A DNA stretch of 64,000 nucleotides from Thalassobacillus devorans (GTDB lineage Bacteria > Bacillota > Bacilli > Bacillales > Halobacillaceae): positions 1,302,001 through 1,366,000 of the forward strand of contig NZ_FXEH01000006.1 of assembly GCF_900176565.1 (NCBI RefSeq), read 5' to 3'. Positions 1-64,000 of the stretch are shown here, in pieces. The position numbers were made by a program, and so were the translations under genes. The notes below the pieces were generated by a model that was given only the letters and a program-made list of their open reading frames with translations, was not told the DNA's origin and ran no database searches. The stretch's first letter is position 1; every line of letters begins with the position of its first letter.

Positions 1-1
1 C

Positions 2-52
2 TCCGGTGACGGCGACTCTAATGAAGATAGTAACAGTAGTCTGTTGCCATAG
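2..52 (+). CDS. 3' end of a + strand gene, possibly ponA (partial)
   Basis: Only the last 16 codons and a TAG stop (50-52) lie in the window. They read as a low-complexity Ser/Asp/Asn/Gly tail ending LLP. Class A penicillin-binding proteins of bacilli often end in such a disordered tail, and ponA lies close to nth in B. subtilis, so ponA is the likeliest identity. This is inference from position and composition. The shared terminator at 79-116 supports a + strand gene ending here. The usual ypoC between nth and ponA has no room. Confidence 0.45.
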   Translation, partial: SGDGDSNEDSNSSLLP

Positions 53-78
53 AATTTCTTAAATAATTTACCCTATAG

Positions 79-116
79 AAAAGCCAGTAGCTTGTTTGTT
101 AAGCTACTGGCTTTTT
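79..116. terminator. Bidirectional intrinsic terminator between the + strand tail and nth
   Basis: A perfect 15-bp stem (79-93 with 101-115, core GCCAGTAGCTT) encloses a 7-nt loop. It is preceded by A residues and followed by a T run on the + strand, so it can stop transcription from both sides. The nth stop codon follows at 121-123. Confidence 0.9.
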
Positions 117-120
117 GAAT

Positions 121-768
121 TTATCTTTTTCGCATACGTTTTTTTCCTTCTCGACATATCTCAAGTAATTTACATTCCTCGCAATTAGGCCGTTGTGCTT
201 TACAGTGATACCTGCCAAAGAAAATCATACGATGGTGTGTTTCACTCCATCTTTCCTTAGGTATTTTTCGCATCAACGTCTTCTCTACCTCTAATACAGA
301 GTCTTTCCACCTGCAAATACCCAACCGTTTTGATACTCTTTCTACGTGGGTATCTACAGCAATAGCTGGTTCTTCAAAGGCAACAGAAGCTACCACATTG
401 GCTGTTTTTCTTCCCACACCCGCAAGACTTTCTAATTGTTCCTTGGTCCGTGGTACCTCTCCATCAAATTTATCAAGCAGCGTCTGTGAAAGCTTCCGGA
501 TGTTTTTCGCTTTATTCCTATATAGACCGATGGAACGAATATCTTGTTCCAATTCTTCCAAAGGTACTGCCAGGTAGTCCTCAGGGGTGCGATATTTTTT
601 GAATAAGTCTTTTGTTACTTTATTTACTAGCGCATCCGTACATTGGGCAGAAAGTACGACGGCAATCAATAAATCAAATGGATTAGAATGATTCAACTCG
701 CATTCAGCATGTGGGAACATTTCTTCGAAAACATCCAGGCAATACTCGATTTGTTTTTTATTGAGCAA
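121..768 (-). CDS. nth: Endonuclease III (base-excision DNA glycosylase/AP lyase)
   Basis: This 215-residue protein removes oxidised pyrimidines from DNA and nicks the abasic site. The helix-hairpin-helix (about residues 114-124, LAGVGRKTA) carries the catalytic lysine K121. The catalytic aspartate D139 lies in AVDTHVERV. The C-terminus has the 4Fe-4S cysteine pattern C-x6-C-x2-C-x5-C (C189, C196, C199, C205). The start is TTG, chosen because GGAGAG sits 8 nt upstream. It lies 16 nt downstream of dnaD and probably shares its transcript, as in B. subtilis. All key residues are intact. Confidence 0.96.
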   Translation of the reverse strand: MLNKKQIEYCLDVFEEMFPHAECELNHSNPFDLLIAVVLSAQCTDALVNKVTKDLFKKYRTPEDYLAVPLEELEQDIRSIGLYRNKAKNIRKLSQTLLDKFDGEVPRTKEQLESLAGVGRKTANVVASVAFEEPAIAVDTHVERVSKRLGICRWKDSVLEVEKTLMRKIPKERWSETHHRMIFFGRYHCKAQRPNCEECKLLEICREGKKRMRKR

Positions 769-784
769 CTGTCCATCTCTCCCT

Positions 785-1477
785 CTATTCTTCCTCCAGC
801 CAATTATAATATAAAGAAATATCTTTGTTTGAACTTTGGCTTACGGTTTCTCCCGACTTCTGTTGACCCCTGAATTGTTTACCGGCCTGTCGGGCTTGAT
901 CCACACTGCGGATCCCCTTCTTCTTCCATTCCCTAAGGATACGATCTATATATTTGAAGTTTAGTTTCCCCATCAAAACAGCTTCACGCAATGCTGCCTT
1001 TATTAAGGAAGGCGGCTGTTCATCCTGATCGAGCCATATATTAATCGTTTCTATTTCAAAAGGAGATAATAAACGGCCAAATTCCTGTTCGAACAATACA
1101 AATAAATTCTCCTGTGAAGCAGCATCTGTCGTGGATGGGACTTCTTCACCTGCAGTATATAGTTTTTCCCATAATGGTTCAAAAGAGTAATATTCATTCA
1201 GGATACCATCTTCGTTCCTTTTTTGTTCAATTACCAGAATATTTTTTTTGATCAAACTGCGAAGCAGACGAGAGCAATCCTGGTCTGTGCCAGTGAGATA
1301 TTTTGAAATTTCCGCAGGAGTCGGAAAAGGATTGCCATCATAATAAAACCTCTGGATTTGGAGTACGGTTATCAATTCTGCATCCGTAAGACCTATCGAT
1401 TGATAATTCATCAATAATTTTTTGGAGAGCGTCATTTGATCATTCAATATATCCTGATATTGCTGATAATTACTCAT
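785..1477 (-). CDS. dnaD: Primosomal replication initiation protein DnaD
   Basis: A 230-residue protein with the two-part DnaD layout. The N-terminal winged-helix domain (about residues 1-115) mediates oligomerisation. The C-terminal DDBH2 domain (about 125-195) contains the family signature around NIWLDQDEQPPSLIKAAL and YIDRILREWKKKGI. DnaD helps load the helicase at oriC and restart sites together with DnaB and DnaI. The ATG at 1477 is preferred over a GTG three codons earlier because AAGGTG is then spaced 8 nt. The charged, low-complexity C-tail (residues ~200-230) is typical. Confidence 0.94.
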   Translation of the reverse strand: MSNYQQYQDILNDQMTLSKKLLMNYQSIGLTDAELITVLQIQRFYYDGNPFPTPAEISKYLTGTDQDCSRLLRSLIKKNILVIEQKRNEDGILNEYYSFEPLWEKLYTAGEEVPSTTDAASQENLFVLFEQEFGRLLSPFEIETINIWLDQDEQPPSLIKAALREAVLMGKLNFKYIDRILREWKKKGIRSVDQARQAGKQFRGQQKSGETVSQSSNKDISLYYNWLEEE

Positions 1478-1571
1478 ATTTTTCACACCTTAAATGTATA
1501 GATACTGGATGTCTTTTCTAGTAATAGAGCTAACTTGAGCTCCATGAAACAATAACTAAGCTGGTCACAAT

Positions 1572-1606
1572 ATAGACCATGCACGGAGTCCGTTAGCATG
1601 GTCTAT
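1572..1606. other. Strong hairpin without a T tract between asnS and dnaD
   Basis: A perfect 10-bp stem (ATAGACCATG, 1572-1581, with its complement at 1597-1606) encloses a second nested palindrome (ACGGA/TCCGT). Neither strand has a T run directly after it, so it is not a standard intrinsic terminator. It lies in the 152-nt gap downstream of asnS and could be an RNA processing or stability element in the asnS-dnaD transcript. Confidence 0.5.
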
Positions 1607-1629
1607 GAATAAGATATTTGCGACTTACA

Positions 1630-2922
1630 TTATGGGTATAGACGATTGAGCAGACGCGGGAATGGTATGGTTTCACGTACATGCTCGACACCTGCAATCC
1701 AGGCGACGGTACGCTCTAATCCTAACCCGAATCCAGAATGCGGTACACTGCCATACTGACGCAGCTGAAGATACCATTCATATGCTGGTCCGGTCAGCCC
1801 GTGTTCTTCATAACGTTGTTTCATCAGCTCCATATCATCGATGCGCTGAGATCCTCCTATAATCTCTCCATATCCTTCTGGAGCAATCAAGTCCGCGCAT
1901 AACACGACATCTGGACGTTTTGGATCTGGTTTCATATAAAAGGCTTTGATTTCGGCCGGCCAGTTTGTAATGAAGACAGGCTTGTCGAAGCTCTCAGCAA
2001 TTGCAGTTTCATGAGGGGCACCAAAATCATCTCCCCATTCCACATCATCAAACCCTTTTTCTTTCACTAACTGAATTGCCTCATCATAGGTAATACGCGG
2101 GAATGGTGCTTGGATGTTTTCAAGTTTTGATGTGTCTCTATCAAGTATCGACAACTCAATCTTACAGTTTTTCAAAACAGATTGAACGACATGAGAAACA
2201 TACTGCTCTTGTACTTGTAGACTATCCTCATGATCCATGAACGCCATTTCCGGTTCAATCATCCAAAATTCAATCAGATGGCGCCTTGTTTTAGATTTTT
2301 CTGCACGAAAGGTGGGACCGAAACTGAATACTTTACCGAGTGCCATTGCTGCCGCTTCCATATACAATTGTCCTGATTGAGACAGATAGGCATCTTCATC
2401 AAAGTATTTCGTATGGAATAGTTCCGTAGTACCTTCTGCAGAAGCACCTGTAAGAATCGGAGGATCCACTTTGACATATCCCTGTTCATTAAAAAATTCA
2501 TAAGTCGCCCGAATGATTTCATTACGAACCTTCATAACTGCATGTTGTTTTTTCGAACGCAGCCACAAATGACGGTGATCCATTAAGAATTCTGTTCCAT
2601 GCTCTTTGGGGGTAATTGGATAATCCACCGCTTCATGAATCAGTTCAAAGTCCGTCACCTGCATTTCGAACCCAAGTGGCGAACGAGTATCTTCTACAAT
2701 TTTTCCGGTCACATAGAGAGAAGATTCCTGGGTAAGACTTTTTGCTTCCTGAAACTTTTCCTCCCCTATTTCTGCTTTCACAACCACTCCCTGCATAAAT
2801 CCTGTTCCATCTCTCAACTGCAGGAATGCAATTTTGCCACTGGAGCGCTTATTTGCAAGCCACGCTCCAATCGTCACTTCTTCCCCTACATGTTTGTACA
2901 CTTCAGCTATCGTCGTTTTCAC
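1630..2922 (-). CDS. asnS: Asparaginyl-tRNA synthetase
   Basis: A 430-residue class IIb aminoacyl-tRNA synthetase that charges tRNA-Asn with asparagine. The N-terminal OB-fold anticodon-binding domain (about 1-105) contains [23 protein letters not shown]. The catalytic domain follows, with motif 2 near [17 protein letters not shown] and motif 3 at [15 protein letters not shown]. Length matches the family. The start is GTG with GGAGG 7 nt upstream. It lies 23 nt downstream of aspB, the bacillus arrangement; aspartate aminotransferase and AsnRS are probably co-transcribed. No T-box leader precedes it in this short gap. Confidence 0.96.
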
Positions 2923-2945
2923 AATGTTCCCTCCAACTAACGTGA

Positions 2946-4124
2946 TTAATGATTTTCTACGAATCGTTTGATTCGTTTAGCCGCTTCTTCCAACTGATCT
3001 AATGAAGTAGCATAAGAAAGGCGAATATTATCCGGAGAACCAAAGCCTGAGCCAGGTACTACTGCTACCTTCTCTTCTTCTAAGAGTGCTTCCACCCATG
3101 CATCCACCGATTCAAACCCGTTCTTCTCGCTTGCTTTTTTCACATTCGGAAATAGGTAGAATGCCCCTTTCGGTTTCACACATTCTATTCCTGGAATTTC
3201 CACCAGCCATTCATACAACTTCTCCAAACGCTCACGGAACGCTTCTTTCATTTTGTTTACTTCATGTTCGTCTGTCGTATAAGCAGCTAAAGCAGCGTAC
3301 TGTGCAATTGAAGTAGGGTTGGAAGTGGAATGTGAGGCCATGCTGGTCATCGCTTTTATGATTTCCGGATCACCTGCTGCATAACCGATTCTCCAGCCTG
3401 TCATGGAATGTGATTTTGAAACACCGTTAATGACAATCGTTTGTTTGTACAAGTCATCTGATAAGGAAGCGATAGAGACGTGCTCTTCATCTGAATAGAT
3501 CAGCTTTTCATAAATCTCATCCGATACAATCAAAAGATCGTGTTTTAAGCAAATGTCTCCTAGTTCCTGCAATTCCTCTTTAGAGTACATCATGCCAGTT
3601 GGATTACTTGGTGAATTGATGATGACAGCCTTTGTCTTAGGAGTAATAGCAGCTTCCAGCTGGTCTGGAGTAATTTTAAAGCCATTCTCTTCCTTTGCTT
3701 CGGCAAATACAGGCTTACCCTCTGCTAATTTCACTTGTTCAGGATAGCTCACCCAATAAGGAGTAGGCACAATCACTTCATCACCCGGGTTAAGGACGAC
3801 CTGGAACAACGTAAACAACGCATGCTTTGCACCGGTGGTGACAACTATTTGTGTATCTTTATAGCTTAAGTTCTGGTCTTTTGAGAATTTCTCAATAATC
3901 GCCTGTTTAAGATCTGGTATCCCGCCAGAAGGCGTATATTTAGTCAACCCTTGTTTCATGGCATAGGATGCTGCATCCAATATATACTCCGGGGTGTTGA
4001 AATCAGGCTCTCCTGCTCCTAAGCCGATGACATCATGCCCATCTGCTTTCAATGCCTTCGCTTTTGCGGTAATTGCTAACGTGCTGGATGGTGTCAATGC
4101 TTGTACTCGGTTTGCTAATTTCAT
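2946..4124 (-). CDS. aspB: Aspartate aminotransferase (class I, PLP-dependent)
   Basis: A 392-residue aminotransferase that interconverts aspartate and 2-oxoglutarate with oxaloacetate and glutamate. The PLP-binding lysine is in [19 protein letters not shown] (about residue 234). The glycine-rich phosphate-site region, the SNPTG loop, the SDEIYEKL aspartate and the C-terminal NIRLSYA arginine for the substrate carboxylate are all present. The ATG at 4124 is preferred over an in-frame GTG at 4133 because its N-terminus [13 protein letters not shown] matches the family and GGAG is spaced 8 nt. Gene order ypmA-ypmB-aspB-asnS is as in B. subtilis. Confidence 0.95.
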
Positions 4125-4138
4125 TTTCTCCACTCCTC

Positions 4139-4672
4139 TTAAGATCGTTTGAATGCAAATTGCTGATAACGTTCCCCTGACTTCGCGTCATAATGAGCAA
4201 GCACATAACGGCCCTGCTCATCTATGTAGGTCATTTCCCATATTGGTCTTTTTTCTTCCAGACCTAATTTGATATCCAGCCATTCACATGAACGGCAAGA
4301 CTCCTGCCAACTTTGTTTCAGCTTCGCTGAATCAACAAGCACTTCTGATTGCAAATAAGTTTCCAATTGCTTTTTGTCTGTACTAATAAAAGCGTAGCCT
4401 TTTTCACCAGTTTCCTCTTTACCGGATACGATGTGAAAGACCTCGTTACCGTTATACCTTTCAACACCAGTGATGTCAATTAACTCTGTTTCATTCAGAG
4501 CTATTTGTCTGGAACTTTCGAACCCCTCTCGCTTTTGGTCCAAAATAGAGGAATAAAATGTATAAGCCGAAATGGCCAATACTATTCCAAGGATAAAGGT
4601 GGCCAGCAGCGTCCATTTCAGCCAATCAGGTACGGTAGATCGTGAAGACTGCTGTGTCTTGATCATCTTCAT
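4139..4672 (-). CDS. ypmB: YpmB-like membrane-anchored protein (DUF5590 type)
   Basis: A 177-residue protein of unknown function. One N-terminal transmembrane segment (about residues 17-40) would leave the remainder outside the cell. The extracellular part resembles two PepSY-like folds, with family-typical stretches such as EVFHIVSGKEETGEKGYAFIS and PIWEMTYIDEQGRYVLAHYDAKSG. The start overlaps the end of ypmA by 47 nt. No later good ATG exists, so the overlap is accepted, although the true start could be internal. Identity rests on position between ypmA and aspB plus the fold pattern. Confidence 0.82.
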   Translation of the reverse strand: MKMIKTQQSSRSTVPDWLKWTLLATFILGIVLAISAYTFYSSILDQKREGFESSRQIALNETELIDITGVERYNGNEVFHIVSGKEETGEKGYAFISTDKKQLETYLQSEVLVDSAKLKQSWQESCRSCEWLDIKLGLEEKRPIWEMTYIDEQGRYVLAHYDAKSGERYQQFAFKRS

Positions 4673-4796
4673 CTAACGCCAATCCAAACATTAAATTTTC
4701 TTCTTTCAACGTACGGTTCAATGTATCCACTATTTTGTATAGATCATCACTATGTTTTATTTTTACAGTTGACAACGTTTCAATTTTGTTCCCCAT
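4626..4796 (-). CDS. ypmA: YpmA-like small conserved protein
   Basis: A 56-residue protein with the bacillus YpmA pattern: an N-terminal MGNKIETLSTVKIKHSDDLY, then VDTLNRTLKEENLMFGLALD, and a C-terminal AVFTIYRT. Function is unknown. AGGAG (GGAGGAATTAAAATG context) lies upstream at a good distance. It is the first gene of ypmA-ypmB-aspB-asnS. It is easily missed because of its size and its overlap with ypmB. The length equals that remembered for the B. subtilis protein. Confidence 0.88.
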   Translation of the reverse strand: MGNKIETLSTVKIKHSDDLYKIVDTLNRTLKEENLMFGLALDEDDQDTAVFTIYRT

Positions 4797-4969
4797 TTTA
4801 ATTCCTCCAAAAAAATCAGTTCATCTCAATATTTACTACTCATAATACCATGTTTCTAACAGATAATAATATTGTAACGTCAAGTCATCACCTAATCATT
4901 ATAACAGTTTGCCGATCAGAAATTGATGGTGAATTCAAGATAAAATAAAAAACCTAACCCACAACCATC

Positions 4970-4998
4970 CTGTGCCCGACTTCGGGCACAGTTTTTTT
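4970..4998 (+). terminator. Orphan + strand intrinsic terminator
   Basis: CTGTGCCCGA (4970-4979) pairs perfectly with 4982-4991 across a 2-nt loop, followed at once by seven Ts. This is a canonical terminator read on the + strand, yet both neighbouring genes are on the minus strand and no + strand gene lies upstream. Confidence 0.75.
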
Positions 4999-5035
4999 AA
5001 TGTAACCTTTATGTCTTTAAGGAGAAGAGTAACAG

Positions 5036-5074
5036 AAAAACAAAGGCTCTCGCCAACAGATTGGCGATGAAGCC
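5036..5074 (-). terminator. Intrinsic terminator after the MBL-fold gene
   Basis: On the minus strand GGCT-x-TCGCCAA pairs with TTGGCGA-x-AGCC (5045-5074) and is followed by TTTGTTTTT. It sits 9 nt past the stop codon of the gene at 5083-5871. Confidence 0.8.
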
Positions 5075-5082
5075 AGGTTTTT

Positions 5083-5871
5083 CTAGTCAGAGGGTACATG
5101 GTATTGATCTTTACCTATTTCAATGGTGGTCGTTCCAGTCTGCTGCAATCGGTAAACGTCCATCCAAAAACCGTGCATCCGTTCAATCAGCCCATCATTT
5201 ACTGATGTCCCTTTTCTTGTAAATAAAACAGCAAGGTGAGGATCTGTCTTTTCCAGAAATTGTTCTGTAGGAGAGGTTCCTGTACCGTAGTTTCCAATTT
5301 TCAATATTTGAAAAGGTGGTAAACCTTTATTGGAAATGTGAACTTCTTCTTCCAGATCTCCTTTCGTAAAAAAGATGATTCCAGTTTCATGAAAGGAAAG
5401 GTGTAAGGCCATCTGTTCATTCTCTGTATATATGACCTGTAAGGACACACCGTCTAATCGGGTTCGATCGCCTTCTTTCCAACTGACCGTCGATACACCA
5501 TCCGGTACATTGCAATTATCTGTTAGTGAACCTGTATAAAAAATTTCCTCCACATCATAATCAGTGACTACTTCCTTCAAATTACCACAATAATCACTGG
5601 TCTGCCCTGTGAGAACAATCCCTTTGATTTTTTTCACTTCCAGTTTTTCCAATTCTTCTTTAAGTAATTTAAAACTGGCAGTTTCACCGGTATTAAAAAG
5701 GTAATTTCGTCTGCGGTCGGATTGGAGCAGTGTAGCTTCCCCATCAGGGATATTGAAAAATGTAATCTCCGCCTGGCTTTGCTCTTTCGGTTTATACTGT
5801 GACTGTTCCGGCCCACTTGCACCAGCAAGAATGAACCATACCATCAGTAAAAGAAACAAAAATCTCTTCAT
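5083..5871 (-). CDS. Secreted, degenerate metallo-beta-lactamase-fold protein (ComEC C-domain-like)
   Basis: A 262-residue protein with an N-terminal signal peptide (hydrophobic residues ~4-17). It has no lipobox cysteine, so export rather than lipidation is likely. The body keeps the beta-strand pattern of the ComEC-type metallo-hydrolase domain: 'ITFFNIPDGEATLLQ' sits where DVGQGDS usually is and 'NYLFNTG' where the I-D-T-G strand is. The expected HxHxDH zinc motif is replaced by LTGQTSDYCGN, so metal ligands are missing and catalysis is unlikely. The ATG at 5871 is chosen because AGGG then lies 6 nt upstream. It sits between dinG and ypmA, which are adjacent in B. subtilis. Function unknown. 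Confidence 0.7.
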   Translation of the reverse strand: MKRFLFLLLMVWFILAGASGPEQSQYKPKEQSQAEITFFNIPDGEATLLQSDRRRNYLFNTGETASFKLLKEELEKLEVKKIKGIVLTGQTSDYCGNLKEVVTDYDVEEIFYTGSLTDNCNVPDGVSTVSWKEGDRTRLDGVSLQVIYTENEQMALHLSFHETGIIFFTKGDLEEEVHISNKGLPPFQILKIGNYGTGTSPTEQFLEKTDPHLAVLFTRKGTSVNDGLIERMHGFWMDVYRLQQTGTTTIEIGKDQYHVPSD

Positions 5872-5928
5872 CTGCATCCCTGCTATCTTTCAAAAGTTTA
5901 ACACCTTTAGCATATGCAGAGGAAAAAA

Positions 5929-8715
5929 TCATAACCATTCTGTCGCTTTTTGCATCAGTCTGGAAGTACTGTCAACTTCCAGTGGTACTTCTGGTATCGA
6001 TTCGATAAAATATTTGCCATATCTGGCATTGATCAAACGCTGATCACAAACAAAAACGATACCTCTGTCTGTACTGGAGCGGATCAACCTGCCAAAACCT
6101 TGCTTGAATCGAATGACCGCATGTGGTAAAGACTGTTCCATAAAAGCATTTTTACCGTCTTTTTTCATTCGTTCAGCCCTTGCTTGATACACCGGATGAT
6201 TCGGTGGCTGGAATGGAAGCCGAACAATCATAAGGCAGGATAAATCATCTCCAGGGATATCGACACCCTCCCAGAAAGAACTGGTTCCTAACAGAATGGA
6301 TTGATCAAATGCCTGGAAGTTCTTTTTTAAACGTTCCCTGCTCCCACTTGTTACACCTTGGGCGAATAACATGAATTCTTCCGGCATAATGATTTCTCGT
6401 AATAATTCGTACGTTTTTTTTAACATATCATAGGAAGTGAATAACACCAGCATCCGGCCTTCCGTTATTTGAGCCATGGAGTAAATGGCTTCACATGTAG
6501 CCGTAATAAAGTCATCCTGATCGCTTTTAATATCTGGAAAATCATTCGGCACCATCAACCGTACCTGCTCATGGAAAGGATAAGGTGAAGGTATTTTCTT
6601 TTGTACAGGATTAAGTTCCGTTATGCCAAGCCTGTCGGTAATATACCGGAAAGAATGCTTCATCGTAAGGGTGGCGCTAGTCAGGATGACACTCGCTTTT
6701 ACGTCGAACAAGGATTGTTTTAGTCGGGAAGCGATATTTACAGGTTCGCTGTATAAATAAACAGCATTGTGAGCCCCCATGGCGTCAATTTCGAGCCATT
6801 TTACTTCCTCTTCATCCTCGTTTAATAAATAATGGTTCAGCTCATCCTTCATCTGTATCAGTTTCTGAATAAAAGCAGCCATTTCTACAAAGTCTGAATT
6901 ACTGGAATCAGTCAATACATTTTCAGCTGCCAGATGATCCGTCAATGTGTCCATTCCTCGCCCCAAATGATTAACATCAGCCGCCAGCCTTGCCATCATC
7001 TCTTTGATGGCTGATAATTGCTTTGCCTTCACTTTCTTTTGTTGATAGGTGAATTGCATTCTGCCAACGTCACTATGGTCTTTGTTTTTTTTATTATTTG
7101 ACCTGACCAGATGGAATAAAAAACGAAACAGAGCATCTACTTCTTCCTTTAAGTTTTTATAAAAAGGAATCTCTTCTGTTATTATTTCTTGCATTTTTTC
7201 GGACCAGGTAGAATTCTTAGTCGTATACAAGGCTTCTAATTGATTAAAGTAACTTTGCCATAATCCATAATCCATATGAAGTCCAAAATATTTACTTGCC
7301 GTTGTTTCCAAGTGATGGGCCTCGTCGATTATCAGGTGATCGAATTCAGGCATAAAAGCGTGTTCCAGAGTTAAATCCGTACATAACAAGGAATGGTTCG
7401 AAATGATAATGTCTGCTTCTTCCGCCCGCCTTCTTGCTTTACGATAAAAGGAGTATTTATTGGTCTTTGACCAAGTCTCCTCCGCTTCCTCCTGGTCGGT
7501 CGAAATACGATTCCATAAGTATCTTCCACTAGAAGGCAGTTGGATTTCATCGATATCTCCTGTGGTCGTCTCTGTAAGCCAGACAAGCAGCATTGCTTTG
7601 GATAATACAATATCGTAATTGTCCCGGCTTCCTTCCCTCAACTCCTTACTGAACCTGAGAGTACTGATATAATGTTCTTTCCCTTTTAAAAGGGCTATCT
7701 CGAAGGTCTTTCCAAATAACAATTGAACCTGAGGTATTTCTTTTTCCAATAATTGGCGCTGTAATTGAGTTGTGTAGGTGCTGATCACTACTTTCTTTTT
7801 TTGAGATAAGGCATAATATATGGCAGGAATCAAATAGGCCAAAGATTTCCCCGTTCCCGTTTCCGCTTCAATCAAGGCATGTTCTTCCGATGTAAATGCA
7901 TCATAAACGGTTTCAGCCATCGTTTTCTGACCTTCTCGATACTCATAACCAGAGACAATGGATGACAGGCCATCTTTCGAATGAAAAAGATGATCCAAAT
8001 AGTCACCAAAAGAAGAAGCTGCTTCAAATTCATCGGCTGTTTTATTGTCGACCCTTTTCACAGCCAATCCATGAATAATATCTATTTCATCGCTTTCTTC
8101 CTCGGAGTACAGCTTTCTGGAAATTTCATCGTTCAATAATTGGCGTAAATCACTTTTAAATCCACTTTCCATTTTTAAAAGCTGCTCTAAAGTGAGTAGT
8201 GGAAGCTCTGAAAACTTTTGAAATAACTGAGCTAATAAGTCCACTGTAACCTTTGTGTCAGATAAAGCACGGTGAGGATCTTCATGTTGTATGTTCAGTT
8301 GTTCTGCCAGCTGCCCAAGCTTGAACCCTGGAGACTGAGGCAGTAATATCCGGGCTAGCTCTACAGTATCTATCACTGGGTTATCTAATGCTTTCAGCCC
8401 ACAATCAGCAAATTCTTTATTCAAAAAACCAAGATCGAACTGGATATTATGAGCCACAATATAGGCATCTGAGAACTTTTCATACATCTCCTCTGCTATT
8501 TCAGAAAAAAGAGGGGCATGTGCCACCTGTTCATTCGTTATACCAGTCAGGTTCGTTATGAAAGGCGGTATGTCCTGTTCAGGGTATACCAGGGAAGAAA
8601 ATTCCTCCATTAGCTCTCCATCTTCCCATATAACCACACCTACTTCGATGATCCGGTCGTTTTTGGCTGGTGTATTTCCGGTTGTCTCTAAATCGACCAC
8701 CACGAATTTAGCCAT
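5929..8715 (-). CDS. dinG: DinG-family protein: N-terminal DnaQ-like 3'-5' exonuclease fused to an XPD-like helicase
   Basis: A 928-residue two-domain protein. The N-terminal exonuclease (about 1-165) has ExoI DLETTGN, ExoII HNIQFDLGFL and ExoIII HRALSDTK. The C-terminal superfamily 2 helicase part (about 245-928) has Walker A ETGTGKS, a DEAH box (LIIDEAHHLE), SAT (ILTSATL), the WEGVDIPG motif and motif VI QGFGRLIRS. I see no cysteine cluster for the Fe-S domain of E. coli DinG, as is usual for the Gram-positive form, whose studied relatives act mainly as nucleases. The start is supported by AAAGGAGG. B. subtilis has the same fusion, about 930 residues. Confidence 0.94.
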   Translation of the reverse strand: MAKFVVVDLETTGNTPAKNDRIIEVGVVIWEDGELMEEFSSLVYPEQDIPPFITNLTGITNEQVAHAPLFSEIAEEMYEKFSDAYIVAHNIQFDLGFLNKEFADCGLKALDNPVIDTVELARILLPQSPGFKLGQLAEQLNIQHEDPHRALSDTKVTVDLLAQLFQKFSELPLLTLEQLLKMESGFKSDLRQLLNDEISRKLYSEEESDEIDIIHGLAVKRVDNKTADEFEAASSFGDYLDHLFHSKDGLSSIVSGYEYREGQKTMAETVYDAFTSEEHALIEAETGTGKSLAYLIPAIYYALSQKKKVVISTYTTQLQRQLLEKEIPQVQLLFGKTFEIALLKGKEHYISTLRFSKELREGSRDNYDIVLSKAMLLVWLTETTTGDIDEIQLPSSGRYLWNRISTDQEEAEETWSKTNKYSFYRKARRRAEEADIIISNHSLLCTDLTLEHAFMPEFDHLIIDEAHHLETTASKYFGLHMDYGLWQSYFNQLEALYTTKNSTWSEKMQEIITEEIPFYKNLKEEVDALFRFLFHLVRSNNKKNKDHSDVGRMQFTYQQKKVKAKQLSAIKEMMARLAADVNHLGRGMDTLTDHLAAENVLTDSSNSDFVEMAAFIQKLIQMKDELNHYLLNEDEEEVKWLEIDAMGAHNAVYLYSEPVNIASRLKQSLFDVKASVILTSATLTMKHSFRYITDRLGITELNPVQKKIPSPYPFHEQVRLMVPNDFPDIKSDQDDFITATCEAIYSMAQITEGRMLVLFTSYDMLKKTYELLREIIMPEEFMLFAQGVTSGSRERLKKNFQAFDQSILLGTSSFWEGVDIPGDDLSCLMIVRLPFQPPNHPVYQARAERMKKDGKNAFMEQSLPHAVIRFKQGFGRLIRSSTDRGIVFVCDQRLINARYGKYFIESIPEVPLEVDSTSRLMQKATEWL

Positions 8716-8747
8716 AAGCCACCCCTCCTTTCGCTTGTTTCAAACAA

Positions 8748-8784
8748 TAATAAAGGATTCCGCTTTGTGATGAAGCGAGAATCC
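8748..8784 (-). terminator. Probable terminator of the ypjD-panD operon
   Basis: On the minus strand GGATTC-x-CGCTT pairs with AAGCG-GAATCC (8755-8784), followed by TTTATTATT. The T run is interrupted, so termination may be partial. It separates panD from dinG. Confidence 0.6.
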
Positions 8785-8818
8785 CCATGTTAAGCATATA
8801 TGAACAGCCTGGCCTTCG

Positions 8819-9208
8819 TCAGTTGGTAACTGCTGTTAAAGGAGGCTCTTCCTCAATGACTCGCAATACTTGATTATCCTCATCCATTAAAGCTATCTTC
8901 GGCTTAAAATCAACTAACTCTTCTTCCGATAACATAGCATAAGCAACAATGATGATGATATCATCCGGCTGGACCAGTCGGGCAGCGGCCCCATTCAGAC
9001 AGACGACCCCACTCCCTCTAGCACCTGCAATCACATAGGTTTCCAGTCGGGCGCCATTATTGTTATTTACAATTTGCACCTTTTCGTGTGGAAGGATACC
9101 TACTTGGTCCATAATATCCTGATCTATTGTAATACTGCCGACATAATTCAAATTTGCTTCCGTGACACGGGCCCGGTGTATTTTAGCTTTCATCATGGTC
9201 TGAAACAT
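8819..9208 (-). CDS. panD: Aspartate 1-decarboxylase (proenzyme)
   Basis: A 129-residue pyruvoyl enzyme that makes beta-alanine from aspartate for pantothenate and coenzyme A. The self-cleavage site Gly24-Ser25 is intact in NYVGSIT, so Ser25 can become the pyruvoyl group. Family blocks [12 protein letters not shown] and [17 protein letters not shown], and the substrate-binding Arg/Tyr region, are present. AGGAGG precedes the ATG. It is the last gene of the long operon, 20 nt after panC. Confidence 0.96.
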
Positions 9209-9228
9209 TATGTTCTCCTCCTAAAGAG

Positions 9229-10095
9229 TCATCCTGTAATTACCGCCCCGCTGCTGTCGAATACCAGGTTGTCGATTAGCCTTGCTTTTTCAAATTGTAC
9301 AGCTGCGGCTATTATCATTTGTCCTTTGGGACGATCGATATTTTCCAGCTCCGGGTAGGATAGTAATTCAACATAGTCTATTTTACCATGAGTATGTGTT
9401 TCAATAAATGTATTTACAGCAGTCTTAACATTTTCCAAATCCTGCTCGCCACTCCGAATCATTTCGCGCCCTTTTTGCAAGGCCGTAAAAATTATCGGCG
9501 CTTCCTTGCGTTCCTGGGCATTTAAATTAACATTCCGGCTGCTTTTCGCCAATCCATCCTGCTCTCTCACTGTGGCTACAGGTACAATTTCTACCGGGAA
9601 ATTCAAATCATCGACCAGTGCTTTTACGACTGCCACCTGCTGGGCATCTTTCATACCGAAATAAGCCTTCGTGGGCTGGCATAAATGAAAAAGCTTGGCC
9701 ACTACCGTAACAACACCGTCAAAATGACCTGGACGGCTTTTTCCACATAATACATCCGTTCTTTTATTGACGCTTAATTGCATTGCGGATTCAGTAGGGT
9801 ACATACTTTGTTCTGTAGGAAAAAAAAGCAAATCCACTCCGAGTTTTTGTGCAACCGTCTGGTCATGGACTTCATCCCTTGGATAGCGATCCAAATCCTC
9901 TCCTTCACCGAATTGAAGCGGGTTGATAAAAATGCTCAGAATTACTATATCATTTTCTTCCTTCGCCTTTTTTATTAGCTGTTCATGCCCTTCATGCAAA
10001 TAACCCATCGTTGGCACAAAGCCTATTTTCTTCCCTTGGGCTTTAAATTCACTAGCTTTCTTCTGTATTATATCTGGTGAGTCGATAATTTTCAT
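9229..10095 (-). CDS. panC: Pantothenate synthetase
   Basis: A 288-residue ligase that joins pantoate and beta-alanine using ATP, through a pantoyl-adenylate. The nucleotidyl-transferase signature HEGH follows MGYLHEGH, and the KMSKS-equivalent loop SSRNVNL is present. [13 protein letters not shown] and [10 protein letters not shown] mark the substrate pocket. Its ATG overlaps the panB stop by 4 nt (ATGA), a sign of translational coupling. Order panB-panC-panD is the bacillus standard. Confidence 0.96.
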
Positions 10096-10928
10096 TTTTC
10101 CTCACCATTAACAGACGGCAAATAGGATGGATCCATGGTGAACGTATGCGCTTCGGCCGGGAAATCATGAGCCTTAACCTCTTTAACATAATTTCCAAGC
10201 GCCTCTGCAAAGTGTTGGTTTGCATCACCATACGTTTGGACAAATTTAGGCAGCCTGTCCACTCCGTAGTTCAGGATGTCATGATAAACCAGCACTTGAC
10301 CGTCACAGCCAGCGCCAGCTCCTATACCGATGGTAGGAATGGAGAGCTGTTCACTTATCAATGCCGCCAGTTCCTTTGGTACACATTCCAGTACAAGTGC
10401 AATGGCACCGCTTCTTTCTACAGCGAGGGAATCCTCCACCAATTGTGCTGCTGCTTCTTTTTGTTTTCCTTGTACTTTATAACCACCCAGCACATTGACG
10501 GATTGAGGGGTCAACCCCAGGTGACCAACTACAGGGATCCCGCCTTCTGTAAGTCGTTCGATTGTAGGTAACACGTTTCCGGCACCTTCCACCTTCAATG
10601 CCTGGGCCTGGGTATCCTGGTAGATCTTCATCGCATTCTTTAACGAATCTTCTAAGGAAATATGATAAGACATAAACGGCATATCAACTACGACATACGT
10701 GTTGCCAGCCCCACGCCTTACGGCTTTGCCATGATGAATCATATCATCCACCGTCACAGGAATGGTTGAATCATAACCGAGTACGACCATCCCTAAAGAA
10801 TCCCCTACTAAAATCATGTCCACGCCTGCATTTTCTGCAAGTTTGGCAGAGGGATAATCATAAGCAGTTACCATCGCAATTTTTTCGTTACTATTCTTCA
10901 TATCAAGCATTTGTTTACGGGTTAGCAT
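10092..10928 (-). CDS. panB: 3-methyl-2-oxobutanoate hydroxymethyltransferase
   Basis: A 278-residue TIM-barrel enzyme that forms ketopantoate from alpha-ketoisovalerate and methylene-tetrahydrofolate. [25 protein letters not shown] carries the Mg-binding aspartate (GDS), and VKVEGA and [14 protein letters not shown] follow. The reading frame is open further upstream to 10985, but the family N-terminus fits ATG-CTA at 10928, which overlaps the birA stop by 14 nt. An ATG at 10937 is the alternative. GGGGAG lies just upstream. Confidence 0.94.
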
Positions 10929-11916
10929 TGTAGCCATCATCTCCCCAATGTATTTCGGCAGAGTAAAGTTTCTCCTGCTTGCCATCGTTTGTCCGAGTCA
11001 ATAATGCACCATCACTTTCAATGCCGACCAATGTAGCCGGCCATGTTTTTCGCATCGTGGATATAGTAACTTCCTCTCCGATTTTATATCCATATTTTCC
11101 CCATTTTTCCTTAACGGCTTGGAAACCTTTATCGAGAAACTGCTCGTATGTATTTTCAAAGGTCTCGAGGATGAGCTGGATCAGCCAATTGATTTCCCAC
11201 GATTTTTGGGACTCTATCTTCAATGAGGTGGCTTTGTGTCTGATATCTTCCGGGATACTCTGCTGATCATGATTAACATTTATCCCGATGCCGAGCACGA
11301 TATATTGAATCTGATCCTGTTCCGCTTGCATTTCTGTTAATATTCCGGCTATTTTTTTATGATTAATCAATATATCATTCGGCCATTTAATTTGAGGGGT
11401 GAGCTTGGTTACAGAAGCGAACACCTCTGCCAGCACCACGGCCGTGAGCAAGGTTATTTGGGGAGCCTGAACTGGCGGCAATTCCGGTTTCAATAATAAA
11501 CTCATCCAGATTCCCTGGTTTTTGCCGGAATGCCATGGTCTTGACATTCGCCCTTTCCCTTTTACTTGCTCGTCCGCGACTACTACTGTTCCATGGCCGT
11601 ATCCTTCCTTGACTAACTGGTGAATGATTTCCTGTGTTGAACCTACTTGCTCATAATGAAAGATTTCCTTGCCTATCCGTATTGTATTTAATCCCCATCT
11701 TAACGTATTCTTGGTCACTTTATCGGGAAAAGCGACAATTCGATACCCTTTACGCGGGGCAGCTTCAATCTTGTAACCATCCTTCTCCAGTTCCTTCATA
11801 TGTTTCCAGACAGCAGTTCTGGAAACATTCAATCGCTTGGAAAGCTCCTGCCCTGAAAGGTAAGCGTTTTTATTGCTTTCCAGAATTTTAATCAATCTTT
11901 GCCGGGTGGATTCCAT
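10915..11916 (-). CDS. birA: Bifunctional biotin-protein ligase / biotin operon repressor
   Basis: A 333-residue protein. The N-terminal winged helix (about 1-65, [24 protein letters not shown]) binds operators. The catalytic domain (about 80-265) has the GRGR-like biotinyl-adenylate loop in the form [12 protein letters not shown], then KWPNDILI. The C-terminal SH3-like part is about 280-325. It biotinylates acyl carriers and, as biotinyl-AMP accumulates, represses biotin genes. The ATG at 11916 is chosen because AAAGGAG then has an 11-nt spacing; a GTG 4 codons earlier overlaps that site. It overlaps the cca end by 25 nt. Confidence 0.95.
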
Positions 11917-13115
11917 GCCTGTACCCACTCCTTTATTTCATTATAATCGTTCGCAAGTTCCCTGGAAACTACCTTCTTCTCCAGGGAAGCAAGCAGTTCA
12001 CCTATCCAAGGCCCCTTTGGAACGTGCGGAAACAGTTCCATTAGGTGAACGGCCTTAAATTCAATATCACTACGATCCGTAATCACTAAATTCTTTCTGA
12101 TGTATGTTAATTTATTTGCAACTCCGCTGGATATAGCCGGGAAAAGGAGGCCGACAAGCCGGATAAAGCCCTTATCCAAATGAGGAGGCATGTTATAGAC
12201 CAGCCATTCATCCAGACCATGAAGTTTATATTGCTCCAGAGCCTCTACATAAGCTTTTGCCTCATATTTAACCCGCCTGGAAAGCTTCCATTGTTTCACC
12301 CATTCATCCACGGTGAGTTCCGGGTGATGGAAAACAAAGAAGCTGATAAGTTCCGCAAAATCATCGAGAGGATAGGTGATTTCTTTTGCGTATTCAAATA
12401 GAAACGGGTGTTGCTGGAACACAGGGAAAAAACGATGGATGCCCGATTGTATACATGCTTCTACAGCCTGAATCAGATGTTCGCCTCGAAATAACTTTTC
12501 AAATTCCACAGCAATTCGCTCAACAGCTATCTCCTTTAACCAAATTCCCTGCTTATGGATAGCTGCAGAAGTGCCTTTCTCTATACGAAAGCCTAGTTGG
12601 CTGCTAAACCGGATAGCACGCATAATACGAAGCGGATCCTCTTGGAATCGTTCCAAAGGGTCGCCAACCGCCTTTATCTGTTTGTCTTCGATTGCTTTCA
12701 CACCCTCAAAAGGATCGATAACCTTCCCATCTCTGTCCAATGCCAAGGCATTGATCGTAAAGTCTCTGCGGGCCAGGTCTTGCTCGATATCGGTAACAAA
12801 TTCAACCTTATCCGGGTGGCGATGGTCTTCATATCCTGATTCAGAACGAAAAGTAGTTACTTCATAGGATTCCCCTTCGTATCTGATAATTACAGTTCCA
12901 TGCTCAATCCCCACAGGGATCACTTTTTTAAATAGTGCCTGAATTTCCTGGGGAGTAGCAGAACTAGCTATATCAACATCACCAATACCCTTGCCGATTA
13001 AGGCGTCACGTACAGAACCGCCAACAAAGAAAGCTTGAAAGCCATGTTTCTCGATTCGCTCCAGGACGGGAAGTGCTTGTTGGAATGCTGGAATTTGATT
13101 GATTTTAACGTTCAT
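11892..13115 (-). CDS. cca: CCA tRNA nucleotidyltransferase
   Basis: A 407-residue class II nucleotidyltransferase that adds or repairs the 3' CCA end of tRNAs. The head domain has FFVGGSVRDALIGKGIGDVDI with the catalytic DxD, then RRDFTINALALD, and the nucleotide-selecting EDPLRIMRAIRF. The remainder is the helical tRNA-binding body. I see no HD phosphohydrolase domain. ATG with AAGGTG upstream; it overlaps the end of bshA by 11 nt. Confidence 0.96.
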   Translation of the reverse strand: MNVKINQIPAFQQALPVLERIEKHGFQAFFVGGSVRDALIGKGIGDVDIASSATPQEIQALFKKVIPVGIEHGTVIIRYEGESYEVTTFRSESGYEDHRHPDKVEFVTDIEQDLARRDFTINALALDRDGKVIDPFEGVKAIEDKQIKAVGDPLERFQEDPLRIMRAIRFSSQLGFRIEKGTSAAIHKQGIWLKEIAVERIAVEFEKLFRGEHLIQAVEACIQSGIHRFFPVFQQHPFLFEYAKEITYPLDDFAELISFFVFHHPELTVDEWVKQWKLSRRVKYEAKAYVEALEQYKLHGLDEWLVYNMPPHLDKGFIRLVGLLFPAISSGVANKLTYIRKNLVITDRSDIEFKAVHLMELFPHVPKGPWIGELLASLEKKVVSRELANDYNEIKEWVQAWNPPGKD

Positions 13116-14235
13116 TATTCAACACCTTATCATAAAGAGCCTCGTATTGTTTCAATATCTCTTGTGAATGGAACTCTTCTTTAACACGCTGTTCGCTTTG
13201 TTTAGAGAATTTCTCCCAGATGTCTTTATTTGCCAGGATTTCTATACTTTTTTTACTGATATCTTCGATGTCTCCGATATCAGTAATATAACCAGTTTCT
13301 CCATGTAAAATAACTTCTGGTATTCCACCTGTATTCGTTCCAATACAAGGTACTCCGCAAGCCATTGCTTCCAGCAGGACAAGGCCAAAGCTTTCTTTTT
13401 CTGAAAGCAGCAGTTTAAGGTCGGAAATGGAAAGGAGCTCCGACACGTTCTCTTGTTTTCCTAAAAATAGTACATGGTCCTGCAGACCGAGATCCTGAAC
13501 TAATTGATACGTATTAGAGAACTCGGGACCATCTCCGACAAGCAACAGCTTTGAAGGTATTTCCGCTGCTATTTGATGAAAGGCATGAACGACATCTGCC
13601 ACCCTTTTTACTTTCCTGAAATTTGAAATATGAATGATAACCTTTTCTTCCTGGTCAATATGATACTGTTCTTTGAGGTTTCGATCGGAGTGGCGAAAAT
13701 ATTCCCGTTCATCCACAAAGTTATATAGGACGTCCATTTCCCTCGTTATCGACAACATCTCTTTGGTCTGTTCCGCCAGACTTTTTGAAACAGTAGTCAC
13801 CCGGTCTGACTGCTCAATCCCAAATTTAATAATATTTTTCATACTAGAATCTATTCCGAGAACGGTAATATCCGTACCGTGCAAGGTTGTTATTATTTTA
13901 ACCTCATGATTTGCCATTTGTTTAGCAAGAATTGCACAAATAGCATGAGGCATCGCATAATGAACATGGAGGATATCAAGCTTTTCCCGGTTGATGACTT
14001 CAGCCATTTTGTTTGCAAGTGCCAGGTCATATGGAGGATGACTGAATACCGGGTAATTGGTCACTTCTACTTCATGGTAAAAAATATTGGAGTAAATCCG
14101 GTTTAACCGAAACGGGACTTGAGAGGTGATGAAATGGATCTCGTGTCCTTCCTCTGCTAGTAATTTTCCTAATTCTGTCGCTATTACCCCAGAGCCCCCC
14201 ACTGTGGGGTAACAGGTAATTCCTATCTTTTTCAC
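13105..14235 (-). CDS. bshA: N-acetyl-alpha-D-glucosaminyl L-malate synthase (bacillithiol step 1)
   Basis: A 376-residue family GT4 glycosyltransferase that joins UDP-GlcNAc to L-malate, the first step of bacillithiol synthesis. The N-terminal Rossmann domain opens with CYPTVGGSGVIATELG. The C-terminal sugar-nucleotide domain has LLVGDGPE, LLLSEKESFGLVLLEAMACGVP and GTNTGGIPEV, containing the ESFG E-x7-E retaining motif. The start is GTG with AAGGGTGAT, 4 nt after mgsA. The bshB1 deacetylase gene normally between these two is not here. ypdA at 53 kb supplies the matching disulfide reductase. Confidence 0.93.
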   Translation of the reverse strand: MKKIGITCYPTVGGSGVIATELGKLLAEEGHEIHFITSQVPFRLNRIYSNIFYHEVEVTNYPVFSHPPYDLALANKMAEVINREKLDILHVHYAMPHAICAILAKQMANHEVKIITTLHGTDITVLGIDSSMKNIIKFGIEQSDRVTTVSKSLAEQTKEMLSITREMDVLYNFVDEREYFRHSDRNLKEQYHIDQEEKVIIHISNFRKVKRVADVVHAFHQIAAEIPSKLLLVGDGPEFSNTYQLVQDLGLQDHVLFLGKQENVSELLSISDLKLLLSEKESFGLVLLEAMACGVPCIGTNTGGIPEVILHGETGYITDIGDIEDISKKSIEILANKDIWEKFSKQSEQRVKEEFHSQEILKQYEALYDKVLNNER

Positions 14236-14239
14236 ACTA

Positions 14240-14653
14240 TCACCCTTGCTTTTCTCTGTCTTTAATGATTTCCCGCCAATTCAAATCTCCCCGTTCCAGC
14301 GCTCTAATTAAAATTTCGGCACCGGCCAAATTTGTCGCAAGGGGAATTCTGTGTACATCACATAAACGCAACAGCGCACTTACATCAGGTTCATGAGGCT
14401 GGGCGGTTAATGGATCCCGAAAGAAAATAACCATATCCATGTCATTTTCAGCAATTTTAGCACCGATTTGCTGATCGCCTCCCAGTGGTCCTGACTGAAA
14501 ACGAAAAACATTCAGCGATGTAGCTTCAGCTATCCGTTTTCCTGTGGTTCCGGTAGCAAATAGGTTATGATCCTTTAAAATATGTTTATAAGCGAATACA
14601 AATTGAAGGATTTCTGGTTTTTTCTCATCGTGCGCTATTAAGGCTATATTCAT
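14240..14653 (-). CDS. mgsA: Methylglyoxal synthase
   Basis: A 137-residue enzyme that turns dihydroxyacetone phosphate into methylglyoxal and phosphate, an overflow route when sugar phosphates accumulate. Visible motifs: [10 protein letters not shown], the phosphate loop [19 protein letters not shown], the catalytic-aspartate strand [10 protein letters not shown], then QPHEPD with the active-site histidine. Length is normal. GGGGAGAG precedes the ATG. It lies 11 nt from dapB and 4 nt from bshA. Confidence 0.95.
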
Positions 14654-14664
14654 TAGTCTCTCCC

Positions 14665-15465
14665 CTAATCTAATAAATTTTCCAGACCGTAAGCTAACAC
14701 ATCCATTTCCATGACACGTTCAACAGAAAGCTTTACTCCTGTCATGAATGAATCACGATTGATAGAGTCATGCTTAATTGTCAAAGTTTCTCCCAAACCG
14801 CCAAACATAACCTCCTGATGGGCTACTAGGCCCGGGAGTCGCACACTATGGATTTTCAGTCCTTCACTATCAGCGCCACGGGCACCTTCCATCGTTTCTT
14901 TTTCATCCGGGTGTCCCTGCTGTTTGGCTTCTCGCTCTTCCTGGATCAATTCGGCCGTCTTGACTGCTGTACCGGAAGGAGCATCAAGTTTCTGATCATG
15001 ATGGCGTTCAATGATTTCGACATCCGGGAAATGTTTGGCCGCCCATTTGGAAAATTGCATCATTAATACAGCACCAATCGCAAAATTAGGCGCAATAACA
15101 GCACCAAGCTGTTTTCGCTCAGCCATTTCTGTAAGTTCTTCCAGCTGATCTTTTGTAAAACCTGTCGTACCTACTACTGGACGTACCCCGTGTTCTAAAG
15201 ATAACTTAGTATGTTTATAACCGTACTCAGGTGTGGTCAAATCAATAAAGACATCCGCCTCCACTTCATTCAAGCATACTTCCGGATCCTCATAAATTTT
15301 AGCTTCAAAGGCAGGGAGCCCTTCAATATCTTTGATCTGTGAGCCACCATACTTACGATCCACACAAGCAGCCAGTTGAAGATTATCCGAGCGATCTATC
15401 ATTCTTAAAGCTGCAGAGCCCATTTTTCCTCTTGGTCCGGCCACAATCACTTTAATATTATTCAT
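14665..15465 (-). CDS. dapB: 4-hydroxy-tetrahydrodipicolinate reductase
   Basis: A 266-residue NAD(P)H enzyme of lysine and meso-diaminopimelate synthesis; its pathway also leads to the spore's dipicolinate. The nucleotide-binding loop is [10 protein letters not shown], the substrate signature is [17 protein letters not shown] (catalytic HH and K), and GTTGFT is present. An upstream in-frame start at 15510 exists, but AAAGGGGTAAGG before the ATG at 15465 and the family N-terminus fix the start. It overlaps the ypjD stop by 8 nt. Confidence 0.96.
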
Positions 15466-15808
15466 TTTCCTTACCCCTTTCAGATTTCCTTGTCCATCTA
15501 TTTTTATCACGTGTTTCTATTTTCGTCATCGAACGATCAAACGCTTCGGAAAGGTCAATATCCAACGAATTAGCAAAGCTGCTTAATACGAAAAGGACAT
15601 CTCCTAATTCCTCTTCTAAGGACTTTTCATCTTCGGAACTCTTCTTAGGTTTTTCCCCATAATGATGATTGACCTCTCTGGCCAGTTCTCCCACCTCTTC
15701 TGACATTCTAGCCATCATACTTAATGGAGAAAAATAACCTTCTTTAAATTGGGATATGTAGCAATCTACCCTTTCCTGCATTTGCCCGGTTGTAAACGAA
15801 TCATTCAT
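15458..15808 (-). CDS. ypjD: MazG-like nucleotide pyrophosphohydrolase YpjD
   Basis: A 116-residue all-helical NTP pyrophosphohydrolase of the MazG/dUTPase-like type. It probably hydrolyses non-canonical or excess (d)NTPs; the substrate is not known from sequence. The Mg-binding EExxE pattern occurs as [11 protein letters not shown] and [10 protein letters not shown]. The ATG at 15808 has GGGGAGG at 7 nt, so longer readings are rejected. It is the first gene of the nine-gene operon ending in panD, with a promoter at 15843-15871. Confidence 0.9.
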
Positions 15809-15842
15809 GATGATACCTCCCCACATTAATGTCTATCTTTAA

Positions 15843-15871
15843 ATGTTAGCCAAAACTGAAGGCTTTGACAA
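15843..15871 (-). promoter_or_regulatory. Sigma-A-type promoter of the ypjD-panD operon
   Basis: On the minus strand TTGTCA (15866-15871) and TAACAT (15843-15848) are separated by exactly 17 nt. This places the transcription start near 15836, about 28 nt before ypjD. Confidence 0.6.
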
Positions 15872-15897
15872 ATTATTTAATCGAATTACCTCCTTTA

Positions 15898-15926
15898 TTG
15901 TCGCTTTGACGATATTTGATTATAAT
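15898..15926 (+). promoter_or_regulatory. Sigma-A-type promoter of the YitT-family gene
   Basis: TTGTCG (15898-15903), 17 nt, then a perfect TATAAT (15921-15926). Transcription would start near 15933, just before the AAAGGAGG of the following gene. It diverges from the ypjD promoter. Confidence 0.75.
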
Positions 15927-15965
15927 GGTAGACATGCACGCGACTGTGGAAAGGAGGATATAAAA

Positions 15966-16838
15966 TTGATTTTAGGGTTAAAGTATAAAAACATTTTCTT
16001 CATTTTACTTGGATCTGCTATCTTCTCATTCGGACTTGTACACTTCAATATTCAGAACAACTTAGGAGAGGGCGGCTTTACAGGTATCACCCTCCTCTTG
16101 TTATTCTTATTTAATTGGGACCCTGGAATAATGAATATCGTACTGAATGTCCCGGTATTAATTGTTGGTTGGAGAATTCTTGGAAGGAATACTTTCTTTT
16201 ATTCCTTGATTGGAATCTTTGCTGTTTCCGTCTTTATCTGGCTCTTTCAAATATATACCATTGATATTAATCTTCAATCAGATATGACACTGGCCGCACT
16301 TTTTGCAGGTGCATTCGTCGGGGTCGGTCTGGGAATCATTTTCAAATTCGGAGGAACAACAGGGGGAGTCGATATCATCGCCAGGCTGATACATAAATAT
16401 TGGGGCTGGTCGATGGGGCGTGCGATGTTTGTTTTTGATACCGCCGTCATTTTCACATCTATTATCACCTATTTGAATATGATCCAGGGGATGTATACGT
16501 TAGTGGCTGTCTATATAGCAGCCAGGGTTATTGATTTGATTCAGGAAGGAGCCTATGCAGCAAGAGGCGCTACCATCATTTCCTCGAAGAGTGAAGCGAT
16601 AGCTGCAAAAATATTGAAAGAAATGGACCGGGGAGTCACTGTACTGGAAGGTCGTGGATCATTTACCGGAGAACGTCGAGACGTGTTATATTGCGTTGTC
16701 GGTAAAAATGAAATTGTTCGCCTGAAGAATGTCATTGACGCTATTGATCCTCATGCTTTTGTAGCAGTTACATCCGTACATGATGTGTTAGGCGAAGGGT
16801 TTACATTGGATGAAAATAAGAAGCCAATTGAATATTAA
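15966..16838 (+). CDS. ypjC: YitT/YpjC-family multi-pass membrane protein (DUF161 + DUF2179)
   Basis: A 290-residue membrane protein of unknown function. About five to six hydrophobic segments fill residues 8-190, including the glycine-rich FKFGGTTGGVDIIARLIHKYWGWS signature. A cytosolic DUF2179 domain (about 205-285) has RGVTVLEGRGSFTGE and DVLYCVVGKNEI. The start is TTG at 15966 with GGAAAGGAGG 6 nt upstream and a promoter just before it; longer in-frame readings begin upstream of that promoter and are rejected. Its place next to ypjD matches the B. subtilis ypj cluster, hence the symbol, which is tentative. Confidence 0.85.
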   Translation: MILGLKYKNIFFILLGSAIFSFGLVHFNIQNNLGEGGFTGITLLLLFLFNWDPGIMNIVLNVPVLIVGWRILGRNTFFYSLIGIFAVSVFIWLFQIYTIDINLQSDMTLAALFAGAFVGVGLGIIFKFGGTTGGVDIIARLIHKYWGWSMGRAMFVFDTAVIFTSIITYLNMIQGMYTLVAVYIAARVIDLIQEGAYAARGATIISSKSEAIAAKILKEMDRGVTVLEGRGSFTGERRDVLYCVVGKNEIVRLKNVIDAIDPHAFVAVTSVHDVLGEGFTLDENKKPIEY

Positions 16839-16849
16839 GCGCAATATAA

Positions 16850-17080
16850 AGCTTATTCAATTAAAGGGCCGAAAAGTCGAAGACTTGATTTCGAGATATC
16901 TAGGGTTCTTTACCATAAAAGTATCTGGGGCGGCTGGGAAACTACTCGCTTTCCTGTGGGGGAACTGGCGAGCTTCCTCGGGCTGTCGCCCTGTGGGATC
17001 TCGCCTAGGTCCTTCTCCCACGGGAGTCTCGCAGTTTCCCATCCACCCAATCTGAAAGGTGAGAGAAAAGAACCCTTGTT
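16850..17080 (-). repeat. Composite repeat locus 1, left half (minus orientation)
   Basis: A structured repeat half. Outer stem AGGGTTCTTT (16903-16912) pairs with 17067-17076. Inner stem GGGAAACT (16936-16943) pairs with 17033-17040. The left end has the terminal repeat 16880-16899 that matches 17343-17362 in inverse orientation. It is near-identical in layout to 56571-56800. It fills the gap between two convergent genes. Confidence 0.85.
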
Positions 17081-17159
17081 ATAGAGGAGACTGTTTCTAC
17101 AATCACTGTTACAAGCATGTTTTACAAGTAGTTCTCTCTTATCTTAGGTAGAAGGACTG

Positions 17160-17382
17160 CATAACGATGTTTCCGTTTTTCCCATAAACGAAAGGAGGGC
17201 CGAGAAATTGCGAGACTCCAATGGGAAGATAGTACATGGTGAGATCCCGCAGGGCTTTAGCCCGAGGAAGCTCACCGTACGCCCATGGAAAGCGAGTAAT
17301 TTCCCGGACCTCCTAACCGTTACTGGCGTAACGGAAACAAACTATCTCGAAACTGAGTCTTCAAGAAAAGGGAGCTTTTCTG
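17160..17382 (+). repeat. Composite repeat locus 1, right half (+ orientation)
   Basis: The second half of the composite. Outer stem TGTTTCCGTT (17168-17177) pairs with 17330-17339. The inner stem near 17194-17209 pairs imperfectly with 17298-17313. An inner GGTGAG/CTCACC hairpin is also present. The right terminal repeat is at 17343-17362. It is the divergent partner of the half at 16850-17080 and closely resembles 56900-57120. Confidence 0.85.
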
Positions 17383-17428
17383 TAAAAGTTAGTGTGAAAT
17401 CCAACATAAGAATAATCAAGATAAAAAA

Positions 17429-17466
17429 ATCAGGATGCCGGGATTTCTTGGCACCCTGATTTTTTA
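17429..17466. terminator. Intrinsic terminator of the YugP-like gene (bidirectional)
   Basis: ATCAGGATGCC (17429-17439) pairs with 17450-17460 with one mismatch and is flanked by A and T runs on both sides. It ends the minus-strand gene at 17468 and could stop + strand read-through from the repeat island. Confidence 0.85.
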
Positions 17467-17467
17467 C

Positions 17468-18151
17468 TTAATCTTCGTTCATCGCGAAAAACATTAAAAG
17501 GAAACGGATCAATTCTGCTAGAGCTACCAGTGCAGCCGCGACATATGTCAATGCAGCAGCATTCAAAACCTTCTTCGTTGGACGCTCTTCGTTGTTGGTG
17601 ATGACTCCAGTTGAAACCATTTGCTCCATTGCTCTGTTGGAAGCATCGAATTCGACCGGCAACGTAATCAGCTGAAACAAAACAGCTGCAGCGAAGAAAA
17701 TGATACCCAATAGCAACAGACCACTCATCCCCAATAATGCTCCCCCAATGATGAGGAAAATAGAAATGTTAGAACCAAAACTTGCAACAGGGACTAAAGC
17801 AGATCTTAAGCGGAGAAAAGCATAATCCTGTGAATCCTGTATAGCGTGACCGACTTCGTGTGCTGCTACGGCAGAAGCAGCCATCGAATGACCGTGAAAA
17901 TTATCAGTAGACAAACGGACTACTTTTTTTCTAGGGTCATAATGGTCAGAGAGCATCCCTCTTGTTTCCTCTATTGAAACATTATATAATCCATTATCAT
18001 CTAAAATCTTCCTTGCCACCTGTGCTCCTGTCATGGAAGATGACGTCGCAACCTTTGAATATTTTTTATACGTACTCTTCACTCGTGACTGTGCCCACAA
18101 CGGTATAATCATCAAAATGGCCACATAAATCAAATATGATCCTAAGCCCAT
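17468..18151 (-). CDS. YugP-like zinc-dependent membrane metallopeptidase
   Basis: A 227-residue membrane protein with the zinc-protease motif HEVGH in AASAVAAHEVGHAIQDSQ (about residue 90). There are hydrophobic segments near the N-terminus, at about 113-160 and at the C-terminus. It belongs to the YugP family (neutral zinc metallopeptidase 2). The substrate is unknown; a role in membrane protein turnover is inference. The ATG at 18151 is chosen because GGAGG then has 7-nt spacing. Confidence 0.88.
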   Translation of the reverse strand: MGLGSYLIYVAILMIIPLWAQSRVKSTYKKYSKVATSSSMTGAQVARKILDDNGLYNVSIEETRGMLSDHYDPRKKVVRLSTDNFHGHSMAASAVAAHEVGHAIQDSQDYAFLRLRSALVPVASFGSNISIFLIIGGALLGMSGLLLLGIIFFAAAVLFQLITLPVEFDASNRAMEQMVSTGVITNNEERPTKKVLNAAALTYVAAALVALAELIRFLLMFFAMNED

Positions 18152-18215
18152 GTTCATTCCTCCATCAAAGTTGTATATCTCTATAGGTTAATATTAGTCA
18201 ATTGACAGAAAAAGG

Positions 18216-18959
18216 TCAACTATTTGAATTGCGTTTATAAAGCCTTTCTTTAACCGCTTTTTTCTCGGCCTGATACTTCCGATAACCCACGTACAATAGT
18301 GTCAGTATGATACATCCGCCGACAATAATAATTGTCCATACCAGGGCATCAAGACTCATTCCTCCTCCTGGTTCTTTCTGCATCATTTCTATAGATAAGC
18401 TGAGTATGCGGTCAATTTCTTCAGCTTCATCAGCCTGGGATAATAGGTTGTAATGATGATTGAATTGTTGAAAGAAAGCTTCATCAAATGTGAGAGCAGC
18501 TGCAGGGAGAACACTTCCCCAAAACGATTTAATATCTTCTAATGAAGTGGTATTATCTATACCTATTTGATTATGATATTGTTCGATGTTTTCGAGTAGC
18601 TTTTCTTTTTCTTTCACAATTAAACGTGGTTCCTTATTAACTAATGCATCCAGCCATAATACCAGGCCTAAGTGTTCATAAAGCAGGGAATCGATATCTC
18701 TTTGAGCTCCCAAAGCATGTTTCTTTATCTCCTTAAACTCAATAAGATGATCGGGGTGATTTTCTTGCATATAGTTTTCCAATCTTTCTTCATTGTAGCG
18801 CAGTAAATTATGGGAAAGCGATAAATCGCCTTCTTTGACAGCTTCATAATACTCGTCCAAAAAGTGTGGAATCGTATTAGGGGCAGCAGCTTGAACGTGT
18901 ATAGACAAAATCCCTATCAATAGTAGTAACAGCCCAACAGTCGATGATTTACGCAGCAT
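18216..18959 (-). CDS. ypjB: Sporulation-associated membrane protein YpjB
   Basis: A 247-residue protein with a signal peptide (about 5-25, ending VQA-AA) and one C-terminal transmembrane helix (about 213-233) followed by a basic tail. The bulk would thus be outside the membrane. The middle is predicted mostly helical. Its layout, length and place between ypjA and the yugP-like gene match the bacillus YpjB family, linked to sporulation; the mechanism is unknown. The ATG at 18959 is chosen with GAGGTG at 6 nt. Confidence 0.8.
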   Translation of the reverse strand: MLRKSSTVGLLLLLIGILSIHVQAAAPNTIPHFLDEYYEAVKEGDLSLSHNLLRYNEERLENYMQENHPDHLIEFKEIKKHALGAQRDIDSLLYEHLGLVLWLDALVNKEPRLIVKEKEKLLENIEQYHNQIGIDNTTSLEDIKSFWGSVLPAAALTFDEAFFQQFNHHYNLLSQADEAEEIDRILSLSIEMMQKEPGGGMSLDALVWTIIIVGGCIILTLLYVGYRKYQAEKKAVKERLYKRNSNS

Positions 18960-19026
18960 TGTGCCCACCTCTTCTTCTAGGGTTCTCTAACCATTTTATG
19001 AGAAGAGGGACAAGATTAGACCTGCT

Positions 19027-19611
19027 TTACAAATAGGTTTTCTTCAGCCTTGGCCGCACAGCTAATACATAGGCTATACCGATACTTGCCATACTTAACC
19101 AAAATGTAAAATAACCAATAGGATTGATAAATTCCATCAACGGCCCATAGATTGGCATTTGTTCAAAAACATAATCAATAATGTCATTATGAACGGTCCA
19201 CACAGCAGCGACAGCTAAATGTCTGATTTTCATTTGGTAATACGGAGCATATAACAGACCTTGGATAGCCATTGCCCCATGTGAAATAATCAACATATAT
19301 CCCGTCCAGTGTAATGATCCTTCTACCATTAAGGTTAAAAAGTTCATGACCACTGCCCAAATTCCATATTTAAACAAGGTCACCATCGCAAGTGCACCGA
19401 TATAAGGTGCTTGTTTTCCAAAATACATTATCAGCAGGAAAATCGTGAAGAACAGACTGGCTGTTGGGCTGTCAGGAACAAATAATAAAAATATCGGTTC
19501 TGTCTGCTCCAGTTGATAACCATACCAAATGTAGCCATATACGGAGCCAGCTAAATTAATTAAAAACAGGATAAAGATAAATGTCCGATTGGCTAATATG
19601 TTATAAAACAA
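19027..19611 (-). CDS. ypjA: YpjA-like multi-pass membrane protein (DUF1405)
   Basis: A 194-residue integral membrane protein with about six helices and no soluble domain. VYGYIWYG and LLFVPDSPTASLFFTIFLL are typical of the DUF1405 family. Function unknown. The TTG at 19611 is chosen because GGAGG then lies 8 nt upstream; the upstream GTG abuts the ribosome site. It lies just downstream of qcrC, the usual bacillus neighbourhood. Confidence 0.85.
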   Translation of the reverse strand: MFYNILANRTFIFILFLINLAGSVYGYIWYGYQLEQTEPIFLLFVPDSPTASLFFTIFLLIMYFGKQAPYIGALAMVTLFKYGIWAVVMNFLTLMVEGSLHWTGYMLIISHGAMAIQGLLYAPYYQMKIRHLAVAAVWTVHNDIIDYVFEQMPIYGPLMEFINPIGYFTFWLSMASIGIAYVLAVRPRLKKTYL

Positions 19612-19656
19612 GCAAGCCACCTCCGCCTTATGTAATCAAATTAACAAATATAAGAG

Positions 19657-19683
19657 AAGCCGCGCTAATGAATAGCGCGGCTT
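19657..19683. terminator. Hairpin after the qcr operon, probable terminator
   Basis: A perfect 11-bp GC-rich stem (AAGCCGCGCTA with TAGCGCGGCTT) with a 5-nt loop lies 14 nt past the qcrC stop. The minus-strand T run is poor, so termination may be factor-assisted or incomplete. Confidence 0.6.
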
Positions 19684-19696
19684 TCATCTTTTTTAA

Positions 19697-20503
19697 TTAA
19701 TGACCTTCTCCCCCGCTGTCTTCTCCGCCTTCGCCTTCACCAGCGTTAGCAATGAATTCAGCAAGCTGCTGTAATTCCTCATCAGAACCATTGAACATAT
19801 CTGCAGGCATATTGCCGATACCATTGACAGCAATATCTTTGATTTCATCTACTGATTTCTCAGTTTCAATTAAAGATGGGTTACTGCCTTGTCCTTGTAA
19901 CTGGTCCCCGTGACAGCTCAAGCAGTTTTGCTCATATATTGCGTAGCCAGGGTCTTCGGTATCAATTTCAGGACCTTCTCCCTCTTCTTGAACACCGTAC
20001 TGTTCAGAGCGTTGTTCATAGTCAACTTCTGATACAGATTCGTAAGTAAGCCAGAATGTTGCAATGAAACCCAGCAGCATCAGCCCTGTAGCAATCGGTC
20101 GCTTTGTCGGATGGCGATCCGGGCCGTTATCCAAAAACGGAGCCAGCAACAATGCACCGAACGCCAAGCCAGGCATAACAATCGCACCTAGTACGATGTA
20201 ATTACCACCGGCGAATTCATATTTCAGGAATTGATATAAGAATAAGAAATACCAGTCTGGTAACGGAATATATGATGCATTAGTCGGATCAGCCTGCTGT
20301 TCCAAAGGTGATGGATGTGCAGCAGTTACAATTAAAAATCCGATTAAGAAAACCGCTCCAACCAGCCACTCTTTTAATAAGAAATTGGGCCAGAAAGCTT
20401 CCGTACGACCCGGATATTCAGAATAATCTTTAGGTATGTTCGGTTTGCGTTCCGCCGGAATACGTGAGTCACCGACGAACTTCATGCCTTTACCCCTATG
20501 CAC
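19697..20503 (-). CDS. qcrC: Menaquinol:cytochrome c reductase, cytochrome b/c subunit
   Basis: A 268-residue subunit typical of Gram-positive b6c complexes. It fuses a subunit IV-like part (about 1-160, three transmembrane helices, with PLPDWYFLFLYQFLKYEFAG of the quinol site) to a C-terminal cytochrome c domain. The heme motif CLSCH is in EQNCLSCHGDQLQG, and Met ligand candidates are in GNMPADMF. The N-terminus MHRGKGMKFVGDSRIP matches bacillus QcrC, fixing the start. The C-tail is unusually rich in Gly and Glu (about residues 250-268). Confidence 0.95.
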   Translation of the reverse strand: MHRGKGMKFVGDSRIPAERKPNIPKDYSEYPGRTEAFWPNFLLKEWLVGAVFLIGFLIVTAAHPSPLEQQADPTNASYIPLPDWYFLFLYQFLKYEFAGGNYIVLGAIVMPGLAFGALLLAPFLDNGPDRHPTKRPIATGLMLLGFIATFWLTYESVSEVDYEQRSEQYGVQEEGEGPEIDTEDPGYAIYEQNCLSCHGDQLQGQGSNPSLIETEKSVDEIKDIAVNGIGNMPADMFNGSDEELQQLAEFIANAGEGEGGEDSGGEGH

Positions 20504-20535
20504 AGCGTTCCCTCCTTTTCACAAAAACTGTCATC

Positions 20536-21210
20536 TTATAGTGGTCCGGAAATACCTTGTTTACGTATCATAATGAAGTGCGCTGCCATTAAACCAAATA
20601 GTGCTGCAGGCAGGAAGAACACGTGAATAGCGAAGAAACGTGTCAATGTCTGGGCGCCTACGATTTGTGGGTCACCCGCAAGTAATGTACGCAAATCATC
20701 ACCAATGAAAGGTGTTGCCGCAGCGATTTCCAAACCAACCTGAGTCGCAAAATAAGCTTTGTTGTCCCACGGCAGCAGGTAACCTGTGAAACCAAGACCA
20801 AGCATTACGAAGAATAACAATACTCCGACAATCCAGTTCAATTCACGAGGCTTCTTATAGGCACCCTGGAAAAACACCCGTAAAGTATGTAGGAACAACA
20901 TTACGATAACCAAACTCGCACCCCAGTGGTGCATCCCACGGACGATTTGTCCATGTGCGACTTCTTTTTGCAAGTAATAAACAGACTCCCATGCATTTTC
21001 AATGTCTGGGACATAGTACATCGTCAAAAACATTCCGGATAAAACCTGGATGACTGTCACAAAAAATGTCAAACCGCCAAAGCAATATACAAATGCTGAA
21101 AAATGATGGGCAGGATTGACATGTTCAGGAACTTCATGGTCGGCAATATCACGCCACAACGGGGTGATGTCCATTCGCTCGTCGACCCAGTCATAAATCT
21201 TCTGCAACAT
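20536..21210 (-). CDS. qcrB: Menaquinol:cytochrome c reductase, cytochrome b6 subunit
   Basis: A 224-residue four-helix cytochrome b subunit that carries the two b hemes and one covalently bound heme. Paired heme-ligand histidines are visible in RGMHHWGASLV and FLHTLRVF, and in RFFAIHVFFLPA and AAHFIMIRKQG. GYLLPWDNKAYFATQVG is the quinol-oxidation site. The N-terminal VPEHVNPAHHFSAFVYCFGG has the conserved cysteine for the extra heme. It starts 2 nt after qcrA. Confidence 0.96.
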   Translation of the reverse strand: MLQKIYDWVDERMDITPLWRDIADHEVPEHVNPAHHFSAFVYCFGGLTFFVTVIQVLSGMFLTMYYVPDIENAWESVYYLQKEVAHGQIVRGMHHWGASLVIVMLFLHTLRVFFQGAYKKPRELNWIVGVLLFFVMLGLGFTGYLLPWDNKAYFATQVGLEIAAATPFIGDDLRTLLAGDPQIVGAQTLTRFFAIHVFFLPAALFGLMAAHFIMIRKQGISGPL

Positions 21211-21212
21211 GA

Positions 21213-21722
21213 TTAAATCCCACTCCCTCTTGATATGGCTTGTCCAAGGTAAAGCATGCCTTCTTCCACTTTATGCTCATATACTGGTAGCGGAGCAGTT
21301 GGTGGAGTATTCGGTACGTTTACCCCATCTTTGGTGTAACGGCCGCCATGGCATGGACAATAGAATTCATTTGGAAACTGCTCTTGCGAGTTCCAGTCCA
21401 CGGTGCAGCCCAAGTGCGTACAAATGGGAGAAAGGGCTACGATTTCGCCGTTCTCATCTTTGTATACCCAGGCATTTTTTTCAACCTCTGATTCATACCA
21501 GCCATCTTTCTGGTCTACTTTCCAGTTAAATCGCTGTGGTTCATTGGTTATTTCGCTCTCCTCCACAACAGCAGCAAAGTCACCTGCAGCTGACGGCTTC
21601 AATACTGGATCAATAGCAAAACGAACCATTGGAGCAAGCATTCCTGCCGCCATGAAACCGCCTACACCGGTTAACGTGTAGTTCAGGAACTGACGTCTGG
21701 ATACTTGTTTTTTATCGCTCAT
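21213..21722 (-). CDS. qcrA: Menaquinol:cytochrome c reductase, Rieske iron-sulfur subunit
   Basis: A 169-residue Rieske protein. The 2Fe-2S ligands lie in CTHLGC and CPCHGG. A twin-arginine-like signal (SRRQFLN followed by a hydrophobic stretch, residues 8-35) serves as the uncleaved membrane anchor. The ATG at 21722 has GGGGGG upstream; a longer frame to 21773 lies within the leader and is rejected. The qcrA promoter is at 21793-21821. It leads the qcrABC operon. Confidence 0.95.
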   Translation of the reverse strand: MSDKKQVSRRQFLNYTLTGVGGFMAAGMLAPMVRFAIDPVLKPSAAGDFAAVVEESEITNEPQRFNWKVDQKDGWYESEVEKNAWVYKDENGEIVALSPICTHLGCTVDWNSQEQFPNEFYCPCHGGRYTKDGVNVPNTPPTAPLPVYEHKVEEGMLYLGQAISRGSGI

Positions 21723-21792
21723 ATTTTTCCCCCCTCTATGCTGTAATCCATTATTCATGGATATTTTACACACAGTTTACTAGGACATTACC

Positions 21793-21821
21793 ATGATAGC
21801 GCAAACTTATGTGCCGGTCAA
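21793..21821 (-). promoter_or_regulatory. Sigma-A-type promoter of qcrABC
   Basis: On the minus strand TTGACC (21816-21821), 17 nt, TATCAT (21793-21798). The start is expected near 21786, giving a leader of about 65 nt before qcrA. Confidence 0.75.
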
Positions 21822-21853
21822 TAAATTATCGGTGAAACGAGAAAAATTTGTCA

Positions 21854-22309
21854 TCACCAATAAGATCTTATCATTTCGGCAATTTGACTTACTTGCTCTT
21901 TAATGAAAGACTGTGCTTCTGAGCTTTGCAGGTTACCAGATTGTAACCCGGGCAGCCAGATGACCTCTCCATCGATATCCTTGCTCGCTTTACGCCAGTT
22001 GACATCAAATGTAAAAAGAAATACATGCTCGAATGGAAGTTCTGTAAATGCCTCAACCCAACGGTTAAGCCTGGCTGTCTCCCTATTAACTTCGCCAGAT
22101 AAGTAATAATACTCCGGAAGTAATACTATCCTGCCTTTATATTCTTTTTCAATCTCGTTGACAAACATATTCAATAGTTCCTTTTGAAAAGCCTGTTTTT
22201 TCATCTGCTCGTCTTTTTGAGCCCCGAATGGTATTAAGGGTATAATCAGGGTGTCGATGTATTCTTTCGCCTCTACATATTGCGAAATATCATGATGGGT
22301 CCATTTCAT
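21854..22309 (-). CDS. ypiF: YpiF-like conserved protein (DUF2487)
   Basis: A 151-residue soluble protein of unknown function, recognised by MKWTHHDISQYVEAKEY, DTLIIPLIPFG and GRIVLLPEYYYLSG, and by its fixed position between ypiB and qcrA. It begins at ATG 22309 (a TTG directly before it is possible). A terminator separates it from ypiB, so it is probably transcribed alone. Confidence 0.82.
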   Translation of the reverse strand: MKWTHHDISQYVEAKEYIDTLIIPLIPFGAQKDEQMKKQAFQKELLNMFVNEIEKEYKGRIVLLPEYYYLSGEVNRETARLNRWVEAFTELPFEHVFLFTFDVNWRKASKDIDGEVIWLPGLQSGNLQSSEAQSFIKEQVSQIAEMIRSYW

Positions 22310-22363
22310 CAATCATCACTATCCTTTCCAATCTTCCTACATTTTACTAAAAATCTGCAAAAA

Positions 22364-22397
22364 TAAAAAACTGAATCGGGTACGATCCAGTTTTTTA
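22364..22397 (-). terminator. Terminator of the aroC-ypiB operon
   Basis: An imperfect stem (AAAACTGGATC with GATTCAGTTTT on the minus strand, 6-nt loop) followed by TTTTTT overlaps the ypiB stop. It marks the end of the nine-gene aromatic operon. Confidence 0.75.
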
Positions 22398-22961
22398 TTT
22401 CTCAGCAATTTCCGCTAATTCCTGCTTGACCTTTTTCAAAAGGGCCGAGACGCTGTGGAATGCATCTCTATCCCCATTATCAAGGGCTTCATCTATTTCA
22501 CGCTCCAGCTGCTGCTTTTGGTGCTCCAAAAGACTGATGTCCAACAGCCTGCCTGCCAGCTTCTTATCTTTTGCAGTTAAATAATGATTGAGTGGTACGT
22601 ATGGATTTTCTTCTAATACCGCTGCATACCGTGCTGATTGGTTTGCTTGATCGAAATTCAATTGTATATACAGAGGTTCCTCCTGGTTCAAGCGGATATC
22701 ATGGAAAGACTTTTCGGCATCAGTCGTCATGACTTTATCTTTGTAGAATCGGAACGGTGGTGCTTTTACTCCCTGGGCACTAATAAGAATTCCTCTGGGA
22801 CAAAACTCGACTTCATCGACAAAGTGGGCATGCTGCAGAATCGCTTCATGATTGATCAAGTAATTCAAGATCCATACGCTTTCTCTTTTCTTCAATTGAT
22901 AATGATTTAAAAACCACCGGACAAAATCTTTTTTATCTTGAACGGATATAGGTGTTTCCAT
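22395..22961 (-). CDS. ypiB: YpiB/ReoY-like protein (UPF0302 plus IDEAL domain)
   Basis: A 188-residue protein. The N-terminal UPF0302 domain (about 1-130) includes KKDFVRWFLNHYQLKKRESVW and VDEVEFCPRGILIS. A C-terminal IDEAL motif (about 145-185) has LEREIDEALDNGDRDAFHSVSALL. The Listeria orthologue ReoY takes part in ClpCP-dependent turnover of MurA, which controls peptidoglycan synthesis; the same role here is inference. GGGAGGGG precedes the ATG. It is the last gene of the aromatic operon. Confidence 0.85.
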   Translation of the reverse strand: METPISVQDKKDFVRWFLNHYQLKKRESVWILNYLINHEAILQHAHFVDEVEFCPRGILISAQGVKAPPFRFYKDKVMTTDAEKSFHDIRLNQEEPLYIQLNFDQANQSARYAAVLEENPYVPLNHYLTAKDKKLAGRLLDISLLEHQKQQLEREIDEALDNGDRDAFHSVSALLKKVKQELAEIAEK

Positions 22962-22982
22962 TTACACCCCTCCCACATCGTA

Positions 22983-24251
22983 TTACGTGATATCCTCTTC
23001 ACGATTCTCCAAACGATGAACGAAATCCTCTATGTCACTGTCAGTAGGTTCAATTTTCATATACTCTCGGAAAATACGGACGGCTTCTCCCATCCTCCCT
23101 TCTTCGACTAAGAAATAGCCATATTCTTTCAAAAAGACACTATCTTCTTTAAAGGAATTATATGCAACTTCATAATGATTTATAGCCTCGGAATATTGTT
23201 CTTCTATCTCATAAGCTTTGGCCAGCTCCCAGTGGTAGTTCGGGTCAGCTTCACCAAGATCAAGCAGATGCTCCAATAAATCAATGATCGCTTCATAGTC
23301 TTCATCTTTTTTGTAATTTTCTATTAAAAACAGGATGGCTTCTTTATATCCCGGATCTAAGCTGACTGCTTCTTTCATGGATTGATAGGCTTCTTCTTTC
23401 TTACCTTGTCGGTGGGCAAGCGTACCTGCAAGGTGATAGAGCTCTTTATTGAATTCGTCTTTCGCATGGCCGCTGTGTGCCATTTGATAAGCTTCTTCCA
23501 TCATACCCTCGCTCTCGTACGCCTGTGCCAGTAAAGGGTATACGGATTGGTAATAAGGGTCTCTTTCCACAAGATCTTCCCACACCTTTATGGCAATATC
23601 GGTACGGTTGGCCTGGAATGCTACAAAGCCATAACGGAATTTAATATCAGCATTTTCTTCTTCTACTTTTTGGAAGTGGGCCAGGGATTGTTCAAAGTCC
23701 CCTGTGGCTGCATAAGCCTCGGCAAGTCTTGCCGCCACCTCAATGTCTCCAATGATCGGCTCACGGCTGTATGCATTCTCATAAAACGGTATGCTCTTAT
23801 TGTATTCCCCATTAGAAAAGGAGAGTTCTCCTAATGCGAAATCAATGACAGCTTCATTAGGTGCCGCCTGCTTGGCCGCCAGCAATTTTTGTTCCGCTAC
23901 TTCAAAAAGCCCTTGGGATTGATAGAGATCGGCAAGCTGCATCAAAGACGGCAAATAATCTTCGTCTTCCGGGCCAAACTGATTCAAAAGTTCTATCGCT
24001 TCCTCATCTTCTTCCAAGTCGATATGAATTTCTGACAACATAATCTTCAATTCATTTTCTTTGGGGTATCGCTGACTCAACTCTTTAAGAATCATTTTCG
24101 CTTCTTCTAACATCCCCCACTGGATATACAACTCTGCGATTGTAAAACGTTCCTCTTCATCCGCTTCAGGCAAATAGGATTGTAATGTCTTTAATGCTTC
24201 ATCTGTCCGGTTTGCTTCCATAAGCCGGACGGCTTGTTGTATTTCCTCCAT
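22983..24251 (-). CDS. ypiA: YpiA-like tetratricopeptide-repeat protein
   Basis: A 422-residue soluble protein made almost wholly of TPR helix pairs (at least ten), for example EEAKMILKELSQRYP, ALAYESEG-type pairs and EEAYQSMKEAVSLDPGYKEA. It is very acidic. Such proteins serve as binding scaffolds; partners are unknown. The ATG at 24251 with AAAGGA at 7 nt is preferred over a start six codons earlier. It follows the unrecognised gene by 18 nt. Confidence 0.88.
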   Translation of the reverse strand: MEEIQQAVRLMEANRTDEALKTLQSYLPEADEEERFTIAELYIQWGMLEEAKMILKELSQRYPKENELKIMLSEIHIDLEEDEEAIELLNQFGPEDEDYLPSLMQLADLYQSQGLFEVAEQKLLAAKQAAPNEAVIDFALGELSFSNGEYNKSIPFYENAYSREPIIGDIEVAARLAEAYAATGDFEQSLAHFQKVEEENADIKFRYGFVAFQANRTDIAIKVWEDLVERDPYYQSVYPLLAQAYESEGMMEEAYQMAHSGHAKDEFNKELYHLAGTLAHRQGKKEEAYQSMKEAVSLDPGYKEAILFLIENYKKDEDYEAIIDLLEHLLDLGEADPNYHWELAKAYEIEEQYSEAINHYEVAYNSFKEDSVFLKEYGYFLVEEGRMGEAVRIFREYMKIEPTDSDIEDFVHRLENREEDIT

Positions 24252-24269
24252 ATGGACATCCTTTCTCAT

Positions 24270-25145
24270 CTATGCAAAATGCATCGGTATCGAAACCTTC
24301 CTGTGTTTCCCAATCATGTTATCATTCATGATCTCCTGATTCACTTGAACTACTTCTCCATTCATAATGGTAACGTCAGGAACAGACCCATGGTACCTGA
24401 TTTCGGTTGGATCATCAATTACAGTGCATCCGTCATGTAAATGCAAATTGTAATCAGCCTGTCCACCTGGCATTAAATCACCCTTATATGGATATATTCC
24501 TGCCCTTCTAAGGTTATTGCTTGTCAAGGGATGTTCCGTTATAGGATCTTTCAACGTAATCATATCACAATGTTCAACTGTTTTTTTCCATGCATCATAT
24601 AATTTTTGTGAATCTTCCCCCTTCACCTTAATAAAAGGAGCAATAGGGATTCTTGTATAACTCTGCGCTTGTGCCAACCATTCCCAAGCGACATTTTCCA
24701 TGTCTTTTTCTGTGTGTAACTCAACTAAGATAAAGGGCGCTTTTTGCATTCCGAAGAATCGAACCATAGCTGGAGTCAGTAGTCTAGGGGCAACGACAGG
24801 GGATATCATATAATCCATGGGTAATCCTGCAAGCATGTGAAGAAACGAATGATATTTTTGTTTGAATAGATGAGTAGTCGTGATTGGCAGCTGCACAAGT
24901 AATAAGGTACATCCACGGATAAGATAGTCCAAACTGAGTTTCTTCTTGTCAACAGATGAATATAATGGTGCAGAGTGATCGACCATGACATACCCTGGGG
25001 TAACGTGGTAGGCATCCACATTTAACTCAATCGGATGGGATGAAGAAAGGAACTTCCTGACGAAGCAATCATCCTCAACAAGCACTTCTTTATTAACCCA
25101 ATTTTCTTTGTGCCAGGTCCGCTGATAAAAATAGTAAGCTCCCAT
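24270..25145 (-). CDS. Unrecognised protein with an amidohydrolase-like frame, probably a pseudoenzyme
   Basis: A 291-residue protein I do not recognise. Its ends resemble the split beta-domain of amidohydrolases. Near residue 50, HVTPGYVMVDHSAPLY stands where such enzymes have x-x-PGxIDxHxH. Near residues 230-275, IYPYKGDLMPGGQADYNL and DVTIMNGEVV resemble the usual LYPRKGxLxxGxDADLVxxD and VxVNGKxV. The metal-binding HxH, lysine and later His/Asp ligands are not evident, so hydrolysis is doubtful. GGAGGTGG precedes the ATG. It lies between aroA and ypiA, adjacent in B. subtilis, inside the aromatic operon. Function unknown. Confidence 0.6.
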   Translation of the reverse strand: MGAYYFYQRTWHKENWVNKEVLVEDDCFVRKFLSSSHPIELNVDAYHVTPGYVMVDHSAPLYSSVDKKKLSLDYLIRGCTLLLVQLPITTTHLFKQKYHSFLHMLAGLPMDYMISPVVAPRLLTPAMVRFFGMQKAPFILVELHTEKDMENVAWEWLAQAQSYTRIPIAPFIKVKGEDSQKLYDAWKKTVEHCDMITLKDPITEHPLTSNNLRRAGIYPYKGDLMPGGQADYNLHLHDGCTVIDDPTEIRYHGSVPDVTIMNGEVVQVNQEIMNDNMIGKHRKVSIPMHFA

Positions 25146-25211
25146 ACTTGTCCACCTCCGACAGGCTTTCTATAAGGTATGAGAGCTTGGGCTATTGTAT
25201 GATTAGCTTCG

Positions 25212-26501
25212 TTATTTTTTCAAAGAATCTAAATCTTTGAAAAATCCAGGATAAGAAATGTCGATGCATTGGCCATTTGACAACACAGTTTCTCCTTTCG
25301 CTATCAGTGACGCTACTGCAATCATCATGCCGATGCGATGATCCATAAAGGAATCAACCTCAGCCCCTGTCAAAGAAGCTTTACCGTAAATAGTTAAACC
25401 ATCCTCTTCTTCTTCTACCTCTGCACCAAAACTGCTAAGAACCTGTGCTACTGCCGCAATTCTATCAGTTTCTTTCACACGCAGTTCACCAGCATCTTTA
25501 ATTTTTGTAACCCCACTTGCCTGAGTAGCCGCCAGCGCCAGGATTGGAAGTTCGTCTATTAAAGAAGGAATCATCTCCCCTTCAATCACTGCTCCTGTCA
25601 GCTCCTGGTATTTAATTTCCACATTACCGACCGCTTCTCCTCCTATTTGACGTGTTTCTTTTACAGTGATATCGGCTCCCATCATCTCCAGAGCTTTTAT
25701 TAGTCCAGTTCTTGTAGGATTGATTCCTACATCTTCTACCAGAATAGAACTTCCTGGTATGATGGCAGCTGCCACCAGGAAAAAAGCTGCAGAGGATATA
25801 TCCCCTGGAACAGCCAAGTCCGCAGGTTGTAATTGCTGGCCACCCTGAATGGTGATTTCTTTGTCCTGGATGGAAATCTCTCCCCCGAATTGTGGGAGCA
25901 TTTGCTCTGTATGGTCCCTGGTTTTTACTTGTTCTATAATGGTTGTCTCTCCTTCAGCAACCATCCCAGCTAACAGTAACGCAGATTTAACCTGAGCACT
26001 TTTCACCGGCATTTCATAGGTAATACCTTGCAGGTTATTACCTGTAATCGCGAGGGGCAGTAAGCGACCCTTACTTCTTCCCTCAATGTTAGCCCCCATT
26101 TCCTTCAATGGACCTACCACTCGATCCATTGGCCTTTTTGATAAGGAAGGATCACCATAACAGGTAGTGAATAAAGGAAGGCCCGCCAGCAAACCTGTAA
26201 CTAACCTTGCAGTGGTACCGGAGTTCCCAAAGTATACTGGTCGTTCCGCTTCTTTCAACGATTCCAGTCCATTACTCCTGATTGTCAGGTTTGACCCAGA
26301 CTGGTCAATATCCACTCCTAATTCTCTAAAGACCTGAATAGTTCGCATACAGTCCTCACCTGATAAAAAATTCGAAATGTGGGAGGTTCCTTCTGCCAAT
26401 GAAGAAAATATGACAGCACGGTGGGAAATGGATTTATCACCGGGCACTGATAGTTTACCGTCAATAGCATGTTCCATTGGTTTTAATGTAATTTCACTCA
26501 T
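25212..26501 (-). CDS. aroA: 3-phosphoshikimate 1-carboxyvinyltransferase (EPSP synthase)
   Basis: A 429-residue enzyme of the shikimate pathway that joins shikimate-3-phosphate and phosphoenolpyruvate. Motifs: LSVPGDKSISHRAVIFSSLA (substrate lysine and serine), FGNSGTTARLVTGLLAG (PEP loop), GDPSLSKRPM, KVKETDRIAAVAQ-like ELRVKETDRIAA and DHRIGMMIAVA. All are intact. The B. subtilis equivalent is called aroE. It starts 11 nt after tyrA with GGAGG. Confidence 0.96.
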   Translation of the reverse strand: MSEITLKPMEHAIDGKLSVPGDKSISHRAVIFSSLAEGTSHISNFLSGEDCMRTIQVFRELGVDIDQSGSNLTIRSNGLESLKEAERPVYFGNSGTTARLVTGLLAGLPLFTTCYGDPSLSKRPMDRVVGPLKEMGANIEGRSKGRLLPLAITGNNLQGITYEMPVKSAQVKSALLLAGMVAEGETTIIEQVKTRDHTEQMLPQFGGEISIQDKEITIQGGQQLQPADLAVPGDISSAAFFLVAAAIIPGSSILVEDVGINPTRTGLIKALEMMGADITVKETRQIGGEAVGNVEIKYQELTGAVIEGEMIPSLIDELPILALAATQASGVTKIKDAGELRVKETDRIAAVAQVLSSFGAEVEEEEDGLTIYGKASLTGAEVDSFMDHRIGMMIAVASLIAKGETVLSNGQCIDISYPGFFKDLDSLKK

Positions 26502-26512
26502 GGCTTGCCCTC

Positions 26513-27613
26513 CTACTGCTCTATAGTAACCTCGTAATCATGAGATTCAAGTAACCTTTTGCTTTCTTTCTGTTCTTCACTGCTTTGGAAACTAATCCGA
26601 AGCACACCTGTTATTCCTTCTCTGACTTCTAAAATTTCTATGTTTTTGATGGAAATATCATTATCTGCCAAGTGTTCAATGACATGAAGCAACGCCCCTG
26701 GCTGATCATGGATATCAACATAGATATCATAAAAAGATGGAATTGCTCCCTTTTTCTTTGCAGGCAAACCATCACGATAATGTTTAGCTTCCAGGAGATA
26801 ATTTTCTGTAGCTGTCCCATCACTGGTTGATAAAAGAGTTCTCACTTGCTCCATTTCTGTGATCCAGTCATCAAGCATGGAAATCAAGACCGCTTTGTTC
26901 TGAAGGAAAATATCTCTCCATAACACGGGGTTACTGGAGGCGATTCTTGTAATATCACGAAACCCGCCGGCTGCCAAATCTTCTAAAAAAGGATGAGTCT
27001 TTTGCCAGTTACGTGCCTGATGGACGAGAGAAGAAGCGATCAAATGAGGAAAGTGAGAAATGACCGCCGTCATCTCGTCGTGTTCTTCCGTTGTAAAAAC
27101 TAAGAACCTTGCTTTAGCAGGCGACAGCACTTCCTTAATCCTGGCGACATCTTGTTCATCTGCCTTCGATGAAGGAGTAAGTACATAGATAGCATTTTCA
27201 AACAGGTGCCCTTTTGCTGCCTGCAGCCCTTGTTTATGTGACCCCGCCATCGGGTGTCCACCGATAAAGGTCACAGCAGAATTTGTTATTTTTTCAGCCT
27301 GATTCATTATTTTGCCTTTTACCGATGAAACATCGGTGACCAATAAATTCTTTTCCAATTGTATTTCATTTAATTGAGCCATATATCCTAGTGTCATGGG
27401 AATGGGGGTAGCAATAATTAGTATATCCGCCTTTTGAACGCCTGAGATGAAATCATCACATATTTCATCAACGGCACCTTTTTCAAGTGCTAATCGGCAC
27501 GTTTCATCATGGGCATCCATGCCAAGCACATGAAAATGCCGGCGGGACCGGATACTCATGGCAAGTGAACCGCCAATTAACCCAAGTCCCGCAATCATTA
27601 CCGTTTCTTTCAC
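26513..27613 (-). CDS. tyrA: Prephenate dehydrogenase with C-terminal ACT domain
   Basis: A 366-residue enzyme that makes 4-hydroxyphenylpyruvate for tyrosine. The NAD-binding loop is IAGLGLIGGSLA; the catalytic histidine is in FIGGHPMAGSHKQG, with HDEMTAVISHFPH following. The last ~70 residues form an ACT domain (SFYDIYVDIHDQPGALLHVIEHLADNDI) likely to sense tyrosine. The start is GTG and overlaps the hisC stop by 4 nt. Confidence 0.95.
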   Translation of the reverse strand: MKETVMIAGLGLIGGSLAMSIRSRRHFHVLGMDAHDETCRLALEKGAVDEICDDFISGVQKADILIIATPIPMTLGYMAQLNEIQLEKNLLVTDVSSVKGKIMNQAEKITNSAVTFIGGHPMAGSHKQGLQAAKGHLFENAIYVLTPSSKADEQDVARIKEVLSPAKARFLVFTTEEHDEMTAVISHFPHLIASSLVHQARNWQKTHPFLEDLAAGGFRDITRIASSNPVLWRDIFLQNKAVLISMLDDWITEMEQVRTLLSTSDGTATENYLLEAKHYRDGLPAKKKGAIPSFYDIYVDIHDQPGALLHVIEHLADNDISIKNIEILEVREGITGVLRISFQSSEEQKESKRLLESHDYEVTIEQ

Positions 27614-28716
27614 TTTTGCGCACCTGTCTTCTTAGAAGAAAGAAAATGACCGATTTCATCCTGGATTTGTTCCATGATTTCCTTGCTTCCAATAGTCAGA
27701 CGGATGCTATTAGGTATGCCAAGTGCTTCACCAGAACGGACAATAAATCCTTTACTTAATAAATGCTCAAATATGGCATCCCCACTTACAGGCAGATTGA
27801 TAAGAAGGAAATTGGCCTGGGAATCAAAATAACCTAGTTCATGCTCATCACAAAACTTCATCATCATTTCACGATTGCTCTTATTGCGTGCAACCGATTC
27901 GTTTAAGAATTTATGATCATCCAAGGCTATCATGGCAGCAGCTTGTGCAATAGTGGAAGTATTGAAAGGTTCGCGAGCTGGATCCAGCTGATGAATGACA
28001 GCTGTTTGGGCGACACCATACCCGATCCTTAACCCTGCCAACCCGTATGCTTTTGAAAAAGTCCGCAATACAATTAGATTAGGGTGATTCGCTACACCGG
28101 AGATAGCATCGTAATAGTCAGAAGCGTCCATGTATTCGTAATAAGCTTCATCCACTACCACCAATACATCGTCAGGACACCGTTCTAAAAAGCTTTCCAT
28201 ATCCGGTTGTGAAATATGAGAACCTGTTGGATTGTTCGGCGTGCACAGCCATACCACTCGCGTATGCTCATCTATTTCGTTAATCATCCGATCTAAATCA
28301 TGATAGCCATCGACAACTGGCACTTCCCGTATTTCAGCACCTTCAATTAATGCGTTATGCTTATATTGCGGAAAGGTTGGGGTGGCCATAACTGTATTAG
28401 TCCCTTGCTCCAGATAAGTTCTGCAAATAATTTGGACAATTTCATCCGATCCATTTCCAAATATCAGTTGAGCAGGATCTACATTCAACTTCTCACCCAG
28501 CTTTTTCCGCAATTCAGCAGCATAACCATCTGGATATTTTTCTAAACCGGCAACCAGATCAGGAAGCTCTTTTTTAACCTGTGGAGAAAAGCCAAAGGGA
28601 TTTTCATTCGATGCTAATTTGACAATTTCCTTTAGACCATATTCTTTTTTCACTTCTTCAATTTGTTTCCCAGGTTTATAAGGTTTCATGGTTTTTAAAA
28701 TTTCTTTTGCTTTCAT
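27610..28716 (-). CDS. hisC: Histidinol-phosphate / aromatic aminotransferase
   Basis: A 368-residue class II aminotransferase. PLP lysine in RTFSKAYGLAGLRIGYG, ASNENPFGFSP at the N-terminus, GNGSDEIVQII, CTPNNPTG and VVVDEAYYEY are present. In bacilli this enzyme serves both histidine synthesis and the last step to phenylalanine and tyrosine, which fits its place in the aromatic operon. Its ATG overlaps the aroH stop by 4 nt, so nothing lies between them. Confidence 0.95.
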   Translation of the reverse strand: MKAKEILKTMKPYKPGKQIEEVKKEYGLKEIVKLASNENPFGFSPQVKKELPDLVAGLEKYPDGYAAELRKKLGEKLNVDPAQLIFGNGSDEIVQIICRTYLEQGTNTVMATPTFPQYKHNALIEGAEIREVPVVDGYHDLDRMINEIDEHTRVVWLCTPNNPTGSHISQPDMESFLERCPDDVLVVVDEAYYEYMDASDYYDAISGVANHPNLIVLRTFSKAYGLAGLRIGYGVAQTAVIHQLDPAREPFNTSTIAQAAAMIALDDHKFLNESVARNKSNREMMMKFCDEHELGYFDSQANFLLINLPVSGDAIFEHLLSKGFIVRSGEALGIPNSIRLTIGSKEIMEQIQDEIGHFLSSKKTGAQK

Positions 28717-29093
28717 GACAATTCTCCTTTCGGCTTTTGCAAATCAGGTCGTAACTTACGGGCATTATAATGATAAATATGTTCTACCTGATCCTGCTGC
28801 AGCTCGGTTTCTGCCGTGACCATCACTCGAACACATTTGGGAAGTGCATCAGGGACTTTTATTTCCTGCATACACATAACAGGCACATAAGTCCATCCCT
28901 CTATCTTCCGAAGTGATTTTGCCGGAAATGCCGCGTTCAAATCAGCTGTCGCTGAAAATAAAACCGAAACGACATTTTTAGCTTCCACTTTATTTTTATC
29001 TATCAGGTCCATCATCATTTCATACGCTCGTTCAACGATTTCTTCTCGATCATTAGTCTGTACTGTGGTTGCTCCTCTGATCCCCCTGATCAA
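28713..29093 (-). CDS. aroH: Chorismate mutase, AroH class
   Basis: A 126-residue trimeric pseudo-alpha/beta-barrel chorismate mutase that converts chorismate to prephenate. RGIRGATTV with the active-site arginine, ATADLNAAFPAKSLR, and CVRVMVTAETELQQDQVEHIYHYNARKLRPDL with the substrate-binding Arg and Tyr match the B. subtilis AroH fold. The start is TTG, overlapping the aroB stop by 4 nt, with GAGGTGAT upstream. Confidence 0.95.
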   Translation of the reverse strand: MIRGIRGATTVQTNDREEIVERAYEMMMDLIDKNKVEAKNVVSVLFSATADLNAAFPAKSLRKIEGWTYVPVMCMQEIKVPDALPKCVRVMVTAETELQQDQVEHIYHYNARKLRPDLQKPKGELS

Positions 29094-30169
29094 CAGCTCA
29101 TCACCTCTTCTTTAAAACGATTTAATAATTCAGTCAGTTCTGTTTCTTTTATTTCCCTCATGACTGGCTTTCCCAGTTCCTCTAATAACACCATATTCAC
29201 CTTACCCGATGTTGATTTTTTATCTTTTTTCATACGGTCTACTAATGAACTGGTATCTAAGTGAGTTAAAACATCTAACGGATATCCTTGTTTACCAAGC
29301 CATCCATATAAGTTTGCTATAGGCATGGCTGCCTCCAACTTTTCCTGGCTGACATACATGGCAAACAATAAACCGATCGCTACTGCTTCCCCATGTGTCA
29401 CATGTCCATAACCCGCTTCCGATTCTATTGCATGCCCGAGTGTATGACCCAGGTTCAGATATTTTCGGATTCCAGTCTCTTTTTCATCTTGTTCGACAAC
29501 GGAAGCTTTGATCGCTATTCCTTTTAATAGGTGCTCTTCAAGTACCTCTGCTATTGCCTCACTGCCTAGTGATCTAGAAGTTACATCTTGAAATAAATCC
29601 GGATCATCCAGACACCCGTGTTTAATAATTTCTGCATAGCCTGAACGTAATTCATGATAAGGTAAGGTCTGCAATGTCTCGACATCATATAAAACCTGAA
29701 CCGGGCTATGGAAACATCCAATCAAGTTCTTTCCAAGTGGGTGATTGATAGCAACCTTGCCGCCGACACTGCTGTCATGGGCAAGTACTGTGGTGGGCAT
29801 TTGAATATAGTCAATACCTCGCATATAAGTAGCAGCAACAAACCCAGCTAAGTCGCCAACAACTCCACCTCCCAGAGCTATGATTAATGATTTTCGATCA
29901 AGACCGTTTTCTATACATGCAGTCAATAATTCTTCATAGTGGCTCATCGACTTGGCTTGTTCACCTGCAGGAAAAATGACTGTATCTACAGGCATTCCCG
30001 ACAAAGAATGCTTCACATCTTCCAAGTATAGTGGCGCTACCTGACTGTCAGTAATAATCATAACGTGAGAATAGTTTTCTTCGATAAGACTGCCGACTGT
30101 ATGGCGAAGCCCTTTACCAATCTGTACCTTATAGGAGTGGTTACTCGCGTGTATGGATAATTCCTTCAT
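29090..30169 (-). CDS. aroB: 3-dehydroquinate synthase
   Basis: A 359-residue NAD-dependent, metal-dependent enzyme, second step of the shikimate pathway. Family blocks: FPAGEQAKSMSHYE, ALGGGVVGDLAGFVAATYMRG, PTTVLAHDSSVGGKVAINHP, GYAEIIKHG, and the metal-binding NLGHTLGHAIE plus YGHVTHGEAVAIG. Complete. AAGGAG lies 8 nt upstream and the gene follows aroC directly. Confidence 0.96.
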   Translation of the reverse strand: MKELSIHASNHSYKVQIGKGLRHTVGSLIEENYSHVMIITDSQVAPLYLEDVKHSLSGMPVDTVIFPAGEQAKSMSHYEELLTACIENGLDRKSLIIALGGGVVGDLAGFVAATYMRGIDYIQMPTTVLAHDSSVGGKVAINHPLGKNLIGCFHSPVQVLYDVETLQTLPYHELRSGYAEIIKHGCLDDPDLFQDVTSRSLGSEAIAEVLEEHLLKGIAIKASVVEQDEKETGIRKYLNLGHTLGHAIESEAGYGHVTHGEAVAIGLLFAMYVSQEKLEAAMPIANLYGWLGKQGYPLDVLTHLDTSSLVDRMKKDKKSTSGKVNMVLLEELGKPVMREIKETELTELLNRFKEEVMSC

Positions 30170-30170
30170 G

Positions 30171-31337
30171 CTAAAATCTCCTTACCTCTTCCCGGTATGC
30201 GTCAACCGCCTGTTTCATTCTAGGAAAATAATCCCCAGGGAACTGTTCCATCATCGCGCGAGCCAATTCAAAGGCCACTACATGTTCCATAACCACCCCT
30301 GCTGCTGGTACGGCACAGGAGTCGGACCTTTCAATGCTGGCAGCAAAAGGCTCTTTCGTATCGATATCGACACTTTGCAGGGGTTTATATAGAGTAGGAA
30401 TTGGCTTCATCACACCCTTTATTACCAGTGGCATGCCCGTTGTCATTCCACCTTCGAAACCGCCTAGACGGTTTGTCTTACGGTAATAACCACGTGACTC
30501 TTCCCACGCAATTTCATCATGTACCTTACTGCCATTTCTCCTGGCTGCCTCAAAACCGATTCCGAACTCTACACCTTTGAAGGCATTGATACTTACGACA
30601 CTTCCAGCAATACGGCTATCCAGTTTGCGGTCATACTGAACATAGGAACCGACTCCAGGAGGCATACCTTCCACATACACCTCTACAACTCCACCAATCG
30701 AGTCTCCTTCTTTTTTCGCCTGATCGATCGCATCCATCATCTCTTTTTCCGCTTTCTTATCCAGGGTTCTTACAGGAGAAGCTTCTGCGATATCAACCCG
30801 CTCTTCCAATGTCATAGATTCATCAAAGCTGCTCACTATTCCTGCTATTTCTCTGACATAGGCTCCAACCTTAATGCCAAGTTCATTTAGCAAAACTTTA
30901 GCCACAGCTCCTGCAGCCACCCGGGCAGCTGTTTCCCTGGCTGAAGAACGTTCCAGAACGTTGCGTAAGTCTCTATGCCCGTATTTCATGCCACCATTAA
31001 GGTCGGCGTGCCCCGGGCGCGGGCGTGAAATTGTCCGGCGAACTTCTTCATCATCAGGGATGGGATTTTCACCCATGATATTTCTCCAATGTTTGAAATC
31101 ATCATTATTGATGACGAGTGAAATCGGGGAACCCAAGGTGTAGCCATGGCGTACCCCCGCTGTAATTTCTACTAAATCTTTTTCTATTTGCATACGACGT
31201 CCACGACCGTAGCCTCCCTGGCGCCGCAACAAGGATTCATTTATTTGGTCATTTAAAAGTGGTAAATGGGATGGTATTCCTTCAATAATGGTAGTTAGTT
31301 GTTTTCCGTGTGATTCTCCAGCAGTCAAATAGCGCAT
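30171..31337 (-). CDS. aroC: Chorismate synthase
   Basis: A 388-residue FMN-dependent lyase that makes chorismate from EPSP. Signatures [66 protein letters not shown] and [13 protein letters not shown] are intact, with the active-site histidines. It is the first gene of the aromatic operon (aroF in B. subtilis). The cheR gene expected just upstream is absent; the leader is short. Confidence 0.96.
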
Positions 31338-31370
31338 GGACGTCCCTCCATAGTATAAATTTTATGTTCT

Positions 31371-31379
31371 ACTATATCA
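31371..31379 (-). promoter_or_regulatory. Extended -10 promoter of the aromatic operon
   Basis: On the minus strand TGA-TATAGT matches the TGn-TATAAT extended -10 box. The -35 region is poor (a TTGCAC lies 20 nt upstream). The predicted leader before aroC is only about 28 nt, too short for an attenuator or T-box. Confidence 0.5.
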
Positions 31380-31542
31380 TATCTTAGCAAACTTGTGTGC
31401 AATAAATTTTTTAATAGGTTAAAACATAAAAGCGATAAAGCGAGCAGGTATTGGCCAAGACATAATTAATCGGGTTTTATACCAGGCTCTCTGTAGGAAA
31501 ATCCCAAGTATTTAAAAAATCCTTTTCCCATCCGTCAGAAAT

Positions 31543-31578
31543 AAAAAAAGCTTGCAGAGAAATCGATTTCTCTGCAAG
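31543..31578 (-). terminator. Intrinsic terminator of ndk
   Basis: A perfect 28-nt palindrome (31551-31578, arms CTTGCAGAGAAATC) is followed on the minus strand by seven Ts. It separates ndk from the aromatic operon. Confidence 0.92.
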
Positions 31579-31614
31579 CGGCTCGTACTTCCCAAAGAAC
31601 GTTTTTAAATTGGT

Positions 31615-32061
31615 TTAGTAAACCCAGTTATTATCATTTTTATCATAAGTCAGGACTTGTTCTTCATCAAAGAAAAGGGAAATTTCACGTTCAGCACTTT
31701 CCGGTGAATCAGATCCATGAATGACGTTTTTCCCTACAGTTACGCCAAAGTCTCCGCGAATAGTTCCAGGTATAGCATCTTGAGGATTTGTTTTACCCAT
31801 CATCTGACGAGCTGCAGCGATTACATTTTCCCCTTCCCATACCATTGCAAATACAGGACCTGAAGTAATAAAGCCAACCAATTCACCAAAGAAAGGCTTT
31901 TCCTTGTGCTCCCCGTAATGCTCTTCCGCAAGTTCGGAAGGAATGTTCATCAACTTTGCTCCAGCAAGCTTGAAACCTTTGTTTTCGAATCGGGAAACAA
32001 TTTCTCCAATTAAATTACGTTGTACACCATCAGGTTTAACCATTAGAAAAGTTTTTTCCAT
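31615..32061 (-). CDS. ndk: Nucleoside diphosphate kinase
   Basis: A 148-residue kinase that balances nucleoside triphosphate pools. Catalytic His115 is in [30 protein letters not shown] and [18 protein letters not shown] form the active site. ATG 32061 is chosen with GAGGTG at 7 nt; an in-frame start three codons earlier lacks this spacing. A palindrome resembling a CcpA site lies just upstream. Confidence 0.96.
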
Positions 32062-32088
32062 CCTCAACACCTCATCATTATGTATTTG

Positions 32089-32102
32089 TGTAAGCGCTTA
32101 AA
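32089..32102. promoter_or_regulatory. Possible CcpA (cre) operator upstream of ndk
   Basis: TGTAAGCGCTTAAA differs at one position from the ideal cre palindrome TGTAAGCGCTTACA. It is centred about 35 nt before the ndk start. The match is seen; regulation is inference. Confidence 0.35.
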
Positions 32103-32121
32103 AACGTCACCGAAGAAAATT

Positions 32122-32155
32122 TTAACAGATTCCAACGGTGGTGGCAATCTGTTAA
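32122..32155 (-). terminator. Hairpin at the end of hepT, possible weak terminator
   Basis: A 10-bp stem (TTAACAGATT with AATCTGTTAA) overlaps the hepT stop codon and is followed on the minus strand by AATTTTC. The weak T run suggests only partial termination. Confidence 0.5.
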
Positions 32156-33126
32156 GACTTTCTTTTACCAATATATTTTGCGATCCCGCGTAATGTTTGT
32201 TTCGCTCGACCTGCCGGCAGCACATCAAGTGCTTGATAAGCTTTTTGCAAATAACGGTCACTGAGCTCCAGCGAACGATCCAGGGCGTCCCCTGCCTTAA
32301 TCTTAGTTATGATAGGAGCGATGTCTTCAGGAGTCAGTTTTTCCGTATCTTCCTGGAATAGCAGGTGCAGCTCTGAGGCTATCCCTTCATCTTCCATTGC
32401 ATAGAGTACTGGCAGGGTAATATTTCCTTGTAATAAGTCACTTCCGGCAGGTTTGCCCAATTCTTCTTCCGAAGCAGTGAAGTCCAATACATCATCGATG
32501 ATTTGATAAGACATACCCACAAAGTAGCCATAACGATAGAGAGCCCGCTCATATTGGCGCGAGGCCTCCGAAGCGATGGCTCCAAGCTGGCAACTGGCCG
32601 CGATTAAGAGGGCGGTCTTCCGTTTGATGCGAAGCAGATAGTCTCTTATATTCTGATCCAGTCGGTATTTATCTTTCACCTGTTCAATCTCCCCAAGACA
32701 CAACTCTACCATTGTCTTTGCGAGTACTCGATGGGCATGTGGGTCTTCCAGAGCGGATAAGGACTCTAATGAACGTGCAAATATGTAATCTCCCGTATAC
32801 ATGGCTATTCTGTTATCCCATTTCGCTTTGATCGTCGGCTCCCCTCTTCTCAACTGGGCATTGTCAACAACGTCATCATGGACAAGCGAGGCCATGTGAA
32901 TAAGTTCCAAAGATACGGCCACTGCCTCCATACGATCTAAGCGATAATTTCCGAACTTTCCTCCCAATAAAACAAAAACAGGACGGATCCGTTTCCCTCC
33001 TGCGGCTAATAACTGGGTAGAAGCTTCACGTAATACAGGGTGCTGGGCTTGTATCGTGTTATTGATAGACTCTTCGATTTTCGCTAAATCTTGTTTTAAA
33101 AAAGAATAGATCATAGCTAACTTCAT
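32152..33126 (-). CDS. hepT: Heptaprenyl diphosphate synthase, catalytic component II
   Basis: A 324-residue all-helical prenyltransferase that builds the C35 side chain of menaquinone-7. Both aspartate-rich motifs are intact: VHDDVVDNAQLRRGEPT and QIIDDVLDF. AAGGKRIRPVFVLLGG binds the allylic diphosphate. The ATG at 33126 with GGGTGG is chosen; a longer frame runs into menG. It needs component I (HepS, 33854-34648) to be active. Confidence 0.94.
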   Translation of the reverse strand: MKLAMIYSFLKQDLAKIEESINNTIQAQHPVLREASTQLLAAGGKRIRPVFVLLGGKFGNYRLDRMEAVAVSLELIHMASLVHDDVVDNAQLRRGEPTIKAKWDNRIAMYTGDYIFARSLESLSALEDPHAHRVLAKTMVELCLGEIEQVKDKYRLDQNIRDYLLRIKRKTALLIAASCQLGAIASEASRQYERALYRYGYFVGMSYQIIDDVLDFTASEEELGKPAGSDLLQGNITLPVLYAMEDEGIASELHLLFQEDTEKLTPEDIAPIITKIKAGDALDRSLELSDRYLQKAYQALDVLPAGRAKQTLRGIAKYIGKRKS

Positions 33127-33142
33127 GGTGCCCACCCTTGTG

Positions 33143-33850
33143 TTATGATAATTTTTCTCCCATATGCATTGCTGCAACTCCACCGGTAAAAGATTTAACT
33201 TTTATATTACTTAACCCGGCTTCCTCAAACATCTGTTTCAATTCCTCTTTCCCAGGAAAATCTCTTGCAGATTCGTGAAGCCAGCTATATTCCCGATAGC
33301 TTCGAGCAAACAATTTACCGAATACAGGCATGATGTACTTGAAATAAAAATAATAAGCTTGCCTGAAACCAGGCATTGTCGGCTGGGATGTTTCCAGACA
33401 AATCACTTTACCCCCTGGTTTGACGACCCTTGCCATCTCCTTTAAAACTTGAAGATAATCCGGCACATTACGCAGCCCGAAGCCGATTGTCACATAGTCA
33501 AAACTATTATCTTCAAATGGTAGATCCATCGCATTACCGTGTTCAAATTCGATTTGACTCATACCATACTCCAATTTCTTTTTAATTCCGACTGATAACA
33601 TATTATGACTGAAATCAAGTCCGATCACTTTCCCATCTTTACCTACTTTATCAGCCAGGGCCACTGTCCAATCCCCTGTGCCACAACAGACATCCAGGGC
33701 TTTTTCCCCTTTCTTGACGTCCATTTTATTCATGACATCTTTACGCCAGGCCTTATGCCGCTGAAAGGATATGACTGAGTTCATCACATCGTAGCGTTGA
33801 TAGATTTTTTCAAATACATGATGCACGCGTTCTTCTTTGGTCTGTGGCAT
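33143..33850 (-). CDS. menG: Demethylmenaquinone C-methyltransferase
   Basis: A 235-residue SAM-dependent methyltransferase, last step of menaquinone synthesis. UbiE/MenG motifs: [35 protein letters not shown] (SAM loop), [34 protein letters not shown]. It lies between the two subunits of heptaprenyl diphosphate synthase, as in B. subtilis, linking head-group methylation with side-chain supply. Confidence 0.95.
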
Positions 33851-33853
33851 GCT

Positions 33854-34648
33854 TTATCCCTCTTCTGCGAATTGTTTCGTGTAATTATGGTCGTCCAAGG
33901 TTGAATGAACGTATGATTTTAACTGGTTAAAATGTAAAGGAAGCTGTGAAATAGTCATTTCCAGCCGTGAAATATTCTTTTGAATGATATTTTCTACCGT
34001 GTTCATCATTTGATTATAGCTAGTATTTGTCCTTGGACTTTTCAACAATAGATCAAATAGCGGAGAGAATCCGTTCTTTTGAATATTTTTCTTCTCATTC
34101 AACAGCTTTTTAGTAAGGAGCCATTCACCAGCTACATCATTAATGGTGGTCCGTTGAACATAGGATGCGACACGCTGAATCAACAAGGATTCAATATCTC
34201 TCAAACCGTTCATGAATTCCTGGAACGATCCTACATCTTTGTAGTACAGTTCCATTTTTTGCTCATTGATATCTTTAATGGCAGAAGCCAGCGTATGGAT
34301 CATTGGAATATCGTCTAACTGAGATAGTAAATAATAATACATCCCACTATAATAATCTCCGGCCAACACTGTCAGCTGACGGCTGCGGACCGTCTCCTGT
34401 TCTTCGTCTTCATCCGTTAAAGTGACAAGGTCATGGGTATCCAACGCTACTTGAACGAGCATGGTTGTTATGATGTATTGCTCTTTTTTAACTTCAGGTA
34501 ATGTCGTATCATCCATAATGGAAGATAAAAGCATAAGCTTGTCCTCATCAATTACCGGTTCAGGAATGAATTTCGATAAAAAAGGATGGCGAACTTTAGC
34601 AATTATTTTTTGTTTTAGCGTTTGGATTTCATGTTCAACATTGCTCAC
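33854..34648 (-). CDS. hepS: Heptaprenyl diphosphate synthase, component I
   Basis: A 264-residue regulatory subunit with no catalytic aspartate motifs of its own. DEDKLMLLSSIMDD, TTMLVQVALDTHDLVT and LAGDYYSGMYYYLLSQLDDI match the HEPPP synthase subunit 1 family. GTG 34648 is chosen because AGGTGATC, an eight-base match to the anti-Shine-Dalgarno, lies 3-5 nt upstream; a GTG three codons earlier is possible. First gene of hepS-menG-hepT. Confidence 0.88.
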   Translation of the reverse strand: MSNVEHEIQTLKQKIIAKVRHPFLSKFIPEPVIDEDKLMLLSSIMDDTTLPEVKKEQYIITTMLVQVALDTHDLVTLTDEDEEQETVRSRQLTVLAGDYYSGMYYYLLSQLDDIPMIHTLASAIKDINEQKMELYYKDVGSFQEFMNGLRDIESLLIQRVASYVQRTTINDVAGEWLLTKKLLNEKKNIQKNGFSPLFDLLLKSPRTNTSYNQMMNTVENIIQKNISRLEMTISQLPLHFNQLKSYVHSTLDDHNYTKQFAEEG

Positions 34649-34692
34649 CTGGATCACCTGAGTCCTTTCTGAAAGGCGTTTACAACACAAGT

Positions 34693-34701
34693 ATTATAGC
34701 A
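34693..34701 (-). promoter_or_regulatory. Extended -10 promoter of hepS-menG-hepT
   Basis: On the minus strand TGC-TATAAT is a perfect extended -10 box; the -35 box is weak. The start would be near 34686, about 38 nt before hepS. Confidence 0.6.
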
Positions 34702-34756
34702 TAATTCGTTGTAGAATGCCTCCGTTATGTATGAAACAACTAAGTAAACATAACCA

Positions 34757-34981
34757 TTAATCCGCTTCGTTCGTCACTTCTCCATGACTGGTCTGGATTA
34801 ATGCTTTTCCTCTAATTTTAACAGCTGAAGTATGCTCGGTGAATTGAGCAATCATCACTTCATTTTTATCGAGTTTCTCCGAGTGATGAAATCTGGTGTC
34901 GGTGCCCCTGGTCAAACCTATTACATTGACCCCGTCCTCTAAAGCTTTGATTACAAAGAAATCGTTTCCTTTCAAATCCAC
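34757..34981 (-). CDS. mtrB: trp RNA-binding attenuation protein (TRAP)
   Basis: A 74-residue subunit of the 11-mer TRAP ring. Tryptophan-activated TRAP binds GAG/UAG repeats in trp leader RNA and stops transcription. The sequence is highly conserved: [51 protein letters not shown], covering the Trp pocket and the RNA-binding Lys/Arg (KIRGK). The start is GTG with GGGGAG. The trp operon is missing from its usual place in this window, and mtrA/folE is missing upstream. Confidence 0.95.
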
Positions 34982-35011
34982 TTCAAACCACTCCCCTTAT
35001 TCTGTAAATTT

Positions 35012-35040
35012 AATATCGCTTACATTGGATAGAATGTCAA
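35012..35040 (-). promoter_or_regulatory. Sigma-A-type promoter of mtrB
   Basis: On the minus strand a perfect TTGACA (35035-35040), 17 nt, then GATATT (35012-35017). Predicted start near 35005, 24 nt before mtrB. Confidence 0.75.
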
Positions 35041-35099
35041 TTTTTCCGTTTCCTACAGTCTTTATTCTGGCTAGGAAATCACAATTGATACCATGAAAA

Positions 35100-35127
35100 A
35101 AAGGGTGCGCAAATGGCACCCTTTTTT
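35100..35127. terminator. Intrinsic terminator of hbs
   Basis: GGGTGC (35103-35108) pairs with 35116-35121, flanked by A and T runs on both sides. It ends hbs and isolates mtrB, which has its own promoter. Confidence 0.85.
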
Positions 35128-35148
35128 CCACTTGCCCTATGTAGGAAA

Positions 35149-35421
35149 TTACTTAACAGCATCCTTAAGGGCTTTACCTGGTTTAAACGCAGGGACTTTG
35201 CTGGCAGAAATTTCAATTTCTTCACCAGTTTGAGGATTGCGGCCTTTACGGGCAGCACGCTCACGTACTTCAAAGTTCCCGAAACCAATCAATTGTACTT
35301 TGTCACCATCTTTAAGTGAATCCATGATTGATTCAAATACGGAATCAACTGCTTTTGTAGCATCCTTTTTAGAAAGATCAGCTTTTTCAGAAACAGTGTT
35401 GATTAGATCTGTCTTGTTCAT
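35149..35421 (-). CDS. hbs: Nucleoid protein HU (HBsu)
   Basis: A 90-residue DNA-bending histone-like protein. [34 protein letters not shown] (the DNA-embracing arm with the conserved proline) and [15 protein letters not shown] are typical. ATG 35421 has AGGAGGTG 6-7 nt upstream; the in-frame ATG three codons earlier is rejected. Its leader of about 100 nt carries two hairpins. Expected to be one of the most strongly expressed genes here. Confidence 0.97.
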
Positions 35422-35446
35422 GATATTCACCTCCTCTCGGGCGATA

Positions 35447-35475
35447 ATCCATTCTCAGGGCTCTCCATAATGGAT
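35447..35475 (-). promoter_or_regulatory. Hairpin in the hbs leader near the ribosome site
   Basis: ATCCATT (35447-35453) pairs with 35469-35475, a 7-bp stem with a 15-nt loop ending about 12 nt upstream of the ribosome site. It could affect translation or transcript stability. Confidence 0.4.
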
Positions 35476-35502
35476 GCACTGGAACATTTAATTTGAACAA
35501 GC

Positions 35503-35524
35503 TGTCATCATTGATTTGATGACA
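35503..35524 (-). promoter_or_regulatory. Hairpin at the predicted 5' end of the hbs transcript
   Basis: TGTCATCA (35503-35510) pairs perfectly with 35517-35524 across 6 nt. It begins at the predicted transcription start. A 5'-terminal hairpin of this kind commonly shields an mRNA from decay; that role is inference. Confidence 0.45.
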
Positions 35525-35530
35525 TGCCTT

Positions 35531-35559
35531 ATATTAAACGAGATTTCAGTGAAATTCAA
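35531..35559 (-). promoter_or_regulatory. Sigma-A-type promoter of hbs
   Basis: On the minus strand TTGAAT (35554-35559), 17 nt, then TAATAT (35531-35536). Predicted start near 35524, at the base of a hairpin. Confidence 0.6.
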
Positions 35560-35585
35560 TAGAGAGTTGCACCAAAACCGCTTAA

Positions 35586-35621
35586 TACCGCAATTTATAC
35601 CGGTTAAGCACCCTTGCGGTA
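35586..35621. other. Hairpin in the hbs-spoIVA gap
   Basis: TACCGCAA (35586-35593) pairs with TTGCGGTA (35614-35621). It lies in the gene-free stretch 35560-35880, in which I see no coding sequence. No T run follows. Confidence 0.35.
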
Positions 35622-35775
35622 CATGAAGCGTACCATATTCATTTTCAGGATGCAAGAAACGTGCAGGCCTTGGTATGACAGCGTTTGTGCGATTTTCAAT
35701 AAAGGCTCTCTACGATATTACGACACCCTGCTTTCAATCTCCTGCTAATTCGAAAAATATTTTTCAAAAACACTG

Positions 35776-35819
35776 AAAAACTAAGGCTTGCCGCCGAGTA
35801 CATACGGCGAAAACCTTAG
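35776..35819 (-). terminator. Orphan minus-strand terminator in the hbs-spoIVA gap
   Basis: CTAAGG (35781-35786) pairs with CCTTAG (35814-35819), with an inner CGCCG/CGGCG stem. It is followed on the minus strand by five Ts. spoIVA already has its own terminator at 36134-36157, so the transcript ended here is unknown. Confidence 0.6.
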
Positions 35820-35879
35820 GATATTATCGTCAAACATATAGTCTTTTAAACGTGGTTATTGATTTTTCATAAGAGATTC

Positions 35880-36095
35880 ATTCAAAAACAGGGCCAAAAA
35901 GACGAAGACTTAATTTCGAGAAATCAAAGGTTCTTTATCATAATAGAGTCAGGGCTGGCTGGGAAACTACTCGCTTTCCGAGGAAGCTCACCGTACGCCC
36001 ATGGAAAGCGAGTGATTTCCCGGCCCTCCAGAGGCACTCATCCGTAACGGAAACAACATATCTTGAAATTTATTCTTCAACAAAAATCAGCTTAG
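35880..36095. repeat. Composite repeat locus 2, deletion derivative
   Basis: The outer left part of a left half (to 35978, ending CTCGCTTTCC) is joined directly to the distal part of a right half (from GAGGAAGCTCACC). Degenerate terminal repeats remain at about 35904 and 36059-36078. The junction leaves a perfect inverted repeat CTCGCTTTCC / GGAAAGCGAG. Confidence 0.8.
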
Positions 36096-36133
36096 ATGTA
36101 AACCTCCACTGATATTAATTAAGAGCATCCAAT

Positions 36134-36157
36134 AAAAAAACGGCCCTCTCAAGAGCC
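36134..36157 (-). terminator. Intrinsic terminator of spoIVA
   Basis: GGCTCT pairs with AGGGCC (36142-36157) with a wobble and is followed on the minus strand by seven Ts, directly at the spoIVA stop. Confidence 0.8.
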
Positions 36158-36158
36158 A

Positions 36159-37637
36159 TTATAGTATAATTGCAATCATTCCGCCTTGACCTTCGTTAAT
36201 GATTCTTTCAAGCGTTTCTTTTAATTTATAGCGGGCATTCTCCGGCATGAGTGATAATTTAGCCTGAATTCCTTCTCGTACGATTGAACTGAGTGAACGA
36301 CCGAAGATGTCAGAATTCCATATTGATAATGGATCCTCTTCAAAGTCCTGCATTAAATAGCGGACAAGTTCCTCACTTTGCTTCTCTGTTCCGATTATCG
36401 GTGAAAATTCCGAATGGACATCAACTTTAACCATATGGATGGAAGGAGCGACCGCCTTCAAACGTACGCCGAACCTGGAACCCTGTCTGATTATTTCTGG
36501 TTCTTCCAATGCCATGTCATGGAGCGTTGGAGCAGCAATTCCATACCCAGTTTGCTTTACCATGTTAAGTGCTTCTGCCACTTGATCATACTCTCTCTTT
36601 GCATGTGAGAAGTCCTGCATAATTTGTAACAGATGATCTTTCCCCCGGATTTCTTCCCCGACAATCTCTTTAAGTACTACATCGTATAAATGATCCGGGG
36701 CCTGGAGGTCGATTTCAGCTACACCTTCCCCTAATTCCATACCAGAAAGGTTTGCTCTTGAAATATATTCATAATCATCGAAATGACCAACTACCCGACT
36801 GACATCCCGCAGACGTTTGATATCCTGTACTGTTTCTTCAATGGCAGATTGGAAGTTGTTCCTTAGCCAATGCCCCTCTTCCAATACCATTACCCAGCTC
36901 GGCAGGTTGACGTTTACTTCCAGGACAGGGAATTCATATAACGCCTCTCTCAACACATTGTTTACATCGTCTTCCCGCATGGCTTCCACGGATAAAGCAA
37001 TGACAGGGATATCATATTTCTCACTCAGTTCCTCCCGTAGTAATTCTGTATCCTTGTGATAAGGCTGCACAGAGTTGACTACCATGATGAAAGGCTTACC
37101 AACCTCTTTCATTTCCTCCACAATTCTTTCTTCCGCTTCGACATATTCACTGCGTTCAATTTCCCCGATGGTGCCATCGGTCGTTACTACTACTCCGATC
37201 GTCGAATGATCCTGAATGACTTTTCTTGTACCAATTTCTGCAGCCTCGTGGAACGGAATAGCCTCTTCATACCAAGGGGTGTTAATCATTCGGGGCCCGT
37301 TTTCATCTTCATATCCTACCGCCCCTTTAACTGCATAACCTACACAATCTACCAGCCTGATATTGACGTCCAGACCTTCATCCACAGCAACAGAAACAGC
37401 CTGGTTCGGGACAAACTTAGGTTCGGTAGTCATGATCGTTTTCCCGGCAGCACTTTGTGGCAGCTCATCCATTGCCCGTTCACGATCAGATTCATCTGCC
37501 ATTTGCGGCAGAACCACCAGTTCCATGAATTTCTTGATGAATGTGGATTTACCTGTACGGACCGCCCCGACAACACCCAGATAAATATCTCCATTCGTCC
37601 GTTTGGAAATATCTTTGAAAATATCGACTTTTTCCAA
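36159..37637 (-). CDS. spoIVA: Stage IV sporulation protein A, spore-coat basement ATPase
   Basis: A 492-residue cytoskeletal ATPase that polymerises on the forespore surface and anchors the coat. The Walker A loop is GAVRTGKSTF (about residues 24-33). The remaining P-loop/GTPase-like domain has VDCVGYAVKGA and MVVNSVQPYHKDTE. The C-terminus that binds SpoVM and the membrane is present. TTG 37637 is the start: AGGAGGGG lies 5 nt upstream, the N-terminus reads EKVDIFKDI as in the family, and the length equals the B. subtilis protein. A sigma-E promoter lies upstream. Confidence 0.97.
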   Translation of the reverse strand: MEKVDIFKDISKRTNGDIYLGVVGAVRTGKSTFIKKFMELVVLPQMADESDRERAMDELPQSAAGKTIMTTEPKFVPNQAVSVAVDEGLDVNIRLVDCVGYAVKGAVGYEDENGPRMINTPWYEEAIPFHEAAEIGTRKVIQDHSTIGVVVTTDGTIGEIERSEYVEAEERIVEEMKEVGKPFIMVVNSVQPYHKDTELLREELSEKYDIPVIALSVEAMREDDVNNVLREALYEFPVLEVNVNLPSWVMVLEEGHWLRNNFQSAIEETVQDIKRLRDVSRVVGHFDDYEYISRANLSGMELGEGVAEIDLQAPDHLYDVVLKEIVGEEIRGKDHLLQIMQDFSHAKREYDQVAEALNMVKQTGYGIAAPTLHDMALEEPEIIRQGSRFGVRLKAVAPSIHMVKVDVHSEFSPIIGTEKQSEELVRYLMQDFEEDPLSIWNSDIFGRSLSSIVREGIQAKLSLMPENARYKLKETLERIINEGQGGMIAIIL

Positions 37638-37694
37638 AAGATCCCCTCCTGATCTGCCTCGACTCATAAAACTTATACGAGCTATGACATTATG

Positions 37695-37723
37695 ATTCTA
37701 TGTTGTTGTCCTAATAGAATATG
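37695..37723 (-). promoter_or_regulatory. Sigma-E promoter of spoIVA
   Basis: On the minus strand TCATATT (-35) and CATAGAAT (-10, one mismatch to CATACAAT) are 15 nt apart. spoIVA is a known sigma-E gene in B. subtilis, which fits mother-cell expression. Confidence 0.75.
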
Positions 37724-37750
37724 ACTGTTTTTTTCACCTTTTTCTACAAC

Positions 37751-37800
37751 AAAAAAAGCATAAGGAACCGGCCAGTTGATCTGTCCAGTCTCTTATGCTT
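37751..37800 (-). terminator. Intrinsic terminator of yphF
   Basis: AAGCATAAG pairs with CTTATGCTT (arms at 37792-37800 and 37757-37764) around a 26-nt loop and is followed on the minus strand by seven Ts. It separates yphF from the spoIVA promoter. Confidence 0.75.
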
Positions 37801-37818
37801 ATGATATATTTATTTCCT

Positions 37819-38538
37819 CTATGCCTCCGACATAAAAACCGGCTCACCATCTTCTATCGTATACGGGTGAGAATATACCGGCACAAATGGTGAATGATCC
37901 ACCAATAAAAATCTGATATCATCTCCTGGCTGATAATCATGATCTTTATTTTGAATATAATTATATAAATCTTTTCGGTAGTCCACCACTAACTCTCCGC
38001 CTCCTGTAATATAGACGGGTAATGGCTCCTGAGAGTAGGGACTGGTGACCGTCAACGGCGCATCCAGACCGAGCTTTTCATAATCCAAATCAAATATCCC
38101 CTTGGAAACTTGAGATTTATAAGGAGGATATTGGTTGTTTTGCTCATAACGATTGAGCTGTGACCTGATCGAACGAAGCTCCTCGGTAATACGCAAATCT
38201 ATCAATTTGACGGTAGGATTGTTCTCCGGGTCCACTAAAACATACTGGTAGACACCCCCATTTTCAAAGGCATTACCTGGTGTCTCAGAAATAAGACTCT
38301 TTTCTTTTAATTTATTAAAATCGATAACATACTTCTGGAAGATCGGTGTGTCTTGTTCTTTCGTTTTAATCGGTAATAGCCCTTGTTCTTGTTCTTTATA
38401 GGAATCGATCGCTCTTTGAACATTCTCAAGCTGTACCTCATTAGGAACGTTATTTTTGGAAAGACGGTCATTGGGATATAAACAACCTGTCAAAAGGAAT
38501 AATGTCAATAAAGCTACAACGATACCTTTGATTTTCAT
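37819..38538 (-). CDS. yphF: YphF-like lipoprotein
   Basis: A 239-residue predicted lipoprotein. The signal peptide ends in the lipobox LLTGC (Cys about residue 19). The mature part is predicted mixed alpha/beta with no known catalytic motif; PVYITGGGELVVDYRKDLYNYI and FVPVYSHPYTIEDGEPVF recur in the family. Function unknown. It lies between spoIVA and yphE as in B. subtilis, and GGGAGG precedes the ATG. Confidence 0.85.
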   Translation of the reverse strand: MKIKGIVVALLTLFLLTGCLYPNDRLSKNNVPNEVQLENVQRAIDSYKEQEQGLLPIKTKEQDTPIFQKYVIDFNKLKEKSLISETPGNAFENGGVYQYVLVDPENNPTVKLIDLRITEELRSIRSQLNRYEQNNQYPPYKSQVSKGIFDLDYEKLGLDAPLTVTSPYSQEPLPVYITGGGELVVDYRKDLYNYIQNKDHDYQPGDDIRFLLVDHSPFVPVYSHPYTIEDGEPVFMSEA

Positions 38539-38561
38539 AAATTAGCCTCCCTTGCCAGCTA

Positions 38562-38759
38562 CTAACCGGTTGGTCCGCTGAAAACGATGTAAAAGATAAT
38601 AAACCCGGATAAAATCATAAATATGTAGGCTAGAACCGCCACAACCCCCGCCAGAATCCCTTTTAATTTGTACCGGCTCAGCATAATGAGCCCAATGGCC
38701 AGAAACATAAAAATGATGCCAGCAAGAGATATATACATATTCAACATGGAAGTAGACAT
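38562..38759 (-). CDS. yphE: YphE-like small membrane protein (DUF2768)
   Basis: A 65-residue protein with two transmembrane helices (about 5-28 and 33-60) joined by a short basic loop (SRYKLKG). GGGGG lies 7 nt before the ATG. A longer overlapping reading in another frame (38542-38793) lacks a ribosome site and family resemblance. Length and position match YphE. Function unknown. Confidence 0.83.
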   Translation of the reverse strand: MSTSMLNMYISLAGIIFMFLAIGLIMLSRYKLKGILAGVVAVLAYIFMILSGFIIFYIVFSGPTG

Positions 38760-38851
38760 TTATATTCCCCCAATCGTCTAACTCTGTATTCACCTCAGGT
38801 ATTATACCATAGTGGTTGTCCGATTCCCCAATGAATGCATAAGAAATGAGA

Positions 38852-38938
38852 CTGCAGCAAGATCTTATTGGAAAATTTCTATCTGTTTAGACAGGTATTT
38901 TTCCACCCGCCTATTTTCCAACAATGAGCCTGTTGCAG
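38852..38938. repeat. Long imperfect inverted repeat between yphE and the spoVIF-like gene
   Basis: Arms of about 25 nt (38852-38876 and 38913-38938) share CTGCA at the outer end and TTGGAAAAT at the inner end, with a small CTGT-TTAG-ACAG hairpin in the middle. The gap 38794-39042 has no coding sequence. It differs in sequence from the four composite repeats. Confidence 0.55.
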
Positions 38939-39042
38939 CCCCTTGACTAAATAATCCCCACGGCAGCTCAAATAGAATGGTTGCTGCGAGTTATCTTATG
39001 CAGTTGATGGGATGCCCGTATAATCACATGCCCAACCACCGT

Positions 39043-39303
39043 TTATTTTTTAAACAGTTGGTTCAAACTGTTCATATCAAGCGGCATATTTTGGTTAATG
39101 ATCGCCTTAACGATTTTGTCTTCCTTTTCTTTAGAAACTGGTTTATTAGCCATCCTTGATAATTGTCTCACTAATTGACGGATTGTCTTTTCATCTGAAA
39201 AATCAGCGTTTTTTACTGAATCGGCTACTTTGAATATTTCATCAGGCGATACATTTGATTTCTTTTGAATTTGATCAAAAAGATTCCTTTGAAAATCACT
39301 CAC
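39043..39303 (-). CDS. Stage VI sporulation protein F-like protein
   Basis: An 86-residue helical protein. DEKTIRQLVRQLSRMANKPVSKEKEDKIVKAI is close to the SpoVIF (YjcC) family, which helps spore coat assembly and resistance in B. subtilis. The start is GTG with GAGGAGGG upstream. It sits between yphE and gpsA, a slot empty in B. subtilis as I remember it. Whether it is the orthologue or a paralogue cannot be told from this window. Confidence 0.72.
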   Translation of the reverse strand: MSDFQRNLFDQIQKKSNVSPDEIFKVADSVKNADFSDEKTIRQLVRQLSRMANKPVSKEKEDKIVKAIINQNMPLDMNSLNQLFKK

Positions 39304-39380
39304 TCAATGTCCCTCCTCGTGCATAACATTCAACATATCATATGCATCAGAGGGTGTATTGTGAGGGATTAACAAGATGT

Positions 39381-40415
39381 TTATGGCTGTTCGCCTAATA
39401 AATTACTCAAGTCTTCCATTTCATGTCGTCTGCCCCTGGTCATCAGTTGGTCGACGACATCTTTTGGTTTTGCGTCTTCAAAAAGTATACGATAAAGGCC
39501 ATTCGTAATCGGCATCTCTACCTGCTGCTCTTCAGCAAATTGGTAGGCGGCTTTGGTCGTTCGTACTCCTTCAACGACCATTCCCATCTTATCAAGCACC
39601 TCTTCTAAATCATTCCCCTTGCCCAATAAGTTGCCCGCTCGCCAGTTCCTGCTGTGAGGGCTGGTACAGGTGACAATCAAATCACCAACTCCTGATAAAC
39701 CAGCAAACGTCAATGGATTGGCGCCCATTGCCACTCCGAGCCTCGTGATTTCCGCAAGACCCCTGGTAATCAGAGCTGCCTTGGCATTATCGCCATACCC
39801 TAGACCATCCGATATCCCGGCACCAAGGGCTATGATGTTTTTCAGAGCCCCGCCCAGCTCCACGCCTACCAAATCAGGAGAGGTATAGACACGGAACCTT
39901 TCGTTGATGAATAGATCCTGGACGGCTTCGGCTTTTTCCAGATTTTCTGAAGAGACGGTCACCGTTGTCGGCTGACGCCGGCTAACCTCTTCCGCATGAC
40001 TCGGCCCGGAAAGGACAACAATTGCCTCGTACAGCTTATCAGGCATTTCCTCTGCTATCACTTCCGAAACCCGCTTATAAGTAGAAGGCTCAATGCCTTT
40101 TGATGCATGCGTAATCGTCACTGGGTGATCGATTACCTCTGCTAATTGCTGGCACACTTCCCGCATTGCTTTGGTGGGTACTACCAGTACGATATGAGAT
40201 GCACCATAGACCGCTTCAGCCAAGTCATGATGAGCTTTAATAGACGAAGGGATGGTAACCCCTTCTAGATATTTCGGGTTAGAATGTGTGCGGTTCATCT
40301 CTTCTGCCTGCTCTTTTCGATGTGTCCACAAACTGACATCATGCTTATTATCTGCAAGTACAAGAGCTAAAGCTGTGCCCCAGCTTCCGGCACCAATTAC
40401 TGCTACTTTTTCCAT
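39381..40415 (-). CDS. gpsA: Glycerol-3-phosphate dehydrogenase [NAD(P)+]
   Basis: A 344-residue cytosolic enzyme that makes sn-glycerol-3-phosphate for phospholipids. The dinucleotide loop is VAVIGAGSWGTALA; the catalytic lysine is in GVELGGALKNIIALGAGI. SHASKGIE-like THASKGIEPST and VLSGPSHAEEV are present. ATG 40415 with GGAAGG is chosen over a frame extending into der. Gap to der is 19 nt. Confidence 0.95.
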   Translation of the reverse strand: MEKVAVIGAGSWGTALALVLADNKHDVSLWTHRKEQAEEMNRTHSNPKYLEGVTIPSSIKAHHDLAEAVYGASHIVLVVPTKAMREVCQQLAEVIDHPVTITHASKGIEPSTYKRVSEVIAEEMPDKLYEAIVVLSGPSHAEEVSRRQPTTVTVSSENLEKAEAVQDLFINERFRVYTSPDLVGVELGGALKNIIALGAGISDGLGYGDNAKAALITRGLAEITRLGVAMGANPLTFAGLSGVGDLIVTCTSPHSRNWRAGNLLGKGNDLEEVLDKMGMVVEGVRTTKAAYQFAEEQQVEMPITNGLYRILFEDAKPKDVVDQLMTRGRRHEMEDLSNLLGEQP

Positions 40416-40434
40416 CGTCCTTCCGCCCCTTTCT

Positions 40435-41745
40435 TTAATTACGTCTTCTGGCAAATATTTTAATAGGCGTACCTTCGAATCCAAAGGCTTCCCTGATGCG
40501 GTTTTCTAAAAAACGTTCATAGGAAAAATGCATCAATTCCGGATCATTGACAAAAACGACAAAGCTTGGCGGCTTTACAGAAACCTGGGCCGCATAAAAC
40601 ACTTTCAATCTTTGGCCCTTTACGGTTGGGGCAGGGTTCATAGCCAATGCATCCATAATCACTTCATTTAAAATATTGGTCTGAACTCGTTTGGCATGAT
40701 TTTCACTAGCCTTCAGCACTTGAGGCAGCAGTGTATGCATGCGTTTTTTCGTTTTTGCAGATAAAAACACGATAGGGGCATAATCAAGGTACTGAAAGTG
40801 TGCCCGCACTTTTTGTTCAAACTCTTTCATGGCTTTTTCGTTTGTTTCGACAGTATCCCACTTGTTCACGACAATGACGACTGCTTTCCCTGCTTCATGC
40901 GCATAGCCGGCAATCTTTTTATCCTGTTCGATAATCCCCTCTTCAGCATCGATCAATGTCAAAACAACATCAGAACGTTCTATTGCTTTCAGTGCGCGGA
41001 GGATGCTGTACTTTTCTGTGGTTTCGTAAATTTTTCCTTTTTTCCGCATTCCTGCTGTATCAATGATTACAAAGTCTCTTCCTTCTTTTTCAAAAGGAGT
41101 ATCAATAGCATCCCTGGTAGTTCCAGCTATATCGCTGACAATCACTCGTTCCTGACCAAGCAAAGCATTGACTAAGGAAGACTTACCTACATTCGGCCTT
41201 CCTATCAAGCTGAAACGAATCGTATCATCATCTTCTGACTCTACAACTTTTTCAGGGAAATGGTCTACAACTGCATCCAGCATATCTCCCAAACCAAGTC
41301 CGTGAGTACCTGATATTGGATAAGGTTCACCAAAACCAAGAGAATAGAACTCATAAATATTTTCTCTCATCTCCGGGTTGTCAATTTTGTTTACCGCAAG
41401 TACTACCGGTTTGTTGGACTTGTAAAGTATTTTTGCGACTTCCTCGTCCGCTCCCGTAATACCATCCCGGCCATTGACCATAAAAATGATGACATCTGCC
41501 TCATCAATGGCCACCTGAGCCTGCTCCCTCATTTGTACCAGCAATGGCTCATCACCAATTTCTATCCCACCGGTATCAATGATGTTGAAAGTAGTGTTCA
41601 GCCATTCTCCTTGAGCGTAAATACGATCTCTTGTAACTCCTGGAATATCTTCTACGATGGATATTCTTTCACCAACAAGGCGGTTGAATATCGTTGATTT
41701 ACCTACATTCGGTCTGCCTACGATGGCTACGACTGATTTTCTCAT
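40435..41745 (-). CDS. der: Ribosome-assembly GTPase Der (EngA)
   Basis: A 436-residue tandem-GTPase that helps 50S subunit maturation and is usually essential. G-domain 1 has [13 protein letters not shown] and NKID; G-domain 2 (from about 175) has [18 protein letters not shown] and NKWD. A KH-like C-terminal domain follows. ATG 41745 is chosen with AAAGGATG; length equals B. subtilis Der. A short structured transcription unit lies upstream (41838-42010). Confidence 0.96.
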
Positions 41746-41837
41746 GAAAGGTAACATCCTTTCTGCCTGACATTATATCTTTATTTTTTGAACTCAAAGC
41801 AGTTTATCAGCATGCGTGATATGCAATATACGACATT

Positions 41838-41975
41838 AAAAAAAGGAGGGAACTTCAAGAGATGATTGCCGGCGCATGATCATCCTGCCGGTGTCACCCT
41901 TCTCTTAGAGTCAACCCCCCTGACTGACTATCCACTTTATTTTGCAGGAAAAGTCTCCTTTTCCATACTTTGTAC
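41838..41975 (-). ncRNA. Candidate small RNA or attenuated leader upstream of der
   Basis: A promoter (41982-42010) predicts a start near 41975. About 95 nt later comes a nested terminator: GGGGGG (41915-41920) pairs with CCCTCC (41845-41850), AAGAGA with TCTCTT inside it, and CCGGC with GCCGG innermost, then seven Ts (41838-41844). A small GGAAAAG/CTTTTCC hairpin and a 9-codon reading (starts MEKETF) lie in the 5' part. The unit ends 93 nt before der, so it may be a free RNA or an attenuator of der. Confidence 0.5.
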
Positions 41976-41981
41976 GTAACT

Positions 41982-42010
41982 ATTCTAGCAAACAAGTTGT
42001 CAAGAGACAA
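41982..42010 (-). promoter_or_regulatory. Sigma-A-type promoter of the unit upstream of der
   Basis: On the minus strand TTGTCT (42005-42010), 17 nt, TAGAAT (41982-41987). It lies just past the stop codon of the preceding gene. Confidence 0.6.
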
Positions 42011-42016
42011 TCTTTT

Positions 42017-42208
42017 TCAATGTTTTACGATGACATACAAATCTTTACTTAATGCATGGGCAATGCCATCGATAATGGCTTCCAGATTAGCAGCTACCAT
42101 TTCTAATTCTTCCTGGGTCTCACAGTAAAATATCGGCATGCCGCCCCCAACCCTATCTCTTGAATGGTCCGTCGTGACAGCAGCTAAAATAGACTTTTCG
42201 ATATTCAT
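42017..42208 (-). CDS. Small partner subunit of the YIEGIA membrane protein
   Basis: A 63-residue soluble protein: MNIEKSILAAVTTDHSRDRVGGG, then IFYCETQEELEMVAANLEAIIDG. This fits the family annotated as a capping-complex subunit for YIEGIA. It overlaps the stop of the membrane-protein gene by one base (TAATG) with GGAGGG upstream, so the two are translationally coupled. Molecular role unknown. Confidence 0.75.
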   Translation of the reverse strand: MNIEKSILAAVTTDHSRDRVGGGMPIFYCETQEELEMVAANLEAIIDGIAHALSKDLYVIVKH

Positions 42209-43098
42209 TAGTTTTTACCCTCCATTTCCGGTCGGGTTTCTGATGGCATACGGATGGCATTCTCTAAGACTGGCACAGCTCCAATCGCTTTGATGGCACG
42301 GTCAATATCCTGATCCTGCGGTAATATGAAGACACCGATTCTTCCATCGTCTAAATCCCTTTTGATCAATGGGACAAGTGCAGGCGTACCGGAGTCCCTG
42401 AACACTCCTAAGGTAACTGATACATCATGAAGAATAGCTTGTCTCTGGCCAAGATTGGCGATGGTTGAACGAACATTGAAATTCTTTGGTTCCAATACAA
42501 AGCCCATGCCATATTTTAAAACCTCTTCCTGTCTGTCCGGAAGTCCGATATTCATGATATAAATATTATCTACATATAAGCCTGCTCCATCAAAATGCGG
42601 CTTTACATATTTGATATTTACAATGTCCTTTAAAGTAGAACCAGTCATTAATTTTTTCGAAATTAAGTATAATACCACCGCTGTAGCGGCTGCAGCCCAA
42701 ATATTCACAGCTAAATAAACCAAAGTGGTCAGTAATGAAGTAATAATAACCAGATAATTTCGACCTTCAAAAGCTACGGCTATGCCTTCGATATACGTCT
42801 TGCCTCGAGGTACCAGTTCAAATTCATCCAATCCATTCATCGTATTTCTTTCCATGTTACGCACTTCACGAAATTGAGAGGCAGCCAGTGTGAGAAAAGT
42901 AACCGCCGTAAATTCCTTTTCCATAATCGAAGGCACAGCAAATGTGCCCAGGGAAGCCGCAATGAACCCTAAGGAAATATGAATCACCTTACCATGCAGG
43001 TAGGTGGGATATTGGCGATAATCCGTCCGTAACATGAGTAGTCTCATACTTGTACCAACAATGATTCCGAATAAAATAGGATAAGTATATTCATTCAT
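42208..43098 (-). CDS. YIEGIA-family membrane protein
   Basis: A 296-residue protein. Hydrophobic segments in about residues 4-165 are interrupted by a loop holding the family-naming motif (GKTYIEGIAVAFEGRNY). The C-terminal ~130 residues are soluble and include a regulatory-looking domain (ALVPLIKRDLDDGRIGVFILPQDQDIDRAIKAIG). ATG 43098 is chosen because it overlaps the upstream stop as ATGA. Conserved among spore formers; function unknown. Probably the yphB position. Confidence 0.8.
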   Translation of the reverse strand: MNEYTYPILFGIIVGTSMRLLMLRTDYRQYPTYLHGKVIHISLGFIAASLGTFAVPSIMEKEFTAVTFLTLAASQFREVRNMERNTMNGLDEFELVPRGKTYIEGIAVAFEGRNYLVIITSLLTTLVYLAVNIWAAAATAVVLYLISKKLMTGSTLKDIVNIKYVKPHFDGAGLYVDNIYIMNIGLPDRQEEVLKYGMGFVLEPKNFNVRSTIANLGQRQAILHDVSVTLGVFRDSGTPALVPLIKRDLDDGRIGVFILPQDQDIDRAIKAIGAVPVLENAIRMPSETRPEMEGKN

Positions 43099-43697
43099 TG
43101 CCCAAAACGCTCCGTTCTCCATTTTATTTTATATGCCGCTTTCATAACCTTGTGTTTAAGATGTTGCAAGGCAAGCAGCACAAGCGAGAGAAATACCCCT
43201 TTTATCAGAAACAGCAGATCACTAATATGGCCTATGGAATGCATCAGCCCATAAGAAGTCAGGATATAGCCACTCAATAAATTGCCGGTGGATGCAACAA
43301 AAACGTACATCATCATACGCTGCCACGGATGTTTGGTCATTACCGTTAGCAGCAGCAGGAAAAGAATCATTACAATTGTCTGGGCAGGGAATATCAACCA
43401 TACAGGATTTATAAAAAGAAATAAATGGATACCAGCAAGCATGATACCGAATGTCACCAGATAACTCATCTGCCATAACGTGACCTTAATTTTAAAGAGA
43501 AACAATAGTGCGCTCGCCCATATAAACATTAAAGCCAAGGAGAGGTTTGTTTCTGCCAGGGACAGATAACGTTCAGAAAGCAGGAGAAAAATCAGCAGTC
43601 CAGTGGAAAACTTTGTACGCCAATAATCATCTTCATAAAAAAAGACCACAGCTATCCATACCATCCAGCTGAACCAATAAAATAATGCTGTTTCCAC
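43095..43697 (-). CDS. yphA: YphA-like multi-pass membrane protein
   Basis: A 200-residue integral membrane protein with about seven hydrophobic segments. Length and place next to the YIEGIA gene match B. subtilis YphA. Function unknown. GTG 43697 is chosen because GGGAG lies 8 nt upstream; longer readings are without a ribosome site. First gene of a three-gene operon ending at 42017. Confidence 0.78.
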   Translation of the reverse strand: METALFYWFSWMVWIAVVFFYEDDYWRTKFSTGLLIFLLLSERYLSLAETNLSLALMFIWASALLFLFKIKVTLWQMSYLVTFGIMLAGIHLFLFINPVWLIFPAQTIVMILFLLLLTVMTKHPWQRMMMYVFVASTGNLLSGYILTSYGLMHSIGHISDLLFLIKGVFLSLVLLALQHLKHKVMKAAYKIKWRTERFGQ

Positions 43698-43801
43698 TTG
43701 TCCTACTCCCTTTCTTTTTAACATTATGGATGGAAGCATAAATATTTAAACCTCATAGATTAAATTTGCCCGGGAATAATAAGAAGCGAGGAGGGATAGC
43801 T

Positions 43802-43909
43802 ATGGGAAAAGATCGTCAAGAATCAAAGCTAAAAAAAGAAAGAAGAGTAGAATCAGACCGTGATGTCAAAAAAGCAAAAAAAGGTACTACTTCTGTTGAA
43901 TCGAAATGA
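43802..43909 (+). CDS. ypzI: YpzI-like small basic protein
   Basis: A 35-residue, very hydrophilic protein: MGKDRQESKLKKERRVESDRD, then a Lys-rich stretch and a TTSVESK end. GAGGAGGG lies 6 nt before the ATG, and a strong terminator follows directly, so this is a complete gene. It matches the YpzI family of short bacillus proteins. Function unknown. It is divergent from yphA and convergent with fni. Confidence 0.8.
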   Translation: MGKDRQESKLKKERRVESDRDVKKAKKGTTSVESK

Positions 43910-43950
43910 AAAAGCTGCCTCTAAAGTTACTACTTTAGAGGCAGCTTTTT
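43909..43950. terminator. Bidirectional terminator of ypzI and fni
   Basis: A 16-bp stem (AAAGCTGCCTCTAAAG with its exact complement at 43933-43948) with a 6-nt loop has A and T runs on both sides. It serves the two convergent genes. Confidence 0.92.
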
Positions 43951-44974
43951 AATGGCTGCGTTGGGCCATCCATTCTTTTGTTTTACCTGTCAGAATATAA
44001 GCTTTTCCAGCTAGCCCATGCGGTTTATCCGCATTAAGCAGCATCATCGTCACTTTCAGTTCATGATGGATAGATTCAATGCGTTCTATCAGTGCTTCCT
44101 GCCCCGAAGTGACTAATACCTTCAACAACCCTCCGGCCATTCCGAACATTTCAGCTCCTAAGATAAGTGCCTTTGCCCCATCAAGCCCATGCCTGATTCC
44201 TCCGGAAGCAAAAATGTGAGACCCAGGATAAGTACACTGAACTTCCAGGAGAGAGACCGGGGTAGGTATCCCCCAGTTTTCAAAGACATGTAAGGGGTTC
44301 TCTCTTCTCTGGTTTTCCACTTTAGAAAAGTTAGTGCCGCCTCGCCCTGCCACATCAATATACCGGACACCTGCTTCTTTCAATAAAGCAGCAGATTCCA
44401 TAGACATACCATAGCCAACCTCTTTGACAATAACGGGTACTGGCAGTCGAGCAGCAATCTTCTCTATGTTATTCAACCGTGCCGAAAAATTTCTGTCCCC
44501 TTCCGGCATAATCAGCTCCTGCAGTGTGTTTAGATGGATCTGTAAGGCATTTGCTTCTAACATATCGACCGCCTGATTTGCGTGCTCAAGGCTAGCTTCA
44601 CTGCCTAAATTAGCGAAGATATTGCCCTTTGGATTAGATTTACGAACAACTTCGTAACTTCTTTTTTCTTCCGGGTTTTTCAAGGCGGACATTTGGGAAC
44701 CAACAGCCATCGCAATTCCTGTTTCGGCAGCAACCTCAGCTAACTGCCGATTGATATCTTCGGTTTTCTTTCCACCGCCACCCGTCATAGCATTGACAAA
44801 AAGAGGCGAACTTAATGAAAGTTCGCCTACTTCTATATCTAATCTCAGGTCATCCCACGATAAACCGGAAATGCTCTGATGAACGATTTCAATATCATCA
44901 AAGTGGTTCTGTGGTTCTCTGGAATGACTTAGTGCATGACGTATATGGTCGATTTTACGTTTTTCTCTCGACAT
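43949..44974 (-). CDS. fni: Isopentenyl-diphosphate delta-isomerase, type 2
   Basis: A 341-residue FMN- and NAD(P)H-dependent isomerase that interconverts IPP and DMAPP. Signatures: RKIDHIRHAL, VNAMTGGG, AVGSQMSAL, LQIHLNTLQELIMPEGDRNF, VKEVGYGMS, DVAGRGGTNF and FASGGIRHGLDGAKALILGA (FMN phosphate site). Normal length. It supplies precursors to the heptaprenyl synthase elsewhere in the window. Confidence 0.95.
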   Translation of the reverse strand: MSREKRKIDHIRHALSHSREPQNHFDDIEIVHQSISGLSWDDLRLDIEVGELSLSSPLFVNAMTGGGGKKTEDINRQLAEVAAETGIAMAVGSQMSALKNPEEKRSYEVVRKSNPKGNIFANLGSEASLEHANQAVDMLEANALQIHLNTLQELIMPEGDRNFSARLNNIEKIAARLPVPVIVKEVGYGMSMESAALLKEAGVRYIDVAGRGGTNFSKVENQRRENPLHVFENWGIPTPVSLLEVQCTYPGSHIFASGGIRHGLDGAKALILGAEMFGMAGGLLKVLVTSGQEALIERIESIHHELKVTMMLLNADKPHGLAGKAYILTGKTKEWMAQRSH

Positions 44975-44987
44975 ATCTTTTCACCAA

Positions 44988-46130
44988 TCAGTTTTTATAT
45001 TTGTCTAGTTTATCTCCAATCATGTCACCCAATTGAAAACCAGAGTGGTCGTCTTCTTTTTCGTACTGCTTCAGTTCCTGACGATCTTCCTCACGTTCCA
45101 ATTCCTTGATACTCAACGACAGGCGCTTGGCATTCTCATCAACATCAAGGACCTTGACCTTCACCTGCTGACCGACTTCCAGTTCTTCATCAGGTGTACC
45201 AATATGACGGGTTGCGATTTGAGAAATATGAACAAGGCCTTCCACCCCTGGGAATACTTCAACAAAGGCACCGAAGTTCACCAGGCGCTTAACTGTTCCT
45301 TCAAGCACTGCTCCACGTTCTACACGCTGTTCCAAGTCGTGCCAAGGTCCAGGCTGTGTTTCTTTGTAAGATAAGGAGATACGTTCATTGTCTCTATCCA
45401 CAGAAAGAACCTTCACTTTGATTTGCTGGCCTTCTTCTACGACATCAGAAGCCTTTTCCACATGTTCATGGGAAAGCTGGGAAATATGAACCAGCCCATC
45501 AATTCCGCCAAGGTTCACGAATGCACCAAAATCCGTGATTCGTTGCACGGTACCGTCTACCACTTGTCCTTCTTCTAAAGAATTCAGCACTTCCTGCTTC
45601 TTGCTGGATTCTTCTTCCTCAACGACAGCACGATGGGACAGGATCACGCGGTTTTGTTCGCGATCAAGTTCTACCACTTTTAGTGTCAAAGGTTTTCCTT
45701 TATATTCATCAAAGTTTTCTACATAGTATGTTTCAACTAAGGAAGCGGGAATAAATCCGCGCAGGCCGACATCTACTACAAGTCCACCTTTAACGATATC
45801 TTTGACCTCTGCTTCAAAGATTTCTCCGCTTTCATATTTCGCTTCCAATTCTTCCCACGCCTTATCAGCATCTACTGCACGTTTGGAAAGAACGATTTCG
45901 TCGTCTTCTACTTTTTTGACTTGAAGCTTGATTTCATCGCCTTCACTGACGACATCAGAAGCCTTTTCTACATGAAGGCTGGATAGTTCACTGATTGGAA
46001 CAATCCCTTCCACTTTATAGCCAACATCGACAAGAACCTGTTTTTCTTCAACTTTAACTACTTTTCCTGTCACGATGTCACCAGTAGAAAATTCCTGCAT
46101 TCCTGTTACTTCTTGATTCATTTCATCCAT
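44988..46130 (-). CDS. ypfD: S1-domain RNA-binding protein (ribosomal protein S1 homologue YpfD)
   Basis: A 380-residue protein with four S1 domains (about 15-85, 100-170, 190-260, 275-345), e.g. [39 protein letters not shown]. It is shorter than the six-domain Gram-negative S1, the normal state for bacilli, where it is not a firm ribosomal component. The first two domains are less conserved. GGAGG lies 9 nt before the ATG. Acidic C-tail. Confidence 0.92.
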
Positions 46131-46220
46131 ACCAAGCTACCTCCTTCAAAATCCGACACTACTTCACTTCAGAATGTCCTTTTGTCTAACTTCTAATATT
46201 TATAAGAATTTGTCAAGTAA

Positions 46221-46811
46221 TTAACCATGTATTTTTGGGTTTTTTGCTAATTTTTCGATTTCTTTCATAATCATATCTGTCGTCTCTCTGGCTGAAGCTT
46301 TATTTTCCCGATAGCTTGACATGTCTATCGGCTTTCCATATACGACCCACAGACGTTTGAATGGCTTATAAGGACCGATAATCGCACAAGGCACAATCCA
46401 CGCTTCTGAACGGAGTGCAAAAAAGCCTGCGCCTGCCAACCCTTGACCGATCTCTCCGTTTTTACTTCTTGTCCCTTCTGGAAAAAGACCTAATGTTTCA
46501 TTCTGCTCCAAAATCTTAAGACCGCCTCTTAAGGCGTTGCGATCTTTCATTCCTCTTTTAACCGGAAAAGCATGTACTTTTCTAAGAATCTTCCCAAAAA
46601 ATTTATTTTTGAAAAGTTCTTCTTTAGCCATAAAATGAATATTACGTCCACTGGTAATTCCCACAACAGGTGGATCTAGGTTAGAAATATGATTAGAGCA
46701 AATGATAACCGGACCTTCTTTAGGAATATTTTTTTTGCCCACTACCTTAATACGATAAAGCGGATATAAAAGGACCGTAAATAAAAGTTTCCCCACCTTA
46801 TAGAGATTCAT
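46221..46811 (-). CDS. plsC: 1-acyl-sn-glycerol-3-phosphate acyltransferase family protein
   Basis: A 196-residue membrane-associated acyltransferase. The catalytic H-x4-D motif is NHISNLDPP, and the phosphate-binding FPEGTRSKNGE motif follows. It probably makes phosphatidic acid from lysophosphatidic acid using acyl-ACP, the step after GpsA-derived glycerol phosphate. One hydrophobic N-terminal stretch is present. It follows cmk by 12 nt. The symbol is tentative because bacilli may have more than one such gene. Confidence 0.85.
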   Translation of the reverse strand: MNLYKVGKLLFTVLLYPLYRIKVVGKKNIPKEGPVIICSNHISNLDPPVVGITSGRNIHFMAKEELFKNKFFGKILRKVHAFPVKRGMKDRNALRGGLKILEQNETLGLFPEGTRSKNGEIGQGLAGAGFFALRSEAWIVPCAIIGPYKPFKRLWVVYGKPIDMSSYRENKASARETTDMIMKEIEKLAKNPKIHG

Positions 46812-46823
46812 AACCTATACTCC

Positions 46824-47495
46824 TCACTCTTTATTTTTGACAACTTCGATGATTCGCCCCACCACTTCATCTATGTTCAATGAAGTGGTGTTGATTTCAA
46901 CTGCATCATCCGCTTTTACTAATGGTGCCACCTCACGTTGCGAGTCAATCTCATCGCGTCGTCTTATTTCTTCTTTTAATTCTTCTAAATCAGAAGAAAA
47001 ACCTTTTTCAATATTTTCTTTATGTCTTCTCTCTGCCCGTTCTTCTACAGAAGCTATCATAAAAATCTTCACTTCAGCATCCGGAATTACATGGGTGCCA
47101 ATGTCCCTGCCGTCCATTACCACACCGCGCTTTGCTGCCAGCTGCTGCTGCCTCTCGACCATTTCTTCCCGTACCTTTCTATGTTTAGCAACAATCGAAA
47201 CTTGATTCGTGACTTCTTGTGTACGAATCGACTGGGTAACATCTTCTCCATTTACATAAACGTGTTGCCCATCATTCTCCATTTGCAACAGTATCTCACA
47301 CTCCTGAAGCAATTTGTGAATGTCTTCTTGTTCTTCCAGGTTCAAACCTTTTTTTAGTGCGTACCATGTCAGAGCTCGGTACATCGCTCCGGTATCAATA
47401 TAAACATAACCCAGTTGATGAGCAACTCTTTTGGCTACCGTACTTTTTCCAGCGGCAGCTGGTCCATCGATCGCTATTGCCAGTTGTTTCTCCAA
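46824..47495 (-). CDS. cmk: Cytidylate kinase
   Basis: A 223-residue (d)CMP kinase. P-loop [42 protein letters not shown] in the CMP-binding insert, [11 protein letters not shown] and [10 protein letters not shown] lid are all present. The start is TTG; the family N-terminus ([12 protein letters not shown]) supports it although the ribosome site (GGTGAAAGG) is modest. Order cmk-plsC-ypfD is the bacillus standard. Confidence 0.94.
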
Positions 47496-47600
47496 AACCT
47501 TTCACCACTTTCCTGCCATAATGCTTTCTGTTTAATAGTACATCTGTTTTGTTTGATTTTTTGCTTTCTGACGCAACGCTAACCTTTCCTGAAATACAAG

Positions 47601-47639
47601 AAAAAACGCCTTTCCCAAAATAAGAAAGCGCGCTTTTTT
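47601..47639. terminator. Intrinsic terminator of ypfA (bidirectional)
   Basis: CGC-x-CTTTC pairs with GAAAGGCG on the minus strand (one bulge) and is followed by six Ts; a T run also follows on the + strand. The rest of the 47496-47813 gap shows no gene or clear promoter. Confidence 0.7.
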
Positions 47640-47813
47640 CAAATTCTTTCACATGTGTTATTAGGTTTGTATCCCTACGCGTCTTTTACCTATTATTCAA
47701 TTCGTACTTCAAAATCATAACATAACGTCTGCTTATAAATCCATTACCTATACCCGCTTCTATGGGAACATTTTTTGCCCGGTCAAGAGTTCAGGTATAT
47801 GTCCATAAATTTG

Positions 47814-48470
47814 TCAACGTACCCTCTTCCCTTTCATATATAGCTGTCGTTCAAAACAGTATTGTATGATTGTCTGCCTGCTGCCTTCAGTAATATTATG
47901 GAACTCCACGGAAGCTGACTCACGTTCCATGCCTTTACCTTTGAAAACCCGTACAACTTCAGCTTTCGCATCTATATAGTGTACATCCCCTGCTTTCATA
48001 TGGAAAACAAACAATATTTCCACCAAGTTTCCTGGTGCGCATTCATGTCTTTCCGGTAATACTATTGCCGCCCCTCCGCCACTGATATCGGTGGTAATAG
48101 ATGTAAAAGAATCTTTACCCCGGCTTTTAATAGCAACGTCTACAGCGGTTTCGATGCGGACATACTTCCTTCTTTGTATCCGTTTGAATTTGTTTTCATC
48201 CGGCAGATGAAAAATTAATACTGGTATTTTGAATTTTTTCTTTGCAATCATGGATGTCTCAAACATATAAACGCTTTGGTCTTTTCCTACAAAACGAAGA
48301 TTGAATGGTGTACCTTCGTGAATAAAAACTGTCTTTCCTGATTTTTCACCACTTGGCAAAGATAAAAATAAATAACTTCCTTTTATATCAACCACTTTGC
48401 TTTTATATAATTCATGAGAAGTATGATCTGTATGTAACAATTCAAGTGTAACAGGCGTCCCTATATCCAC
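47814..48470 (-). CDS. ypfA: PilZ-domain cyclic-di-GMP receptor YpfA/MotI
   Basis: A 218-residue YcgR-type protein: an N-terminal YcgR-N beta-barrel (about 1-90) and a PilZ domain (about 95-205). The c-di-GMP-binding motifs R-x3-R (RRKYVRIE) and D-x-S-x2-G (TDISGGGAAIV) are intact. In B. subtilis this protein binds MotA and slows the flagellar motor when c-di-GMP is high. No motility genes are in this window, so motility here is unproven. The start is GTG with a weak ribosome site. Confidence 0.9.
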   Translation of the reverse strand: MDIGTPVTLELLHTDHTSHELYKSKVVDIKGSYLFLSLPSGEKSGKTVFIHEGTPFNLRFVGKDQSVYMFETSMIAKKKFKIPVLIFHLPDENKFKRIQRRKYVRIETAVDVAIKSRGKDSFTSITTDISGGGAAIVLPERHECAPGNLVEILFVFHMKAGDVHYIDAKAEVVRVFKGKGMERESASVEFHNITEGSRQTIIQYCFERQLYMKGKRVR

Positions 48471-48528
48471 TATACCACCACTTCTTTCCGACTAGGAATT
48501 TTGACTGGTTCTATTATCTCAAAAAAAT

Positions 48529-48562
48529 AAAAAAAGAGAAAGATGGTAAGCCCATCTTTCTC
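48529..48562 (-). terminator. Intrinsic terminator of sleB-ypeB
   Basis: AGAGAAAGATGG pairs perfectly with 48551-48562 across a 4-5 nt loop and is followed on the minus strand by seven Ts. Confidence 0.9.
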
Positions 48563-48563
48563 T

Positions 48564-49907
48564 TTATACAGCCCTGGAGAACTTAATTTCAGTAGCTTTT
48601 AGACGTTCCACTTTTTCTTCGGTACCATCCTCTGCATTAATGAAGATTCGGTAGGTATTATCACCCAGTGTGCCGAGAAATTCGTAGGTCAATACTTCTT
48701 CTGCCAAATCATTCTCTATAATGGCCATATGCTGTTCCTGAATTTTTACGTCGGGATTAACACTTGACCTGGCTTCTTCTTCAGAGATACCTGTTTCAGG
48801 TATGTCGCGTTGGCGATGATTCATAAAATAATCCTTTGCAGACATCCCTAACATGTCTCCACTATCCAATGCGACTTTCACCTGGATAGCATCAGGATAG
48901 ATTCTTACACCATCCTGACTTGCTACAAAAGAATATACTCCTTCTTTTTCATATTGACTACTTTGAACCAGCTCCCTATCCGGGAAATCAAAGGATTGAA
49001 GATAATCATTAGCCTTCAATGCCCCTTCATGAAGACTGATTTTTGTATCCTTCACCGGGCGCTCTACCATTACCGTCAAAGGATGTCCTCCTTTTACTGA
49101 CATATCAATATAACCGTTTTTATCTCCATCTTGATAAGAAGCCATCCAAGTCTGTACATCCGCCCCATCGCCTGTTTTGGTCATATTAATTTTTTGTTTG
49201 TCTTTAATATTAAATATTTTCTTGGCTGTTTCCTTTGCTTCTTGTTCACTGATTTCCTTGCCATCTAAACCTTTGAACTCATGATTTTCATCGGCTATCC
49301 CGATTATATTGCTGCCATTGTTCTCTTCCCCAAAACCAGCAACACTTTTTTCTACGGTTTCAAAACCATCGATGATGGTATTATCCCCCTGAGCATCATT
49401 GGTTGCTAAAGCAAGCTGCACGTCCATCCAGCGCAGGTTCTCCTCCAGTACCGTATGCTGGACCTTTCTTAGTTCATCCTTAATGGTACCGCTTTGCTTA
49501 TAAAGGTCTTCCAGCATGGTTACTTCTTCATCAGATAACGGTTCATCACTCAAATTTCGGATAGCAGTTTTATAACTGAAATCACCGATATCATGAAGAA
49601 ACTCTTCTGTTTTATTGAACGGAAGCAAGGTCAATGGAAGCTGTCCGACATCCGCCTGGGCTTCTGAAGTCAATCGCCATATTTGAGCAAGTTCTGGAGA
49701 AAGTCTTTTTTGGGAATTCATGGCGAGTACATTACCGATCTTGTCATGTAATAGATCGGTATGATAGGTCAAATCATGAAAAGCTCGCTGATACGTATTT
49801 TCTGCCTGTATCAGGATTGCATTTTTATCCTGATGTTCCTTGTAACCCCACACCCCTGTTCCAACTACAACAATAGCCAGTAAAGAAATCAATATCCATC
49901 TTTTCAT
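48564..49907 (-). CDS. ypeB: Germination protein YpeB
   Basis: A 447-residue membrane-anchored protein needed for SleB to be placed in the spore and to survive there. One N-terminal transmembrane helix (about 3-22), a helical domain (about 28-190), then three PepSY-type repeats (e.g. KEISEQEAKETAKKIF, EALKANDYLQSF-like and GISEEEARSSVNPDVKIQE). ATG 49907 is chosen with AGGTGG at 8 nt. It starts 12 nt after sleB, the invariant pair. Confidence 0.95.
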   Translation of the reverse strand: MKRWILISLLAIVVVGTGVWGYKEHQDKNAILIQAENTYQRAFHDLTYHTDLLHDKIGNVLAMNSQKRLSPELAQIWRLTSEAQADVGQLPLTLLPFNKTEEFLHDIGDFSYKTAIRNLSDEPLSDEEVTMLEDLYKQSGTIKDELRKVQHTVLEENLRWMDVQLALATNDAQGDNTIIDGFETVEKSVAGFGEENNGSNIIGIADENHEFKGLDGKEISEQEAKETAKKIFNIKDKQKINMTKTGDGADVQTWMASYQDGDKNGYIDMSVKGGHPLTVMVERPVKDTKISLHEGALKANDYLQSFDFPDRELVQSSQYEKEGVYSFVASQDGVRIYPDAIQVKVALDSGDMLGMSAKDYFMNHRQRDIPETGISEEEARSSVNPDVKIQEQHMAIIENDLAEEVLTYEFLGTLGDNTYRIFINAEDGTEEKVERLKATEIKFSRAV

Positions 49908-49919
49908 ACGTCTCACCAC

Positions 49920-50765
49920 CTATTTCGCAAAAATGTGTTTTCCTATCTTTTTAATTTGTGGTCTGCTCCAAATCCAGCCTGAAGTTGCCGTGTCAGGGTT
50001 AAAATAATAAATGGCTTCGCCAGAAGGATCCCAGCCATTAATGGCATCCATAACGGCTCTTTTTGCTGTTTCATTCGGAGTCAGCCAAATTTGTCCATCT
50101 GCCACTGCAGTAAAAGCCCTCGGTTCAAAGATTACACCCGCGACTGTATTAGGGAAGGTAGTACTGTTTACACGATTTAAAATAACTGCGGCCACTGCTA
50201 CTTGCCCCACATAAGGCTCGCCCCTGGCCTCTCCATATACCGCATTAGCCATTAACTGGATATCATTTTGAGAATAACCATTCGGGATGTTTACAGCAGT
50301 ATTACTCGGTTCTTCCGCTTGTTGTTGACCACCTTGTTGCTGTCCTCCCTGCTTCTGCTTTTTAGAGTCTTTTACTTGTTGCTCTTTTGGGACGCCGCCA
50401 TAATAAGAGAAATCCTTACCTTGTCTAATTTGTTCCTTAACAAAACCTTCATCGTATTGACTGGCATTCACCAATTTCTGCTTGGTTGACTGGCCGGCCA
50501 GCCCATCGATTTCCATACCGAACTCATATTGAAAGTTTCTTAACGCCCAGTAGGTCCCCCAGCCAAAGACACCATCGATTTTCCCATTGTAAAAACCTAA
50601 GTATTGCAGTCTGGCTTGCAATTCGATAACATCATCACCAACCGCTCCTTGCTGGATCACTTGATTCGAAAAAGCATCCGCCTGTTCAGTTGGGTAGGAA
50701 ACTACGATGACGCCTGCCATCAATACCGATAAAGCTGTATAAAAAATCGAACGCTTTATGCTCAT
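49920..50765 (-). CDS. sleB: Spore cortex-lytic enzyme SleB
   Basis: A 281-residue exported lytic transglycosylase that degrades cortex peptidoglycan during germination. Signal peptide (about 1-30, ending ADAFS), N-terminal peptidoglycan-binding domain (GAVGDDVIELQARLQYLGFYNGKIDG...), a Gln/Gly-rich linker (about 135-155), then the catalytic Hydrolase_2 domain with the key glutamate in NAVYGEARGEP. ATG 50765 has AGGAGG at 12 nt, slightly far. It would be a forespore gene; I could not assign its sigma-G promoter confidently. Confidence 0.95.
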   Translation of the reverse strand: MSIKRSIFYTALSVLMAGVIVVSYPTEQADAFSNQVIQQGAVGDDVIELQARLQYLGFYNGKIDGVFGWGTYWALRNFQYEFGMEIDGLAGQSTKQKLVNASQYDEGFVKEQIRQGKDFSYYGGVPKEQQVKDSKKQKQGGQQQGGQQQAEEPSNTAVNIPNGYSQNDIQLMANAVYGEARGEPYVGQVAVAAVILNRVNSTTFPNTVAGVIFEPRAFTAVADGQIWLTPNETAKRAVMDAINGWDPSGEAIYYFNPDTATSGWIWSRPQIKKIGKHIFAK

Positions 50766-50891
50766 TTCTCGTTCTCGCCTCCTGGATACTATAGTCACTA
50801 ATGCTAATGATAGCTTTTGAAACTCCAGAAGTTTTATACATAAAATTGACGACGATACTATCTTCTTACAAATTTGTCATAAAACAAAAAG

Positions 50892-51075
50892 AAGCTTATT
50901 CAAAGTCCAATGGAATAATAGTGCATGGTGAGATCCCGCAGGGCTTTAGCCCGAGGAAGCTCACCGAACGCCCATGGAAAGCGAGTAATTTCCCTGACCT
51001 CCAGACACTCTCAACCGTAATGGGAACAACAACTCTCGAAACTGAGTCTTCAGCAATTGGGAGCTTAAATGCAAG
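50892..51075 (+). repeat. Composite repeat locus 3, deletion derivative
   Basis: The left edge AAGCTTATTCAA (50892-50903) is the same 12 bases that begin locus 1 at 16850. It is joined directly to the interior of a right half (from about 50906) and runs to the right terminal repeat at 51033-51051. The whole left half and the 5' arm of the right half are missing. It fills most of the sleB-prsW gap. Confidence 0.8.
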
Positions 51076-51100
51076 AACAACGTTGAGATTTAATGGAGAC

Positions 51101-51130
51101 AAAAATAAAACCATGTCATTATAGACATGG
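51101..51130 (-). terminator. Intrinsic terminator of prsW
   Basis: CCATGTC (51111-51117) pairs with 51124-51130 and is followed on the minus strand by TTTTATTTTT. Confidence 0.85.
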
Positions 51131-51142
51131 TGGATATTGAAC

Positions 51143-51811
51143 TTATTCAGCTTTCGAGTGAAGGTTAGCAGAGTGGTGATTGGCCAATCGGATTTTACGT
51201 ATTCCGATAACCCATAGACCAGCCATAAAAGGGATCATAAGATAAAGCCAGGCGTTAGAAGTGGTGGTAAGAATCATATCATATAAACCGTGTAAAGCAA
51301 CGGGAATAAATAAAGCTAAAGTTAAACACATTTTTGTTCGAGTCGTATTGAACTTAGCTTTTCCAATATAATAGCCCATCAGAATTCCAAACAAGGCATG
51401 AGAGGATACTGGAAAGATCGCTCTCCCCCATGCATACTGGGTACCATTTGCAAGAAGATAAATGATGTTCTCAACTGTTGCGAAACCCAGACTTATCGCG
51501 ACACCATAAATGATGCCGTCATAATGGTGATCAAATTCTCTATGTTGATAAACAGCGAATAAAAATATAAACCATTTAACAAACTCTTCAAGCAACCCCG
51601 CTAATAAAAATGAGTGGACGTAGGGCGATTGTAATAATCCTTCGATATTAATAGCATATTGTATAAACATGGTTGGAAATACAAGCAGTGCTCCAAGTAT
51701 GAAAGTGCGGATGATCAAAGGGAGCGGCTCTAATTCTATTCGTTTATTAAAATAGATGAACGTCATGATAGCTGCAACCGGGGCGAGCGCTAACGTTAAA
51801 AGAGATACCAT
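51143..51811 (-). CDS. prsW: Intramembrane protease PrsW
   Basis: A 222-residue multi-pass membrane protease. The glutamate pair is in LAGLLEEFVKWFIFL and further polar residues are in GVAISLGFATVENI, PVSSHALFGILMGYY and PVALHGLYDMIL. In B. subtilis PrsW makes the first cut in anti-sigma factor RsiW to release SigW under envelope stress. RsiW/SigW are not in this window. ATG 51811 with GAGGAG at 6 nt is chosen over a start seven codons earlier. Confidence 0.93.
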   Translation of the reverse strand: MVSLLTLALAPVAAIMTFIYFNKRIELEPLPLIIRTFILGALLVFPTMFIQYAINIEGLLQSPYVHSFLLAGLLEEFVKWFIFLFAVYQHREFDHHYDGIIYGVAISLGFATVENIIYLLANGTQYAWGRAIFPVSSHALFGILMGYYIGKAKFNTTRTKMCLTLALFIPVALHGLYDMILTTTSNAWLYLMIPFMAGLWVIGIRKIRLANHHSANLHSKAE

Positions 51812-51898
51812 TGTCTGCTCCTCACTTTCCATCCAGGTAATTTAATCGTATCATGGAAAGGAAGGAAACGGAACAATAGAAAAAGAAGGTGATAAGTA

Positions 51899-52870
51899 AT
51901 GAAACGTATAATGATCCTCCATACTGGCGGAACTATATCTATGAAAGAAAACAAGGTTACAGGCGAAGTTAATACTGAGGGCAGACACCCTTTACAGGAA
52001 ATTAATGACATGCTCAAAGACGAGGCAGAAATTGAAGATGAGGTGCTTTTCTATATACCATCCCCTCATATGACACCTTCTCATATGCTCCAATTAGGGA
52101 GAAGAATCCATGAAGTACTTGCGTCAGGGAAATTTGATGGGGTTGTCATCACTCATGGTACAGACACACTTGAAGAGACTGCCTATTTTTTAGACCTTTT
52201 CTTACAAACGAGAAAACCTATAGTTATGACTGGCGCTATGCGATCCAGTAACGAAATTGGATCTGATGGGTTATATAACCTGCTGAGTGCTATTCGTGTA
52301 GCGACGTGTGACGAGGCCCAGGATAAAGGTGTACTGGTGGTGATGAATGATGAAATTCATACAGCAAAAAACGTAACAAAAACCTCGACAAGCAATGTAG
52401 CTACATTCCAAAGCCCCCAGTATGGGCCAATAGGAATTACTACAAAAAAAGATGTGTTTTTTCATCATAAATTAACCAGGCATGATTCCTATCCAATTCA
52501 AAAAATTGATAAAAACGTGGCGTTGGTAAAGGCCTATGCCGGCATGGACGGTTCTATCTTCGATGCGCTTAGGAACACAGAGGTTGACGGACTTGTCATC
52601 GAGGCACTTGGACAAGGAAACTTGCCACCAGCAACGGTAGCTTCTATAAAAAAATTGTTGGAATTGAATATTCCGATTGTACTTGTTTCCCGTTGCTATC
52701 AGGGAATAGTCCAGGATACCTACGGTTATGAAGGCGGTGGACGAAAATTACGAGAAGCTGGAATCATTTTTGCAAATGGACTGACGGGACCTAAAGCAAG
52801 AATTAAACTGATGGTGGCGTTGGAAATGACTAACAATCCGACAGAGCTGGCACCGATGTTCGATTATTAG
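51899..52870 (+). CDS. ansA: L-asparaginase, type I (cytosolic)
   Basis: A 323-residue amidohydrolase that converts asparagine to aspartate and ammonia. The first catalytic threonine is in ILHTGGTISM, the second set in THGTDTLEETAYFLDL, plus MTGAMRSSNEIGSDG. No signal peptide, so cytosolic. AAGGTGATAA precedes the ATG. It is the only + strand gene between ypzI and cotJ, divergent from prsW. Its product aspartate links to aspB and panD. Confidence 0.94.
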   Translation: MKRIMILHTGGTISMKENKVTGEVNTEGRHPLQEINDMLKDEAEIEDEVLFYIPSPHMTPSHMLQLGRRIHEVLASGKFDGVVITHGTDTLEETAYFLDLFLQTRKPIVMTGAMRSSNEIGSDGLYNLLSAIRVATCDEAQDKGVLVVMNDEIHTAKNVTKTSTSNVATFQSPQYGPIGITTKKDVFFHHKLTRHDSYPIQKIDKNVALVKAYAGMDGSIFDALRNTEVDGLVIEALGQGNLPPATVASIKKLLELNIPIVLVSRCYQGIVQDTYGYEGGGRKLREAGIIFANGLTGPKARIKLMVALEMTNNPTELAPMFDY

Positions 52871-52901
52871 AAAAGATAATAGTCTAACCCTTAATAAACG
52901 A

Positions 52902-52923
52902 GCTCAGAGTTTACACTCTGAGC
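52902..52923. terminator. Shared hairpin between convergent ansA and ypdA
   Basis: GCTCAGAGT (52902-52910) pairs perfectly with 52915-52923 across 4 nt. T runs are poor on both sides, so it is a weak terminator. Confidence 0.45.
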
Positions 52924-52945
52924 TTGTAACAATTCATATAGATAA

Positions 52946-53923
52946 TTATTTTTTTGCAGCTATTGCATTTGCAATGTGTGCACCATGATGGCGACCGTTT
53001 TCGATAAAGATTTCATTATTATTATAGCCGGCAGCAATCACACCTGCGATATAAATCCCCGGTACATTGGTTTCCATGGTTGCTTCATCGAATGACGGCC
53101 TGCCTGTTTTTTCATCCATATCCACGCCCATTTTGGTAAGAAAACTATGGTCCGGACGATAGCCAGTCATCGCAAAGACAAAATCGTTAGGAATTTGCTC
53201 TTCCTTATCATTACATGTGAAGACAACGTAGTTTTCGCTAATCTTTTTTACTTCTGCGCAAAACCTCATATCAACGATACCTTTGTTGACCAATGCTTCA
53301 AATTCCGGAAGTATCCAAGGCTTAATACTTTTTGAGTAATCTTCCCCACGATAGAGTACTGTCACGTGTGCCCCTGCCTTCACTAATTCCAGTGCAGCAT
53401 CTACAGCGGAATTTTTCCCGCCAATAACTACTACATTCTTTTTAAAATAAGGATGAGCTTCTTTGAAATAATGCTTCACCTTATCCAGTTCTTCACCTTC
53501 GATATTCATCATATTAGGTTGATCATAATAGCCTGTGGCTATGATGATATCCTTAGCCTGATAAATATCAGTTTCCCCACTGTTTTTCTTCGTATGAACT
53601 GTGAAAGTTGTTTCTTCTTTTACCACTTGGGTCACCCGCTCATAGGCGTTCACCCGTAATTCCTTACGCTCAGCTACTGCTCTATAGTAAGCTAAAGCCT
53701 GATTCCTGACAGGCTTCTGTCGTTCAGTTATGAAAGGCACTCCTCCAATCTCCAGTTTTTCACTGGAACTGAAAAAAGTCTGGTGGGTGGGATAATTATA
53801 GATGGAATTGACAACATTCCCTTTTTCTATCAAAAGTGGTTCAATCCCTCGTTCCTGCAGCTCTATGGCAGCACTCATTCCACATGGTCCTGCCCCGACA
53901 ATAATTACATCTTCCTGTTGCAC
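52946..53923 (-). CDS. ypdA: Bacillithiol disulfide reductase
   Basis: A 325-residue FAD flavoprotein that reduces oxidised bacillithiol with NADPH. FAD loop VIIVGAGPCGMSAAIELQ with the characteristic Cys14, NADPH loop VVIGGKNSAVDAALEL, and GIYIAGVIAAG near the C-terminus. It lacks the CxxC redox pair of thioredoxin reductase, as expected for this family. The start is GTG with GGAG. It complements bshA at 13 kb and neighbours gudB as in B. subtilis. Confidence 0.92.
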   Translation of the reverse strand: MQQEDVIIVGAGPCGMSAAIELQERGIEPLLIEKGNVVNSIYNYPTHQTFFSSSEKLEIGGVPFITERQKPVRNQALAYYRAVAERKELRVNAYERVTQVVKEETTFTVHTKKNSGETDIYQAKDIIIATGYYDQPNMMNIEGEELDKVKHYFKEAHPYFKKNVVVIGGKNSAVDAALELVKAGAHVTVLYRGEDYSKSIKPWILPEFEALVNKGIVDMRFCAEVKKISENYVVFTCNDKEEQIPNDFVFAMTGYRPDHSFLTKMGVDMDEKTGRPSFDEATMETNVPGIYIAGVIAAGYNNNEIFIENGRHHGAHIANAIAAKK

Positions 53924-54035
53924 TCATGCTCACTCCTTAACAAAAAGAAACCCGAAGAGTCTATCCAAACTCTCCAGTCCTTTCATCTTCAAGCTTTCAC
54001 TCGTTATATAGTATATTAAACACGCTTTATCAAAA

Positions 54036-54072
54036 TAAAATATCTCCTACCATACTACATGATAGGAGATAT
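54036..54072 (-). terminator. Intrinsic terminator of gudB
   Basis: ATATCTCCTA (54040-54049) pairs perfectly with 54063-54072 and is followed on the minus strand by TTTTATTTTG. Confidence 0.8.
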
Positions 54073-54088
54073 CAAGCTTATAATCAAC

Positions 54089-55360
54089 TTAAACCCATCC
54101 ACGGAAACGAGAGGCTTCTGCCATTTTACGCACGCCTACCATATAGGCGGCGAGACGCATATCCACCCTTCTAGTCTGGGCAGTGTTATAAACGTTATTA
54201 AAACCTTTGATCATCACTTTATAGAGTTTCTCTTCTACTTCTTCTTCTGTCCAATAATAACCTTGATTATTCTGTACCCATTCAAAATAAGAAACCGTGA
54301 CACCACCGGCTGAAGCCAGCACATCAGGCACTAACAGAATACCCCGGTCTGACAGAATCTTAGTTGCTTCCAAAGTTGTCGGGCCGTTAGCAGCTTCTAC
54401 AACAATCGGTGTTTTGATGTTATAAGCATTGTCTTCTGTAATCTGGTTTTCAATTGCTGCCGGTACAAGAATATCACCTTCCAGTTCCAACAGCTCCTGG
54501 TTCGTAATCGTATTTTTAAATAAATTGGTTACCGTTCCAAAACTGTCACGGCGATCCAATAAGTAGTCAATATCCAGCCCATCCGGATCATGAAGAGCGC
54601 CATAAGCATCGGATATACCGATCACTTTTGCTCCTTTATCATGCATGAATTTCGCCAGAAAACTTCCAGCATTACCGAACCCTTGAACAATTACACGGGC
54701 CCCTTTCAATTGGATGCCTTTCTTCTTACAAGCTTCTTCAATACAAATGGTTACACCTTTAGCCGTAGCGGATTCCCTGCCGTGGGAACCTCCCAGCACA
54801 ATCGGTTTACCTGTTATGAAACCAGGATTATTGAATTCATCAATTCGGCTATATTCGTCCATCATCCATGCCATGATTTGTGAGTTTGTGAAAACATCAG
54901 GAGCCGGAATATCCTTTGTCGGTCCTACTATTTGACTGATGGAACGTACATATCCTCTACTTACCCCTTCCAACTCACGGAACGACATTTCACGTGGATC
55001 ACAGACGATACCGCCTTTCCCTCCGCCATATGGGAGATCAACAATACCAGCTTTCAGACTCATCCAGATAGAAAGTGCTTTTACTTCCTTTTCACTGACA
55101 TTCGGGTGGAAGCGGACTCCACCTTTTGTCGGTCCTACGGCATCATTGTGCTGCGCTCGGTATCCCGTAAAAATCTTGATGGACCCATCGTCCATCCTCA
55201 CAGGAATTCTAACGGTCATCATTCGCACAGGTTCTTTCATCAGCTCATACACTTCCCCTGGATAACCCAGTTTATCCAGTGCTTTCTTGACTACAGACTG
55301 TGTCGACTTTAAAACATCCAACTTATCGTTTACAGAATCTGCTGGCTTATCGGCTACCAT
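54089..55360 (-). CDS. gudB: NAD-dependent catabolic glutamate dehydrogenase
   Basis: A 423-residue hexameric dehydrogenase converting glutamate to 2-oxoglutarate and ammonia. The catalytic lysine lies in PYGGGKGGI, substrate residues in GPTKGGVRFHP, and the NAD loop is VQGFGNAGSFLA. The segment SEKEVKALSIWMSLKAG has a single VKA, without the duplication that inactivates the enzyme of B. subtilis 168, so it should be active. ATG 55360 with AGGAGG is chosen over upstream starts. Position beside ypdA supports gudB rather than rocG. Confidence 0.93.
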   Translation of the reverse strand: MVADKPADSVNDKLDVLKSTQSVVKKALDKLGYPGEVYELMKEPVRMMTVRIPVRMDDGSIKIFTGYRAQHNDAVGPTKGGVRFHPNVSEKEVKALSIWMSLKAGIVDLPYGGGKGGIVCDPREMSFRELEGVSRGYVRSISQIVGPTKDIPAPDVFTNSQIMAWMMDEYSRIDEFNNPGFITGKPIVLGGSHGRESATAKGVTICIEEACKKKGIQLKGARVIVQGFGNAGSFLAKFMHDKGAKVIGISDAYGALHDPDGLDIDYLLDRRDSFGTVTNLFKNTITNQELLELEGDILVPAAIENQITEDNAYNIKTPIVVEAANGPTTLEATKILSDRGILLVPDVLASAGGVTVSYFEWVQNNQGYYWTEEEVEEKLYKVMIKGFNNVYNTAQTRRVDMRLAAYMVGVRKMAEASRFRGWV

Positions 55361-55416
55361 CAGTTTACCTCCTATATGTCCATTCACTATCATTATCAAC
55401 TATGCTTTCAGTGATT

Positions 55417-55444
55417 AGTATACACTTTCAAAACGAATATGCAA
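55417..55444 (-). promoter_or_regulatory. Promoter of gudB
   Basis: On the minus strand TTGCAT (55439-55444), 16 nt, TATACT (55417-55422). Start near 55410, leaving a 50-nt leader. Confidence 0.65.
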
Positions 55445-55483
55445 GCAACAAAATCGTATTAAAAAACAGCTTTATTATAGTAA

Positions 55484-55497
55484 TGAAAACGTTTTCG
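55484..55497. promoter_or_regulatory. Candidate CcpA (cre) operator upstream of gudB
   Basis: TGAAAACGTTTTCG fits the cre consensus TGWNANCGNTNWCA except for the last base. It is centred about 80 nt upstream of the predicted gudB start and just past the ddl stop codon. Confidence 0.5.
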
Positions 55498-55507
55498 ACT
55501 CATGCTA

Positions 55508-56434
55508 TCATTTTGATGTGGAAAGCTCAACAAATCGCTCGACCATCTCTTCATAACTCCAGCCGATTTTATTGGCAGAATCCGGAAAGAGACTTGTCGG
55601 TGTCATTCCAGGCAGCGTATTAACTTCCAGAATTATAGCTTCATGTTCATTCGTTACAATGAAGTCTACCCGGGAGTAAACGTCACATCCCAATAATTGA
55701 TGAGCCAGTACCGAGTGCTTTTGTAGTTTTTCAGTCATCTCTTCTGGCAATTGCGCAGGCACTATATGTTCACTTCCACCTGGTTTATATTTGGAATCAA
55801 AATCATAATAATCGCTTTTAGGAATGATTTCAATGACAGGTAACGCTTTTTCTTCCCCTTGTTTTCCTACCACAGGTACTGTAACTTCTCTGCCCGCTAT
55901 ATAGTCTTCCACAAGGATCGTATCATCTGATTCGCCCGCTTTTTTGACACCTTCTTCAATCTCGGTAATATCTTTAACGATCGTCAGCCCTAATGTGGAC
56001 CCTTCCTGGTTCGGTTTAATAACGAAAGGAGGCTTGAAATCTTGCTTAATCGCTTCTTCTATGGCCCGTAGATTATCGTTTTCTACCCGATATGTTTTGC
56101 TTCTTGCAGTCGCTATGCCATATTGACTGAATATTTGCTTCGATTTTGCTTTATCCATGGCAAGTGCTGAGGCAAGTACACCTGAGCCCACATACGGGAT
56201 GCCAAGCATATCAAGTAACCCTTGTATCTTTCCATCTTCACCAAAGCGGCCGTGCAGACCGATGAAGACAAGGTCTACATCCAATTCAAGGATTTCATTC
56301 AATCTATCAGGGTGGAAATCGATATCCACTACCTCATGTCCATTTTTTTTCAATGCATTTATGATTCCTTTTCCAGTCGATAAGGATACTTCTCTTTCTC
56401 CGGAAGTACCACCATATAAAACAGCTATCTTCAA
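55508..56434 (-). CDS. ddl: D-alanine--D-alanine ligase
   Basis: A 308-residue ATP-grasp ligase that makes the D-Ala-D-Ala end of peptidoglycan precursors. LYGGTSGEREVSLSTG, FIGLHGRFGEDG, PYVGSGVLASALAMDK, FVIKPNQEGSTLGLT, FDSKYKPGGS (the Tyr typical of D-Ala rather than D-Lac specificity) and EVNTLPGMTPTS are present. TTG 56434 is chosen with GAGGGAG at 8 nt; a GTG three codons earlier touches the ribosome site. In B. subtilis ddl lies next to murF elsewhere, so its position here is different. Confidence 0.93.
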   Translation of the reverse strand: MKIAVLYGGTSGEREVSLSTGKGIINALKKNGHEVVDIDFHPDRLNEILELDVDLVFIGLHGRFGEDGKIQGLLDMLGIPYVGSGVLASALAMDKAKSKQIFSQYGIATARSKTYRVENDNLRAIEEAIKQDFKPPFVIKPNQEGSTLGLTIVKDITEIEEGVKKAGESDDTILVEDYIAGREVTVPVVGKQGEEKALPVIEIIPKSDYYDFDSKYKPGGSEHIVPAQLPEEMTEKLQKHSVLAHQLLGCDVYSRVDFIVTNEHEAIILEVNTLPGMTPTSLFPDSANKIGWSYEEMVERFVELSTSK

Positions 56435-56570
56435 TGCATACACTCCCTCAACTTATACCTTCTTACATACTTATTCCCTACAATAGTAACATGTTCACTA
56501 AAAACCTTCTATCTAATCTTAATAAATTGTCTCTGTAAAAGATTGTAGTTGATTTTTCTTTATGGGCATA

Positions 56571-56800
56571 TTCAATTAAAGGGACGAAAAGTCGAAGACT
56601 TGATTTCGAGATATCTACGGTTCTTTACCATAAAAGTGTCAGGGGCGGCTGGGAAACTACTCGCTTTCCCGTGGGGGGAACCGGCAAGCCTCCTCGGTCG
56701 TTTTCACTCCCTGTGGGGTCTTGCCTAGTCCCTTCTCCCGCGGGAGTCTCGCAGTTTCCCTGCCACCCCATCCGAAGGATGGGAGAAAAGAACCCCTGTT
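56571..56800 (-). repeat. Composite repeat locus 4, left half (minus orientation)
   Basis: Outer stem GGTTCTTT (56619-56626) pairs with 56787-56794; inner stem GGGAAACT (56651-56658) pairs with 56753-56760. The terminal repeat is 56594-56613, identical to that of locus 1. It starts with the same TTCAATTAAAGGG edge as locus 1. Confidence 0.88.
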
Positions 56801-56899
56801 ATATTGCAGATGTCTTCTACTTTTAATGGATAATTGAATAAAGACGCGGTTTTAAGCTCACATTTCATGCATAGCTCACTCTTGGTTTGAAGAACGATA

Positions 56900-57120
56900 T
56901 ACCGATGTTTCCGTATCTCTCATAAACGCAAGGAGGTCCGGGAAATTGCGAGACTCCAGTGGGATGGACATGAGTGGTGAGATCCCGCAAGGCGAAGCCT
57001 GAGGAAGCTCACCACATGCCCACGGAAAGCGAGTAATTTCCCGGACCTCCACACCGTTACTACCGTAACGGAAACAATTTATCTCGAAACTGAGTCTTCA
57101 ATTAAAGGGAGCTTATCTGG
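56900..57120 (+). repeat. Composite repeat locus 4, right half (+ orientation)
   Basis: Outer stem TGTTTCCGT (56906-56914) pairs with 57068-57076. The inner stem is a perfect 16 bp: GGAGGTCCGGGAAATT (56932-56947) with 57035-57050. A central GTGGTGAG/CTCACCAC stem and an AGGC/GCCT hairpin are nested. The terminal repeat is at 57080-57099. This is the best-preserved half in the window. Confidence 0.9.
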
Positions 57121-57217
57121 AACATCCACATTGAGATTCAGCAAAGCCAATAAATTAAAAAAACTTATATCTTAAGGACTTATTTATGGAATGAGAGAAC
57201 TAACCTTCTATAAACAC

Positions 57218-57248
57218 AAAAAATGAACGGTACTGTTATCCGTTCATT
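57218..57248 (-). terminator. Intrinsic terminator of the mecA paralogue
   Basis: AATGAACGG pairs with CCGTTCATT (57222-57230 with 57240-57248), overlapping the stop codon, followed on the minus strand by six Ts. Confidence 0.85.
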
Positions 57249-57846
57249 TATTGTAGGAATGTGGCTTTATGAAATAATCAAAGACCTGCTTCGCTGCATC
57301 ATTTTCCATCACGATTTTTCCATATTCTTTAAGCCTATGGGAAGTCACAATGCTTGGTGTTCCGAATTCTGACATTAAAGCTATAACCTGTTCCCTGTTT
57401 AAGTCTTCTATGTCTTCTTCTTCTAATTTCATATAATAATAATCACCGTAATGGATAATACTTCCCCCTTCAACACCAAGATTGTATAATCGGCGGGAGA
57501 CTTGTATGATATCTTCAAATTCTATGAATGAAAAGATTAATTCCTTACTCTCATCCAAAGTTACTTTCATTTCGATATAGTCTTCATCCTCATCCTGGTA
57601 GTCACGTTCTGTCTGGGTAACTACGATGAACATCCCTTGCGCTTGAAGAAGATAGACCTGTACAAGCAAAGTACCATCCAGTTCAAAACCAAGTTCATCA
57701 CTTGCTTCATACATCATATCACTGAATAATTGATGCACGCGGGGTAAATCATGCCATAAATCTTCCTTAGTCAACCCTCTCTCAATCAAATCATCGAAGG
57801 TAAGGAATATTTTAAACTTGTCGTTTGACATTCGTTCCAAACGCAT
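57244..57846 (-). CDS. ypbH: MecA-family adaptor protein (YpbH type)
   Basis: A 200-residue adaptor for the ClpCP protease. N-terminal substrate-binding part (MRLERMSNDKFKIFLTFDDLIERGLTKEDLW, about 1-80), an acidic linker (DEDEDYIE), and a C-terminal ClpC-binding domain (about 105-195). The place next to ypbG and the N-terminus fit YpbH/MecB, the paralogue of MecA, rather than MecA itself. MecA-type adaptors stimulate ClpC and target proteins such as ComK. Confidence 0.85.
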   Translation of the reverse strand: MRLERMSNDKFKIFLTFDDLIERGLTKEDLWHDLPRVHQLFSDMMYEASDELGFELDGTLLVQVYLLQAQGMFIVVTQTERDYQDEDEDYIEMKVTLDESKELIFSFIEFEDIIQVSRRLYNLGVEGGSIIHYGDYYYMKLEEEDIEDLNREQVIALMSEFGTPSIVTSHRLKEYGKIVMENDAAKQVFDYFIKPHSYNK

Positions 57847-57928
57847 TCCATCGCCCCCTGAAAGCTATCGGTTTATCTTTATCTTATGCTATTATTCAAC
57901 TTTTGGTGCTCTTTTATCCCGGTATTAC

Positions 57929-58831
57929 TCATCTTTGGTCATCCAACCATTTTAGCCACTCTTCCCTGGTGGTACCGACTAAGAATCGGTCTGCTTTGGC
58001 TTTTTCATCAGGTTCCAATTGATCAAAAGCATAACCCCCAAGGCCAATCCGCATTTTAGGATAATTTTTTTGGATAGTTTCCGCCAACATAATAGTAGCT
58101 GGTACATTTTTCTTTAACGTGGTTGATAAAAAGACATATGCAGCATCCACTTCCTTTAATATTGGATGTATATCTCCTTCTGCTATGCTTTGGCCAAGGT
58201 AAATGACCTCATAACCCTTTCGTTTCAAAAACAGAGCGAATATCAAAAGTCCAAGTTCATGCTTTTCGTTCGGTCCGCATACTAATACGGCCTTTGGCAG
58301 ATAAGGTGCTGCTGGTATCGATAATAATAACATACCAATTCTTGATCTAAGAAAACTGCTGGCAAAGTGTTCATGAGCACTCGTTATTTTGTTCTCTTCC
58401 CAAAGCGCTCCTACCTTGATTAAAAGGGGCGATATGATTTCAATAGCTACCTTTTCAGGAGTATATAAACTAAATGCGTAATCAAGGTGTTGCTGAGCTG
58501 CCTTTTCATCAAAAGACAGTAAAGCTTCCAATAATTCTGCAGATTTTTTTTCGGGTTCATTATCCTGACCAGTTTCTGGCTCGTTTAAAGTTTCCCCTTG
58601 ATTATTTTCATAAAGTGAAACCGCCTGCGATATAGTAAAACCATGATTGACTTTAGCAATCAACCATTTCAGTATCCGTACATGATGGTCTGTATAGAGT
58701 CGATGACCGGCATTATTTCGTACAGGCCGGATGATTTGATACCGCCGTTCCCATGCTCGTAATGTACCAGGCTGGATCCCTAACATATTTGAAACAGCTT
58801 TAATGTTGTATTTTCCCTTTTCCGTTGCCAT
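57929..58831 (-). CDS. MerR-family transcription regulator with cobalamin-binding domain (CarH/LitR-like)
   Basis: A 300-residue regulator in three parts: a MerR winged helix (about 6-75, KAVSNMLGIQPGTLRAWERRYQ), a four-helix cap (about 95-175) and a Rossmann cobalamin-binding domain (about 180-295). The cobalamin motif E-x-H-x2-G is E189-K-H191-E-L-G194. The cap has the photoreceptor pattern W-x9-EH (W144, E154, H155), but the residue after W144 is Glu, where Thermus CarH has its light-state histidine ligand. It is inserted between ypbH and ypbG, with its own promoter and an inverted repeat around the -10 box. Confidence 0.85.
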   Translation of the reverse strand: MATEKGKYNIKAVSNMLGIQPGTLRAWERRYQIIRPVRNNAGHRLYTDHHVRILKWLIAKVNHGFTISQAVSLYENNQGETLNEPETGQDNEPEKKSAELLEALLSFDEKAAQQHLDYAFSLYTPEKVAIEIISPLLIKVGALWEENKITSAHEHFASSFLRSRIGMLLLSIPAAPYLPKAVLVCGPNEKHELGLLIFALFLKRKGYEVIYLGQSIAEGDIHPILKEVDAAYVFLSTTLKKNVPATIMLAETIQKNYPKMRIGLGGYAFDQLEPDEKAKADRFLVGTTREEWLKWLDDQR

Positions 58832-58861
58832 GTGCCTACCCCCACTGTTTTGTTTGTATTA

Positions 58862-58890
58862 ATTATATCCAACAGTAGTGGGCTGTGCAA
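58862..58890 (-). promoter_or_regulatory. Promoter and possible operator of the CarH-like gene
   Basis: On the minus strand TTGCAC (58885-58890), 17 nt, perfect TATAAT (58862-58867). The inverted arms CCCACTACTGTT (58871-58882) and AACAGTGGG (58841-58849) flank the -10 box and could be an autoregulatory site. Confidence 0.7.
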
Positions 58891-58925
58891 AGAATGTATA
58901 TCAACTATATAAGTTTTGCATAAAA

Positions 58926-59699
58926 TCAATCTGAGATCGTTAAGATATGACATTCTGCTCTTGTTCCTAACCGAAAAGGAATCAATCGTGTTCCGTACCC
59001 TTCACTGATAAAAACAGGAATACCATTTACAGATTTCATGCCGCCGCGTTCACTTAATCCTAAGCCCATAAAACGTATCTGACCACCATGAGTATGGCCA
59101 CTTAGGACGAGGTCGACTTGCTCTTGTTGCTCCTGGGGTAATTCTTCAAACATCGACGGATCATGAATTACCATTATTTTGCATCTGCCAGTTGCACCTT
59201 CAAATGCAAATCCGCTTTTTCCCTCATGATGCAAGTAAGGATCAATACCAAGTATGTTGAAGGTATCTCCAGCTTCTGATTCAAATTGTACAGCACTATT
59301 ACCGAGTATATGAACGCTTTCATCCAGTAGCATCGCATCCAGGTCATGATAATCCCCTTCATAGTCATTGTTACCCCAAATAAAATAAAGCGGGGCATTC
59401 AATTGCTTCAGCCGGGTGATGTTTTCCCGAACATTTTCCAGTGGGACACCGCGTTCCATCAAATCTCCTCCAATTATAACCATATCTATAGAAGAAATAG
59501 CGTGGATGGTTTGGTTATCGATGATCCGGCGGTGAATATCGGAGATGAAAAAGATACGAACTCCATCAAAAGAAGAAGGGAAATTTCGTATAGGGAGTAC
59601 CCGTTCGTCAATGAAATCTGTGTTAGCTTTGCGATACATATGAAAAACGAGTAATGCAGCTACTGTAATTAACAGTATTAGGATATATACAAATGTCAT
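58926..59699 (-). CDS. ypbG: Membrane-anchored metallophosphoesterase YpbG
   Basis: A 257-residue calcineurin-like phosphoesterase with one N-terminal transmembrane helix (about 2-22). All metal-binding motifs are present: SDIH, GGDLME, GNND and SGHTHGGQ. The substrate is unknown. ATG 59699 (GGAAG upstream) is chosen; a GTG four codons earlier is possible. A 28-codon reading frame ends 2 nt upstream. Position between ypbH and the recS cluster matches B. subtilis. Confidence 0.88.
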   Translation of the reverse strand: MTFVYILILLITVAALLVFHMYRKANTDFIDERVLPIRNFPSSFDGVRIFFISDIHRRIIDNQTIHAISSIDMVIIGGDLMERGVPLENVRENITRLKQLNAPLYFIWGNNDYEGDYHDLDAMLLDESVHILGNSAVQFESEAGDTFNILGIDPYLHHEGKSGFAFEGATGRCKIMVIHDPSMFEELPQEQQEQVDLVLSGHTHGGQIRFMGLGLSERGGMKSVNGIPVFISEGYGTRLIPFRLGTRAECHILTISD

Positions 59700-59701
59700 G
59701 C

Positions 59702-59788
59702 TTACTTCCACGCTCCTGCTAAATCGACTAGTAAATTATTGGCTAAATGGATGTTACCATCATACCAGCCAAGGAATTTTTCTTCCAT
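59702..59788 (-). CDS. Candidate 28-residue protein coupled to ypbG
   Basis: A short frame MEEKFLGWYDGNIHLANNLL (residues 1-20) continuing VDLAGAWK. AAGGTGATA lies directly before the ATG, and its TAA is 2 nt before the ypbG ATG, as expected for translational coupling. I do not recognise it. It may be a real small protein or a leader peptide; the close ribosome-site spacing (3-4 nt) is a caution. Confidence 0.45.
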   Translation of the reverse strand: MEEKFLGWYDGNIHLANNLLVDLAGAWK

Positions 59789-59807
59789 TATCACCTTTTT
59801 TTTCATG

Positions 59808-59860
59808 AAAAAACCCCTTCCCGACCAACATATGTCAGAAAGAGGAGAAAAAGAAGGGTT
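59808..59860 (-). terminator. Probable terminator of the CBS-domain gene
   Basis: AACCC(x)TTC pairs with GAAGGGGTT (59853-59860 with 59812-59820) around a 32-nt loop, followed on the minus strand by six Ts. The long loop lowers confidence. Confidence 0.6.
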
Positions 59861-60491
59861 AAACTTCTTTTATATCAAGCACCCGAAACCCTGTTTTTTC
59901 AAGCTTTTCAGTAAATTTGTCAATATTGTCATTGGGATCCACTTTTAAAACAATTCGACGGGCCAGTTTGTCCGTTTCATCAAATGTAGCTAAAGAAATA
60001 ACATTTTCATGATATTGTTTCAATATATCTCCCAGCCGCTCAATTCTGCCGGCTGATTCTTCAGATGTGAATGCAATCCTAATTCCTTTTCTTTTCACAC
60101 CAAAAGCACTCTCGAACTGCTCCAGTACATCAGCCCGAGTCACCAGTCCTAAGAACTTCTTACTTGAATCGACAACTGCAATTACAGGAAAGCCAGCAAA
60201 AACAGGCAATGTCCTTTCAAACACTTCGTCTTCTTTAATATATAAATTTCTCATTTCAACTAAGTCGCCAGCTAACGTTTTCTCCAGGTAACTATCTCTT
60301 GTTTGATCGCTTTCAAAGAATCCTTTATAAATCGTTTCCTTAGATAACATTCCCACAAAAGTGGTTTCATCAAGAACCGGAACGGCCTGTATATCATGTT
60401 TTTCCAGTAGGGCTATGACAGACTTCAAGCTGTCATGTTTTTGTGCACACTTACATTCATGGGGGGGCTTCATGATACTTTTGACAAACAT
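59859..60491 (-). CDS. CBS-domain pair protein with C-terminal ACT-like domain
   Basis: A 210-residue protein: two CBS motifs (about 1-135, VKSIMKPPHECKCAQ ... DIQAVPVLDE ... GFPVIAVVDSSKKFLGLVTRADVL) forming one Bateman module, then an ACT-like part (about 140-208, IRIAFTSEESAGRIERLGDIL). Such modules bind adenine nucleotides and amino acids. No catalytic or DNA-binding domain is attached. The target is unknown. ATG 60491 is chosen with GGAG at 8 nt. Confidence 0.82.
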   Translation of the reverse strand: MFVKSIMKPPHECKCAQKHDSLKSVIALLEKHDIQAVPVLDETTFVGMLSKETIYKGFFESDQTRDSYLEKTLAGDLVEMRNLYIKEDEVFERTLPVFAGFPVIAVVDSSKKFLGLVTRADVLEQFESAFGVKRKGIRIAFTSEESAGRIERLGDILKQYHENVISLATFDETDKLARRIVLKVDPNDNIDKFTEKLEKTGFRVLDIKEV

Positions 60492-60568
60492 TCTCATCAC
60501 TCCAACATTTAATAATGACTACTTTAATTATAATTCGACTAAGGAGGACAAATTTCCTTCTTTAATTA

Positions 60569-60600
60569 GGGTATAGGACGACCTTTCGTGTACATACAAT
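60569..60600 (+). promoter_or_regulatory. Sigma-E promoter of cotJABC
   Basis: CATACAAT (60593-60600) is an exact sigma-E -10 box; GGTATAGG about 16 nt upstream fits the -35 box. In B. subtilis cotJ is a sigma-E operon, in agreement. Confidence 0.8.
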
Positions 60601-60632
60601 TGCAATAGTCTCCGTTAAGGAAGGTGATGATG

Positions 60633-60857
60633 ATGTACACCCAGCAGAAATGCTACCGACCTTTCCATAGTCCGATGGATCCCTGCCCTCCAAGGGAAAT
60701 CAAATGTTATTCTACCCCGCCACATTTATACATGCCCTACCAGCCACCGGGATTACAACAGTTCGACCCCCGGGTTGCATTAAGAAAAGGGACATTATGG
60801 CCAGCCCTATTTGATCCTTATCCGAAAAAGAAGCCCTACAGAGAGGAGGGGAAATAA
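60633..60857 (+). CDS. cotJA: Spore coat-associated protein CotJA
   Basis: A 74-residue Pro/Tyr/Cys-rich coat protein with repeated PP and YxP patterns (e.g. PYQPPGLQQFDP) and a basic end. First of the cotJ operon, whose products form a complex in the inner coat. Four in-frame start codons are stacked (GTG and three ATGs); the last, 60633, best fits AAGGAAGGTG. Confidence 0.9.
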   Translation: MYTQQKCYRPFHSPMDPCPPREIKCYSTPPHLYMPYQPPGLQQFDPRVALRKGTLWPALFDPYPKKKPYREEGK

Positions 60858-61117
60858 TGGCGACCATCCCTCCTGAATATTACCACCAGATGGAGGCAAT
60901 TCAGGCCGTGGACTTTGTATTAGTGGAATTAACCTTATATTTAGATACCCATCCAAATGATCAGGATGCGATCGAACAATTCAATGCCTGCGCCCGGGAA
61001 AGTCGCAGGCTGAAAAAGAATTTTGAACAGCAGTTCGGTCCATTGATGCAGTATGGAAAAAGCTATTCCGGTGTACCATGGCAATGGAAAGATAGCCCCT
61101 GGCCATGGCAAGTATAA
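60857..61117 (+). CDS. cotJB: Spore coat peptide assembly protein CotJB
   Basis: An 86-residue helical protein: MEAIQAVDFVLVELTLYLDTHP, then DAIEQFNACARESRRL and a Trp/Pro-rich end (GVPWQWKDSPWPWQV). It overlaps the cotJA stop by 1 nt, with GAGGAGGGG upstream. Required for CotJC assembly into the coat in B. subtilis. Confidence 0.92.
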   Translation: MATIPPEYYHQMEAIQAVDFVLVELTLYLDTHPNDQDAIEQFNACARESRRLKKNFEQQFGPLMQYGKSYSGVPWQWKDSPWPWQV

Positions 61118-61149
61118 AAAAGAATTTTAAGCGGAGGTGATTCTTTGTC

Positions 61150-61719
61150 ATGTGGTATTACGAGAAAAAGCTACAATACCCAGTCAAGGTCAGCAACTGT
61201 AATCCTCGTCTAGCCAAGTATTTGATCGAGCAGTATGGGGGTGCCGATGGGGAATTGGCCGCTGCTTTACGTTACCTGAACCAGCGTTATTCCATCCCTG
61301 ACAAGGTTATTGGGTTATTGACAGATATAGGGACAGAAGAGTTCGCTCATTTAGAAATGATTGCAACAATGGTCTATAAATTAACGAAAGACGCAACACC
61401 TGAACAGATGAAAGAAGCTGGATTAGGAGCTCATTACGCCAATCATGATAATGCTTTATTCTATCAGAATGCTGCTGGTGATCCATGGACAGCAACTTAT
61501 ATTCAGGCAAAAGGCGACCCGATAGCAGATCTATATGAAGACATCGCGGCAGAAGAAAAAGCCCGCGCTACTTACCAGTGGATCATCAATATGTCAGATG
61601 ATCCTGATTTGAATGATGGTCTCGCATTTTTAAGAGAACGGGAAATTGTCCACTCCCTGCGTTTCCGGGAAGCCGTAGAGATTCTTAAAGAAGAACGGGA
61701 TAAAAAACAATTCTTCTAA
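61150..61719 (+). CDS. cotJC: Spore coat protein CotJC (manganese catalase-like)
   Basis: A 189-residue member of the Mn-catalase superfamily. Metal-ligand patterns E-E-x2-H-x-E (GTEEFAHLEMIAT) and E-x2-H (REIVHSLRF) are present on a four-helix ferritin-like core. Likely a spore-coat peroxide scavenger; activity in spores of this organism is untested. GGAGGTGAT precedes the ATG. Last gene of the operon. Confidence 0.94.
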   Translation: MWYYEKKLQYPVKVSNCNPRLAKYLIEQYGGADGELAAALRYLNQRYSIPDKVIGLLTDIGTEEFAHLEMIATMVYKLTKDATPEQMKEAGLGAHYANHDNALFYQNAAGDPWTATYIQAKGDPIADLYEDIAAEEKARATYQWIINMSDDPDLNDGLAFLREREIVHSLRFREAVEILKEERDKKQFF

Positions 61720-61721
61720 GC

Positions 61722-61751
61722 AAAAAGCCTACCCAAAAAAGGTAGGCTTTT
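61722..61751 (+). terminator. Intrinsic terminator of cotJABC
   Basis: AAAAGCCTACC pairs with GGTAGGCTTTT around an A-rich loop; the T run is the stem end itself. It also faces ypbD from the other side. Confidence 0.8.
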
Positions 61752-61772
61752 ATGTTTTTATTCCTATAAAAG

Positions 61773-62354
61773 TTAACTCATTCGGTAGCGGATATATAGC
61801 GCCAATAATAAATCGATAACGAAATGAGCGGTGATTGTCGTTAATAGGTTTCCTGTGATTTCATACATATAGCCGATAAAGAAACTGACGAATAATACGG
61901 AAATAAGCAGTACAAACTTTTTTAAATAACGGATGTGCATCACAGCAAATAATGTACTCGCAATTATATAGCCGAATTGTGCATGAAGCACCCCGCGGAA
62001 CAACAACTCTTCACTGATGGCAACCAATAATGTGATGCCAATAATACCTCTTAGTGAGCGGCCTTTAAACACCTTGACATTAATACCGCCATCATCATAA
62101 TACTTTTCAGGAACAAATTTCATTAAAATTAAATCAATGGAAACTACAATGACTCCTGGTACTATTCCATAGACAAAAACTTCGAACGGGGAAAAAGTAA
62201 GTTGATTTCTCCATCCCTCCCAGAAGCTGGAAAAAAGGAGCCAGCTGCCTATCACACTTAAGGCAAGAATGATTGCTTGTGTCAACACAAGGTGTAATGT
62301 GATTTCCCTGTTTGACATCGTTTTTATAAGGTCTGACTGGCTTGGTCTCTTCAT
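61773..62354 (-). CDS. ypbD: CPBP-family intramembrane metalloprotease YpbD
   Basis: A 193-residue membrane protein with about six helices. The CAAX-protease/bacteriocin-processing motifs EELLFRGVL, LFAVMHIRY and TAHFVIDLLLA are in place. Substrates are unknown. ATG 62354 overlaps the recS stop by 4 nt (ATGA), so longer readings are rejected. Order recS-ypbD matches B. subtilis. Confidence 0.9.
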   Translation of the reverse strand: MKRPSQSDLIKTMSNREITLHLVLTQAIILALSVIGSWLLFSSFWEGWRNQLTFSPFEVFVYGIVPGVIVVSIDLILMKFVPEKYYDDGGINVKVFKGRSLRGIIGITLLVAISEELLFRGVLHAQFGYIIASTLFAVMHIRYLKKFVLLISVLFVSFFIGYMYEITGNLLTTITAHFVIDLLLALYIRYRMS

Positions 62355-63883
62355 GCTTGTCCCCCTGCGAGAAATATCTTGTACAGCCTCTCTTCCCAAC
62401 TCTCCTGTTCCGTATTCCTTTCACTCTCACCAAATGAAAAGTCATGCAGTTGAAACCCACATTGATCACAACATGGAACAACAGGCGGCTTTACTGTATC
62501 TTGAAAAGCCTGGTATAACTTTTCTCTTCTGCAATTTCGGTGATGAACCCATGTCAACAATTCAGAGAATCTGGCCATTTTATAGTGGTACCTATTTTCA
62601 ATCCGCTCTTTCAACAACTCATAGAATTCTTTCCATTTCTTTTCATTGAATACTACTTTCTTATTATCAAGCAGTCCATTTCGATAAAAATGATACTTAA
62701 AAAAACGCCATTGGTTCTCGGACAACTCCAATTGATCTTGGACCATTTCATCTGACGGAAGCAAAGCATTGGCCTGGTAGAGGCAGAGCAAATAATCCAG
62801 GACAGCCTTCAAGTGTGCAGGTTCTGGAAGCTCGCTTTGTATCAGCTTTTTTGGCAGGTAATCATCAGACGGAGAATAGTACACGATACTGATACTGTGA
62901 TTACCATCGCGTCCTGCTCTCCCTACCTCCTGGATAAATGACTCTGTTTGGGTGGGGAGATGGAAATGGATGACATATCTAATATTTTTCTTATTAATCC
63001 CCATTCCAAACGCGTTTGTACAACAAATGATATCCAGCTGATCATTCATGAACTGCTGTTGAATTAACAAACGATCCGCTTGTTCCATACCTCCGTGATA
63101 ATATGCGATCCTTTTTTCAGGCATTTTTGAAGAAAGTTCTATGGATGCCCGTTCTGCCCAATTTCTACTTGAAAAATAAATCATAGCAGGCGCATCTTGA
63201 TGATGTAGTGCTTTGGAGATCTTCCTTAATTTTTCATCAGGATTTTCTACATGTTCCACAACAAAACTTATATTTTCTTTGTCCATCGGGTAAATGTGCT
63301 GCTTCATTCTTTTTAGCCCTAATTGCTTAATGATATCCCCCTGGACTTCCGGGGTTGCTGTACCGCTTAAAGCCAAAACGGGGGGATGGTTTAACTCAGC
63401 AATCACTGTTGATAATTTTAAATAATCCGTTCGAAACTCGTGACCCCATTGGGAAATGCAGTGTGCTTCATCTACGACGAAAAATGAAACTTTCAACATC
63501 TTCAAACGACGAATTACCGTTTCATTTTGAAGCATTTCAGGTGATAAATAGATAAGTTTGTATCGACTAAGCTGATCGAACACCTGCTGCTTCTGACTGA
63601 CTGATAAAAAACTGTTAATGGCTGTCACTTGTTTATAGCCGTTGGCCTTTAGTTCTTTTACTTGATCAATCATCAATGAGACTAATGGCGAGACTACAAT
63701 AGTAATCCCTTCTGTAATCATCGCAGGAAGTTGGTAACAGACAGATTTCCCTGAACCAGTCGGCAGAATACCGAGCGTATCTTCACCTGCCATTACGTCT
63801 CTTATAATTTCTTTTTGTCCTTGCTTGAAAGTATCGAAGCCAAAATACATTTTCAACTTATTTTCCAATAATCTGTCGTTCAT
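62351..63883 (-). CDS. recS: RecQ-family DNA helicase RecS
   Basis: A 510-residue 3'-5' DNA helicase. Motif 0 (FDTFKQGQ), Walker A TGSGKSVCYQLPA, DEAHCISQWGHEFR, SGTA, and QEVGRAGRDG are present. A RecQ-type zinc site is suggested by cysteines near residues 455-485 (CRREK, CCDQCG). There is no HRDC domain, which with the length and the ypbB/ypbD neighbours points to RecS (YpbC) rather than RecQ. Start overlaps the ypbB stop by 4 nt. Confidence 0.93.
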   Translation of the reverse strand: MNDRLLENKLKMYFGFDTFKQGQKEIIRDVMAGEDTLGILPTGSGKSVCYQLPAMITEGITIVVSPLVSLMIDQVKELKANGYKQVTAINSFLSVSQKQQVFDQLSRYKLIYLSPEMLQNETVIRRLKMLKVSFFVVDEAHCISQWGHEFRTDYLKLSTVIAELNHPPVLALSGTATPEVQGDIIKQLGLKRMKQHIYPMDKENISFVVEHVENPDEKLRKISKALHHQDAPAMIYFSSRNWAERASIELSSKMPEKRIAYYHGGMEQADRLLIQQQFMNDQLDIICCTNAFGMGINKKNIRYVIHFHLPTQTESFIQEVGRAGRDGNHSISIVYYSPSDDYLPKKLIQSELPEPAHLKAVLDYLLCLYQANALLPSDEMVQDQLELSENQWRFFKYHFYRNGLLDNKKVVFNEKKWKEFYELLKERIENRYHYKMARFSELLTWVHHRNCRREKLYQAFQDTVKPPVVPCCDQCGFQLHDFSFGESERNTEQESWEERLYKIFLAGGQA

Positions 63884-64000
63884 AATGTTTCCCCGCTTTG
63901 GCTGTGCTGTCTATTTGCTTGCACTAATCTTATTTGGAAATAATCAAAATTCCCTTGAAGTGCATCATAAATTTCCCTGAGCTTATTTGTATTAAGCGTT
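63880..64000 (-). CDS. ypbB: C-terminus of YpbB-like protein (partial)
   Basis: The last 39 codons of a minus-strand frame ending in TGA at 63880-63882, which overlaps the recS ATG (ATGA). Visible residues include LREIYDALQGNFDYFQIRLV and a Gln/Ser-rich end. Too short to recognise by itself; identity comes from the conserved ypbB-recS-ypbD order. Confidence 0.6.
   Translation of the reverse strand, partial: TLNTNKLREIYDALQGNFDYFQIRLVQANRQHSQSGETL

Follow-up and report, generated by a model that had tools for sequence, protein, structure and literature searches.

Insertion sequences and structured repeats of similar design

The IS1595 family of insertion sequences is defined by 8-bp target-site duplications (TSDs), a zinc finger and the DDE_Tnp_IS1595 domain (PMC8101967). 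The element described here shares with this family (IS1595, IS1016, ISPna2 and ISSod11 groups) terminal inverted repeats (TIRs) starting with GG and AT-rich TSDs of 8 bp, and the protein of its autonomous partner carries both the zinc-binding N-terminus and the DDE_Tnp_IS1595 domain. Unlike the insertion sequences of the family, the element has no transposase gene, and its body consists of two inverted hairpins. Structured MITEs, such as QMITE2 of Coxiella, MITEAba12 and bcr1 of the B. cereus group, are likewise non-coding and TIR-bounded, with a short TSD, a stable fold, intergenic location and tens of copies (PMC10969869, PMC6382973, PMC2267715). As compared by description, the present element differs from them in holding two homologous inverted hairpin modules per TIR pair. 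The Bhal-1 stem-loop family of Bacillus halodurans, with 36 copies of 74 bp, is similar to the single hairpin core by description alone, in that its stem-loop, size and taxonomic neighbourhood fit (PMC2267715). REP/BIME repeats, which go with tyrosine (RAYT) transposases and whose short REP carries a GTAG/CGTC tag, also consist of palindromic units of alternating orientation in intergenic regions, but the REP unit is 20-40 bp long against about 180 bp here, and the present element is bounded by the TIRs of a DDE transposon with TSDs.

Structure of the window copy

The window is a stretch of 64,000 nucleotides of the genome of Thalassobacillus devorans, a salt-loving, Bacillus-like bacterium (NZ_FXEH01000006.1, positions 1,302,001 to 1,366,000). 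The feature under study lies between the convergent genes 15843-16838 (plus strand) and 17468-18157 (minus strand). An earlier note, made from the sequence of the window, had remarked on its resemblance to a MITE. This resemblance was borne out, and the feature is very probably a decayed copy of an IS1595-type MITE with a twin-hairpin body. The identification is based on the matching IS1595-type TIRs, the 8-bp TSDs, an empty insertion site, the lack of an encoded protein, the tens of copies per genome and the autonomous partner in a related genus. The following parts were distinguished:

16850-17412, plus strand: window copy, read as a decayed twin-hairpin MITE (genome-wide copy alignment; comparison with the complete copies L022 and L004; orthologous site)
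16879-16898, plus strand: left internal inverted repeat, matching 17343-17362 at 17 of 20 positions
16902-17076, plus strand: hairpin half A (nhmmer E 1.6e-55; fold z -5.3; covariation, 57 sequences), with outer stem 16902-16911/17067-17076, inner stem 16936-16943/17033-17040 and central hairpin 16967-17005
17077-17164, no strand: spacer between halves A and B, varying in length and sequence among the aligned copies
17165-17344, minus strand: hairpin half B, inverted homologue of half A (nhmmer E 5.8e-57; fold z -5.9; covariation, 60 sequences)
17343-17362, minus strand: right internal inverted repeat, partner of 16879-16898
17396-17411, minus strand: decayed right TIR, GAAATCCAACATAAGA compared with GAGATTTAACAGAGCC in intact copies, placed by eye

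The description of the feature as one unit of two inverted halves, each folding by itself, is correct. The arms of the halves are homologous, at 85% over 39 nt for 16967-17005/17238-17276 and at 95% for 16936-16954/17287-17305. The predicted folding energies are -85.1 kcal/mol for the left half and -81.7 kcal/mol for the right half, and none of 200 shuffles was as stable in either case. As had also been stated, no protein is encoded: the internal open reading frames, of 61-83 aa, track the inverted repeat, and none of them is gene-like.

The 20-nt repeats had been taken for the ends of the element. The pair is real, with the left repeat lying one base further left than first given, but it is internal: complete copies reach about 70 bp beyond it on each side, which ruled out these repeats as the true ends. 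The window copy had also been called intact. Comparison with complete copies revealed that its left outer end is gone and its right outer end is decayed, unlike the ends of L022, L004/L034 and a second copy in the window, where the outer TIRs are kept; it carries neither an intact TIR nor a TSD. It is an immobile relic that has lost its outer ends, and it was assigned to the family through its homology to the complete copies.

Complete copies and insertion sites

A search of the same genome with the element returned 109 matching pieces, of which over 20 approach full length, copies being counted as loci returned by the genome similarity search. The best-preserved copies, L022 and L004, are 619-620 bp long and carry GGCTCTGTTAAA at both ends. 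The TIRs of complete copies have the form GGCTCTGTTAAA-N6-TGTTGAT, with exact 8-bp AT-rich duplications outside, namely ATTTTTTA on either side of L022 and TTAAAAAA in the flanks of L004. Further copies and relics were located in the window:

56529-57148, plus strand: second window copy, complete, 620 bp, with half A at 56619-56796, half B at 56903-57081 and TIRs GTCTCTGTAAAA (56529-56540) and TTCAGCAAAGCC (57137-57148)
56521-56528, no strand: target-site duplication AATAAATT, 8 bp, left of the second copy
57149-57156, no strand: target-site duplication AATAAATT, 8 bp, right of the second copy
50906-51029, minus strand: truncated relic of half B (nhmmer E 6.9e-32)
35928-36060, minus strand: hairpin relic with an internal deletion (nhmmer E 1.5e-19)

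In the second copy (56521-57156 with the duplication), both terminal repeats are decayed and the 8-bp duplication is perfect. Copies L016, L017, L031 and L205 contain an inserted block, CGAAAATGCTACGCATTTCCTTCGTGCGGTGTCTATTCAAGAAGCTTATTCAAAGTC, inside half B, probably a further small repeat lodged within the element.

Among the 25 copies with recognisable ends, 8-bp TSDs are exact in five and have at most one mismatch in nine. When left flanks were paired with the right flanks of other copies, no exact duplication was obtained and 0.3% of the pairs had at most one mismatch. The flanks of L022 were then joined in silico and searched against the genomes of the genus, a check for duplications at empty sites that the earlier note had proposed. 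The site is empty in genome G002 (G002:C1:847252-847942), where TATCT-ATATTTTA-AATGACA runs unbroken and the flanks are 94% identical over 691 bp; at the occupied site, the 619-bp insert lies between the two ATTTTTTA duplications. The site of the window copy is occupied in G002, and the element is absent from it in G001, G003 and G004. Copies are near zero throughout G004, a genome of the same genus that contains only a few weak pieces.

The position between convergent genes, emphasised earlier, holds for the window copy and is not typical of the family. According to gene-context counts resting on a simple open reading frame caller, made on 90 twin-hairpin copies from four genomes, 62 lie between tandem genes, 20 between convergent genes and 8 between divergent genes. 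Retention of single insertions as transcription terminators, insulators or topological barriers is quite improbable. The hairpins are very stable, and divergent sites are rarer than convergent ones (8 against 20), as such a role would have it; selection against promoter disruption, however, gives the same scarcity of divergent sites, and the tandem context is the commonest (62/90). Moreover, the element has no T-tract terminator, and the sole terminator-like site, 17436-17453, lies outside it, with a counterpart kept beside the G002 copy. A topological barrier, mentioned in the earlier note, gained no positive evidence, the sites not being restricted to convergent intergenic regions. The gene-context counts ruled out a terminator between convergent genes as a general role.

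Spread of the hairpin module

The composite element or its halves were found in 40 of the 44 genomes of the host family. In other families of the order, two MITEs, L149 (184 bp) and L148 (178 bp), are similar to the hairpin with E-values of 2.3e-24 and 8.9e-10, respectively; both possess exact 8-bp TSDs, the TIRs of the Thalassobacillus element and one hairpin copy. Judging by the sequences, the Thalassobacillus form resembles such a single-hairpin MITE with its hairpin doubled in inverted orientation. The genome G060, of the same order, is rich in small MITEs bearing GGCTCTGTTAAA ends, with 44 forward and 42 reverse GGCTCTGTTAAA sites, many of them in facing pairs 90-270 bp apart.

No plasmid or phage carrier was found, as the element had no matches in PLSDB and INPHARED. 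Rfam 15, to which the earlier note had pointed, yielded no match at the gathering threshold across the window and none at E<=1 across the element. Literature searches, with ISfinder outside their scope, brought up no named repeat of Halobacillus, Thalassobacillus or Pontibacillus and no IS1595 MITE of Bacillus.

Covariation and sequence exchange between copies

The earlier note had read paired differences between the left and right stems as covariation and concluded that the structure is selected. That comparison involves two diverged inverted duplicates, and covariation was confirmed across copies instead, using 57 sequences of half A and 60 of half B, each less than about 95% identical to the others. 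Changes on both sides with pairing kept were found in 16 of 36 pairs of half A and in 13 of 32 pairs of half B. Shuffles gave 6.5 and 5.5 such pairs, respectively, none of 500 reaching the observed numbers, and slid partners gave at most 6 and 10. Paired swaps with almost no G-T or A-C intermediates are among these changes; at one pair, where C-G has turned into T-A, the sequences are split 30 against 25.

The core of the window copy is 99% identical to L002 and 84% identical to its own orthologue in G002, and the sites of both copies are occupied at orthologous positions in G002. In the pair L013/L208, half B is near-identical and the adjoining half A unrelated; L008 and L195 differ mainly in one block of half B. 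Read from these alignments, sequence is shown to pass between copies, through recombination or gene conversion. The cores of L001 and L002, two old insertion sites in genome G000, are 99% identical to each other and clearly unlike their G002 orthologues L204 and L205, a pattern of concerted evolution of the MITE.

Template switching between hairpin arms yields compensated double changes without selection (PMC8794818). Since the copies exchange sequence and template switching suffices, covariation is no proof of RNA function. The near-absence of G-T and A-C intermediates, together with the exchange between copies, weakens the step from covariation to selected structure. The covariation itself is real, and template switching together with gene conversion would suffice to produce it.

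The strand test started from the premise that selection for an RNA from one strand should leave G-U tolerated on it, and was confined to pairs that have a Watson-Crick consensus and are predicted on both strands. On the outer-to-centre strand, which read-through from the neighbouring genes would transcribe, G-T changes were fewer than A-C changes at the level of sites (11 against 40) and among low-frequency changes (36 against 58). The A-C excess is present in both halves; since the copies recombine, shared variants are not independent. Among private changes the difference was not significant (21 G-T against 30 A-C, p 0.26). This strand bias speaks against selection for an RNA made by read-through; a weak effect on the other strand would be in keeping with it. 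An apparent G-U preference in raw G-T and A-C counts on the RNA-predicted structure vanished or was reversed with both-strand pairs; it stemmed from the folding rule and was artefactual. A parsimony p-value was set aside, since no tree holds for copies that recombine with one another.

It is very improbable that the element gives rise to one or more structured non-coding RNAs with the fold under selection and the transposon ends a mere vehicle. In keeping with such RNAs, the covariation across copies is strong, the hairpin is homologous among MITEs of different families, and the ratio of 40 A-C to 11 G-T sites from the outside to the centre means that G-U is better tolerated on the strand running from the centre outwards. 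Nevertheless, this bias is missing among private changes and shared variants are not independent, Rfam gave no match, and promoter-like sites are not above shuffles (one match in the spacer 17077-17164). In addition, G004 is nearly without copies even though it belongs to the same genus. No positive evidence was obtained for the structured RNA contemplated in the earlier note, either from Rfam at E<=1 or as a G-U preference on the read-through strand.

Candidate transposase and autonomous partner

The sequence GGCTCTGTTAAA is present in 50 of 61 relatives, and a reversed-pattern control was near zero. In a genome of a related genus, G012, two facing GGCTCTGTTAAA ends 1619 bp apart enclose an intact open reading frame of 350 aa. 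This autonomous insertion sequence of 1619 bp has the 8-bp TSD TTAAATAA on both sides and the same TIRs as the complete MITE copies. Its 350-aa product is a transposase of the IS1595 family (NF033547, 9.6e-63; PF12762, 1.3e-13), and the published features of this family agree with the element (PMC8101967). The TIRs of L022, L004, L140 and L143 match those of L134, an autonomous IS1595 element (GGCTCTGTTAAA-N6-TGTTGAT). Another genome, G014, contains two IS1595 transposases, 81% identical, and many hairpin copies, including a twin hairpin. The shared ends suggest that the element may be mobilised in trans.

In five Thalassobacillus genomes, no IS1595 transposase was found except for a fragment in G002. 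The transposase remnant L169 (G002:C8:3213-4117) lies about 0.7 kb from a perfect TIR and is probably a dead autonomous copy.

Insertion sequences of the ISL3 and IS6 families also have 8-bp TSDs and GGCTCTGTT-like ends. Membership of the element in one of these other families with GG-starting ends and 8-bp duplications is nonetheless scarcely credible, as the ISL3 domain PF01610 was detected in none of the five genomes and the only complete element with exactly matching ends encodes an IS1595 transposase. Assignment to ISL3 from the GGCTCT ends and 8-bp TSD was ruled out by the absence of PF01610 from the genus (0/5).

Origin of the copies and significance

For the IS1595-type MITE, the following course of events seems plausible. 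The copies, whose body is made up of the hairpin module present twice in inverted orientation, were probably spread by an IS1595 transposase that worked in trans on their terminal repeats. The genus now seemingly has no such transposase, and the copies would be stranded and decay from the ends inwards. Gene conversion and template switching between arms may maintain pairing in the stems. Selection could also act on the hairpin, whether for its persistence as DNA, for transposition or in the form of RNA. The element represents a new family within a well-known kind of element and not a new RNA gene, the nearest named families having been compared by description.

It is quite unlikely that the hairpin module is a conserved structured unit whose transcription runs outwards from the spacer through each half, which several different MITEs sharing these ends have spread through Bacillales, and whose pairing is selected to the benefit of element or host. 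In that case, the excess of G-U-compatible changes that both halves show on the strand from centre to outside would be the mark left by it.

With the IS1595-type MITE, a repeat of 40 of the 44 host-family genomes that is absent from Rfam acquires clear ends, a rule for its target sites and a plausible transposase. The element likewise provides textbook covariation in a DNA repeat whose paralogues exchange sequence, a caution against reading such a pattern as functional RNA.
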